IMG/VR virus record: IMGVR_UViG_3300042465_003514
Span: 1 to 31,758 of that record
From: a virus
Length of the DNA stretch: 31,758 nt
Reading direction: 5' to 3' (one strand)
Of the stretch, positions 1 through 31,758 are shown in pieces; position 1 is the first letter of the stretch; the number at the start of each line of letters is the position of its first letter. Made by a program: the position numbers and the translations under genes. Below the pieces are notes generated by a model that saw nothing but the letters and a program-made list of their open reading frames with translations, was not told the DNA's origin and did no database searches.

Positions 1-14
1 GATTCCGCCTAAAC
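1..14. repeat. Terminal 14-bp overlap (left copy)
   Basis: The first 14 bases (GATTCCGCCTAAAC) are identical to the last 14 bases of the window. Both copies lie inside one reading frame that continues across the join. The repeat is therefore best read as an assembly overlap of a circular or circularly permuted genome, not as a functional terminal repeat. Confidence 0.85.
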
Positions 15-60
15 TATCGCGACAATCTAAAGTATATCCCTGTGTTAATGCACACGCCAT
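1..60 (-). CDS. Tail tube-like protein, N-terminal part (continues at 31744)
   Basis: These 60 bases encode the first 20 residues (MACALTQGYT...DSLGGI) of a gene whose remainder lies at the other end of the window. The ATG is at 58-60 on the minus strand. Base 1 is followed in the circular genome by base 31744, and the frame continues without a break as VEVYFTEAAN. The start sits about 50 bases downstream of the major capsid stop, behind an A/T-rich leader, which fits co-transcription with the capsid gene. See the entry at 31283 for the function. Any linear annotation would lose this start and call a shortened protein. Confidence 0.85.
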   Translation of the reverse strand, partial: MACALTQGYTLDCRDSLGGI

Positions 61-112
61 TTTGAATAATTTAATTTTTTAAAAAAAGGGGGGATATTGC
101 ACCCCCCGAATA

Positions 113-1066
113 TTATGCCAATACGAACTTAACCATTTCGTCAGGGAATGCGAAATTCACACCCATTTTGAATTCAGAAACGAAACGTACTTGGTCAGCT
201 TCTTTAGCGTAGAAAATTTCAAACTTTTCTTCTTCGTTTAATAAGTCTGTACCGATAAATAAGTTGCTCAAACGTGCAGCGTAAACTTTGTTAGTACCGT
301 TTAAACCTGCAACTGCAATTACCTTAATCATTGTACCCGGTAAAACGAATTCGCCGTCTGCCTTAGAATCAACTGAATAATGGAAACTGTTTGCGTTCTT
401 TAAAGCAATTGTGTAAGTTCTAAACAAATCTTGACCACAGAAAATTGTCATATCGTCAGCAGCAACAACTTTAGCAGGGATTGCAGCGTAAACGCCGTCA
501 AAAATGCTAATTACGTTTGCAGCAGTAATAGAACTCAAAGGTGCGCCTGAAATGTAAGTTGAAGCGTTAGCAGCAACAACACCTGAAGCAGCGCCAATCA
601 ATTTCACTAAACCGTCAAACTTGTTTAAGTTAACGTTTACTGAATCTGTGTCGCCTTGCCATAATGAAGTTTCTAATTGAGCAGCGATAGTCTTTGCTTT
701 TTTGTCTGCAAATTCTTGCTCAAAAGGAATTGAATCATAGATTGAACCGGTAGGTAATGCCTTTTGTAAATACTTTGCTTCAAGGTCTTTAGGACATAAA
801 GCTTCGTTTACTTTGATTTTACCAACAGTCACAGTTCTTTGAGTGAAAGTAGTTGAACCTGAAGCAGTAAATCCGCAGCTTCCGCCGCTTTGAAATATTG
901 CGTCTGTGTCCATAATATTAATCGTTTCAGAAGACTTTACGCCTACCATAACGTTACCTGCGCTTTTAATTAAAGACGCAGTTTTTGCACCTAATACAGA
1001 AGAAGTCACTAAAAGTGCTGCGTTTTGTTCTGTATAGTTTGCCAATGCTGATACATTAAATCCCAT
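113..1066 (-). CDS. Major capsid protein (HK97-fold candidate)
   Basis: This 317-residue protein likely forms the icosahedral shell. It lies directly downstream of a capsid protease and a scaffold-like gene, the classical protease-scaffold-capsid order. The sequence has the profile of a major capsid protein. There is an alanine/serine-rich N-terminal arm, then a central acidic and basic helix around residues 115-140 (EQEFADKKAKTIAAQLE) followed by LWQGDT, and a long beta-rich C-terminal half. The segment FEIFYAKEADQVRFVSEFKMG near the end is typical of capsid P-domain strands. No transmembrane segment or signal peptide is seen. The family assignment is from context and pattern and is fairly secure; exact fold membership is inferred. 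Confidence 0.85.
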   Translation of the reverse strand: MGFNVSALANYTEQNAALLVTSSVLGAKTASLIKSAGNVMVGVKSSETINIMDTDAIFQSGGSCGFTASGSTTFTQRTVTVGKIKVNEALCPKDLEAKYLQKALPTGSIYDSIPFEQEFADKKAKTIAAQLETSLWQGDTDSVNVNLNKFDGLVKLIGAASGVVAANASTYISGAPLSSITAANVISIFDGVYAAIPAKVVAADDMTIFCGQDLFRTYTIALKNANSFHYSVDSKADGEFVLPGTMIKVIAVAGLNGTNKVYAARLSNLFIGTDLLNEEEKFEIFYAKEADQVRFVSEFKMGVNFAFPDEMVKFVLA

Positions 1067-1078
1067 TGTTATCTAATT

Positions 1079-1687
1079 TTAATTGTTTAATAATGCTTGT
1101 CTATATTTGCTCAATCTTTCTTCTTTAATATCTTTGTTAGATACAAATTCAGAAAATCCGTTTGGCTTTTGAATTGGGTCTGCGCTTGGCGTATTTGAAA
1201 GTGCCTCAATTATTTCGGCTACCTGTGCAAATCCTTGCTTAACTTTATTTTCTAATTCCAAAACTCTTAATTCAGCCGCTTCTTTAGCCTCAACCAATTC
1301 AGCAAATTTTGCTTCAAATTGTTCAGCCATTTCAGCCATTTTTTTGTCTTCTTCTTTTGAAGCTTCAACTTCTGTTTCAGCTTCAGGTACAACTTCTTCA
1401 ACTTTTGATTCAATCGCGATAATAATACCGTTTTCATCTAAAGTAATTTGAGTACCGTCCATTAATTCGTGTTCGCCCATTGGTGCGGTTGTACCGTCTG
1501 CCAATGTAACTGAACCGCCAATTTCCAAAGCTGAAATTTCAACTTTAGTACCGTCCATTAAAGAATATTCAGCCATTTCCACCTTAGTTTCTTCAACCAT
1601 TGGTGCAACTTCTGCTTCAACTTCAACAGGCGCAACATTGTCTTCAAACAATGCCTTAATCTTTAAAATCGCTTCCTGTGCGTTCAT
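1079..1687 (-). CDS. Scaffold-like capsid assembly protein with DGT repeats
   Basis: This acidic 202-residue protein sits between the capsid protease and the major capsid gene, the usual place of a scaffold. Residues about 112-165 are rich in E, K and A with heptad-like spacing and look like a long coiled coil. The C-terminus is short and basic (KEERLSKYRQALL), as in scaffolds that dock onto capsid protein. Unusually, residues 40-92 form a small beta-rich segment with three DGT motifs (45-47, 64-66, 77-79) and alternating hydrophobic residues. Such a repeat could bind capsid or cargo. The role is inferred from position and composition; a decoration or internal protein is the main alternative. 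Confidence 0.65.
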   Translation of the reverse strand: MNAQEAILKIKALFEDNVAPVEVEAEVAPMVEETKVEMAEYSLMDGTKVEISALEIGGSVTLADGTTAPMGEHELMDGTQITLDENGIIIAIESKVEEVVPEAETEVEASKEEDKKMAEMAEQFEAKFAELVEAKEAAELRVLELENKVKQGFAQVAEIIEALSNTPSADPIQKPNGFSEFVSNKDIKEERLSKYRQALLNN

Positions 1688-1724
1688 ACTTTTTTTATTA
1701 TATAGTTAAAAAATAAAATGTTTA

Positions 1725-2318
1725 TCACTTAACCTGTGACAATATTTTTTGAATTTCCTCAACCATTGAAGCAACCTTATTTACTTCCTTTGGTTTGTAG
1801 TTAAATAAACCTTCAACACTAAAGCCGGCAATTTCGCCATTTTTAACCTTTAGCCACGCTTCTTCATTGTCAACAATCATTGAACCGAACCAACTTCCAA
1901 CCGGTGCGTCTTCAAATCCTTTCATTGGCATAATTCCACGCGAAGGGTCTGAAATAAAGCTTTCAAATAATGTAACTCCTTCAAATTGCGCACTTGAATC
2001 GTGCATTAAATTGACGTTACTTTGGAAACCCTTCTTAAAAAACTTCTGTACAATTTTAAGAATAGTGTCTTTGCTAAAAGCAACATAATAATCGCCGTAT
2101 GTGCTATCGCTGCGAAAAATAGGAGTGTCAGCCAACATAATAGCACCACTAATAATGCGACGGTCTTCATTTGCAATTTCAAATTTTTGTGTTTTATTAA
2201 ATGCATTCCAATTCTTTTGAATTGCAGGACGGTCAACCAATGCAATAAAGTCAACCTGTGCGTCGTCGTTTATGTCTTCTGTAATATCCAACATAAAAAT
2301 TGGTAAATCTGTATTCAT
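1725..2318 (-). CDS. Capsid maturation protease, XkdF-like
   Basis: This 197-residue protein resembles the XkdF-type putative serine proteases of phage heads, which cut scaffold and capsid N-termini during maturation. Recognisable blocks are VDRPAI (28-33), ISGAIMLADTPI with RSDSTYGDYYVAFSKDTI, NLMHDSS (103-109), TLFESFI (116-122), PVGSWFGSMIV (139-149) and GEIAGFSVEG (161-170). H106 and S167 are the likely catalytic histidine and serine by comparison with other prohead proteases; this is inferred. It is followed by the scaffold-like and major capsid genes, which supports the call. The gene is full length for the family and intact. Confidence 0.8.
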   Translation of the reverse strand: MNTDLPIFMLDITEDINDDAQVDFIALVDRPAIQKNWNAFNKTQKFEIANEDRRIISGAIMLADTPIFRSDSTYGDYYVAFSKDTILKIVQKFFKKGFQSNVNLMHDSSAQFEGVTLFESFISDPSRGIMPMKGFEDAPVGSWFGSMIVDNEEAWLKVKNGEIAGFSVEGLFNYKPKEVNKVASMVEEIQKILSQVK

Positions 2319-2352
2319 AGTACTAAATAGTTTAATTTTTAATATTTATCGT

Positions 2353-4641
2353 TTATTCAAATGTTGCCCTGTTCTGTATTTCTTCTTCACGTCTTTGAGA
2401 ATCTGAAATGTCACGTTCAACAACGTATGCGCGAATTGAACCGCCACCGCCGCCACCGCCTGTTGAACCGCCACCGCCACCGCCTAAATTAGGCGTTCCG
2501 CCACCACCTAAGTCAGGCATTGAACCGCCACCGCCGCCACCTGTTGCAGGTGCGCCCGGCGAAGGAATGTCAACATATCCCGGCGACGCTGAACCGCCCG
2601 GAACGGACGGCGTTTGTACCGCTAATATGCTTTTAACATTCTTTAAACCTGCAACAATCGCCGCAGCCGCAGCAACCGCACCCAAAACCGGACCGACTAT
2701 TGGAATACCTGCCAATGCCCTAAATGCTGAAGTAGCTGACAAATATGTGTCAATTGTAGCCGCAGCAACAGCCGCCGCCTTACCTGCAACAGTTTGTTCG
2801 CCAATAGCCTTCGCAACGTTCTTAAATGTTGATGAAATTTTGCCCGCCGTATCTTCTCGCGCTGCAAGTTCTTTTTTACCAATTTCAATACGTGCGTCTG
2901 CTAAAGTTTTTGAATTTTTAGTATAATCTTCTTCTGTAATTTTACCTTCAGAATATAATTTTTTATTTAATGCTAAAGCGTCGTCAACACCTTTTTTCCT
3001 TGCTGAATATGAAAGTGTTTCATTATTTACAATAGAATCTAAACGTGCTTTTTCTTTGTCGTTTGCTTCTTTTTCATATTTAGTGTCAATTTCGGCAACT
3101 TCAGCGCCGTATTTTTCACGTAATGCAGCAATTAATAAACCTTTCTGTTCTTCTGTATAATCTGCGTTGTCAAGTACCTTCTTTGTGTCAGCAACTAAAG
3201 CTTCGTCCAATGCAGCAACTTCTTTTTCTTTCCCTTCCTTAAATTTAGCAATTCGTGCTTCTGATAATGCAGTTTGTAATTCTTCTTCAAACTTCTTATC
3301 GTTTTCAGCGCGCTTTTCTTTTATCTTATCGTCAATGTCCTTTACTTCTAATTGATAAGCTTCTTCTGTTGCCTTTTTTAATTCATTCTTTGTCTTTGTG
3401 TCAACCTTTAAAGAATCAATTTCAGCAATACGTGCATTCTTATTTATTTCAGCCTGTTTTTTTGCTTTGTCGTCTTCAGAAGTAATTTCAGCCAATGCCT
3501 TTTCGTTCTGAAGGTCAATAAGCATTTTATCCGCCGTCTTTTTATCTTCAATGGCTTGTTTATTAGCTTCGTCGCGTTTCTTTTTAGCTTCTTCAGCCGC
3601 TTTTGCATTATCGTCTGAAACTTTTTTATTATAGTCAGCCGTCAAAACCAATTGTTCAGTTTTTAAACTTCTGAATTGCTTTGCTTCTTCTTCTGTTAAT
3701 TGACCTTTAGTTTTTAAGCTTTCACGTAAAGTTGAAAGTTCATTTTCAACTCTTTGTTTACCTAATTCGTAAATTTCCTTTTCTGAACCGCCTTGCGCCT
3801 TTAATACTTTAATACGGTTTTCAATGTCTTCGTTTGCTCGTTTATTTGCACCCGATAATTTTTCCAAATTACGTTCCGCTTCACTTGTAACCCCAATAAA
3901 GTCTGTAAATTGTTCAACTAATTTGCCAACACCATTTGCTAAAGCGCCTAAAGGACTGCTTTTAATCCATTTTGAAATGGCATCAAAGTTATTTATTACT
4001 TCGCCTAATAAAACAACCAAAGCACCAATACCGGTCGCAACAATTGCACCTTTTAAAACCTTAAATCCTGTTGAAGTAGTTTCAACCGATACACCAAACG
4101 CCTTTTGAACCGCAGCCGCCGTTTTAGTTGCAGCGTTATTTAATTCCTGAAACGTTGTTGTACTTTTAATAACCGCACCCAATTGTTTGAATGAATCCAC
4201 GCTTTCGCCAACCGCTTGCAATCCCTGTGACAAAGCCATTGCAGCATTTACCTTTAATAATGCCTTTTCAACGTCTTTATTCTCATTGCCAAACAATGCC
4301 ATTGCACCCTGAAGCGCACTAAATCCGCCGGCAACCCCTGCCAATGAAGAAGCAACCGCCTTAAACTTTGCATCCGGGTTAAACGCATCCGTCAACGCCT
4401 TAGCGTCGCCAATACGGTCTTTTAAATCCGCCGCACGTTTAGCTGCGTTAATAGCTTCCTTTGAAGTCGCACCGAACTTGTCAGCCATTAAACCAACTTC
4501 TGCCTGTGCTTCTTTTAGTTGGGTTCTTAAACTTTTAACCGATTTGTCTGTGTCCTCAAACGCCTTGTCTAATTTTTGAACGTCCTGTGTCGCTTGCGCG
4601 GTGTCTGTCGTGACCTTTATACCAATAATTTCTTCTGCCAT
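2353..4641 (-). CDS. Tail tape measure protein
   Basis: At 762 residues this is the longest protein of the genome and has tape-measure features. Residues 20-60 and about 240-560 are charged, K/E/A-rich and strongly coiled-coil-like. There are two hydrophobic stretches, near residues 195-215 and a long alanine/glycine/valine-rich one near 615-675. The C-terminal part is glycine-rich with runs of six and seven glycines. It lies among tail genes and its stop and start overlap or nearly touch the neighbours. Tape measure length sets tail length; at roughly 0.15 nm per residue this predicts a tail near 110 nm, an inference. Its place downstream of the tail-tip genes is unusual. Confidence 0.88.
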   Translation of the reverse strand: MAEEIIGIKVTTDTAQATQDVQKLDKAFEDTDKSVKSLRTQLKEAQAEVGLMADKFGATSKEAINAAKRAADLKDRIGDAKALTDAFNPDAKFKAVASSLAGVAGGFSALQGAMALFGNENKDVEKALLKVNAAMALSQGLQAVGESVDSFKQLGAVIKSTTTFQELNNAATKTAAAVQKAFGVSVETTSTGFKVLKGAIVATGIGALVVLLGEVINNFDAISKWIKSSPLGALANGVGKLVEQFTDFIGVTSEAERNLEKLSGANKRANEDIENRIKVLKAQGGSEKEIYELGKQRVENELSTLRESLKTKGQLTEEEAKQFRSLKTEQLVLTADYNKKVSDDNAKAAEEAKKKRDEANKQAIEDKKTADKMLIDLQNEKALAEITSEDDKAKKQAEINKNARIAEIDSLKVDTKTKNELKKATEEAYQLEVKDIDDKIKEKRAENDKKFEEELQTALSEARIAKFKEGKEKEVAALDEALVADTKKVLDNADYTEEQKGLLIAALREKYGAEVAEIDTKYEKEANDKEKARLDSIVNNETLSYSARKKGVDDALALNKKLYSEGKITEEDYTKNSKTLADARIEIGKKELAAREDTAGKISSTFKNVAKAIGEQTVAGKAAAVAAATIDTYLSATSAFRALAGIPIVGPVLGAVAAAAAIVAGLKNVKSILAVQTPSVPGGSASPGYVDIPSPGAPATGGGGGGSMPDLGGGGTPNLGGGGGGSTGGGGGGGSIRAYVVERDISDSQRREEEIQNRATFE

Positions 4642-6701
4642 TAATTAGTGTTTATTACTTTTAATAAATTTACAAGGGTTGTCCTGTAATCTGTCGGGTC
4701 GTATGAATCAATCCTGTTTAATCTAAACAATACGCCATTAATCCAAATATATTTGCTGAAATCCAAATTGTATATGTCAACCGCCGTTAAATAAACGCGA
4801 CAGGTCAACAACTTTGATTCCATATCTGTAATTTCCAAAATGTACGGTTTATTGTACGTATTGAATAAGTTGTTTGTCGGGTAAATAGACGCAGGAAATT
4901 GTAATTCCTTTGGTGCGCCAAAATTTAAGTCAACAGTCGGATTGGTCGGGTCGTCTAAGTGTCCTGCATATCCGTAAGTTGTTAAAGTTGCTAATGTACC
5001 GCCACCGTCGTTTTGTATTTTCCAATTTGAAACACCTGACAATTTCTTTGCCATTAAAATACGAATTACTGAATCCATAGGGTCTTCAGTTGTATTGTTA
5101 TTTGACAATTTATAAATTGAACTATGGTATTTGTCTTGTCCTGAATGCAAAACGATAACAGTTGGCGCAAAGATAATTTGCGTTGAAGCCGTATCTTTTA
5201 CAAAATCAAATTCAGAATCATAAATAAAATCCCCGTATGATTGACCGTACTTCTTTAAATAGTTATCATTGAAGTAATCCGTATCGGGTGTATATTTATA
5301 CGCATAATAACGCGCATTCAACTGTGACATTGGTTTAATTGACATTGTTGAAGCTGTGTCAATTTTTTGTGACCAATCCAAAGAATTTGTAACCGCATCC
5401 GAATAAAAGTCAATATAAGGTGCAATATTTATTTGTTTGTCGTTTATATTATCCTGATAAACGTACAAATTGAACATTTTACAAACTGATAAAAAGAAGT
5501 CTTTTTGAAATATTCCTTTTGGTAAGTTGTTATTGATTGAAACAGTACCATTGTAAGCAACTGTTGTCAACTGCGCAGCCAATTGAGTAAATGTAAAGTT
5601 TGCACTTGAAACGTTTACAATATAAGTATTTGCCGTAACCGGAACGCTTAATTCAATACGCACCTGATTCGTGTTTGCAATTGCGCCTGTCCAATCAAAA
5701 TTGAAAGTAAAAGGGTTATTTGCTGAAAACGTATTTTGTGTCAATGTTTGAACTGCAACACCTGCAACATATAAAGTCGCAGTAATTGACGAAGCGGCGT
5801 CTGTCTGATAAATACCCGTTATTGAAGCCAATGCATTAACTGTCTTTGTACCGTCAGTATAAGTAAAAATACTTTTTCCTGCATTTTCTGTGAAATTAAG
5901 TAAAGTCGTAGAATCAAAAGACAAATTTGCATTTCGCGCCGTTGGTGTATTACTGTTTAATATTGTTTTGGTTGCACTAATCGTGCCTAAAATAAATCTG
6001 TCATTCGTACCCTGAATTCCCTGACTATTGTTTGGGATAATAAGCTTTTTAAAAAAGTCTGTATTAAAAAAGTCGCAATTCAAACTGTACGAAGTACCTT
6101 CAAATATCTTTTCAATATATTCCTTTACAAATAATGCCGGTCTAAATGTTGAAACGTGGAAATCATCCTTATTGGTTGAAACGTCGCCGTAATCAATCAA
6201 TGGATAATAATAACCTGACCCGTTTATTGTATTCCAACTGTTCTGTATTGCAGTCACATTCCACGTATGATTGTATTCGCTAAAATCAAGGTCTTCAAGG
6301 CGCTTATTCCCCAATTCGGTAATAAACCCTGACAATTCCCCGAAAACCGCGCATTGGTATTCAATGATACCTTTATTCATTACTATTTCAAGGATTCTGA
6401 TAACGCCCTTAAATATCTGAATTTTATCAATATAAACTTCGCACTTCGCAGCCTGTGACGGCGTAAAGTTTGTCGCAACGTTCGGTAAATCCATATTATG
6501 TTCGTGCGCCATTCCTAAATCAAAAGCAAAACCCAATATTTGGTTATTCTTTGCAGTTGCAGGAATTGATATTGTACGGCTAAAGGACGTATTGCGGCTT
6601 CCAAAATCGCGCACGTCGTCAATCGTGTACGTGAAATCCGTTCCAATGTCCTTTAATAAATCAATTGCGTTGTCTTCAATATAAATTTCGGTTCTAATCA
6701 T
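4641..6701 (-). CDS. Tail tip/baseplate-type protein
   Basis: This 686-residue protein has no transmembrane segment and is beta-rich throughout, with many N/T/Y residues. It overlaps the tape measure gene and the preceding tail gene by one base each, so the three are translationally linked. The N-terminal 150 residues (MIRTEIYIEDNAIDLLKDIG, then RDFGSRNTSFSRTISIPAT) match the opening I associate with large tail-associated proteins of Bacteroidota siphophages. Residues about 250-390 look like an inserted beta-sandwich, possibly a carbohydrate-binding or receptor-contacting module. A tail-tip or Tal-like role is inferred from size, neighbours and composition; no enzymatic motif is visible. Confidence 0.6.
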   Translation of the reverse strand: MIRTEIYIEDNAIDLLKDIGTDFTYTIDDVRDFGSRNTSFSRTISIPATAKNNQILGFAFDLGMAHEHNMDLPNVATNFTPSQAAKCEVYIDKIQIFKGVIRILEIVMNKGIIEYQCAVFGELSGFITELGNKRLEDLDFSEYNHTWNVTAIQNSWNTINGSGYYYPLIDYGDVSTNKDDFHVSTFRPALFVKEYIEKIFEGTSYSLNCDFFNTDFFKKLIIPNNSQGIQGTNDRFILGTISATKTILNSNTPTARNANLSFDSTTLLNFTENAGKSIFTYTDGTKTVNALASITGIYQTDAASSITATLYVAGVAVQTLTQNTFSANNPFTFNFDWTGAIANTNQVRIELSVPVTANTYIVNVSSANFTFTQLAAQLTTVAYNGTVSINNNLPKGIFQKDFFLSVCKMFNLYVYQDNINDKQINIAPYIDFYSDAVTNSLDWSQKIDTASTMSIKPMSQLNARYYAYKYTPDTDYFNDNYLKKYGQSYGDFIYDSEFDFVKDTASTQIIFAPTVIVLHSGQDKYHSSIYKLSNNNTTEDPMDSVIRILMAKKLSGVSNWKIQNDGGGTLATLTTYGYAGHLDDPTNPTVDLNFGAPKELQFPASIYPTNNLFNTYNKPYILEITDMESKLLTCRVYLTAVDIYNLDFSKYIWINGVLFRLNRIDSYDPTDYRTTLVNLLKVINTN

Positions 6702-7915
6702 TATCTGTATTGACTGTTTAAATATTTACCAACTTCAACTTCTAAATCAAAATTAAATAAGCCGTCCGAAACCTTGTATTTGTATTGGTAATTTGTGTTT
6801 CTAATTGTAACCGGGAAATACGCGCCTTGAACTTCCATATAAACAATTGGGGACGCCATTAATTGCGCTAACCAAGCGTAATCCTGTTCGTTTACCCAAT
6901 CGCTTGTTAACATAAAATAGTCAGTATGCTGAATCGCGAAGTTGTACGTCGTTTCGTTGTATTTGTTGTAAGCATCAATATTTTTCATTTGACCGCCTGA
7001 CAATTGGTACGGGTTGCGTCTATATGAAGCACGATTAAATTCGCTGCGTCGCTTGTTTACCAATCTAAACGCCATTGAATCATATCCGCCCAATCTATTA
7101 AGGAAATGAAGGTTGTATTGTCTATATTTAGGATTGCAAACGTGTCTGAAATTCAATACCCTTGTAACCGCAGCGCCTAACGTAATGTAAACTTTGTACC
7201 CGTAGGTATTTTGCGTAATAATATCTGACCCCGCCCACTCATTAATCGCCGCAGCCTGAAAATTAAACAGGTTGAATTGACCTGTCATTGTAATATTACC
7301 GCTTACCGCAGTTCCAAAAGTTCCGTCTTCGTTTGTAGGTTGAACCCAAAGTTTATAAGCGCCGCCGGTAATCTTTAAGAATGTAATAAAAAATTGGTCG
7401 CCGTATTCAATCGTAATGTCTGAATTGTCGCGGTCGCTTAACCAATCGTCCGTGTAATTCTCAATAAGTAAATTATCATAGTAATTGGATAATACCAAAG
7501 GTACTTCGCCATTTTCCGTAAATATGTCGCTAAATAAAGGCGCGTAATAATTGTAAGCTGAATAAGAACCTGAAGCCAAATTAGGAATAACCGCGCCGCT
7601 TACTTCTTCGCCAATACGAAGTTGATAATCAACCTTTATTTTATCATTTGAAGCCATTAAAACGGTACTTCCTGAAGGTTCAAAATAGTTTGTCACGTAT
7701 GCGCGCACCATTGGGGACGCATTAAATACGCCGTAACTTCCTTCAGCCGACGGAGAAGGGAATACTTTATTTCGGCTTACCTGTGCGCCATTTATGTAAA
7801 TATCATATACGAATTTAAAGTTTGTAACCCCAACATTTGTTGAAGAAGCCACAAACCAAAGGTCTTCGTGCATACTCGGGAACGTAGCCGGTTGACTATT
7901 TATTGTTATTGCCAT
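6701..7915 (-). CDS. Tail protein, possible distal tail component
   Basis: This 404-residue beta-rich protein overlaps the next tail gene by one base and the preceding gene by 20 bases. The central basic segment (HFLNRLGGYDSMAFRLVNKR, about residues 273-292) and the aromatic-rich C-terminus are features I have seen in Bacteroidota phage tail proteins. It has no signal peptide or membrane segment. Being next to the tail-tip and tape-measure genes, a distal-tail or baseplate hub role is likely, but this rests on position. The start used is ATG with a short overlap into the upstream gene, a normal arrangement in this genome. Confidence 0.55.
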   Translation of the reverse strand: MAITINSQPATFPSMHEDLWFVASSTNVGVTNFKFVYDIYINGAQVSRNKVFPSPSAEGSYGVFNASPMVRAYVTNYFEPSGSTVLMASNDKIKVDYQLRIGEEVSGAVIPNLASGSYSAYNYYAPLFSDIFTENGEVPLVLSNYYDNLLIENYTDDWLSDRDNSDITIEYGDQFFITFLKITGGAYKLWVQPTNEDGTFGTAVSGNITMTGQFNLFNFQAAAINEWAGSDIITQNTYGYKVYITLGAAVTRVLNFRHVCNPKYRQYNLHFLNRLGGYDSMAFRLVNKRRSEFNRASYRRNPYQLSGGQMKNIDAYNKYNETTYNFAIQHTDYFMLTSDWVNEQDYAWLAQLMASPIVYMEVQGAYFPVTIRNTNYQYKYKVSDGLFNFDLEVEVGKYLNSQYR

Positions 7916-8624
7916 TACTTGATTCTATTTTATTGCCAATTTGTCTAATTTGTAATTGAACGTCGCCACCAAAAGCTTCTGCCATTGTTGTAAAGAATTC
8001 CTTATTGAAAACTGTCTTAACTGCGTTGTCAAAATACGAAGTCGTACGTAAACCGTCCCTTTTTATTGCTGAAGCGGTTGCGTAAGCCAATGTTTTTAAT
8101 GAAGGCGCTTTATTTACGGTCTGTTTAAGCTTTTTATTTTTTCTTTGCGTCTTGCTTAATTTCTTTGTCTGTGTTTCGTTTGTCGTCTTTGCCTTCCCTA
8201 ATCTGTACCATTGCAATATTGACGTTGCCATTTTCTTATTTGGGAACGGTGTCTTATATTGGTAAGGGGAATCTGAAGCAACCTTTTTTGGTTTTGCATT
8301 TTCGCCACCCGCACCACGTACCCCCTTATTGACATATTTATAATAAACTGAAGCCGGGTTATCCTTATCATAACCCAACCACATTTCGTAATCATTGCCA
8401 AATTTGTTGACCTTTGGTACAACTAAATCGCCAATTTTACCTGAAGCAATTGAACCGCTTTTTGCAAGGTTCTTTTGTATTTCGTCGTTGAATTGTTTAC
8501 CGTAAAAGATAAGCATTTGTTCGGCAACAGGGAATTCTGTCGGGTCAATAACGTTGTATTGCTCCCCGATTGTTTTTAAAAAACCTTCCTTTAATGCTTT
8601 TGCCTGTGCTTTGGCTTCACTCAT
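7896..8624 (-). CDS. Putative tail completion protein (HK97 gp10-like)
   Basis: The chosen ATG at 8624 gives 242 residues (MSEAKAQAKALKEG...). A GTG further up at 8660 would place the start directly behind a terminator hairpin and is less likely. The first third is helical and charged. The segment YYKYVNKGVRG, then PYQYKTPFPNKKMATSILQW, resembles tail-completion proteins of the HK97 gp10 type, which join tail tube to head connector. A lysine-rich stretch (KKLSKTQRKNKKLKQT) follows. It sits first in the tail block, just below the G/GT chaperone genes. The family assignment is tentative. Confidence 0.5.
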   Translation of the reverse strand: MSEAKAQAKALKEGFLKTIGEQYNVIDPTEFPVAEQMLIFYGKQFNDEIQKNLAKSGSIASGKIGDLVVPKVNKFGNDYEMWLGYDKDNPASVYYKYVNKGVRGAGGENAKPKKVASDSPYQYKTPFPNKKMATSILQWYRLGKAKTTNETQTKKLSKTQRKNKKLKQTVNKAPSLKTLAYATASAIKRDGLRTTSYFDNAVKTVFNKEFFTTMAEAFGGDVQLQIRQIGNKIESSNGNNNK

Positions 8625-8660
8625 AACCTTAAATAGATAAAACGGTTCTAAATACCGCAC

Positions 8661-8686
8661 AAAAAACCCCGTGTAAAAACACAGGG
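8661..8686 (-). terminator. Rho-independent terminator after G/GT
   Basis: On the minus strand an 8-bp stem (CCCTGTGT with ACACGGGG, one G-T pair) closes a TTTT loop and is followed by six T. It lies between the end of the GT frame (8720) and the ATG of the next tail gene (8624). It should end or attenuate transcripts that come from P_A. Confidence 0.75.
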
Positions 8687-8711
8687 TAATTTTCGCTTAT
8701 TACAATAAAAC

Positions 8712-8719
8712 CAAATCTA
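8712..8719 (-). promoter_or_regulatory. TAGATTTG, weak promoter candidate
   Basis: The octamer matches the Bacteroidota -7 consensus TAnnTTTG and stands just before the terminator and the tail gene at 8624. No convincing TTTG lies 19-21 bases upstream, so this is only a candidate. If it is active, its transcript would run through the 8661-8686 hairpin within about 45 bases. Confidence 0.2.
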
Positions 8720-8992
8720 TTATCTTATTCGCTTAGACTGTTCACGGTCGTAAGCATTTTTTGACTTTAAGTATGCCATTGTATTCAAAAATTCAATGGT
8801 TTTCATTTCAAAAGCTTCTGAAGTTCTAATATTTTCGTGTTCGGCAACAAGTTTGGCGGTATAATGCCATCCATAGATTCGCATAAAAGCAACAGAACCG
8901 AATCCGCTTGCTCCGTTGTCATCCCCGCCGTCGTCATTTCCGCCCTCATATAATCCCGCGAAACTTCTATCCAATTTTTGTAAACTTGATAA
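8720..8992 (-). CDS. Tail assembly chaperone T domain (GT frameshift part)
   Basis: This is the second frame of a G/GT pair. It has no good ATG of its own at its beginning. It is entered by a -1 shift on the T9 run at 8991-8999, giving ...LVFF-LSSLQK-LDRSFAG... and 90 residues after the shift. The fused GT protein would be about 252 residues. The segment is Gly/Asp-rich at first (YEGGNDDGGDDNG) and then helical. In lambda and many siphophages, G and GT bind the tape measure during tail assembly, with GT made at low rate. The next genes downstream are tail genes, which supports the role. Confidence 0.7.
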   Translation of the reverse strand, partial: LSSLQKLDRSFAGLYEGGNDDGGDDNGASGFGSVAFMRIYGWHYTAKLVAEHENIRTSEAFEMKTIEFLNTMAYLKSKNAYDREQSKRIR

Positions 8993-9477
8993 AAAAAAAC
9001 CAACGAATGATAAACGTGTATAAAATTCGCTTCCTGCATATCCGCAGCGTATTGTTCGTGTTTACTTGCGTCGTACTTATCGTCAACCCATTTGCCAAAC
9101 CAATTCTTCTTCTGCGGTATTACCATTGAAGCAGCTATTTTATGCAAATTTCCCAATGTGTCTTTGCTGAACACCTTGCTTTCAATGTAACGCGCCGCCG
9201 GCATATTCTTAATGTCGTAGTTTATACGGTATCTTTTGCCATTTGTTGTAATATAGTCAACCGGCTTCCCTTCAATTGGTTCGTCTAAAAATGCCAAATC
9301 TTTGCGCAGTTCTTTTAAGTCTTCAATGCTTAAACTGTCAATTTGATATTCTGTTAAACCTGTGACAATAGTCAATAATTTAACTTCCTTGTCCAAATCT
9401 GTCCAATCCTTATTCGGTGTTGTCAGTATTGGCATTAACTGTTGGTACTGCCAAAGGGTCAATTCGTTCCATTTCAT
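8803..9477 (-). CDS. Tail assembly chaperone G
   Basis: This 224-residue protein opens with MKWNELTLWQYQQLMPI, an opening typical of tail-assembly chaperones of Bacteroidota siphophages, and is helical with many W/Y/L residues. Codons 161-162 lie on the T9 slippery run where a -1 shift yields the longer GT product. Without a shift, translation continues in frame to 8803. It overlaps the DUF5522 gene upstream by 68 bases and is followed by the T frame and then a terminator. Its likely partner is the tape measure protein encoded about 4 kb downstream. Confidence 0.72.
   Translation of the reverse strand: MKWNELTLWQYQQLMPILTTPNKDWTDLDKEVKLLTIVTGLTEYQIDSLSIEDLKELRKDLAFLDEPIEGKPVDYITTNGKRYRINYDIKNMPAARYIESKVFSKDTLGNLHKIAASMVIPQKKNWFGKWVDDKYDASKHEQYAADMQEANFIHVYHSLVFFYQVYKNWIEVSRDYMRAEMTTAGMTTEQADSVLLLLCESMDGIIPPNLLPNTKILELQKLLK
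8990..9000 (-). other. -1 ribosomal frameshift slip site (G T9 A)
   Basis: On the minus strand GTT TTT TTT TAT is read in the G frame. The tandem TTT TTT codons (161-162) can re-pair one base back, because the base before them is also T. The new frame then reads TTA TCA AGT and stays open to 8720. The offset between the two frames is exactly -1. A homopolymer miscount in assembly is the alternative. Confidence 0.7.
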
Positions 9478-9601
9478 AATTCAAAGTTAAGTCTTTTTTC
9501 TGATAAGGACAATGCCGACAACCATTTTTGCAGCAATACCCCCTTTTTAAATGATATTCTTCTGTGAATACTTTAAAGCCGTTTTCTATGTAGTAATCCA
9601 T
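9410..9601 (-). CDS. DUF5522-like cysteine-cluster protein
   Basis: This 63-residue protein contains the hallmark YYIENGFKVFTEEYHLKRGY followed by CCKNGCRHCPY, which matches the DUF5522 family found widely in Bacteroidota chromosomes. The C-x(0)-C-x3-C-x2-C cluster (residues 23, 24, 28, 31) together with H21-like and H30 residues suggests a bound metal, probably zinc or iron-sulfur; this is inferred. The last third is unlike the family and overlaps the start of the chaperone gene by 68 bases, while its start overlaps the winged-helix gene by 16. Function is unknown. Confidence 0.65.
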   Translation of the reverse strand: MDYYIENGFKVFTEEYHLKRGYCCKNGCRHCPYQKKDLTLNYEMERIDPLAVPTVNANTDNTE

Positions 9602-9948
9602 TTTTTTAATCCGTTTGCACTTGACATAATCGCGTCGGCGCGTTGTGTTAAGCTTTCAATTTGCCCGTTTAGTTCGTCCGCGTCGTATGATACGTAATAA
9701 CCGTTTGAAGTCCCCATAACAGGTAATATTCCTTCTGACCTTATAAAGTTAACGATTTTACGCAAACGCGGTTCAGAAAATTGTTTAATTCCGTACTTTT
9801 CTTTTTGCCCGTTAATGGCTGCGACTATTTCCGCACCTTTAATTGGGTTTGCTTTGCTTTTAAGGTTTAACCCCCTGATAATTACAGGTACTAATCTTTT
9901 TTCGTCCGGCGTTAATTCGCAGGTAATGTCTTCAAAGTTTTTAATCAT
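9586..9948 (-). CDS. Winged-helix-type DNA-binding protein (putative)
   Basis: This 120-residue protein reads like a small winged-helix protein. LTPDEKRLVPVIIRGL and IKGAEIVAAINGQ form first helices, FSEPRLRKIVNFIRSEGILP looks like a recognition helix, and VMGTSNGYYVSYD is a plausible wing hairpin. The C-terminus is a helix suited to dimerisation. Proteins of this kind occur in Bacteroidota phages as presumed regulators or packaging-associated factors. It is preceded by a structured spacer (9968-10025) and an initiation region almost identical to that of the gene at 10448. It could control the small-gene block, but its target is unknown. Confidence 0.55.
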   Translation of the reverse strand: MIKNFEDITCELTPDEKRLVPVIIRGLNLKSKANPIKGAEIVAAINGQKEKYGIKQFSEPRLRKIVNFIRSEGILPVMGTSNGYYVSYDADELNGQIESLTQRADAIMSSANGLKKWITT

Positions 9949-9967
9949 TGTATAAGCTTTTAAATAT

Positions 9968-10025
9968 CCCCGCCCGCGACATAACTAACACCCCTGTTAA
10001 TAATTGATTGTTGAATTGGACGGGG
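9968..10025 (-). other. RNA hairpin with long loop before the winged-helix gene
   Basis: On the minus strand CCCCGTCC pairs with GGGCGGGG (8 bp, one G-U) across a loop of about 42 bases. A competing pairing of CCCC with AGGGG inside the loop is possible. No U-tract follows, so it is not a terminator. It fills most of the 83-base spacer between the genes at 10032 and 9948. Confidence 0.35.
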
Positions 10026-10031
10026 ACAATA

Positions 10032-10208
10032 TTATTGGTTAACGTCTGCCATTGCTAAATTAACCATTTTTATTTGAATTCTTAAATCTTTAATTTCCTT
10101 TTCCTTCAACCCTAATTCCTTTTCCAATTTCGTAATCCTTTCAATTAAGCATTCGTTTTCAAGGCGAAGCAAATATTCCTGACCCATTAAATATTGATTC
10201 TTTGACAT
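10032..10208 (-). CDS. Small coiled-coil protein, 58 aa
   Basis: A 58-residue frame starts at ATG 10208 (MSKNQYLMGQEYLLRLENE). Residues 10-45 have a regular pattern of L/I with K/E at flanking positions (ERITKLEKELGLKEKEIKDL), so a single long coiled coil is likely. It lies in the P_A small-gene block between two structured spacers. The composition and coding pattern match its neighbours and it fills a stretch that otherwise has no gene. Similar short coiled-coil proteins are common in phages without known roles. I do not recognise it. Confidence 0.6.
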   Translation of the reverse strand: MSKNQYLMGQEYLLRLENECLIERITKLEKELGLKEKEIKDLRIQIKMVNLAMADVNQ

Positions 10209-10220
10209 AAGGTTTGTTTT

Positions 10221-10286
10221 AAAAAGCCGCCCAAAGTTCCCCGTATTACTATCTTGTTATTAAATATTAAAATACCTTCAGGCGGC
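10221..10286 (-). terminator. Long stem-loop followed by T5, terminator or attenuator
   Basis: On the minus strand GCCGCCTGAAG pairs with CTTTGGGCGGC (11 bp with two wobble pairs) around a loop of about 39 bases. The loop itself contains a GTATT/AATAC pairing. Five T follow directly. It lies between the genes at 10293 and 10032, so it may reduce downstream expression. Confidence 0.5.
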
Positions 10287-10292
10287 GTACGT

Positions 10293-10445
10293 TTATAATC
10301 GGTTTATTTTATCCTGTTCAATCTGATTGTCGGCATCTTCTTCGTCTTCGTCTTCTTCTTCCCAATCGCAATGCTCTAAGCAATCCGGGCAAATGTCAAT
10401 TTCAGGGTAATTGGTGTGCGAACCGCAACAAGTTGAATATGGCAT
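10293..10445 (-). CDS. Small acidic zinc-ribbon-like protein, 50 aa
   Basis: This 50-residue frame from ATG 10445 begins MPYSTCCGSHTNYPEIDICP and continues DCLEHC. Two cysteine pairs (C6/C7 and C19/C22, with H10 and H25 close by) suggest a metal-binding knuckle. The second half is nearly all D/E (WEEEDEDEEDADN), giving a very acidic tail that could mimic DNA or bind a basic partner; that is speculation. The start lies 3 bases after the stop of the upstream gene, so the two are probably translationally coupled. The family is unknown to me, although short CCG...CPxC proteins are common in Bacteroidota phages. Confidence 0.6.
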   Translation of the reverse strand: MPYSTCCGSHTNYPEIDICPDCLEHCDWEEEDEDEEDADNQIEQDKINRL

Positions 10446-10447
10446 AA

Positions 10448-10600
10448 TTATAAGTTTTCAAGTATTCCCGCCACAATAAAGCAGGTTAAAATAATGATAC
10501 CGGCATTCAATAAGCTAATACTATCTTTTGCGTATTGCTTTTGCATTGCTGCGTAATGCTCATTTAATTTGTCTTGTTTGGTTTTTAGTCTGTTTGCCAT
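10448..10600 (-). CDS. Small single-pass membrane protein, 50 aa
   Basis: The start chosen is ATG 10600 (MANRLKTKQDK...), preceded by an AACTTATACA context that also precedes the gene at 9948. This gives 50 residues. The first 26 are charged and helical and the C-terminal 20 (LLNAGIIILTCFIVAGILEN) form one transmembrane helix. The topology would leave the charged part in the cytoplasm. It lies in the P_A block between hairpins and the zinc-ribbon-like gene. It could act in membrane association, superinfection exclusion or host takeover, but nothing in the sequence decides this. Confidence 0.6.
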   Translation of the reverse strand: MANRLKTKQDKLNEHYAAMQKQYAKDSISLLNAGIIILTCFIVAGILENL

Positions 10601-10612
10601 TGTATAAGTTTT

Positions 10613-10647
10613 AAAATGTGCGTTGAACAGTCGCACCCCTGCGGGGG
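10613..10647 (-). other. Tandem hairpins before the 50-aa membrane gene
   Basis: On the minus strand CCCC-GCA-GGGG is followed at once by GTGCG-N9-CGCAC and then ATTTT. The pair occupies the whole spacer after the stop at 10648. It may act as a weak terminator or RNA processing/stability element. Confidence 0.4.
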
Positions 10648-10944
10648 TTATAATGAATTAAAATAATTACCAATTTTAGGTGTTGTTTCATATGCACCGC
10701 CGTCTTCTGTATGTCTTTGTGAAGAAGTTGCCACGTCGTGAATTAAACCTGTTTCAAAGTTATAATGTACGTCAACAACTTCGCCGTCAAACTTACCATT
10801 CGTACAGGTATAAATATCGTGTACAATATTACGTTCTTCGTGCTTCAATGATTTTGTTGATAAATACAAGTCAAAGCCTTTTGATTCTAAAATTTCAGAA
10901 AGCTTATTTACATTCCAATTTAAAGATAAGGTTGCGTTTTTCAT
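10648..10944 (-). CDS. Conserved-looking protein of unknown function, 98 aa
   Basis: The start is ATG 10944 (MKNATLSLNWNVNKLSE), because promoter P_A lies at 10968-11000 and an upstream ATG at 11010 would be outside the transcript. An AAAGGAA sequence 3 bases before this ATG could serve as ribosome binding site. The 98-residue protein has a helical N-terminus and a beta-rich remainder (IYTCTNGKFDGEVVDVHYNF). It has no membrane segment or catalytic motif that I recognise. As first gene behind P_A, which has the same operator pair as the replication promoter P_B, it is likely expressed early; this is inference. Confidence 0.6.
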   Translation of the reverse strand: MKNATLSLNWNVNKLSEILESKGFDLYLSTKSLKHEERNIVHDIYTCTNGKFDGEVVDVHYNFETGLIHDVATSSQRHTEDGGAYETTPKIGNYFNSL

Positions 10945-10967
10945 TTCCTTTGGTTTTATTGTTTCCA

Positions 10968-11000
10968 CAAATATAACACAGGTTTTATACAACTTCCAAA
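10968..11000 (-). promoter_or_regulatory. Promoter P_A (TTTG-N21-TATATTTG)
   Basis: The -7 box TATATTTG (10968-10975) and a TTTG (10997-11000) are separated by 21 bases, a full match to the Bacteroidota consensus. The spacer sequence GTATAAAACCTGT is nearly repeated in P_B. The predicted start near 10961 gives a short leader before ATG 10944. Confidence 0.75.
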
Positions 11001-11026
11001 CATTTTGCAAAGTTTTTTTTAAAATT

Positions 11027-11061
11027 GTGACGAACGGTAAATAATAAGGATAAACGGTTAA
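11027..11061 (-). promoter_or_regulatory. Paired 15-bp elements upstream of P_A
   Basis: TTTACCGTTCGTCAC (minus strand, 11027-11041) is identical to the copy at 21525-21539. A degenerate second copy (10 of 15 bases) lies exactly 20 bp further at 11047-11061 and overlaps the terminase stop codon. Position upstream of a promoter suggests a regulator binding site. Confidence 0.6.
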
Positions 11062-12209
11062 GCGAAGGCGTAACGCCCTGAACCGCGTTTGATATTATGA
11101 TTTTGCCACGCTAAAGCCAAAGCCATTACGGTATCGTCGTGGAATCCTGAAGGTGCTGAATACCTTACGCCGTGCGAAGTAAACTGATATTCAAAAACGT
11201 CCAATTCGTCCACAATAACCCCTTCCGGGAATCCGATTCGTCCCTGTTGAATAGCGGACGCTAAACCTTCCATTAACTGTTGTTTGGATTGACTTGTAAA
11301 TTTCAAACCTTCAATGTTTACCCCTTCGCGAAGTAAGTCTTCTAATATCGGGTCGCCAACCCCTGTTGAATCCACCACAATTGGCGCAGGCGGCAACCTT
11401 TTAATTGTTTCTTTGGTGTTATGCCAATCCATTTGGAAACGGTCAAAATATGCCACGTTGCCGTCTTTATCCAATCCAATAATAACTGTATAATCCACAG
11501 ACTTTGCAAGGTCAATGCCATAACAAACAATCGGTTGCGCTGAAATAGGTTTTACGCAGCGTTTAATGAATGCGTTTCCAAAAGGGTTTGCGCTATTCTC
11601 GGACGGGTTCGCCATATATTCCTGTTCAAATACTACTTCAGGTAATTGAATTCGCGCTTCGTCTATTTCGCGCGGGTTAATATGCGGGTTGTCGTACGTG
11701 CTAAACTTAAAGCTTTGCCAATCGTTTTCGCCCTGTTTCATAAACAAGGAATAAAAGAAGTTTTTGCCACGTGGCGTTGAAAGGAAAACCGCCTTCCCTT
11801 CATAGTCGGTCAGCGTCGGGCGTATGCTATTATTCCAACCGTCTTCAAGGTCAGCAATAAACGCAGCTTCGTCCACAATAACCAAATGGAACTTACGACC
11901 GCGCAAGTTGTCTAAACGTTCCCCTGTAAAAAATTCAATTGACCCTTCGTTGGGACAATAGATTTTAAGCTTTGAAATATTACTTTTAAATGGAAGTACC
12001 TTCGCCAATCGTTCAAAGAATACTTGCGCTAATCCGTATGTTGGTGTAATGTATGCAACCTGTCCGCCTTTTAATGCTTCTTTGATTATTAATATTTGCG
12101 ACAATTCAGACTTACCAAAACGACGTCCGCACATAACGACAATAAAACGCTTGTCGGCGTTCAATATCTTTTCCTGATTCGCGTGTGGTGTTGGCAGTTC
12201 TATGCGCAT
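11058..12209 (-). CDS. terL: Terminase large subunit
   Basis: This 383-residue motor packages DNA into proheads. The N-terminal ATPase has Walker A CGRRFGKSE (27-35), Walker B LVIVDE (109-114) and coupling motif FLSTPRG (142-148). The C-terminal nuclease has an RNase H-like acidic set: D233 in YGIDLA, D280 in VVDSTG and H357-D358-D359 in GFHDDTVMA. The protein is on the short side for the family but all motifs are present. It starts one base after the small-subunit stop, so the two are coupled. The stop codon overlaps the degenerate operator copy of P_A. The call is secure. Confidence 0.95.
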   Translation of the reverse strand: MRIELPTPHANQEKILNADKRFIVVMCGRRFGKSELSQILIIKEALKGGQVAYITPTYGLAQVFFERLAKVLPFKSNISKLKIYCPNEGSIEFFTGERLDNLRGRKFHLVIVDEAAFIADLEDGWNNSIRPTLTDYEGKAVFLSTPRGKNFFYSLFMKQGENDWQSFKFSTYDNPHINPREIDEARIQLPEVVFEQEYMANPSENSANPFGNAFIKRCVKPISAQPIVCYGIDLAKSVDYTVIIGLDKDGNVAYFDRFQMDWHNTKETIKRLPPAPIVVDSTGVGDPILEDLLREGVNIEGLKFTSQSKQQLMEGLASAIQQGRIGFPEGVIVDELDVFEYQFTSHGVRYSAPSGFHDDTVMALALAWQNHNIKRGSGRYAFA

Positions 12210-12590
12210 TTATAGTATTGTTTTGCCGTCAACAAATACGACTTCAATTTTTGTGTCCTGTTGAACGTCAACCTGTTCTTTTGGTTTACCGTAAACGCGT
12301 GACAAAAGAGTGTCCATTGAATAAAGACTTCCATTATTCATTGACTTAATAATTGCCTTTGCAACTGTCATTTCAAGTACTGTCGCGTCCGGGTTCTTTG
12401 TAACCGCTTCCAATTCTTTAGGTGTCATTGACATAAGCGCCTGAATTGAATCGTTTATTTCAGCTAATTTGTACCCCTGTTCTTTTAATAGGCTGACATA
12501 CTTACGCGGTCGCCCGTTCGGGTTTGCCGTTTCGCCTTTCTGAAGAACCTTTAATGTCCCCCCGTGTTTTTGTTTCACTTCTTTTGCCAT
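12210..12590 (-). CDS. terS: Terminase small subunit (putative)
   Basis: This 126-residue basic and helical protein precedes the large terminase directly. KGETANPNGRPRKYVSLLKE is the nucleic-acid-binding opening seen in DUF5681-like small terminases. The middle (IQALMSMTPKELEAVTKNPD, then TVLEMTVAKAIIKS) fits the helical oligomerisation core. LLSRVYGKPKEQVDV and a short beta tail complete the pattern. In this role it would recognise the packaging site and load the large subunit. HNH and terminase neighbours support the call. Confidence 0.8.
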   Translation of the reverse strand: MAKEVKQKHGGTLKVLQKGETANPNGRPRKYVSLLKEQGYKLAEINDSIQALMSMTPKELEAVTKNPDATVLEMTVAKAIIKSMNNGSLYSMDTLLSRVYGKPKEQVDVQQDTKIEVVFVDGKTIL

Positions 12591-12605
12591 TGTAATACCT
12601 TTGTT

Positions 12606-12728
12606 TTACCTTCCCTGACCTTTGTACGCCTTTGGTCGTGGATTGTGTTTGTTATAACTTTTCTTCGCGTGTCCGCACTTTCTTTTTCCGAAATTAGTCT
12701 TTTGACTGTCGCCTTTAATCTTTGCCAT
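12606..12728 (-). CDS. Very small basic protein between HNH and terminase, 40 aa
   Basis: A 40-residue frame from ATG 12728 (MAKIKGDSQKTNFGKRKCGH) continues with basic residues and ends in PKAYKGQGR. About one third of residues are K or R, with an isolated C-G-H. The GKxxxGxAKKxxNKHxxRxxxYxGQGR pattern is one I associate with short basic proteins in Bacteroidota phages. The start overlaps the HNH stop and it ends 16 bases before the small terminase gene, so it belongs to the packaging operon. A nucleic-acid-binding role is likely but unproven. A reader using a 60-codon cutoff would miss it. Confidence 0.65.
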   Translation of the reverse strand: MAKIKGDSQKTNFGKRKCGHAKKSYNKHNPRPKAYKGQGR

Positions 12729-12972
12729 TTAATGCCTTTTTATGCTTATCTTTTAAATATTCCAAATGTGTTTTTGTGTCCCCCATTACGACGTGACAAT
12801 AACGGCAAAGCGCCATTAAATTTTCAATCTTGTCCTTTTCTTTAGTTCCGCCCATTCCCCTTGCTTCAATATGGTGTATGTCAACCGCTTTTTGTCCGCA
12901 TACTTCGCAGGGAATAAAATCTTCTATTCCGTACCCAAAGTAATCCAAATAAATCTTAGTATAGTTTTTCAT
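12715..12972 (-). CDS. HNH endonuclease
   Basis: The start chosen is ATG 12972 (MKNYTKIYLDYFGYG), giving 85 residues; an earlier possible start only adds hydrophobic residues that overlap the upstream gene. The core has C22-x2-C25, H33-H34 in DIHHIEARG, N51 and C56-x2-C59-H60, the zinc-supported HNH fold. HNH proteins beside terminase genes are required for DNA cutting during packaging in HK97-like cos phages, which is established for that group. The terminase genes follow here, so a packaging role is more likely than a homing role. Confidence 0.85.
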   Translation of the reverse strand: MKNYTKIYLDYFGYGIEDFIPCEVCGQKAVDIHHIEARGMGGTKEKDKIENLMALCRYCHVVMGDTKTHLEYLKDKHKKALNGKD

Positions 12973-13138
12973 TAAATAGTACAAAGGTAAAAGCAACAAA
13001 AATCAATCCAATTGCAACTGAATTATGGAATTCGTTATTTTCGTCAACTGCTTCGCCTATGTTTATGCCTAACAAAATGTTGCGCGGCAATAAATGAAAC
13101 GAAAACCTAAAGTTGCCATACTGAATAAAGTATTCCAT
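12956..13138 (-). CDS. Small membrane-associated protein, 60 aa
   Basis: This 60-residue protein (MEYFIQYGNFRFSFHLLPRN) has a C-terminal hydrophobic helix (VAIGLIFVAFTFVLF) that could span the membrane. The first half is aromatic and basic. Its start codon overlaps the stop of the HAD-fold gene and its end overlaps the HNH gene by 17 bases. This supports real translation. I do not recognise the family. Confidence 0.5.
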   Translation of the reverse strand: MEYFIQYGNFRFSFHLLPRNILLGINIGEAVDENNEFHNSVAIGLIFVAFTFVLFNEKLY

Positions 13139-13878
13139 TATTGGTTGTCAATTTGTTTTAGTTTTCTTTGCGCCCATTCAATTCCTTCAGTCCCACCCCA
13201 AGCGTCCCACATTAACCCGCCGCAACCTTCTTCGTATGGTACGTCCTTATTTTGTTGGTGTCGCTGAAAAGACGCCATTCGTGCAATCGTATCGCGTGAA
13301 ATTGGTTCTTTATTTGCTAATTGGTTTGCCCTTGCTTTGCCAACAGGTGTACCGCATTCCCCCCAACCATTTGTTTCCGCCCATTTTAACGCCCTTTGTG
13401 CGTTCTTTGTTGCCGCTTCAGGGTAATCGTTATATGAATCCACAAAAGCAAATTTTATGCCCTTTGCAGTCGTTTTTGAATTAATCAATTCTATTTCACG
13501 GGCGTTGTTGTCGTAATGTGTACCAATGCCGTAATGCTTAATCGTTTCCCATTTATAAGAACCATTTGTAAATTTGACCCTGCTTTTTGGAATTCCTAAT
13601 TTTTCAGCAACTTTGTAAACTTCTTCGCTTGCGCTTTGTTGTCTTCGTGTAACTATGTAAACTGTTTTACCTTCTGCAATTAGTCTTTTTGCTAATTCTT
13701 TGCCGCGTTCTGTGTCCAATGTATCGTCAAAGTCAATTGAAACTTTATTTGTGTCGGCTGCGTAAGCACCTGAAGCCAATATTGCCGCCCAAACGCGGTT
13801 CGCCTTTTCTTCTGTATCATAAATACAAGCACCTGACCCAATTCTGTATTTCCCGTTTGAACATTTAATTACCGGCAT
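13138..13878 (-). CDS. HAD-fold phosphatase-like protein with phage C-terminal domain
   Basis: The 246-residue protein has three parts. Residues 1-40 (MPVIKCSNGKYRIGSGACIY) are a short opening common in phage proteins. Residues 44-150 form a HAD-like domain with motif I D49-F-D51-D52-T53, motif II T77 in YIVTRRQ, K109 or K114 as motif III, and HYDNN (121-125) as motif IV, as in phage nucleotide or polynucleotide phosphatases. Residues 180-244 (GKARANQLANKEPISRDTIA, then GCGGLMWDAWGG) are a separate segment known to me from phage proteins with unknown role. It overlaps glycosyltransferase and membrane-protein genes. Substrate is unknown. Confidence 0.65.
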   Translation of the reverse strand: MPVIKCSNGKYRIGSGACIYDTEEKANRVWAAILASGAYAADTNKVSIDFDDTLDTERGKELAKRLIAEGKTVYIVTRRQQSASEEVYKVAEKLGIPKSRVKFTNGSYKWETIKHYGIGTHYDNNAREIELINSKTTAKGIKFAFVDSYNDYPEAATKNAQRALKWAETNGWGECGTPVGKARANQLANKEPISRDTIARMASFQRHQQNKDVPYEEGCGGLMWDAWGGTEGIEWAQRKLKQIDNQ

Positions 13879-14872
13879 TGCTAATTAGTTTATTATAAAT
13901 AGCAAAACGGCGCTTGTTTACTTCGTGCAAGTTGAAGTTCTTATTGCAGTACTCGTATAACGCATTTCCGTAGCTTTTACGGGCGTCCGGGTCTTTAGTT
14001 AACAATTTAATCCAATAATACCAATCCTTTTGACTATTGACGTGGCAGGCAGGATAAAACCCCCTGTACGGGTGTACGTTGCTAACAATTGCCGGGTTCT
14101 TCTTTGCTGCGGTTTCAAGTACCTTTAAATTAGACTTCATTGAATTAAATTTTGAATCTATTAAGGGAATAAGTGAAATGTCCGAATCGCAATAAGCCGC
14201 CATATATGAAGTAACTTCGTTGTAATTGTATATTTTAGGGTTCAGTTTCAATCCGTTAGTAAATGCCGCAATCATTCCGTCCCAAATTGGCTTTTCAACT
14301 TCATTGTACCCGGCAATTACAGTTTTAACCGGGAAATTAATTCGCTTCATTGGATTGCGTAATATTTCCATATCTTTTCCGTGCGTTCCCGAACCTGACC
14401 AAAACAAACGAACAATGTCTGATTCTGTTTTGTAATCCTTAAATTGTTCTTCGCCGTATGGAATCGCATTTGGCAATATTTCAACATTCTGATTATATTG
14501 GTAAACTTCTTCAGCTAATCGTTCGTGCGTAACTGTGCAAAGGTCGGCAATACTAATCCACGCCAATATCTGTTCTGTGACATTATTTAAAACATATCTT
14601 TCATAAAGTATATGCGAAGGGTCAAGTTTCCAATAATCGTCGTTGTCAACTACTAATTTAAAACCATACTTTTTGCGCCATTCAGACATTTGTTCGGGCG
14701 ATATGTTTGCCAACATACGATTCATAACAACAATGTCATAATTACCTTCAAAAGTTTCTTCGCTTACTGTGTCGGTCATTAAACAATAATCCTTCTTCAT
14801 ATTTACCAACGGCATTATAATCCTATGATAACCAACCCCACTTGTTTTGCTCGTAATTGCTAAAATGCGCAT
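13865..14872 (-). CDS. GT-B-fold glycosyltransferase (GT4-like)
   Basis: This 335-residue protein looks like a GT-B glycosyltransferase. The opening MRILAITSKTSGVGYHRII has a glycine loop of the acceptor domain. The segment VEILPNAIPY near residue 130 and RLFWSGSGTHGKDMEIL near 155-170 match donor-domain starts (linker then GSGTHxKD). Later parts include SDISLIPLIDSKFNSMKSNLKVLE, where the acidic/serine stretch and KVLE correspond to the donor-binding E-x7-E region. It overlaps the GT2 gene upstream by 13 bases and the HAD gene by 14. It probably acts with the GT2 and LpxA-like proteins on a surface or virion glycan. Confidence 0.75.
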   Translation of the reverse strand: MRILAITSKTSGVGYHRIIMPLVNMKKDYCLMTDTVSEETFEGNYDIVVMNRMLANISPEQMSEWRKKYGFKLVVDNDDYWKLDPSHILYERYVLNNVTEQILAWISIADLCTVTHERLAEEVYQYNQNVEILPNAIPYGEEQFKDYKTESDIVRLFWSGSGTHGKDMEILRNPMKRINFPVKTVIAGYNEVEKPIWDGMIAAFTNGLKLNPKIYNYNEVTSYMAAYCDSDISLIPLIDSKFNSMKSNLKVLETAAKKNPAIVSNVHPYRGFYPACHVNSQKDWYYWIKLLTKDPDARKSYGNALYEYCNKNFNLHEVNKRRFAIYNKLISNAGN

Positions 14873-15549
14873 TTAATTTGTTTTTCATTATGATAAATTG
14901 GTTGGTACTTTTCCCAAACTGACTGCGCACGTGCTAAACTTTCGTCCTTCATACGTCTGTATTCTGTCCCGTTGCCAACGTCGTGTCCAATATGTTCTGA
15001 CCTTAATTCAGGTAAATAGTAATTAGTAAACCCGGCAATGGTTGCACGTTCTGCGTAATCCCTGTCCTGCATTCCGTACGGGTCGTATTCTTTGTTATAA
15101 CCGCCAATCGTGTCAATTAATTCCCTTGTTAAGAAGTTATTTCCAAAAGGTGTATGCGTTTTATGTATTCCGTCAACCAATGGCGGCAATTCTTCAACGC
15201 AATGTATGCCAATAATCCCTGTTTTTGACACACGTTTTGAAAACATAACCCAATTTGACAACCAATTGTCAGGAAGTAGTATGTCATTTGCCAATATACA
15301 TACGCCGTCGTATTCCTGTGTTATAGATAAGCCAAAATTAACACCTGCGGCAATACCTCTTTTATGTAGTGACCAATTTGCAAAATGCCAATTGTAATAT
15401 GATTGTATTTCAGAAAACTGTTCGTCGTCGCTTCCATTGTCAATAAGAAAACAATGCGCGTCGTGACCGCTATTGTAAAAATTCCTATCAATAACCTGCT
15501 TTGTCAGGTCTGCCCTATTTTGGGTTAATAATATTACGGCTATATTCAT
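14860..15549 (-). CDS. Family 2 glycosyltransferase (GT-A)
   Basis: This 229-residue protein has the GT-A layout. MNIAVILLTQNRADLTKQVI opens the first beta-alpha unit, FLIDNGSDD (34-42) contacts nucleotide, RGIAAGVNFGL follows, and ILANDILLP carries the metal-binding AND in place of DxD. PFGNNFLTRELIDTIGGYNKE and YGMQDRDYAERA near residues 175-186 match the acceptor/catalytic loop. It overlaps the LpxA-like gene by 35 bases and the GT-B gene by 13. The sugar donor cannot be told from sequence. Confidence 0.8.
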   Translation of the reverse strand: MNIAVILLTQNRADLTKQVIDRNFYNSGHDAHCFLIDNGSDDEQFSEIQSYYNWHFANWSLHKRGIAAGVNFGLSITQEYDGVCILANDILLPDNWLSNWVMFSKRVSKTGIIGIHCVEELPPLVDGIHKTHTPFGNNFLTRELIDTIGGYNKEYDPYGMQDRDYAERATIAGFTNYYLPELRSEHIGHDVGNGTEYRRMKDESLARAQSVWEKYQPIYHNEKQIKCAF

Positions 15550-16018
15550 TTATTCCAATTTTACGTGCGGGTACACCTGCATATTTTGTAAATTCTTCTG
15601 TTTCGCCTTTAATAAATGCACTTGCGCCAATCATACAACCGCGTTCAATAGTTGTAAATTGATGAAGTACTGCATTTAATCCTATGTTTGAATATTCTTT
15701 TATAATTGAATGTCCCCCAATCTTTGCGCCACAGGAAATTGTTACATTATCCCAAATAGTGCAATCGTGTCCGATATGCGCGTGTTTCATTATAAAACAA
15801 TTGTTTCTAATAAATGTTTCGTATTCCGTACCGGCGTCAATTGTAACCAATCCTGTTATTATATTATTATCGCCAATATAAACTTTTCCTTTTTCCTGAC
15901 CCCAAAATTTTTTATGTTCAGCCGGGTCGCCAATAATACAATAAGCGCCAATATAATTATTGTCGCCTAATTCAACATTGTTGCCAATTATGGCGGTTGG
16001 GTGTATAAAGTTTGCCAT
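15515..16018 (-). CDS. LpxA-like left-handed beta-helix acyltransferase
   Basis: The 167-residue protein consists largely of hexapeptide repeats ([LIV]-G-x4) that build a left-handed beta-helix. Examples are IHPTAIIGNNVELGDNNYIG at the start and HAHIGHDCTIWDNVTISCGA in the middle. The HAHIGHD stretch corresponds to the catalytic-histidine region of UDP-GlcNAc acyltransferases. The C-terminus AGVPARKIGINE is typical of the family. It is shorter than LpxA and lacks the helical C-terminal domain, so a sugar O- or N-acetyltransferase is more likely. It overlaps the GT2 gene, forming a three-gene glycan cassette. Confidence 0.8.
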   Translation of the reverse strand: MANFIHPTAIIGNNVELGDNNYIGAYCIIGDPAEHKKFWGQEKGKVYIGDNNIITGLVTIDAGTEYETFIRNNCFIMKHAHIGHDCTIWDNVTISCGAKIGGHSIIKEYSNIGLNAVLHQFTTIERGCMIGASAFIKGETEEFTKYAGVPARKIGINEYSRNIINPK

Positions 16019-16395
16019 TATTTTTTTGGTTTACGTCCGCGTTTCTTTGGTTCAGGTTTTAAAGTAACTTCAATTCCTTCAGGTGTTTCTTTAATTTCAA
16101 CCCTGTCTGAAATATCTTTTAATTTAGAAACGTCAATGTTTGCATAAAAATTGTTTTCTATTGGTAAACTTTTTGGTTGTTGCTCATACCATTTGTACAA
16201 CCTCATAATCATTTCATACTTACAAGCACCACACCAAACAGACAATAAAAAATTAGGGTCTAAATATAACCTGTAAATATGTTCGTACATTTGAAGTTCC
16301 GCAAATTCAAGGTTGCGAATATAACCATTCTTTGCACTTTCATAATTACCAATATTGGCTTCCAACCAATTACGGTGTTCTTCTTTTATTTCCAT
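16018..16395 (-). CDS. Conserved phage protein with AT-hook-like tail
   Basis: The ATG at 16395 (MEIKEEHRNWLEANIG) gives 125 residues; a TTG three codons earlier is less likely. The ATG overlaps the upstream stop region. Residues 47-70 (SVWCGACKYEMIMRLYKWYE) hold a C-x2-C pair and aromatic residues, a pattern I have met in Bacteroidota phages without known role. The C-terminus KKRGRKPKK is an AT-hook-like minor-groove DNA-binding motif. It starts the run of glycan genes but may serve DNA functions. Function unknown. Confidence 0.65.
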   Translation of the reverse strand: MEIKEEHRNWLEANIGNYESAKNGYIRNLEFAELQMYEHIYRLYLDPNFLLSVWCGACKYEMIMRLYKWYEQQPKSLPIENNFYANIDVSKLKDISDRVEIKETPEGIEVTLKPEPKKRGRKPKK

Positions 16396-16625
16396 AAATT
16401 CCAAATTAATTTTGATAAAATTGGCGCTATAAATCCGGCAATAAACATTGTTGACGTTATGTTTTGGATTAATTCAGGTGCGAAATAGTGTATTGGTGCA
16501 ATCCACGCAGCCAAGCAACTTCCGCAATTAAATGGCTTGAAATTGATTTTCCATTTAAAGGGAAGGTTATGTATATCGTTAATAAATAGTGATGCACAGA
16601 CGGCGGTTAAAATTGATAAAATCAT
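16386..16625 (-). CDS. Small membrane protein with CxxC motif, 79 aa
   Basis: This 79-residue protein starts with a hydrophobic segment (MILSILTAVCASLFI). It then has KPFNCGSCLAAWIAP near residue 30-44 and another hydrophobic segment in the C-terminal third (MFIAGFIAPILSKLIW). The FNCGSCLAAWIA stretch, a CxxC on the membrane face, is typical of small phage/prophage membrane proteins of unknown role. Its start overlaps the stop of the sigma-like gene by four bases (ATGA), so it is translationally coupled. It could be inserted in the inner membrane; holin-like action is possible but the lysis block is elsewhere. Confidence 0.6.
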   Translation of the reverse strand: MILSILTAVCASLFINDIHNLPFKWKINFKPFNCGSCLAAWIAPIHYFAPELIQNITSTMFIAGFIAPILSKLIWNLWK

Positions 16626-17122
16626 TTACGTATGTTTGTTTTCATTAATTTTTTGGTTTTATTTATAGTTCTTACAATTGACATATAAGGAATCCCTGTT
16701 TTACGGCTTAATTCTTTTGCGTTCTTTTTAAAGTCAATCGCATAAAGCTTTAATATTTCCTTATTATACCAATGTAAATCCTCTAAATTCCTTTCAAGTT
16801 TTTCAAACAATTCTGTCGGTTCTTCATTTAATCGTGTCAATTCCCTGTTTACTTCATTTCCTACAAACTCCGTATAATTCCTGTAATTTTTAAAAAATGT
16901 ACTTCTGTCGCTTTTAATCATATTTAACATAGTTCGCACAATGTAAAATTTTAATTCGTTTCTTTGGTACATTCCAAGCAACTTTAATTCGTCCATTTCA
17001 CAAAGAACTAAAAAAACTTCAGCTTTCAAATCGTACTGCAATTCTTCAGGTTGCATTTTTCCAAAGGCGTCATTGACTTCCTTTGAATCCCAATATTCGG
17101 CTAAAATTTCATTTTTGACCAT
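16622..17122 (-). CDS. Sigma factor-like transcription protein
   Basis: The 166-residue protein resembles short (ECF-size) sigma factors of Bacteroidota phages. The first half (EELQYDLKAEVFLVLCEMDE, then YQRNELKFYIVRTMLNMIKS) fits region 2, with the aromatic and basic helix that contacts the -7 box. The C-terminal 45 residues (ILKLYAIDFKKNAKELSRKT, then IPYMSIVRTINKTKKLMK) form a helix-turn-helix like region 4. A host-like or phage late-promoter role is plausible. It overlaps the VRR-NUC gene by 22 bases. The alternative is a structural-gene regulator unrelated to sigma; the pattern is suggestive, not proof. Confidence 0.6.
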   Translation of the reverse strand: MVKNEILAEYWDSKEVNDAFGKMQPEELQYDLKAEVFLVLCEMDELKLLGMYQRNELKFYIVRTMLNMIKSDRSTFFKNYRNYTEFVGNEVNRELTRLNEEPTELFEKLERNLEDLHWYNKEILKLYAIDFKKNAKELSRKTGIPYMSIVRTINKTKKLMKTNIRK

Positions 17123-17415
17123 TCAATTAAAGTTGGTTTATTATCCACTTCAGTACAAATATACACTATTCCACCACATTCGTAAATATCTTTTAACCTT
17201 TCTTTTTGTTCAACACTTAATCGGTCGCCAATCTTTTTAACTTCAATCGCTACATAAACGCCTTTTTCTGTGTATCCTTGCAAGTCCGCCCAACCTTTTT
17301 GAATCGTCCCTTTACGCTTCCCAAATGGAATATTGTTTACCCTATTTAACCTGTACCCAATGTATTCAAGGTTTGTTTTTGCCCACTTAGTAAGTTCGTT
17401 CGCTGAAATGTCCAT
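17101..17415 (-). CDS. VRR-NUC domain nuclease
   Basis: This 104-residue protein is nearly all VRR-NUC domain, a PD-(D/E)xK-type nuclease fold. The motif is D44 in GWADLQGY, E58-V-K60 in AIEVKK, and Q70 in SVEQKERL. The family includes FAN1-like flap and junction nucleases and many phage recombination enzymes, so a role in branch or Holliday-junction processing during replication is likely. It follows replication genes and overlaps the sigma-like gene. It is full length for stand-alone phage members. Confidence 0.85.
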   Translation of the reverse strand: MDISANELTKWAKTNLEYIGYRLNRVNNIPFGKRKGTIQKGWADLQGYTEKGVYVAIEVKKIGDRLSVEQKERLKDIYECGGIVYICTEVDNKPTLIEWSKMKF

Positions 17416-17561
17416 ATTTTTTCGTAAAATTCTTTTTTAAATTCAAGTCTATTTATTTTTGGTTCTACTTCAGTATAACAACCATAAAAGTCGGTAAAAT
17501 TATCGGTATAACAATATTTAACTGTCCCGTAATGCGTATATTTAATTTGATAAATTTTCAA
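17346..17561 (-). CDS. Hypothetical protein, 71 aa
   Basis: The frame from 17561 (MKIYQIKYTHYGTVKYCYTD) has a beta-rich, Y-rich first half and a less ordered tail. It overlaps the gene upstream by 20 bases and the VRR-NUC gene by 70. Without it, 126 bases would be unassigned in a block that is otherwise tightly packed, which supports translation of at least the first 45 codons. The long overlap is a reason for caution. No family recognised. Confidence 0.45.
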   Translation of the reverse strand: MKIYQIKYTHYGTVKYCYTDNFTDFYGCYTEVEPKINRLEFKKEFYEKIWTFQRTNLLSGQKQTLNTLGTG

Positions 17562-18285
17562 AATATTTAACTAAAGCTAATTTTTTACATTGTGTTTCAA
17601 TAAAATCTTCATTTTTTATGTTTTTGCTGAATTGTTTTGCGTCTAAAGGATGCATTTTATTCAATCTTTGCAAATTATCTTCGCGTACTACCTGTATTGT
17701 GTACAAAATTTCTTCAGGCGTAAAGTTTAACTTCTTCTGTTTCAATAGTATAGCAAATACTTTGTCAGCATTAAATACCTTGTTAAAGTCCTCACGCTTA
17801 CCATTTAACCATTCGTTTTTTGTAAATTCAACAATTTGTTCGTCGGTCAATTGCGGAACGGGCGGTTCAGGCGGAGGCGGGATATTTTTACGTACTTCGT
17901 TTGCTTTGGCTTTATAGGCATTCATTATTTGGGATATGTATTTAGGCGAAAACTTTTCAAAATGGTCTGTATTGCATTCAAAACGACCTTGTACCGCCAT
18001 TTTAAAAGCTATTCTGAATTCATTTATTGTAAAATGCGGATAAGTTGTACGAATATAGTCTTCAATTATATCCAATTCCATTTTATCCGGCAACCTCGTT
18101 AAGCCAATTAAAGTGAAAATATAAGCCAATGTGCTTTTTAAATTATGCACGTCAACAATTGCTAATTTTTCGCCTTTAAAAGCTTCAACAATCGGTAAAT
18201 CTTCTTTAGCTATTAACCCAATCGGAAAGTCCTTCCATTCGTTTGCGGCTTGCGGCAGTTGGGTCAGTATTTTTTGTATTTCCAT
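17542..18285 (-). CDS. Possible primosome protein, 247 aa
   Basis: The protein is helical and charged with a proline stretch (IPPPPEPPVPQ) near residue 135 that separates two parts. The first part ends in a pattern (IEDYIRTTYPHFTINEFRIA, then KFSPKYISQIMNAYK) that I associate with phage proteins encoded next to Lin1244-like replication proteins. The second is a helical domain. Its first 80 bases overlap the end of that replication gene in another frame. A helicase-loader-like or primosomal function is suggested by position and architecture only. I do not recognise a catalytic motif. Confidence 0.55.
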   Translation of the reverse strand: MEIQKILTQLPQAANEWKDFPIGLIAKEDLPIVEAFKGEKLAIVDVHNLKSTLAYIFTLIGLTRLPDKMELDIIEDYIRTTYPHFTINEFRIAFKMAVQGRFECNTDHFEKFSPKYISQIMNAYKAKANEVRKNIPPPPEPPVPQLTDEQIVEFTKNEWLNGKREDFNKVFNADKVFAILLKQKKLNFTPEEILYTIQVVREDNLQRLNKMHPLDAKQFSKNIKNEDFIETQCKKLALVKYFENLSN

Positions 18286-18910
18286 ATTTTATGCGATTTT
18301 GTAACCACGTATTCACGCGGCGTTTAATATCAAAAAACTTTTCTAATTCATAACGCAATTTACCACTTTTTGACGGTTCGCACCAATAAGCAATAAATTC
18401 TTCGTAAGATTCAGCTAAAGTATTTTTAAAAGGTTCAATTAAAATTAAAAAGTTTGTTTGTGGGTCAACCGTAGGTTGAACAGTTATAATACTATTTACT
18501 TTACTTTCTTTTACTTTACTTTTCTTTTCTTTATGGTCGTTACGAACACTTTTGTAATGCGTTACATTTTCTGCAATGTCCTGATTTTCACGCCATTGTG
18601 AAATTCTTTTAAGGTTTTTTTCTTTTTTTATCTTGTACTTTTCACTAAAGTTTAGCAATTGTTTGTTGAAAGTTTCGCCATTGTTTGATGAAATTATGTC
18701 AATACTTTCCATAAAGTTCCAACATTTTTCAAGCTTTTTACCAACTTTTAATTGCATTTTTAGCACTTCAGTATTAACAGGCTTTTCCTGTTTAGCTAAC
18801 TTTTCAAGGATAGTATAAAACAATCCCAAACCTTCATAACCGTATTTCATAAAAAGCAAAGCAACCTTTTCATCTTCAAATGCATTGCTATCGTGTAAAA
18901 AATATTTCAT
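18206..18910 (-). CDS. Replication protein with Lin1244/Lin1753-like N-terminus (DUF4373)
   Basis: The 234-residue protein opens MKYFLHDSNAFEDEKVALLF and continues YGYEGLGLFYTILEKLA, the hallmark of the Lin1244/Lin1753-like N-terminal domain (DUF4373), a winged-helix related to phage replication initiators. Residues 100-135 are K/S-rich. The C-terminal part (FFDIKRRVNTWLQNRIKYG, then SRKRMEGLSDWVN) fits the helical tail. Its ATG sits three bases after the T6 of a terminator-like hairpin within a structured leader, so its expression is likely regulated at RNA level. It overlaps the following gene by 80 bases. Confidence 0.8.
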   Translation of the reverse strand: MKYFLHDSNAFEDEKVALLFMKYGYEGLGLFYTILEKLAKQEKPVNTEVLKMQLKVGKKLEKCWNFMESIDIISSNNGETFNKQLLNFSEKYKIKKEKNLKRISQWRENQDIAENVTHYKSVRNDHKEKKSKVKESKVNSIITVQPTVDPQTNFLILIEPFKNTLAESYEEFIAYWCEPSKSGKLRYELEKFFDIKRRVNTWLQNRIKYGNTKNTDPTAASRKRMEGLSDWVNS

Positions 18911-18913
18911 AAT

Positions 18914-19002
18914 AAAAAAGGGTCGCGGGACGCCGGCAAATGGTACTTGCCGAAAATCCGTTGACCCAATATATTCCTAACTGCGTTGTACCATAACGCG
19001 TT
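18914..19002 (-). ncRNA. Structured leader with complementary hairpin loops before the replication gene
   Basis: On the minus strand hairpin I is GCGTT-ATGGTAC-AACGC (18983-18999, extended by AAC/GTT around a bulge). Hairpin II is CGGCAA-GTACCAT-TTGCCG (18934-18952). The two 7-base loops are perfectly complementary, so a loop-loop contact is possible. Hairpin II is enclosed by GGGTC/GACCC and CGG/CCG (18920-18967), followed by T6 and the ATG at 18910. This would act as an attenuator or translational control. A DNA-level use as operator or origin is the alternative. Confidence 0.6.
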
Positions 19003-19005
19003 TAT

Positions 19006-19437
19006 TTATTTCCTGTCTGCAAATATAATGCTTTTTTCAATTCTTTTTTCAAGGAATGCAATTTTATTTCTGAACCAATCTGCGGTTTCAATTAAATCCT
19101 TTGCGGAATTGATATTGTACATTACTGTCGTATGGTTGCCAACCCCAATGTATTGTCTTATTTCGCTTAGTGACAATGTTGTGTATTTTCTGATTAAATA
19201 CGCCGCCGCCTTCCTTGCGTCAACAATATTTTTGGTTCGGCTTCTTACTGACATATTCACGTCAAATATTTCCTCAACAATCAAAGATATTTTCTTTGCT
19301 TCATTTGACAATTCAGGGTCAATAATAACTTCTTCCTGTTTTATTAAATTGTTTGCCTTCATTATATTGTGCAACATTCTTAAACTTTGTCTGTGCGACT
19401 TGTAAAAGTCTAAAATTTCGCTTTGTAATGTTTGCAT
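19006..19437 (-). CDS. Stand-alone DnaA domain IV-like DNA-binding protein
   Basis: The 143-residue protein has, at residues 72-110, the helix-turn-helix core of DnaA domain IV: DARKAAAYLIRKYTTLSLSE, IRQYIGV and NHTTVMYNI, the last matching the DnaA signature DHTTV. No AAA+ ATPase region is present. The N-terminal half is helical (about residues 1-60). Such truncated DnaA-like proteins in phages may bind DnaA boxes at a phage origin or repress host initiation; which applies here is unknown. The gene ends inside promoter P_C that leads into the replication-initiator leader. Confidence 0.75.
   Translation of the reverse strand: MQTLQSEILDFYKSHRQSLRMLHNIMKANNLIKQEEVIIDPELSNEAKKISLIVEEIFDVNMSVRSRTKNIVDARKAAAYLIRKYTTLSLSEIRQYIGVGNHTTVMYNINSAKDLIETADWFRNKIAFLEKRIEKSIIFADRK
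19020..19052 (-). promoter_or_regulatory. Promoter P_C candidate (TTG-N22-TATATTTG)
   Basis: TATATTTG at 19020-19027 has a TTG 22 bases upstream (19050-19052), within the Flavobacterium TTG-N17-23-TAnnTTTG range. It overlaps the end of the DnaA-like gene. A start near 19013 would produce an RNA beginning with hairpin I of the leader. The octamer also occurs by chance in coding frames, so this needs mapping. Confidence 0.5.
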
Positions 19438-19440
19438 AAT

Positions 19441-19689
19441 CTAAAATTCTAAATCTTCGTTATAAGGTTTAAATCCGGTTGTTTCGTTATTTACAGGCTT
19501 ATTTTGCGCATCTGTCGGCGCAACGTAAGTATCTTCATAAATTTTGTAATCCGGGTGTTTTGCCTCTGTTTTATAAGAATTAACCCACATATTGTAACGT
19601 TTACCGTTAATTGCAAAATTAATTACTTCTTTTCCATCTTTTGTGGTCTTTTTCCAAGCACCCCAATTTTCTTTTTTTACTTCTGACAT
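19441..19689 (-). CDS. Small beta-rich protein, 82 aa
   Basis: The 82-residue protein (MSEVKKENWGAWKKTTKDGK) has the W-G-x-W-K-K-T-x-K-D-G-K opening and the HPDYKIYED motif near residue 44-52, both common in short proteins of phage replication regions in Bacteroidota. The pattern recalls DUF736-like or single-strand-binding-type beta folds, but I cannot prove either. The C-terminal third is N/E-rich and ends in DLEF, an acidic-aromatic tail reminiscent of SSB tails. It lies three bases before the DnaA-like gene. Confidence 0.6.
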   Translation of the reverse strand: MSEVKKENWGAWKKTTKDGKEVINFAINGKRYNMWVNSYKTEAKHPDYKIYEDTYVAPTDAQNKPVNNETTGFKPYNEDLEF

Positions 19690-19694
19690 TATGT

Positions 19695-19904
19695 TTAGTT
19701 TGTGGAATCTTCTGATTCCGGTTTAAAAAATACGGCTTTAAAATTACATTCTTTTTCCCACTTGTTTAAGAATTTTTTTAATTCTTCGTAAGCTTCAGGC
19801 GAATACCAACAATAATGGTAAACTTCAGCTAATAACATTTGACGTTCCATTGGAAGCAATTTTTGCATTCCGTTTTCTAAGTCTTGATAAGTTTCTTGTT
19901 TCAT
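19695..19904 (-). CDS. Small helical protein, 69 aa
   Basis: The 69-residue protein (MKQETYQDLENGMQKLLPME) is helical, acidic and rich in aromatic residues (VYHYCWYSPEAYEELKKFL). It has no membrane segment or metal motif. It sits 4 bases after a small membrane-protein gene and 5 bases before the next gene, so it belongs to the P_B operon. Its start context is A/T-rich with no clear Shine-Dalgarno, as usual for this host group. No family recognised. Confidence 0.6.
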   Translation of the reverse strand: MKQETYQDLENGMQKLLPMERQMLLAEVYHYCWYSPEAYEELKKFLNKWEKECNFKAVFFKPESEDSTN

Positions 19905-19908
19905 AGTT

Positions 19909-20031
19909 TTATTTTAAAAATATTTCTCTATAAACTTTTTTTATTATTTCTGCGCCTTTTTTCATACCAAAATAATATCCAATATTGTATGTAATTAAAG
20001 AAGCTAAAGTTGATATTAAAAACTCTTTCAT
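19909..20031 (-). CDS. Very small membrane protein, 40 aa
   Basis: A 40-residue frame from ATG 20031 (MKEFLISTLASLITYNIGYY) fills an otherwise empty 129-base stretch. Its first 22 residues form a hydrophobic helix, followed by FGMKKGAEIIKKVYREIFLK, a basic amphipathic tail that would face the cytoplasm. The start is 2 bases after the stop of the upstream gene and the stop is 4 bases before the next ATG, strong signs of a real gene. The role is unknown. Confidence 0.6.
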   Translation of the reverse strand: MKEFLISTLASLITYNIGYYFGMKKGAEIIKKVYREIFLK

Positions 20032-20033
20032 AA

Positions 20034-20429
20034 TTATAAATTTATTTTGGCTTTTTCCCAACTAAGTATTGAACGAATTGCGTCTATTTGATGAACTGAA
20101 GAAGCGTTTATTCTGTCAAATGCGTTTTTTAAACGTGACCATTCACGCGCCTTGCTTTTAACCCACATATTAACGGTTGACGTTGCTAATTTGCCTTCCA
20201 TTATTTCGTGTATTTTGTCGCCAATTTCCATATCAATAACGCATTCAATCTTATATTCTGCGGCGGTTCTGTATTCGCCTGATTGTGTCATTGCAACGTT
20301 TAGCGTGTCCAATCTTTTTATCAAAGCGTCGTGGTAATCCGCCGAATCATTTTTAGGTAATGGCTTCTGTAAAAAGTCCAACATTTTTTCCGCCTTGTTT
20401 GTTAATTCTTCAATGGTGTATTCTCTCAT
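20034..20429 (-). CDS. Hypothetical helical protein, 131 aa
   Basis: The 131-residue protein (MREYTIEELTNKAEKMLDFL) is helical throughout, with SADYHDALIKRLDTLNVAMT and AREWSRLKNAFDRINASSVH as amphipathic stretches. No catalytic or metal motif is seen. It lies two bases from the ERF gene stop and is likely co-translated. Annealing proteins are often encoded next to partner proteins of this size (for example exonuclease or SSB-like), but this sequence does not identify such a partner. Confidence 0.6.
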   Translation of the reverse strand: MREYTIEELTNKAEKMLDFLQKPLPKNDSADYHDALIKRLDTLNVAMTQSGEYRTAAEYKIECVIDMEIGDKIHEIMEGKLATSTVNMWVKSKAREWSRLKNAFDRINASSVHQIDAIRSILSWEKAKINL

Positions 20430-20431
20430 TA

Positions 20432-20992
20432 TTATCCTTTTGGTATATCTAATTGGTTTGACTGTAATACTTTTAAAGCTTTGTTATAATCGTCTTCTTT
20501 TGTAAACGATTCAATTTTGATTGCCATTTTATTCTTTTTGTCTTCTGTGAATGGCGTATTCTCTAATAAAGTTTGCAAATATAAACGTTTATCGTCGCCA
20601 ACTTCGTCTTTGTGTTCGTTGGTTGCGTCTGCGTCTTTTGTATCGTCGATCGCAAACAAACCGTTTAATGCATATTTACGGGCGTATGAAGAAGCTGACC
20701 CGGTTATTTGTGCGGCGTCCATTCCTTTCTTTACTTCTTCTTCGCGTGCATAACCTGAAGTACGAACAATTACTTCGTTTTGCTCATTTACTAACGCAGC
20801 AACCGCCTTTACATAAAATCGGTCGTCGTAATGTTCAATCGCGTCTGAAATAACTAAATAATAACCGTACTTCGCAATAATAGGTTTAACGGCTTCAATA
20901 ATGTCTTCGGCGCTTCTGTACCTGTAATTGCCGAACTTATTTACTTGACCCTTTGGCGCTTTTAATTCTGCCTGAATTTTTACAATACTCAT
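20432..20992 (-). CDS. erf: ERF family single-strand annealing protein
   Basis: The 186-residue protein has the ERF superfamily pattern. LKAPKGQVNKFGNYRYRSAE (10-29) and DIIEAVKPIIAKYGYYLVIS follow the start. The signature GSASSYARKYALNGLFAIDD, then TKDAD, spans residues 98-122. ERF proteins anneal complementary single strands in phage recombination and genome circularisation. C-terminal residues 130-186 are charged. The gene follows two small unknown genes behind P_B, and no RecE-type exonuclease is adjacent; a DEDDy exonuclease lies upstream at 22364. Confidence 0.88.
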   Translation of the reverse strand: MSIVKIQAELKAPKGQVNKFGNYRYRSAEDIIEAVKPIIAKYGYYLVISDAIEHYDDRFYVKAVAALVNEQNEVIVRTSGYAREEEVKKGMDAAQITGSASSYARKYALNGLFAIDDTKDADATNEHKDEVGDDKRLYLQTLLENTPFTEDKKNKMAIKIESFTKEDDYNKALKVLQSNQLDIPKG

Positions 20993-21009
20993 ATAGGTTT
21001 TTTTTGGTT

Positions 21010-21258
21010 TTAAAATTCGTATTCTTCAAATTTTTCTGACCATTCCGACATTGGCGTAAATGGTTCTTTTGGGAAATTGTTTTTTGGTTGCTCCAATAGT
21101 TGCGGGTAATGCTTCTTTTTAAAGTTCTTCAAATTTTCCTTTGCTGACTTTAACATTTCCATACGTTTGCGCGCTTCTGTTGGGTTGCTAATATCAAACA
21201 ACCATTGGAAATAACGCACGTTTTCCTGAAGCTTAAAAAGCTTTAATTCTAAATTCAT
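21010..21258 (-). CDS. Hypothetical protein, 82 aa
   Basis: This 82-residue protein (MNLELKLFKLQENVRYFQWL) has a helical N-terminal half rich in aromatic and basic residues (EARKRMEMLKSAKENLKNFK). The C-terminus is proline-containing and acidic (EPFTPMSEWSEKFEEYEF). The stop of the preceding gene overlaps its start. It precedes ERF in the P_B operon. The acidic tail could interact with a DNA-binding partner, but there is no recognisable family. Confidence 0.55.
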   Translation of the reverse strand: MNLELKLFKLQENVRYFQWLFDISNPTEARKRMEMLKSAKENLKNFKKKHYPQLLEQPKNNFPKEPFTPMSEWSEKFEEYEF

Positions 21259-21467
21259 TGTACTTGATGTTTAATAAATACGTCTTCAATATTTTCTAAA
21301 GCTGAATGTGCAAGTTCTTCAATGCGTTCAATGTTGTTTTCTTTTACGTAGTGCAAAATAAGATTCAAAGAACCGCGACTGAATCCCAATGCGCCTGCAT
21401 AGTCTGCGGCGCGGCTTAATGGCTTATGCATTAATTCACCGATTGTTGTTTGTGTTTCTGTATTCAT
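21255..21467 (-). CDS. First gene of the P_B operon, small helical protein
   Basis: The 70-residue protein (MNTETQTTIGELMHKPLSRA) is helical. Residues 25-45 (GALGFSRGSLNLILHYVKEN) have the spacing of a helix-turn-helix, so a small DNA-binding regulator is possible. It is the first gene after P_B, about 10 bases beyond the predicted transcription start, and overlaps the next gene by four bases (ATGA). A first-position regulator that feeds back on the paired 15-bp elements would be a natural arrangement, but that is speculation. Confidence 0.5.
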   Translation of the reverse strand: MNTETQTTIGELMHKPLSRAADYAGALGFSRGSLNLILHYVKENNIERIEELAHSALENIEDVFIKHQVQ

Positions 21468-21484
21468 TTGGTTTGTTTATACAA

Positions 21485-21516
21485 CAAATATACAGGTTTT
21501 ACACAATGTAAACAAA
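21485..21516 (-). promoter_or_regulatory. Promoter P_B (TTTG-N20-TATATTTG)
   Basis: TATATTTG (21485-21492) and TTTG (21513-21516) are 20 bases apart, matching the Bacteroidota consensus. The core GTGTAAAACCTGTATATTTG is close to P_A. The predicted start is near 21478, giving a short leader of about 10 bases before ATG 21467. Confidence 0.78.
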
Positions 21517-21524
21517 GTTATTTA

Positions 21525-21559
21525 GTGACGAACGGTAAAATAAAGTGATGAATGGTAAA
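21525..21559 (-). promoter_or_regulatory. Paired 15-bp elements upstream of P_B
   Basis: TTTACCGTTCGTCAC (21525-21539) and TTTACCATTCATCAC (21545-21559) differ at two bases and stand 20 bp apart, about two helical turns. The first is identical to the element at 11027. They lie immediately upstream of the TTTG of P_B (8-base gap), a typical position for an activator or repressor. Confidence 0.65.
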
Positions 21560-21560
21560 C

Positions 21561-21995
21561 TTAATCCAAATTTTTGTGGAAATATAACATTTCGTCCCCG
21601 CCGTATGCGTATTCAGGGAAATAAAACTTAAATCCGCAGGCAATTAAATTGTTTGCTGACGGGTAATTGTCCTTTGTAGTGTATGTAATTGCAATATAGC
21701 AACTTTCTTTAGCCGCTTTTAATCTTATTTTAATAAGCTTCTTTTGTATTCCCAAACCCCTAAACCTTTTGTCAACCCACGCGCGGTTGAATATGCAAAT
21801 TCCCTGCGTATAAATAGAACCGCAGTAAGCAACAATTGTTTTCTTTTTATCTAATATAACCCACCAATCCCGGTTCTGTTTAAATTCGTTACCGCAACCC
21901 TTGAAATTTGGGTTGGTACGGTCTAATTCCTGAAGCTGAATATAAGCGTCAAAGTTTAGAATTTTGCCTTTGCTATATATTTTTAAAAGTTTCAT
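21561..21995 (-). CDS. GNAT family N-acetyltransferase
   Basis: The 144-residue protein has GNAT features. VDKRFRGLGIQKKL (74-87) is the acetyl-CoA pyrophosphate loop, and SANNLIACGFKFY (113-125) is the C-terminal beta-alpha-beta segment. The first half is beta-rich with WWVILD. In phages GNAT proteins may modify host proteins, nucleotides or antibiotics; this substrate is not predictable. It is the last gene before P_B and stops just upstream of the paired elements. Confidence 0.75.
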   Translation of the reverse strand: MKLLKIYSKGKILNFDAYIQLQELDRTNPNFKGCGNEFKQNRDWWVILDKKKTIVAYCGSIYTQGICIFNRAWVDKRFRGLGIQKKLIKIRLKAAKESCYIAITYTTKDNYPSANNLIACGFKFYFPEYAYGGDEMLYFHKNLD

Positions 21996-22183
21996 TATAA
22001 GCCTTTTAACTCCGCTTCGTCCGGACGTTCTATTTCCTTGAATTCAACCCTATTGCCGCCGCGAATCTTTGCTAAATTTTGGCGAATATCCTTTTCGATA
22101 TTATATAATTCCTGAAGCTTTTTTGTAAAAAATTCTTCCTGTTGGGACAAAGTCCACTTATTGAATCCCTTTGGCATTCGCAT
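21995..22183 (-). CDS. Small helical protein, 62 aa
   Basis: The protein (MRMPKGFNKWTLSQQEEFFT) is helical and charged, with KLQELYNIEKDIRQNLAKIR as a likely coiled-coil helix and an acidic C-terminus (RPDEAELKGL). It overlaps the MazG-like gene by 26 bases and abuts the GNAT gene by one base. I do not recognise a family. Confidence 0.55.
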   Translation of the reverse strand: MRMPKGFNKWTLSQQEEFFTKKLQELYNIEKDIRQNLAKIRGGNRVEFKEIERPDEAELKGL

Positions 22184-22364
22184 CTTTTTTTAGTTTTATA
22201 AGTTTTTTCAAATAAATTGATAAGTCCAAAGCTTCTTCGTAAGCGTGTTGCAACCAATCAATTTCCGTTAGGTCTGTTCTGTCCATTGTTGTACCGTATT
22301 CCTTAATTCCTTTGTCTTCACGTGCCAACAAGTCGTCAATAATTGTATATAGGATTTTGCTCAT
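22158..22364 (-). CDS. MazG-like nucleotide pyrophosphohydrolase-type small protein
   Basis: The 68-residue protein has the pattern KGIKEYGTTMDRTDLTEIDW then LQHAYEEALDLSIYLKKLI. This corresponds to the EExxD/E-containing helical core of short MazG-like proteins common in phages (EYG...WL.HAYEE.LD...YLK). MazG enzymes cleave nucleoside triphosphates or ppGpp. The two acidic helices needed for metal binding are partly visible (E44-E45 and D48). It is very short, so it may act as a dimer or tetramer or be a non-enzymatic relative. Confidence 0.6.
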   Translation of the reverse strand: MSKILYTIIDDLLAREDKGIKEYGTTMDRTDLTEIDWLQHAYEEALDLSIYLKKLIKLKKDANAKGIQ

Positions 22365-23116
22365 TATTTGTCTGTTTTTGTATGAAATTTATTACAAACT
22401 TTACATTGATATTGTATTTTAACAACACCTGTTGCAGTTGTACGTGACATATTTTTTATTAAGTTTTCAGAATCCGCGCCACATTCCGGACAACTTCCCC
22501 TGTCTTCACCAAATATAACGCCGTAATGCGTCTTTGGTGCAATATGGTTGCCTAATAACTTGTAAACTTCTTCTAATAATGATACGTCCTTTTTACAGTA
22601 CTTAATCATTTTTTCCATTGCAACCTTGTCTTTGTTCAATAGAATATCCTTCCAAAGATTGAATTCGGTTTTAATCTTACCACCTAAGCCTAAAAATTCA
22701 GCAATGTAATTTAACCTGTTTGATTGAAAACGGAATTTAGAACGGGCAACCTTTAGCGTATCAATTGTTTGATAATTTGGAAACATATCGATACCGTGAA
22801 ATAAACAACGGGTTCTGATCCAAGCCAAATCAAATTTGTCGCCATTGTGACCGACCAATTCGTTAGCAGTATTCGCCACCTTAACAAATTGTTCCAACAT
22901 TCTTTTGTCATTCTGTTTGGCATCCCATTGTAAAGCATAAACTTCTTTTTCATCTTCCCATTTATAACAAATGCAAATAATTGCACGTTCCCGAATAATG
23001 TTGTCTGTTGTAATGTTCTTTTTGTAGCCGGCTTCCCAAAATAATCCAATGTTTGGCGACGTTTCAATATCAAAGAATAGTCTGCGGCGTTTTGTTTTTA
23101 GGTTTGTTTTTGTCAT
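22364..23116 (-). CDS. DEDDy 3'-5' exonuclease with C-terminal zinc ribbon
   Basis: The 250-residue protein has an RNase H-like exonuclease domain. FFDIETS gives D16 and E18, HNGDKFDLAW gives D96, and YCKKDVSLLEEVY gives Y173 and D177, the DEDDy set. Residues 209-241 contain C209-x2-C212 and C238-x2-C241, a zinc ribbon. It likely degrades single strands from the 3' end in replication, repair or recombination alongside ERF, though it is encoded across a gap of several genes. No polymerase domain is present. Confidence 0.85.
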   Translation of the reverse strand: MTKTNLKTKRRRLFFDIETSPNIGLFWEAGYKKNITTDNIIRERAIICICYKWEDEKEVYALQWDAKQNDKRMLEQFVKVANTANELVGHNGDKFDLAWIRTRCLFHGIDMFPNYQTIDTLKVARSKFRFQSNRLNYIAEFLGLGGKIKTEFNLWKDILLNKDKVAMEKMIKYCKKDVSLLEEVYKLLGNHIAPKTHYGVIFGEDRGSCPECGADSENLIKNMSRTTATGVVKIQYQCKVCNKFHTKTDK

Positions 23117-23123
23117 ATTAGGT

Positions 23124-23630
23124 TTAAATTAGAACGAATCCATTTTTGTCAACTTTGTTTTGGGCGTGCAACAATTGCAGTTCTTTTATTGATTTTCCAA
23201 ACGTTTTTTGGAAATGCGGCATATCTATAAACCGCCAATCGCCACCCCATTCGTAACCGTAACGTTTAAAAATATTGACAACTTCAATCCAATCCGCTTT
23301 GCCGTCTTTGTCAAAATCTGTTTTTGTGTCCCAACTCGCAGTTTCAAAAGTTCCGTTTTTATCTTTGTCAACCAATAAAACAATGTCAATTGCTAAACCG
23401 TAATTATGATATGATTGACCGCCCTTTGCATTTGTAACCTTTGCGCCCGGCTTTGATCGTCCTTGCGCATATAAAGCGTCCTGTTCTGCGAAGGTTCTTA
23501 ATGTGTAAGCAAAACGACAGGCTGCAAATCCTGTTAAAGCTGCAACAATATCGTCGTACATTTCCAAAGCTTCGTCCCTTAATTTCGGATGCAATAGCTT
23601 TATTCGTTCAACTGTTTTTTCGTCCTTCAT
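23124..23630 (-). CDS. M15-family endolysin with Ca-binding-like loop
   Basis: The ATG at 23630 (MKDEKTVERIKLLHPKLRDE) gives 168 residues and overlaps the holin gene by 23 bases. It is an L-alanyl-D-glutamate-type peptidase of the M15 (VanY) family. Zinc ligands are H75 and D82 in SYHNYGLAID and H139 in DMPHF, with R45 in YTLRTF and E127 in EWGGDW. Residues 88-92 (DKDKN) and 105-116 (DFDKDGKADWIE) form an EF-hand-like D-x-D-x-D-G-x-x-D-x-x-E loop. Ca-dependent regulation is known for the T5 endolysin of this family; here it is inferred. It cuts peptide crosslinks in the cell wall. Confidence 0.92.
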   Translation of the reverse strand: MKDEKTVERIKLLHPKLRDEALEMYDDIVAALTGFAACRFAYTLRTFAEQDALYAQGRSKPGAKVTNAKGGQSYHNYGLAIDIVLLVDKDKNGTFETASWDTKTDFDKDGKADWIEVVNIFKRYGYEWGGDWRFIDMPHFQKTFGKSIKELQLLHAQNKVDKNGFVLI

Positions 23631-23820
23631 TTTCTGCGCTAAAAAAGTTTGATAAAAATTTTGCCACAAACGTCGTTACCAATGTAATATATGCAAATAA
23701 TTTGTAATCCGACATAAAAGAATAAGCCGAAATTGCCAAAGACGCAGCACTTAACGCGTCTGCGAATTTCCTAATATTCTTAGGCGTAGGTTTCCAATAT
23801 TGTTTCCAACCAAATGCCAT
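23608..23820 (-). CDS. Holin candidate, 70 aa
   Basis: The 70-residue protein (MAFGWKQYWKPTPKNIRKFA) has two hydrophobic helices, about residues 22-37 (ALSAASLAISAYSFMS) and 41-60 (LFAYITLVTTFVAKFLSNFF), and a charged C-terminus. It overlaps the endolysin start, the standard holin-endolysin arrangement. It is a good fit for a class II holin that releases endolysin. A second small membrane protein at 24357 competes for the role. Confidence 0.75.
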   Translation of the reverse strand: MAFGWKQYWKPTPKNIRKFADALSAASLAISAYSFMSDYKLFAYITLVTTFVAKFLSNFFSAENEGRKNS

Positions 23821-23821
23821 A

Positions 23822-24364
23822 TTAAAATTTTAAATAATATCCTAACGAATATCCGTTTGTTGTCGCGTTTGCCGTTACAATCCCTTTTTTAGCCGTTTTA
23901 AATGCGCCGCCAATACCAACACCCAATTGTCTGTCTGACTGTCTTAAATCAAACATAAAGCCGAAATAAAGCGCACTTCTGTCTTTTGGTTGTATCGTCT
24001 TTGTAATGAAAATTGTCTTTTCGCTTATTTTAGCCGTATAACCCCTTCCAACAATCTTATTTTGGCTTATTGTATCCTGAACATATACGTAATTATTCGT
24101 ATCTATCCGTAAACTATCCGAATACGCTTTTACTTCAAAATAACGCTTCAGTATTTCAGCCGTGTCAACTTTTTGCGCCTCAACCCTAAACGTGTCAATT
24201 ACCTTGTATGGTATTGAATCGCCTTTATACCATTTTTTAATTATGGTATCTTTATAAAGCGTGTCCATTATAACCGTAATACTTGCGCCTTTGTATTGCG
24301 GTTGCGTTGTTAAAAATAAAACGACAATTGCCAATAAAACAATTATCAAAATATTTTTAGTCAT
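23822..24364 (-). CDS. Membrane-anchored periplasmic protein, possible spanin-like
   Basis: The 180-residue protein begins with a membrane anchor (NILIIVLLAIVVLFLTTQ) and no cleavage site. The following segment (DTLYKDTIIKKWYKGDSIPY, then RVEAQKVDTAEILKRYFEVK) is helical and could span the periplasm. The end is beta-rich (ALYFGFMFDLRQSDRQLGVG). It lies between two small membrane proteins in the lysis block. A u-spanin or envelope-linking role is possible, but no lipobox or outer-membrane anchor is clear. The start overlaps the 59-residue gene upstream. Confidence 0.5.
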   Translation of the reverse strand: MTKNILIIVLLAIVVLFLTTQPQYKGASITVIMDTLYKDTIIKKWYKGDSIPYKVIDTFRVEAQKVDTAEILKRYFEVKAYSDSLRIDTNNYVYVQDTISQNKIVGRGYTAKISEKTIFITKTIQPKDRSALYFGFMFDLRQSDRQLGVGIGGAFKTAKKGIVTANATTNGYSLGYYLKF

Positions 24365-24536
24365 TCTTTACTTTTTTCGTGGCATTGTAATAATAGCGAA
24401 TCGCCATAATACCGGAAACAATAGCGACCAAACCCGCTATTAACGTGACAACAGGTTGTATTGTTGTAACGCTTACAATTGCACCAATTGTGCTAACTAA
24501 TACCCCAAAATCCGCTTGGTCGCTATGTTGTGCCAT
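24357..24536 (-). CDS. Small membrane protein, second holin candidate, 59 aa
   Basis: A 59-residue frame from ATG 24536 (MAQHSDQADFGVLVSTIGAI) fills the space between two genes, and its stop overlaps the next start. After an N-terminal polar stretch, residues 11-47 (GVLVSTIGAIVSVTTIQPVV, then TLIAGLVAIVSGIMAI) are hydrophobic with a possible short turn at Q-P, enough for one or two transmembrane helices. The basic C-terminus is cytoplasmic. It is either a holin, an antiholin or a partner of the 70-residue protein. Confidence 0.65.
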   Translation of the reverse strand: MAQHSDQADFGVLVSTIGAIVSVTTIQPVVTLIAGLVAIVSGIMAIRYYYNATKKVKND

Positions 24537-24539
24537 ATT

Positions 24540-24935
24540 TTAAAGTTCTTCTTCTGTTATAAATTCAACGCCTGTTAACCAATCCTTTAGAAAAGTAAAT
24601 TCTTCTAAACCTGCGGGATTAACAATGTTTATTGGTTCGTATGTAAATTCTTTTTCGCCTAATTCTTTAACTTGCTTCATTACCTTTTTCAATCCTTCTT
24701 TGCTGAACTTGTACCCACCTTTTTCTTCTTTTAAAATTACCCCTTTGTCATCTGTTGAAGCGTTGTCAATTCTAATTTCTTCAACTTGTTCGTTATATTC
24801 GTTAGCATATTTTTCAAGTTTTTTGGCAATTTTAGAAAGCTTTTGTGAAACTTTAGTGTCTTCGCCTTTTACTTGTTGGTTTACAACTTCATTGTTCAAG
24901 TTGTTTACTAATTCCAATAGGTTTTTGTAAATCAT
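24540..24935 (-). CDS. Helical charged protein, 131 aa
   Basis: The 131-residue protein is acidic and mostly coiled coil in its first half (LVNNLNNEVVNQQVKGED, then KLSKIAKKLEKYANEYNEQV). The second half has EGLKKVMKQVKELGEKEFTY and ends in acidic residues. No membrane segment or catalytic motif is seen. It sits between membrane protein genes after the tail fibre, with 3-5 base spacing. It might be a fibre-associated or lysis-associated chaperone, but no family is recognised. Confidence 0.55.
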   Translation of the reverse strand: MIYKNLLELVNNLNNEVVNQQVKGEDTKVSQKLSKIAKKLEKYANEYNEQVEEIRIDNASTDDKGVILKEEKGGYKFSKEGLKKVMKQVKELGEKEFTYEPINIVNPAGLEEFTFLKDWLTGVEFITEEEL

Positions 24936-24940
24936 AAATT

Positions 24941-25348
24941 TTATTTAATTATTAATAATATTAGTAAAATTAATGCTTTTATCAATGCAGAAGCATATTC
25001 AGGCTTTATTTTTATAAATTCTGCAACCTTGCGAATAAATAGGTCTGTTTGCGCCGTTTGACCAACATAAAATGCAGGTCTTTTTAAGACGATAATATTG
25101 CAAAGAATATCAAAGCCAAACCAAAACGCAGTCGCAAAAAATACCATTGAAAAGAAACCATAAAGCGACCAAACCAAAATGTAAACTGATAAATGGTTTA
25201 TGCCCTTCCAAATATGCCATTTTTTATTGTGTTCGTATGCATTATGTGAATCTGTGGCGTAAAGGTCACGTTCTTTAAATTGGTGCTTCTGATATAAAAC
25301 CCAACTAATTAAGTGAACTAAAAAAACTATTGATAAAAATATTGTCAT
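24941..25348 (-). CDS. Multi-span membrane protein
   Basis: The 135-residue protein has an N-terminal hydrophobic helix (TIFLSIVFLVHLISWVLY), a loop rich in H/K/W, then two close hydrophobic helices near residues 50-85 (VYILVWSLYGFFSMVFFATA) and one at the end (ALIKALILLILLIIK). This makes three to four transmembrane segments. It overlaps the preceding gene by one base. The lysis block location suggests a membrane role in lysis or in exclusion of other phages. I recognise no family. Confidence 0.55.
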   Translation of the reverse strand: MTIFLSIVFLVHLISWVLYQKHQFKERDLYATDSHNAYEHNKKWHIWKGINHLSVYILVWSLYGFFSMVFFATAFWFGFDILCNIIVLKRPAFYVGQTAQTDLFIRKVAEFIKIKPEYASALIKALILLILLIIK

Positions 25349-25602
25349 TATTCAGGCAAAATTTGAATATTTAATTTTGTTGCCGCCCAATCCCACGCGT
25401 ATTGGTCAGTTTGCCAATCTTGATAATCTTTGCCGTCCATATTTAAATTTCCATCATTTAATATTTGATAATCTTCAGAAAATAATGCATAATAAAAAAT
25501 TGCTGAATTTCCTAATTGCACATTTTCTGCATTTAATTTAAATTGTGTTGCTTCAATTAATTTTCCATTATTCCAACATTGTATTGGTTTTATTTTTTTC
25601 AT
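25348..25602 (-). CDS. Small protein downstream of tail fibre
   Basis: The 84-residue protein (MKKIKPIQCWNNGKLIEATQ) continues with a pattern (SAIFYYALFSE, then GKDYQDWQTDQYAWDWAA) of short proteins often encoded just after tail-fibre genes in phages. It has no membrane segment. A fibre chaperone or assembly cofactor is likely from the position, ten bases behind the S74-chaperoned fibre, although there is no direct proof. The final D/W-rich part resembles a small structural domain. Confidence 0.6.
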   Translation of the reverse strand: MKKIKPIQCWNNGKLIEATQFKLNAENVQLGNSAIFYYALFSEDYQILNDGNLNMDGKDYQDWQTDQYAWDWAATKLNIQILPE

Positions 25603-25612
25603 TTATATTTAT

Positions 25613-27808
25613 TTAATTTTTTAAAGATTCAAATTTATTGTTTAATTCTTGTATTGATTTTATAAGCATTGGGACTAATTCAGCTTTTGAAACACCCCAA
25701 TTACTTGTTTCGTCAACAGGTTTATAAACGTATGTTGGAGCAATTTCGTATAATTCCTGTGCAATTACACCAAATGGTTCGTGTTTACCGTCTACTAACC
25801 AATCATAGCTTCTTATTTTTATTTTAGATATTATATTTAAAGCATTACCTGAATTTGAAATATTTGTTTTTAATACTTTATCTGAAGTAGCTACATATGC
25901 ACCTGTACTTTTATTTATATATCCAACATAAGAATCTGAAGCATTAATAAATGCTAAATTATCTGAACCGTCCCCGCCAATATGAAAAATTGTTGAATCA
26001 TTTCTTTGTAAAGTATAATGTTTTGCTGCGCCACCTGAAAGTGCATTTGATACAAACATACTTCCACCGCCTTTAGTAAAGAATTGACCTGGTACTATTG
26101 TTGTATAACCCACAGTTGCACCAATTTGTATACTTCCATTATTATTTACATAAAATCTTTGAACACCACCACTTGTAACTCTAAATGGAATACCTGAGCC
26201 ATCTTGCTGAACTCCTAAAGCTACGTTTGTACTATTTTGATAAACAAATGCACCAATATCCGATTGTGCAGCAAAACCTATACCAATATTTGTAGCTTGT
26301 ATACTACTTGAAAATGTGGCAGCACCGGTAGAAGTAAATACCCTAAATCCTGATGTTAAATTAGATTGACCAATAAAAATCGTATTACCACTTTCTGCCG
26401 TAATACCCATACTTGCATTACCTGCATAAATAGTATTACCTGTATCATTTCCACTTATTCTTAAACCATATAAATAAGAATAAGCGTTTGTATTTATTGA
26501 TAAGAATGTAGCAGCACCCGTTGAAGATATATTTGCAACTGAAGTACCTGAAGCATTAATAAAAGCTAAACTATCTGAAGAATTTAATCCAATACTAAAT
26601 CTTTCAACGTCATTTCTTTGTATTACAAATGCTTTTAAAGTTGCAGCCGCAGCAAGTAAATTACCAATAAATATATTATTACCACCTTTGCTAAAAAATT
26701 GTCCTTCACTTACGGTTGTATAACCTGAAGTTGCACCAAATTGTACTGTACTTGTAAATATTTTTGCACCGCCAACTGTTTGAGCAGTTGTTAAATCAAC
26801 AAAGTTTTGCGTTGTTGAACCTGTCCCCCCATTTGCAATTGATAAAGCATTTGTAAGCGTTAAACTTTTTAATGTTGTAACGCCTGTTGAACGAACTATT
26901 GAAAAAGGTGTTTCTAATAAAGAACCTGCGTCTGTGTATGTTCTTAAAAAAAAGTTAGCACCTGCATTTGAACCTGATTCCGTTCCTGAAACTTCTAAAT
27001 TTATTCTATTGCTATTATCTGAACGGAATGAAACGCTTTTTGCAACAGAAACATTTGCGTCTAAGTTTGCAATCAAAGCACTTGCACCGCCGTCAATATG
27101 AAGTTTTGTTGTTGGGTTTGCAATACCAATACCAAATTCCCCTGTTTGTAAAACTGAAACTAATTCGCTTGTTGTAGCTTCATTATAAATTCTAAATCTA
27201 TGGTCTGACTGAACATTACCAACTGACCATTTATTAGTACCTGCGCTTGCAAAACCAATAAACGCGTTATTTGTTGAAGTACCATTTACGCGCGTAATAA
27301 TGCCTGACCCAAAAGTATCAATTGCGGTTGTTGGCGCGTTTGTATTTATACCTAATCTTTTGTTAGTATTATCCCAATAAAAGTTTGAATTATCCTGCGT
27401 TAAAGCGCCTGAAGCACCAATAAAAGCAACTGAACCTGTTGTTAATGCAGTCGTAATTGTAAGCGTTGCAGTTGAACCAACTAAACTAATCGTTCCGTCA
27501 AATCCGTTTGCGTCACTAAATACCAATGAATTAATAATGTTAGGGGATAATTCAACGTATGCGTTTGTACCCGTATTCCAACGGTATAAAACGTTTGTAT
27601 CTAAAGCAATGTAAATAGTGTCAGCCGTACCAACTAAAGGAAATGAAGCAAGGTTTGGGTATTCTTCTACTGTACCTGTAAATAAAGACGCCATTTGTGA
27701 AAGCGTAATTTTTTTACTTATTCCTGTTGTCGGGTCGCCAATAATTGTCAAGTCTGATAATACCGGCGCAAGTTCTGTCGCTAATTGATTAATTTTCTTT
27801 GATTCCAT
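25613..27808 (-). CDS. Tail fibre/tailspike with S74 intramolecular chaperone
   Basis: The 731-residue protein has an N-terminal virion-binding part (residues 1-120), a long beta-rich, S/T/N/G-rich shaft and a C-terminal S74 peptidase domain. The autocleavage site S642-D643 with K647 (TSDKVLKTNI) and the later blocks SYDWL, PFGVIAQELYE and LVPMLIKSIQEL are typical. Such chaperones trimerise the fibre and then cut themselves off. Two segments, residues 357-436 and 563-640, are similar (GYTT.SEGQFF.KGGN), an internal duplication. It is probably the main receptor-binding protein and starts one base after the preceding stop. Confidence 0.88.
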   Translation of the reverse strand: MESKKINQLATELAPVLSDLTIIGDPTTGISKKITLSQMASLFTGTVEEYPNLASFPLVGTADTIYIALDTNVLYRWNTGTNAYVELSPNIINSLVFSDANGFDGTISLVGSTATLTITTALTTGSVAFIGASGALTQDNSNFYWDNTNKRLGINTNAPTTAIDTFGSGIITRVNGTSTNNAFIGFASAGTNKWSVGNVQSDHRFRIYNEATTSELVSVLQTGEFGIGIANPTTKLHIDGGASALIANLDANVSVAKSVSFRSDNSNRINLEVSGTESGSNAGANFFLRTYTDAGSLLETPFSIVRSTGVTTLKSLTLTNALSIANGGTGSTTQNFVDLTTAQTVGGAKIFTSTVQFGATSGYTTVSEGQFFSKGGNNIFIGNLLAAAATLKAFVIQRNDVERFSIGLNSSDSLAFINASGTSVANISSTGAATFLSINTNAYSYLYGLRISGNDTGNTIYAGNASMGITAESGNTIFIGQSNLTSGFRVFTSTGAATFSSSIQATNIGIGFAAQSDIGAFVYQNSTNVALGVQQDGSGIPFRVTSGGVQRFYVNNNGSIQIGATVGYTTIVPGQFFTKGGGSMFVSNALSGGAAKHYTLQRNDSTIFHIGGDGSDNLAFINASDSYVGYINKSTGAYVATSDKVLKTNISNSGNALNIISKIKIRSYDWLVDGKHEPFGVIAQELYEIAPTYVYKPVDETSNWGVSKAELVPMLIKSIQELNNKFESLKN

Positions 27809-28257
27809 TAATAAGTATAATTTGAAGGTACTTCACACCTGTTGTTAATAAATGGCACGGTTAAAATTGCGTCTAATTTTACACCCGCTAATAAATCCGG
27901 GTCACTTTCTGTATAAAATGTCAAAGGCAAATTTTTGTTTAAAGTCCAAGTTACATTTTGGTAATCTGTTGGAAAACGCAATTGTGCAACAATGTCGCCT
28001 GCAACCTGTGTCATATCTGATTGAACTTCTAATTCGTTTGTTTGTTCCATTAACATTCTGTCCATAAAATAAAGACTGAATGAATAACTAATTTCCTTTT
28101 CAGCAACGTTCGCACCGGTTAAGGTCATAAACATTGCAGGATAAGTTACTTCGCCGTTACTTAAACGTTCCCATACGTCCCCAAAATAAACAAAATTAAT
28201 TTGTTCGTGGGCGTTTCCTATCGTTGTCAGTTCTTTGACTATTTGGTTTAATGTCAT
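27808..28257 (-). CDS. Tail terminator-like minor tail protein
   Basis: The 149-residue protein begins MTLNQIVKELTTIGNAHEQI and contains NFVYFGDVWERLSNGEVTYP, a segment I associate with short tail-terminator or head-tail joining proteins of Bacteroidota phages. It is beta-rich in the middle and lacks membrane segments. It lies between the connector-like protein and the tail fibre, which suits a protein closing the tail tube at the head. The call is from position and general pattern. Confidence 0.5.
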   Translation of the reverse strand: MTLNQIVKELTTIGNAHEQINFVYFGDVWERLSNGEVTYPAMFMTLTGANVAEKEISYSFSLYFMDRMLMEQTNELEVQSDMTQVAGDIVAQLRFPTDYQNVTWTLNKNLPLTFYTESDPDLLAGVKLDAILTVPFINNRCEVPSNYTY

Positions 28258-28324
28258 TCTTTTTTTCTTTTGCCAAATAAACTTTAAGCTTATTTTGGTT
28301 TTTAATGTTTACTTGTTTACTCAT
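28196..28324 (-). CDS. Possible 42-aa basic protein overlapping the next gene
   Basis: A frame from ATG 28324 (MSKQVNIKNQNKLKVYLAKE) encodes 42 residues, strongly basic and polar. It starts 3 bases after the stop of the connector-like gene and fills a 70-base gap. It overlaps the start of the next gene by 62 bases in another frame. A short leader-type product that couples translation is possible. Low-complexity composition and the overlap keep confidence low. Confidence 0.35.
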   Translation of the reverse strand: MSKQVNIKNQNKLKVYLAKEKKNDIKPNSQRTDNDRKRPRTN

Positions 28325-28327
28325 ATT

Positions 28328-28924
28328 TTAGCAACAACCGATATTACCCTGATAACGTTCTTCAAACGTTTTTTTGCTTTGTCCGTCCCAACCGTCGCCG
28401 CAACAACCATTGTCGCCCAACCACATTGAAACGGTATAACCTTCATTGTCAGGTTTGATTGAATCAATGCCTGAACCAAAGTTTAAATAATTTGGATATA
28501 AGGCGTTGTTTTGTTTTAAGTATTTAATAAGTCTTTGTTTATAGAATTCAGCACGTGCGCGGTATCTATTCGCCACGTCAATCATATCCTGCATTGAAGG
28601 GGATTCCTGATTTTCGCCTGTTTTTCTTATTAATCCTTTATTGTAAAACTGATATGATAAACCTTGCGGTAATTCAGACATAACATAATAAATCAAACAA
28701 TCCACAATGTAATCGTCTAATAATGTCGTCTGTAATGCAGTAAATGCGTTTGCTTCAACTGCGTCCTGTAATTCGTTGTAAAGCGCTGAACCTAAAGCCG
28801 GCAAAATATACATATCCTGCGCGGTTTTAATTTCAGGCAAAACCAATTTTTCGTCCACGTTTGCGTGTAAGCCGGTTCTGTCCTTTATTGACTGTACTGA
28901 TATAAATAACGTGTTTTTGCTCAT
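28328..28924 (-). CDS. Head-tail connector-like protein
   Basis: The 198-residue helical protein begins MSKNTLFISVQSIKDRTGLH and contains DEKLVLPEIKTAQDMYILPA and LLDDYIVDCLIYYVMSELPQ, a pattern of head-completion/connector proteins (DUF6712-like) of Bacteroidota phages. It ends in a cysteine-rich tail (GCCGDGWDGQ then GNIGCC) with four cysteines, which may bind metal or form disulfides in the virion. It follows the portal gene by two bases, the normal site of a connector. Confidence 0.62.
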   Translation of the reverse strand: MSKNTLFISVQSIKDRTGLHANVDEKLVLPEIKTAQDMYILPALGSALYNELQDAVEANAFTALQTTLLDDYIVDCLIYYVMSELPQGLSYQFYNKGLIRKTGENQESPSMQDMIDVANRYRARAEFYKQRLIKYLKQNNALYPNYLNFGSGIDSIKPDNEGYTVSMWLGDNGCCGDGWDGQSKKTFEERYQGNIGCC

Positions 28925-28925
28925 T

Positions 28926-30722
28926 TTATTTTCGTGTTACTATGTTTGAAACCCATTGGTGTCTGCAACTTGGATTGTGCTTATCTGTACCCGGTACGGT
29001 GTACCAACCGCCTGCCCTGTCCCAAACAGAATACCCAAGTCGTGCGCTTATTTGCTCAATTTCAGAACGTGAATACATTTTATCCGCATCCAATAAAGCA
29101 ACACAGAACGGACGGCTTGTTTTTTTATCTGTATTATTGAATCCTTGCTTCCATTCGTAAGAATAACGAATTAATAATTCCTTTGTTGTAGGCTGAACCT
29201 TAACCAATATTTCATTCAATGGCTGCGTAAGCGTATGTTCAACAATTATGTTTTCGTCAATTCCTTCGCCAATTGCATATTCATTAACCTGAACGTAACC
29301 GTTTTCAATCAAAGTTTTAATTACCAAATTGATTGTGTCAACGTTTTGGTCAAGGGTTGTCGCTAATACTTCAGGCGTTATCCTTTTATCCTTTGCCATT
29401 AAATCTAATACGTTTGCCTGTAATTGGCTTACGTCTGCAAACATTTGATATTCTGAATCGTCGTTAAATCGTGTTTTTTGCTTCCAAACATTAAACCCAC
29501 CCTTTGCTTCGCCAAACTCATAAAACGCGCTGAAATCGTCTTTAAACTGCGCTGATTGTACAACCGGAACTGTGTCTTCAGGTGCTTGATATTTTGACAT
29601 ATCAATTCCTGCCTTTTCAAGTAACCATTCTTTAGGTGCAATTTCCTTCAATAAGTTTTCTGTGAATTCAAATCCAATTGGTTCTGTTGGGATAATGCTT
29701 AAATCCGGGTTTTGTACGCCTCTATATTTAGCCAACATATTAAACACACCTTCAAGGTGCATTTGCTTGCTATTTACGTAAGTATTTTTAAATATTTCGT
29801 AACCGTCGCGCATTTCAGAACGTGACCCTAATTTACCCGCTTCAGCAATACCAAATATTGAAGGCGTTGTAATTTGGTGTCCTGAAAATATGTTAGTCTG
29901 AATTAAAGAATCCACGCGACCAAAGTCTTCTTTTGTAATATCTGAAGCACCTAAATCATCAATAATTGGTTTACGTTGGCTATCGTTTACAAAAGCCAAA
30001 ATAAACTTCTTACCGTCTGAACCGCTAAACCTGCTTGAAAAACGCTTTTCAATATTACGCTTTTCTTCGTCTGAAGGTTCGCCGTTAGGTAATGTAATTA
30101 ATTTAGACGCTGAAAACCCTGTTTGCGCATTTCCCAAAACGTGCTTACTAATTTCAATATCTGATTCAATATAATTTAGCGCACCAAAGTAGCCGGGCAG
30201 GCTATAAATACCCATATTAGGGCGGTATTCCTTAACATATAGAATTTGCTTACCAACAGGGTTTGCAGGGTTAAATGCAGCATAAACAGTTTGTTTTTCG
30301 TTTCTGTCACCCCAATTCTCTTTGTACCAAAACTGCGTATTGTCTTTATTAGTTCTAATCTTCGTGTAATCCAAATGCCATATTTCAGCCAATTGTTTTG
30401 TAACTGACCAAATAATTTCCAAATAATATCCGCCAAACAATTCTGCGTCCAAACTTACCTTCCTTGTAATTTCGTCCAAAGATTCCATTCTGTTAACCTT
30501 CTGAATAAAGGTTTCAGATTCAGGACTTCCCTTCCAACCGTTTGCGGTTATATAATGCACCTTGCTTTTAACAATGGCGTTATGTTTAGCCGACTTATTA
30601 AATAAGTCAACCAAATAATTTGGGTAATCGTTGCGGTCGCCGTACTGAATATAACCTTCCCCCTTCTTTTCTTTGAATTCAGGTTGACGTGCTTCTGCAA
30701 ATGTTAATACTCGTAAATCCAT
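28926..30722 (-). CDS. Portal protein with C-terminal extension
   Basis: The 598-residue protein looks like a portal. GEGYIQYGDRNDYPNYLVDL, then NKSAKHNAIVKSKVHYITANG, starts the clip/wing part. FGGYYLEIIWS and the KIRTNKD region follow, and SIFGIAEAGKLGSRSEMRDG (near residue 290) is the stem-like part. Residues about 540-598 (RPFCVALLDADKMYSRSEIE, SVWDRAGGWYTVPG, CRHQW) form a separate C-terminal segment with cysteine and histidine residues, resembling a domain seen in phage head-morphogenesis proteins. Portal fused with such a module is plausible. It overlaps the upstream gene by one base. Confidence 0.8.
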   Translation of the reverse strand: MDLRVLTFAEARQPEFKEKKGEGYIQYGDRNDYPNYLVDLFNKSAKHNAIVKSKVHYITANGWKGSPESETFIQKVNRMESLDEITRKVSLDAELFGGYYLEIIWSVTKQLAEIWHLDYTKIRTNKDNTQFWYKENWGDRNEKQTVYAAFNPANPVGKQILYVKEYRPNMGIYSLPGYFGALNYIESDIEISKHVLGNAQTGFSASKLITLPNGEPSDEEKRNIEKRFSSRFSGSDGKKFILAFVNDSQRKPIIDDLGASDITKEDFGRVDSLIQTNIFSGHQITTPSIFGIAEAGKLGSRSEMRDGYEIFKNTYVNSKQMHLEGVFNMLAKYRGVQNPDLSIIPTEPIGFEFTENLLKEIAPKEWLLEKAGIDMSKYQAPEDTVPVVQSAQFKDDFSAFYEFGEAKGGFNVWKQKTRFNDDSEYQMFADVSQLQANVLDLMAKDKRITPEVLATTLDQNVDTINLVIKTLIENGYVQVNEYAIGEGIDENIIVEHTLTQPLNEILVKVQPTTKELLIRYSYEWKQGFNNTDKKTSRPFCVALLDADKMYSRSEIEQISARLGYSVWDRAGGWYTVPGTDKHNPSCRHQWVSNIVTRK

Positions 30723-31096
30723 TATTGTCTGATTGTGTAAGTGTCTGTTGTTTGATATTCCGTAAATTCAAAAGGCGTTCCAACCAATTCCATTATCCCC
30801 GATTCAACCATATTTAAGCCGGTCGGGTTAGTATTGCTTGTACTTGTTTGCTCGTAAATTTCATAATCATATTGACCGTTTAACGCAGTTCCAAAGTACG
30901 TGTTCGTCACAATGCTAAATTCATTGTAACGGTCTTTGTATTGGCTTATATCCGTAGCATTTAACTTAACAAACTTTACTTCTGTGTTCGCGCTTCTATT
31001 CGTGAAAACAAATAAGTAATTTGGGTTCGTTAATAACTGTTTTTCAGTTAGTGTTAAAATTATGCTTTGGGTTGCACCCTTTGTTAACCTAATCAT
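30722..31096 (-). CDS. Small structural protein before portal, 124 aa
   Basis: The ATG at 31096 (MIRLTKGATQSIILTLTEKQ) is preferred over one at 31132, because MIRLTKG is the start form I know from related phage proteins and the 31132 ATG lies within an inverted repeat. The protein is beta-rich with LLTNPNYLFVFTNRS and VKFVKLNATD and no membrane segment. It starts the second virion operon downstream of the twin inverted repeats. Head or tail structural function is likely; the family is not known to me. Confidence 0.55.
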   Translation of the reverse strand: MIRLTKGATQSIILTLTEKQLLTNPNYLFVFTNRSANTEVKFVKLNATDISQYKDRYNEFSIVTNTYFGTALNGQYDYEIYEQTSTSNTNPTGLNMVESGIMELVGTPFEFTEYQTTDTYTIRQ

Positions 31097-31116
31097 ATAC
31101 GTATATATAGCAGGAA

Positions 31117-31132
31117 ATGCAATTTGTTGCAT
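31117..31132. promoter_or_regulatory. Inverted repeat ATGCAA-TTTG-TTGCAT
   Basis: Perfect 6-bp arms around a 4-base spacer lie 20-35 bases upstream of ATG 31096. It could be an operator or an RNA hairpin near the start of the portal operon leader. Confidence 0.45.
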
Positions 31133-31156
31133 ATAGGGGACAAATAAGGCTAATAT

Positions 31157-31207
31157 GTAAAGCTTTTACTTTACTTTATGCCATTTTTAGTAAAGTTTTG
31201 CCTTTAC
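31157..31207. promoter_or_regulatory. Twin inverted repeats GTAAAG-N6-CTTTAC
   Basis: Two copies, 31157-31174 and 31190-31207, each have perfect 6-bp arms and a 6-base spacer. Their starts are 33 bp apart, about three helical turns. They lie between the terminator at 31218 and the portal operon, the expected place of a dimeric regulator. A TTATTTG sequence near 31142 is a weak -7 candidate. Confidence 0.6.
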
Positions 31208-31217
31208 TTTGTGACAT

Positions 31218-31250
31218 AAAAAAACCGCCGAACCAATTAAGGAACGGCGG
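31218..31250 (-). terminator. Strong Rho-independent terminator after tail tube gene
   Basis: On the minus strand CCGCCG pairs with CGGCGG, with an inner CC/GG pair after a two-base mismatch, around TTAATT, followed by seven T. It lies 32 bases after the stop of the tail tube-like gene and ends the capsid operon. Confidence 0.88.
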
Positions 31251-31282
31251 CAAACCTATAAACCTATTGAAAAACAAAGTTG

Positions 31283-31758
31283 TTAAGAACCCGGTGTTTC
31301 TAAAGCTAAAGCAACAACTGAAGTTACACTTGGAGCTAACGCAGGTTCTGAACCTGTGAAAGTTAAAGTAAATCCGCTTCTGTCGCCTTGCGCAGTACCT
31401 GTTGAAGCTGCATTTGCAGTCATATCAATACCACGTGTTTTTCCTAAATACCAATAAATCCCGTTGCTATCTTTTACAACTGCAACTAAAGAATTTTGAG
31501 CCAATAACAACAATTCATTTCTTGTATTGGTCTGTAATTTGTTAAGGATAATCTGAAGTTCTTGACCGTAGAATACAGTACCGTTTGCAACGGACGCATT
31601 CATTGTTTGGTTGAACATTGAAGTATCTTTTACTAAAGCATATTTCCAAAAACGTTTTCCCGCAGCTTTAGTCAAAGCAGTAATTACACCACTTGCTTCA
31701 GTTGTTGTAGTAACGTTAGCAGCTTCAGTAAAGTAAACTTCAACGATTCCGCCTAAAC
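31283..31758 (-). CDS. Tail tube-like protein, remaining part (starts at base 60)
   Basis: Joined with bases 60-1 (omitting the repeated 14 bases), this gene encodes 173 residues starting MACALTQGYT. It resembles the tail tube/major tail proteins next to capsid genes in Bacteroidota siphophages. There is an N-terminal helix-strand part (ANVTTTTEASGVITAL then KRFWKYALVKDTSMFNQTMN), then LVAVVKDSNGIYWYLGKTRG and a late DRSGFTLTFTGSEPA. The tube-type beta fold is inferred from this layout and its place after the major capsid gene. It is followed by a terminator. A start at 31675 would miss 48 N-terminal residues. Confidence 0.68.
   Translation of the reverse strand, partial: LGGIVEVYFTEAANVTTTTEASGVITALTKAAGKRFWKYALVKDTSMFNQTMNASVANGTVFYGQELQIILNKLQTNTRNELLLLAQNSLVAVVKDSNGIYWYLGKTRGIDMTANAASTGTAQGDRSGFTLTFTGSEPALAPSVTSVVALALETPGS
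31745..31758. repeat. Terminal 14-bp overlap (right copy)
   Basis: Identical to bases 1-14. Removing one copy gives a circle of 31,744 bp in which the tail tube-like frame is continuous. Confidence 0.85.

Follow-up and report, generated by a model that had tools for sequence, protein, structure and literature searches.

The question raised by this locus is whether two neighbouring hairpins, with loops that are exact complements of each other and located just before a replication initiation gene, form a single RNA control element. The window, which is the whole stretch of DNA analysed here, corresponds to a 31,758-base virus record. On its minus strand, an upstream ORF of 143 amino acids with a DnaA helix-turn-helix domain (PF08299; 19006–19437), which provides the context and lies outside the RNA, is followed by a 95-nt gap and then by the first gene, an ORF of 234 amino acids (18206–18910) with a Lin1244_N domain (PF14297) and a PHROG assignment to replication initiation.

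Parts of the leader

The candidate promoter consists of a TTG (19050–19052), its possible −33 part, and of the box TATATTTG (19020–19027), a candidate −7 element of the form TAnnTTTG, with a spacing of N22 between the two on the minus strand. The box lies inside the 3′ end of the upstream DnaA_C ORF, and the combination of TTG and TAnnTTTG is taken here to be a promoter of the Bacteroidetes type. Hairpin I (18983–18999, minus strand, as are all of the following parts) is made of GCGTT (18999–18995), the loop ATGGTAC (18994–18988), and AACGC (18987–18983). A linker (18968–18982) connects it to a terminator-like hairpin. In the latter, an outer helix (18920–18967), read from the sequence and from folding, pairs GGGTC (18967–18963) with GACCC (18924–18920), with further pairs between CGG (18960–18958) and CCG (18928–18926), and surrounds hairpin II (18934–18952), which is composed of CGGCAA (18952–18947), the loop GTACCAT (18946–18940), and TTGCCG (18939–18934). 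Directly 3′ of the outer helix, a T6 tract (18914–18919) is followed by ATT and by the ATG (18910–18908) of the 234-amino-acid ORF. The loops ATGGTAC and GTACCAT are exact complements, and the comparison of leaders described below places a 7-bp loop-loop helix between 18994–18988 and 18946–18940 (overall 18940–18994). The TTG-N22-box, both hairpins, the outer helix, the T6 tract and the ATG had all been listed in the initial annotation and hold at these positions.

Folding of the isolated leader gave −29.1 kcal/mol compared with −22.4 ± 3.6 in shuffles (z = −1.86, with 10 of 200 shuffles as good), and the fold energy of the lone sequence is only suggestive. In the minimum-energy fold, loop II (18946–18940) is further closed by one G-U and one U-A pair, which would compete with the kissing helix and would have to open for full kissing. 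A simple terminator scan, the rule of which is one unbroken stem, did not have this hairpin in its list. The composite scan described below found one element in the window, in which neither a tRNA nor an Rfam family was found.

The ATG contained in loop I opens a reading frame that a TAG closes after five codons in the window. In one window-like leader (L015), this ATG is in frame with rep without a stop, and a 262-amino-acid form would result. Leaders L010, L013, and L014 have the same base as L015 at that stop site, and an in-frame loop ATG was not seen in other families.

Loop complementarity and covariation among related leaders

Relatives were gathered from IMG/VR by protein (44 loci, the best 80 of 204, the best 80 of 205, and the best 80 of 131), and 76 further stretches were obtained there with a pattern combining a U-run and a start. 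The leader set was derived from 354 sequences, many of them overlapping, which gave 268 ORF starts of the MKY[FY] type and finally 97 unique leaders of 130 nt. A strict test for kissing hairpins demanded that each stem have 5 or more pairs, that 7 or more loop bases be complementary, and that the two hairpins lie within fixed distance limits from the ATG. The leaders entered this test without selection for pairing, the distance limits having been fixed after a first look at the leaders. Strict kissing hairpins were present in 57 of the 97 unique rep leaders; the test was passed by 6 of the 1,940 dinucleotide shuffles and by 18 of the 4,596 other upstream regions. When the distance limit was dropped, the corresponding counts were 60/97, 62/1,940, and 124/4,596. 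By reading, 13 of the 18 control matches were the same element, met on the opposite strand or ahead of a different ORF, one was an ORF in locus L336, and four were A+T-rich. The 57 kissing leaders are related sequences and not independent: the 97 leaders formed 34 clusters at 80% identity, and strict kissing leaders were distributed in seven of these, with nine different loop pairs in the strict set. Among the 40 leaders that failed the strict test, looser forms were visible by eye in L031, L034, L040, L075, L087, L107, and L112; five failures had the element before an inserted ORF, and the others showed none next to the gene.

The loop of the 5′ hairpin is hereafter called L1 and that of the terminator-like hairpin L2. 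A composite scan, in which a box, a 5′ hairpin, a complementary loop, a terminator helix, and a U-run were searched together, produced 102 matches in 223 non-redundant loci (1.87 Mb) versus 2 in two shuffled copies. The value of 102, in which L377 and L432 each enter twice from two boxes, is not a frequency because many of the loci had been fetched for their rep gene or for the CTCTCAC pattern. In total 35 distinct L2 7-mers were recovered, some of them by chance, and the matches located inside genes in L022 (minus strand), L454, and L390 were likely of this kind. With the box and the U-run being part of the search, the medians of the matches placed the start of L1 16 nt after TTTG, L2 42 nt after L1, and the end of L2 12 nt before the U-run.

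The flanking parts accompanied the kissing loops. TAnnTTTG was found at the window-like distance in 39/57 kissing leaders versus 7/40 other rep leaders (Fisher p = 6e-7, a value that is too small because the leaders are related), and, with one mismatch allowed, in 56/57 versus 18/40. A T5 tract at most 32 nt from the ATG was present in 56/57 kissing leaders versus 14/40 others, so that 56 of the 70 leaders with such a tract were strict kissing leaders. In 55 of 56 kissing leaders the U-run was reached by a stem of at least 4 pairs, and these stems had 12 different sequences. The terminator-like hairpin noticed before the start codon in the initial annotation is thus conserved, both as a helix and as a U-run. 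Across the leaders, the promoter box, the 5′ hairpin, the linker, the hairpin with the complementary loop, and the U-run were constant; variation concerned the sequences, the gene that follows and, in a minority of leaders, the spacing to the ATG. An internal loop, UGAA ... GGA, was seen by eye between the outer helix and hairpin II in L022, L024, L252, L260, L263, L265, and L272, and could have its own role.

Covariation was followed in two alignments, A4 with 11 window-like leaders and A3 with 18 L099-like leaders. Both were picked from leaders seen to pair, therefore the percentages of pairing are partly a matter of choice and the double changes constitute the evidence. In A4, the 77 cells of the kissing helix were all paired, with double changes in five of the seven pairs. 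Double changes also affected three of the five stem pairs of hairpin I (91.8% of the cells paired) and five of the six stem pairs of hairpin II, in which every cell was paired. The whole structure was 97.9% paired in A4 versus 71.1% in shuffles, none of the 500 shuffles reaching the observed value, and with the partners slid the pairing was 30–44%. In A3, the kissing helix was 97.2% paired with double changes in four of eight pairs, and the whole structure 93.2% paired versus 84.3% in shuffles (0/500 reaching 93.2%) and 29–51% with slid partners. RNAalifold, unaided, predicted both hairpins in A3; in A4 it predicted hairpin II together with a portion of the outer helix and missed hairpin I, the 3′ arm of which is misaligned by gaps.

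A fairer set was provided by 37 leaders that had been retrieved through their protein and selected on flanking sequence only, not on pairing. Here 284 of the 289 kissing cells were standard pairs, and one kissing pair occurred as A-U 20 times, C-G 10 times, and G-C 6 times, with no mismatch in 36. A 58-row alignment adds 21 rows found by their loop pattern and was left out of the evidence for pairing. Wobbles in the stems of A3 and A4 together amounted to 24 G-U versus 3 A-C, with 15 of the 24 G-U in one column; the corresponding numbers in the 58-row set were 10 versus 5 in the stems and 4 versus 0 in the kissing helix. Faster change in the loops than in the hairpin stems was not seen in A4 or A3.

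Covariation, on which the initial annotation had staked its proposal of an RNA element with loop-loop pairing in the initiator leader, was therefore found in the stems and in the loop-loop helix of A4 and A3, and in the loop-loop helix of the 37 unselected leaders. The leader looks like a real RNA control element because other phages keep the pairing while the letters change, and a kissing-hairpin fold of the leader RNA appears nearly certain. As far as these alignments tell, what is conserved is the complementarity and not the loop sequence. Comparison thus showed the predicted fold, the loop-loop pairing, the order of the parts, and their wide spread among phage contigs.

Distribution and downstream genes

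A pattern restricted to one loop pair, TATATTTG ... GTGAGAG ... CTCTCAC, matched 94 virus loci in IMG/VR. The scrambled control CACTCTC gave 5 matches, each containing CACTCTCAC, which is the real pattern, leaving 0 independent control matches. Among the 62 unique elements of these 94 loci, T5 was located at most 30 nt after L2 in 59, and a stem of at least 4 pairs surrounded GTGAGAG in 46. In isolated phages, the composite scan matched 7 of 9 fetched records, upstream of the replication operon (tooticki, lillamy, hemulen, elemoB, elemoC, 11b, and Harreka_1, with 4 distinct leaders), and the isolates with the element included Flavobacterium and Olleya phages. Two Cellulophaga phages were missed by the scan; by eye, they showed CTCTCACAA/TTGTGAGAG with a weak first stem.

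At least three relatives were present in genome contigs, all of them in MAG contigs, two under deltaproteobacterial names that perhaps correspond to misbinned phage. R1, a covariance model derived from the A3 alignment, is limited to the L099-like form and was used with strict filters. In 395 genomes from the phylum of the MAG holding L126, its 4 matches were apparent plain terminators without kissing loops; given the limits of the model, no claim is made on cellular genomes. In 37 sources, 17 matches with E values up to 1 were obtained with R1, which missed the elements of the window, L031, L040, L075, L357, L361, and L362, so that to such a model the families are not one alignable RNA. The Lin1244 rep protein had no match among INPHARED phages, the N-terminus of the DUF6291-type rep had none among plasmids, and blastn of the leader in phages returned a single 29-base match (E 0.5), which was uninformative.

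The element had been described as the leader of a DUF4373-type replication gene. It does precede an initiator gene, but this description proved too narrow, as the choice of gene is not fixed: the element is also followed by small ORFs and by genes for HNH endonucleases, for a helicase, and for initiators in which the N-terminal domain is a different one. The genes found after it, with one representative of each, carry the initiator-like N-terminal domains Lin1244_N (PF14297) or DUF6291 (PF19808), or encode a DnaD-like helicase loader (phrog_2514), a replisome organizer (phrog_6251), or replication initiation proteins of the HTH_36 type (phrog_270 and phrog_4707). DUF7833 was recognised in two first-gene families, below the cut-off in one, and 38 of the 60 first ORFs of the pattern elements fell into one blastp cluster through a shared C-terminal part. 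The N-terminal domains are thus unlike, but with their shared C-terminal parts the initiator proteins are not wholly unrelated. The element was also present before proteins sharing only the C-terminal part of the rep query, for example GGTCTCAC/GTGAGACC in L263, and by eye no element was visible in many of the 41 loci with such C-terminal-only similarity. When a small ORF or an HNH-like gene came first, an initiator-like gene was second in 9 of 18 such or unusual cases, the names being given by eye. A DEAD helicase gene followed an element in L031, and HNH-type endonuclease genes did so in L357 and L443; HNH-like ORFs near structural-looking genes were noticed by eye in L399, L400, L409, and L439. 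As a leader, the element is portable; it mostly belongs to replication operons and is not part of any single gene.

Two further post-element genes were observed. The gene product at 4715–5500 of L450 (plus strand) combines the C-terminal domain of an RNA polymerase alpha subunit with a weak match to sigma region 4, below the cut-off, and is possibly a phage transcription factor. In L336, at approximately 10014–10110 on the minus strand of a 102-kb contig, a kissing pair ATGCAAC/GTTGCAT and a U-run stand before a GIY-YIG-like ORF (named by eye). The scan found no TAnnTTTG box in this leader, and the protein search gave 3 loci, one of them from L336's own contig.

Several phages carry more than one element. 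In L357 (Flavobacterium phage tooticki6-1) elements were located at 11590 and 12625, and in L365 (hemulen9-1) at 97 and 1132, all on the plus strand and with loops that differ between the two positions: an endonuclease gene (gp032 in tooticki) is preceded by AGTCGTCG/ACGACGAC, and the replication operon by GTGAGACG/CGTCTCAC. L438 has two complete tandem elements on the plus strand (7747 and 7902), about 155 nt apart, upstream of a 358-amino-acid ORF, again with different loops (GTGGAAG/CTTCCAC and GTGAGAG/CTCTCAC). In L031 (plus strand, 2135 and 4877), GTTACTAC/GTAGTAAC precedes the DEAD-helicase-like gene and AACACAC/GTGTGTT precedes rep. The 63-kb record IMGVR_UViG_3300043436_001856 (L003 and L008) carries the replication region twice, at a distance of about 32 kb and with ATGGTAC/GTACCAT in each copy; it may consist of two related phages joined in the assembly, or be a real concatemer.

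Possible modes of action

We propose that the element acts in cis as a leader RNA before the replication operon and attenuates transcription to a degree that is tuned by loop-loop pairing, and we consider this reading of the sequences probable. In the model, a leader RNA of about 100 nt would start at the TAnnTTTG promoter and would end, at the U-run, in the intrinsic-terminator-like hairpin before the first gene of the operon. While this hairpin is being made, its apical loop would be kissed by the 5′ hairpin loop, which would alter the fraction of polymerases stopping at the U-run, and the changed stopping would set the amount of initiator made. Promoter activity, termination, and the signal are inferred; that the leader sets the initiator level is plausible. 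Termination is put forward as the controlled step because the U-run adjoins the second hairpin and L2 would emerge as the polymerase arrives: in view of the footprint of RNA polymerase, the median distance between the end of L2 and the U-run suggests that L2 should emerge at about the time when the polymerase reaches the U-run. A classical terminator/antiterminator pair is not indicated because the covarying helices can all form together, and RNAalifold's single consensus structure per group (A4 and A3) contained no helix rivalling the terminator stem. As these helices are not mutually exclusive, kissing would shift the kinetics or the stability of the terminator, in either direction, and would not replace it.

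In the boldest version of the model, the signal would be phage gene dosage, read out when terminated leaders kiss other leaders in trans. These leaders would accumulate as the phage copies rise, and their L2 would capture the L1 of newborn leaders before the newborn L2 has been made, changing termination, so that the antisense partner would be built into the sense leader. Indeed L2 reads as the loop of an antisense RNA against L1 would, similar leaders are told apart by single-pair changes such as that from GTAGGAGT/ACTCCTAC to GTCGGAGT/ACTCCGAC, and the loops differ between the two elements of one contig (L357, L438, L031, L443, L366, and L034). However, differing loops are also expected from an independent origin of the elements, the tethered L1-L2 pairing should beat pairing in trans, loop pairs change no more often than hairpin stems, and the two copies of 3300043436_001856 have the same loops, although they may belong to two joined phages. 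We regard this self-antisense version as doubtful. If it were true, a matching co-infecting phage would also regulate the initiator in trans with a specificity encoded in the loops, which would create phage incompatibility groups without any antisense gene. Control by a separate antisense RNA, considered in the initial annotation, is not supported so far: antisense TAnnTTTG boxes within 200 nt were not enriched (14/101 versus 15.7 expected), and none was found on the plus strand of the window between 18501 and 19060.

The kissing fold could alternatively govern ribosome access to the first gene from its place beside the start codon. The position of the first ORF, which starts 20–30 nt after L2 in 52 of the 60 pattern elements having an ORF, even when a small ORF comes first, leaves room for such translational control, and a third copy of L1 was seen by eye directly before the ATG in L031, L034, and L275. 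This copy is not general (2/101 near the ATG versus 1.05 expected), the start context and the gene vary, and the first ORF of at least 50 amino acids lies 45–50 nt after the terminator in tooticki, L253, and L268, which makes translational control unlikely. That the terminated leader is itself the product, either as a compact small RNA or as a 5′ fold shielding the mRNA from decay, would agree with its own promoter-like box and terminator-like hairpin and with covarying helices that fit one fold; the same short and set distance to an ORF, often the first gene of the replication operon, is a site that a free small RNA would not need, and we hold this view to be quite unlikely. A riboswitch, or a binding site for one protein, would account for the position in the leader, for a terminator resembling the expression platforms of riboswitches, and for the UGAA/GGA internal loop recurring by eye in part of the set. 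Against this, the loops are free to vary while pairing, and no base common to all families was seen by eye, without a formal cross-family alignment. For this latter reason the ligand control entertained in the initial annotation is unlikely in its small-ligand form, and the riboswitch or protein-site reading as a whole is very unlikely. At the gathering score, Rfam gave no match over the element, to a riboswitch or otherwise, in the window or in 25 further loci, and the initial annotation had recognised no known riboswitch class; the only gathering-level match elsewhere in those loci was one tRNA in L364, and the matches obtained in evalue mode were far below the gathering threshold.

The 7-bp repeat is also an inverted repeat in DNA and adjoins the initiator gene, and an operator or an origin, bound as duplex or extruded, had been mentioned as another option. 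Such a DNA element would not require the flanking stems to be coordinated, nor an outer helix and a U-run to follow a promoter box. It is made highly improbable by the way in which the flanking stems, the loops, and the terminator helix change in step, while the wobbles in the stems of A3 and A4 and in the stems and kissing helix of the 58-row set lean to the sense RNA and the GC skew keeps its sign across the site. The self-complementarity of GTAC and the modest z of the lone fold would suit two ordinary hairpins that happen to match, but the covariation and the enrichment counts refute chance, the probability of which we consider negligible.

The cis-acting attenuator, the reading that we prefer, can be compared with known systems. 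The RNAI and RNAII of ColE1 also have complementary 7-nt loops, for which complete pairing is possible, but these belong to two RNAs engaged in primer control with the Rop protein, whereas here a single RNA, the leader of an mRNA, would carry both loops. The put RNA of phage HK022 is an early-transcript leader with two stem-loops acting on RNA polymerase; it is an antiterminator that is not known to possess a terminator of its own or to engage in loop-loop pairing. The repC gene of pT181 encodes a replication initiator, and in the leaders of the I-complex a leader peptide is encoded and a pseudoknot lies close to the start codon. In PMC4878617, the pT181 repC attenuator is described with a 5′ sensing hairpin, an intrinsic terminator before the gene, and kissing as the first contact; an initiator leader, a 5′ hairpin, a terminator or terminator-like hairpin before the gene, and kissing are therefore common to both. 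The same paper describes a trans antisense RNA partner and an antiterminator in the 5′ hairpin that rivals the terminator (PMC4878617), whereas in the phage leader the partner loop lies inside the terminator-like hairpin, the covarying helices are not rivals, and the antisense box is not enriched. According to PMC10724649, loop pairing also controls the rep mRNA in the I-complex leaders (IncI, IncB/O, IncK; RNAI and stem-loop I), where single loop changes alter specificity and the action is on translation with a trans antisense RNA. As judged by covariation, the phage leader resembles these in that a loop of the stem-loop I type pairs with a downstream site in the same leader; it differs by its terminator-like hairpin and by the lack of enrichment in leader ORFs running through the terminator (25/92 versus 40 expected). 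The HMP-PP (thiS) riboswitch, as presented in PMC6478431, is a compact leader with the sensing part in the terminator hairpin, but its loop sequence is conserved and binds a ligand, whereas the phage loops vary and keep their complementarity.

No description of this element was found in the literature searched, the scope of which left out most subscription journals and all preprints. A keyword search gave no match in PMC2965389, and PMC8040213 names palindromic Bacteroidetes candidates, one of which (HMP_4078) lies near phage genes. Pending experiments, we regard the element as a putative cis kissing attenuator, akin to the kissing-controlled rep leaders. A structured RNA element without Rfam match is thus found repeatedly ahead of replication operons, in diverse phages that include isolates whose hosts are in culture. 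If termination is controlled, it would represent a cis kissing attenuator, a design without precedent found in the papers searched, and would offer a ready set of loop-specific parts. If the leaders also act in trans, phage copy control and co-infection would become testable by loop swaps.
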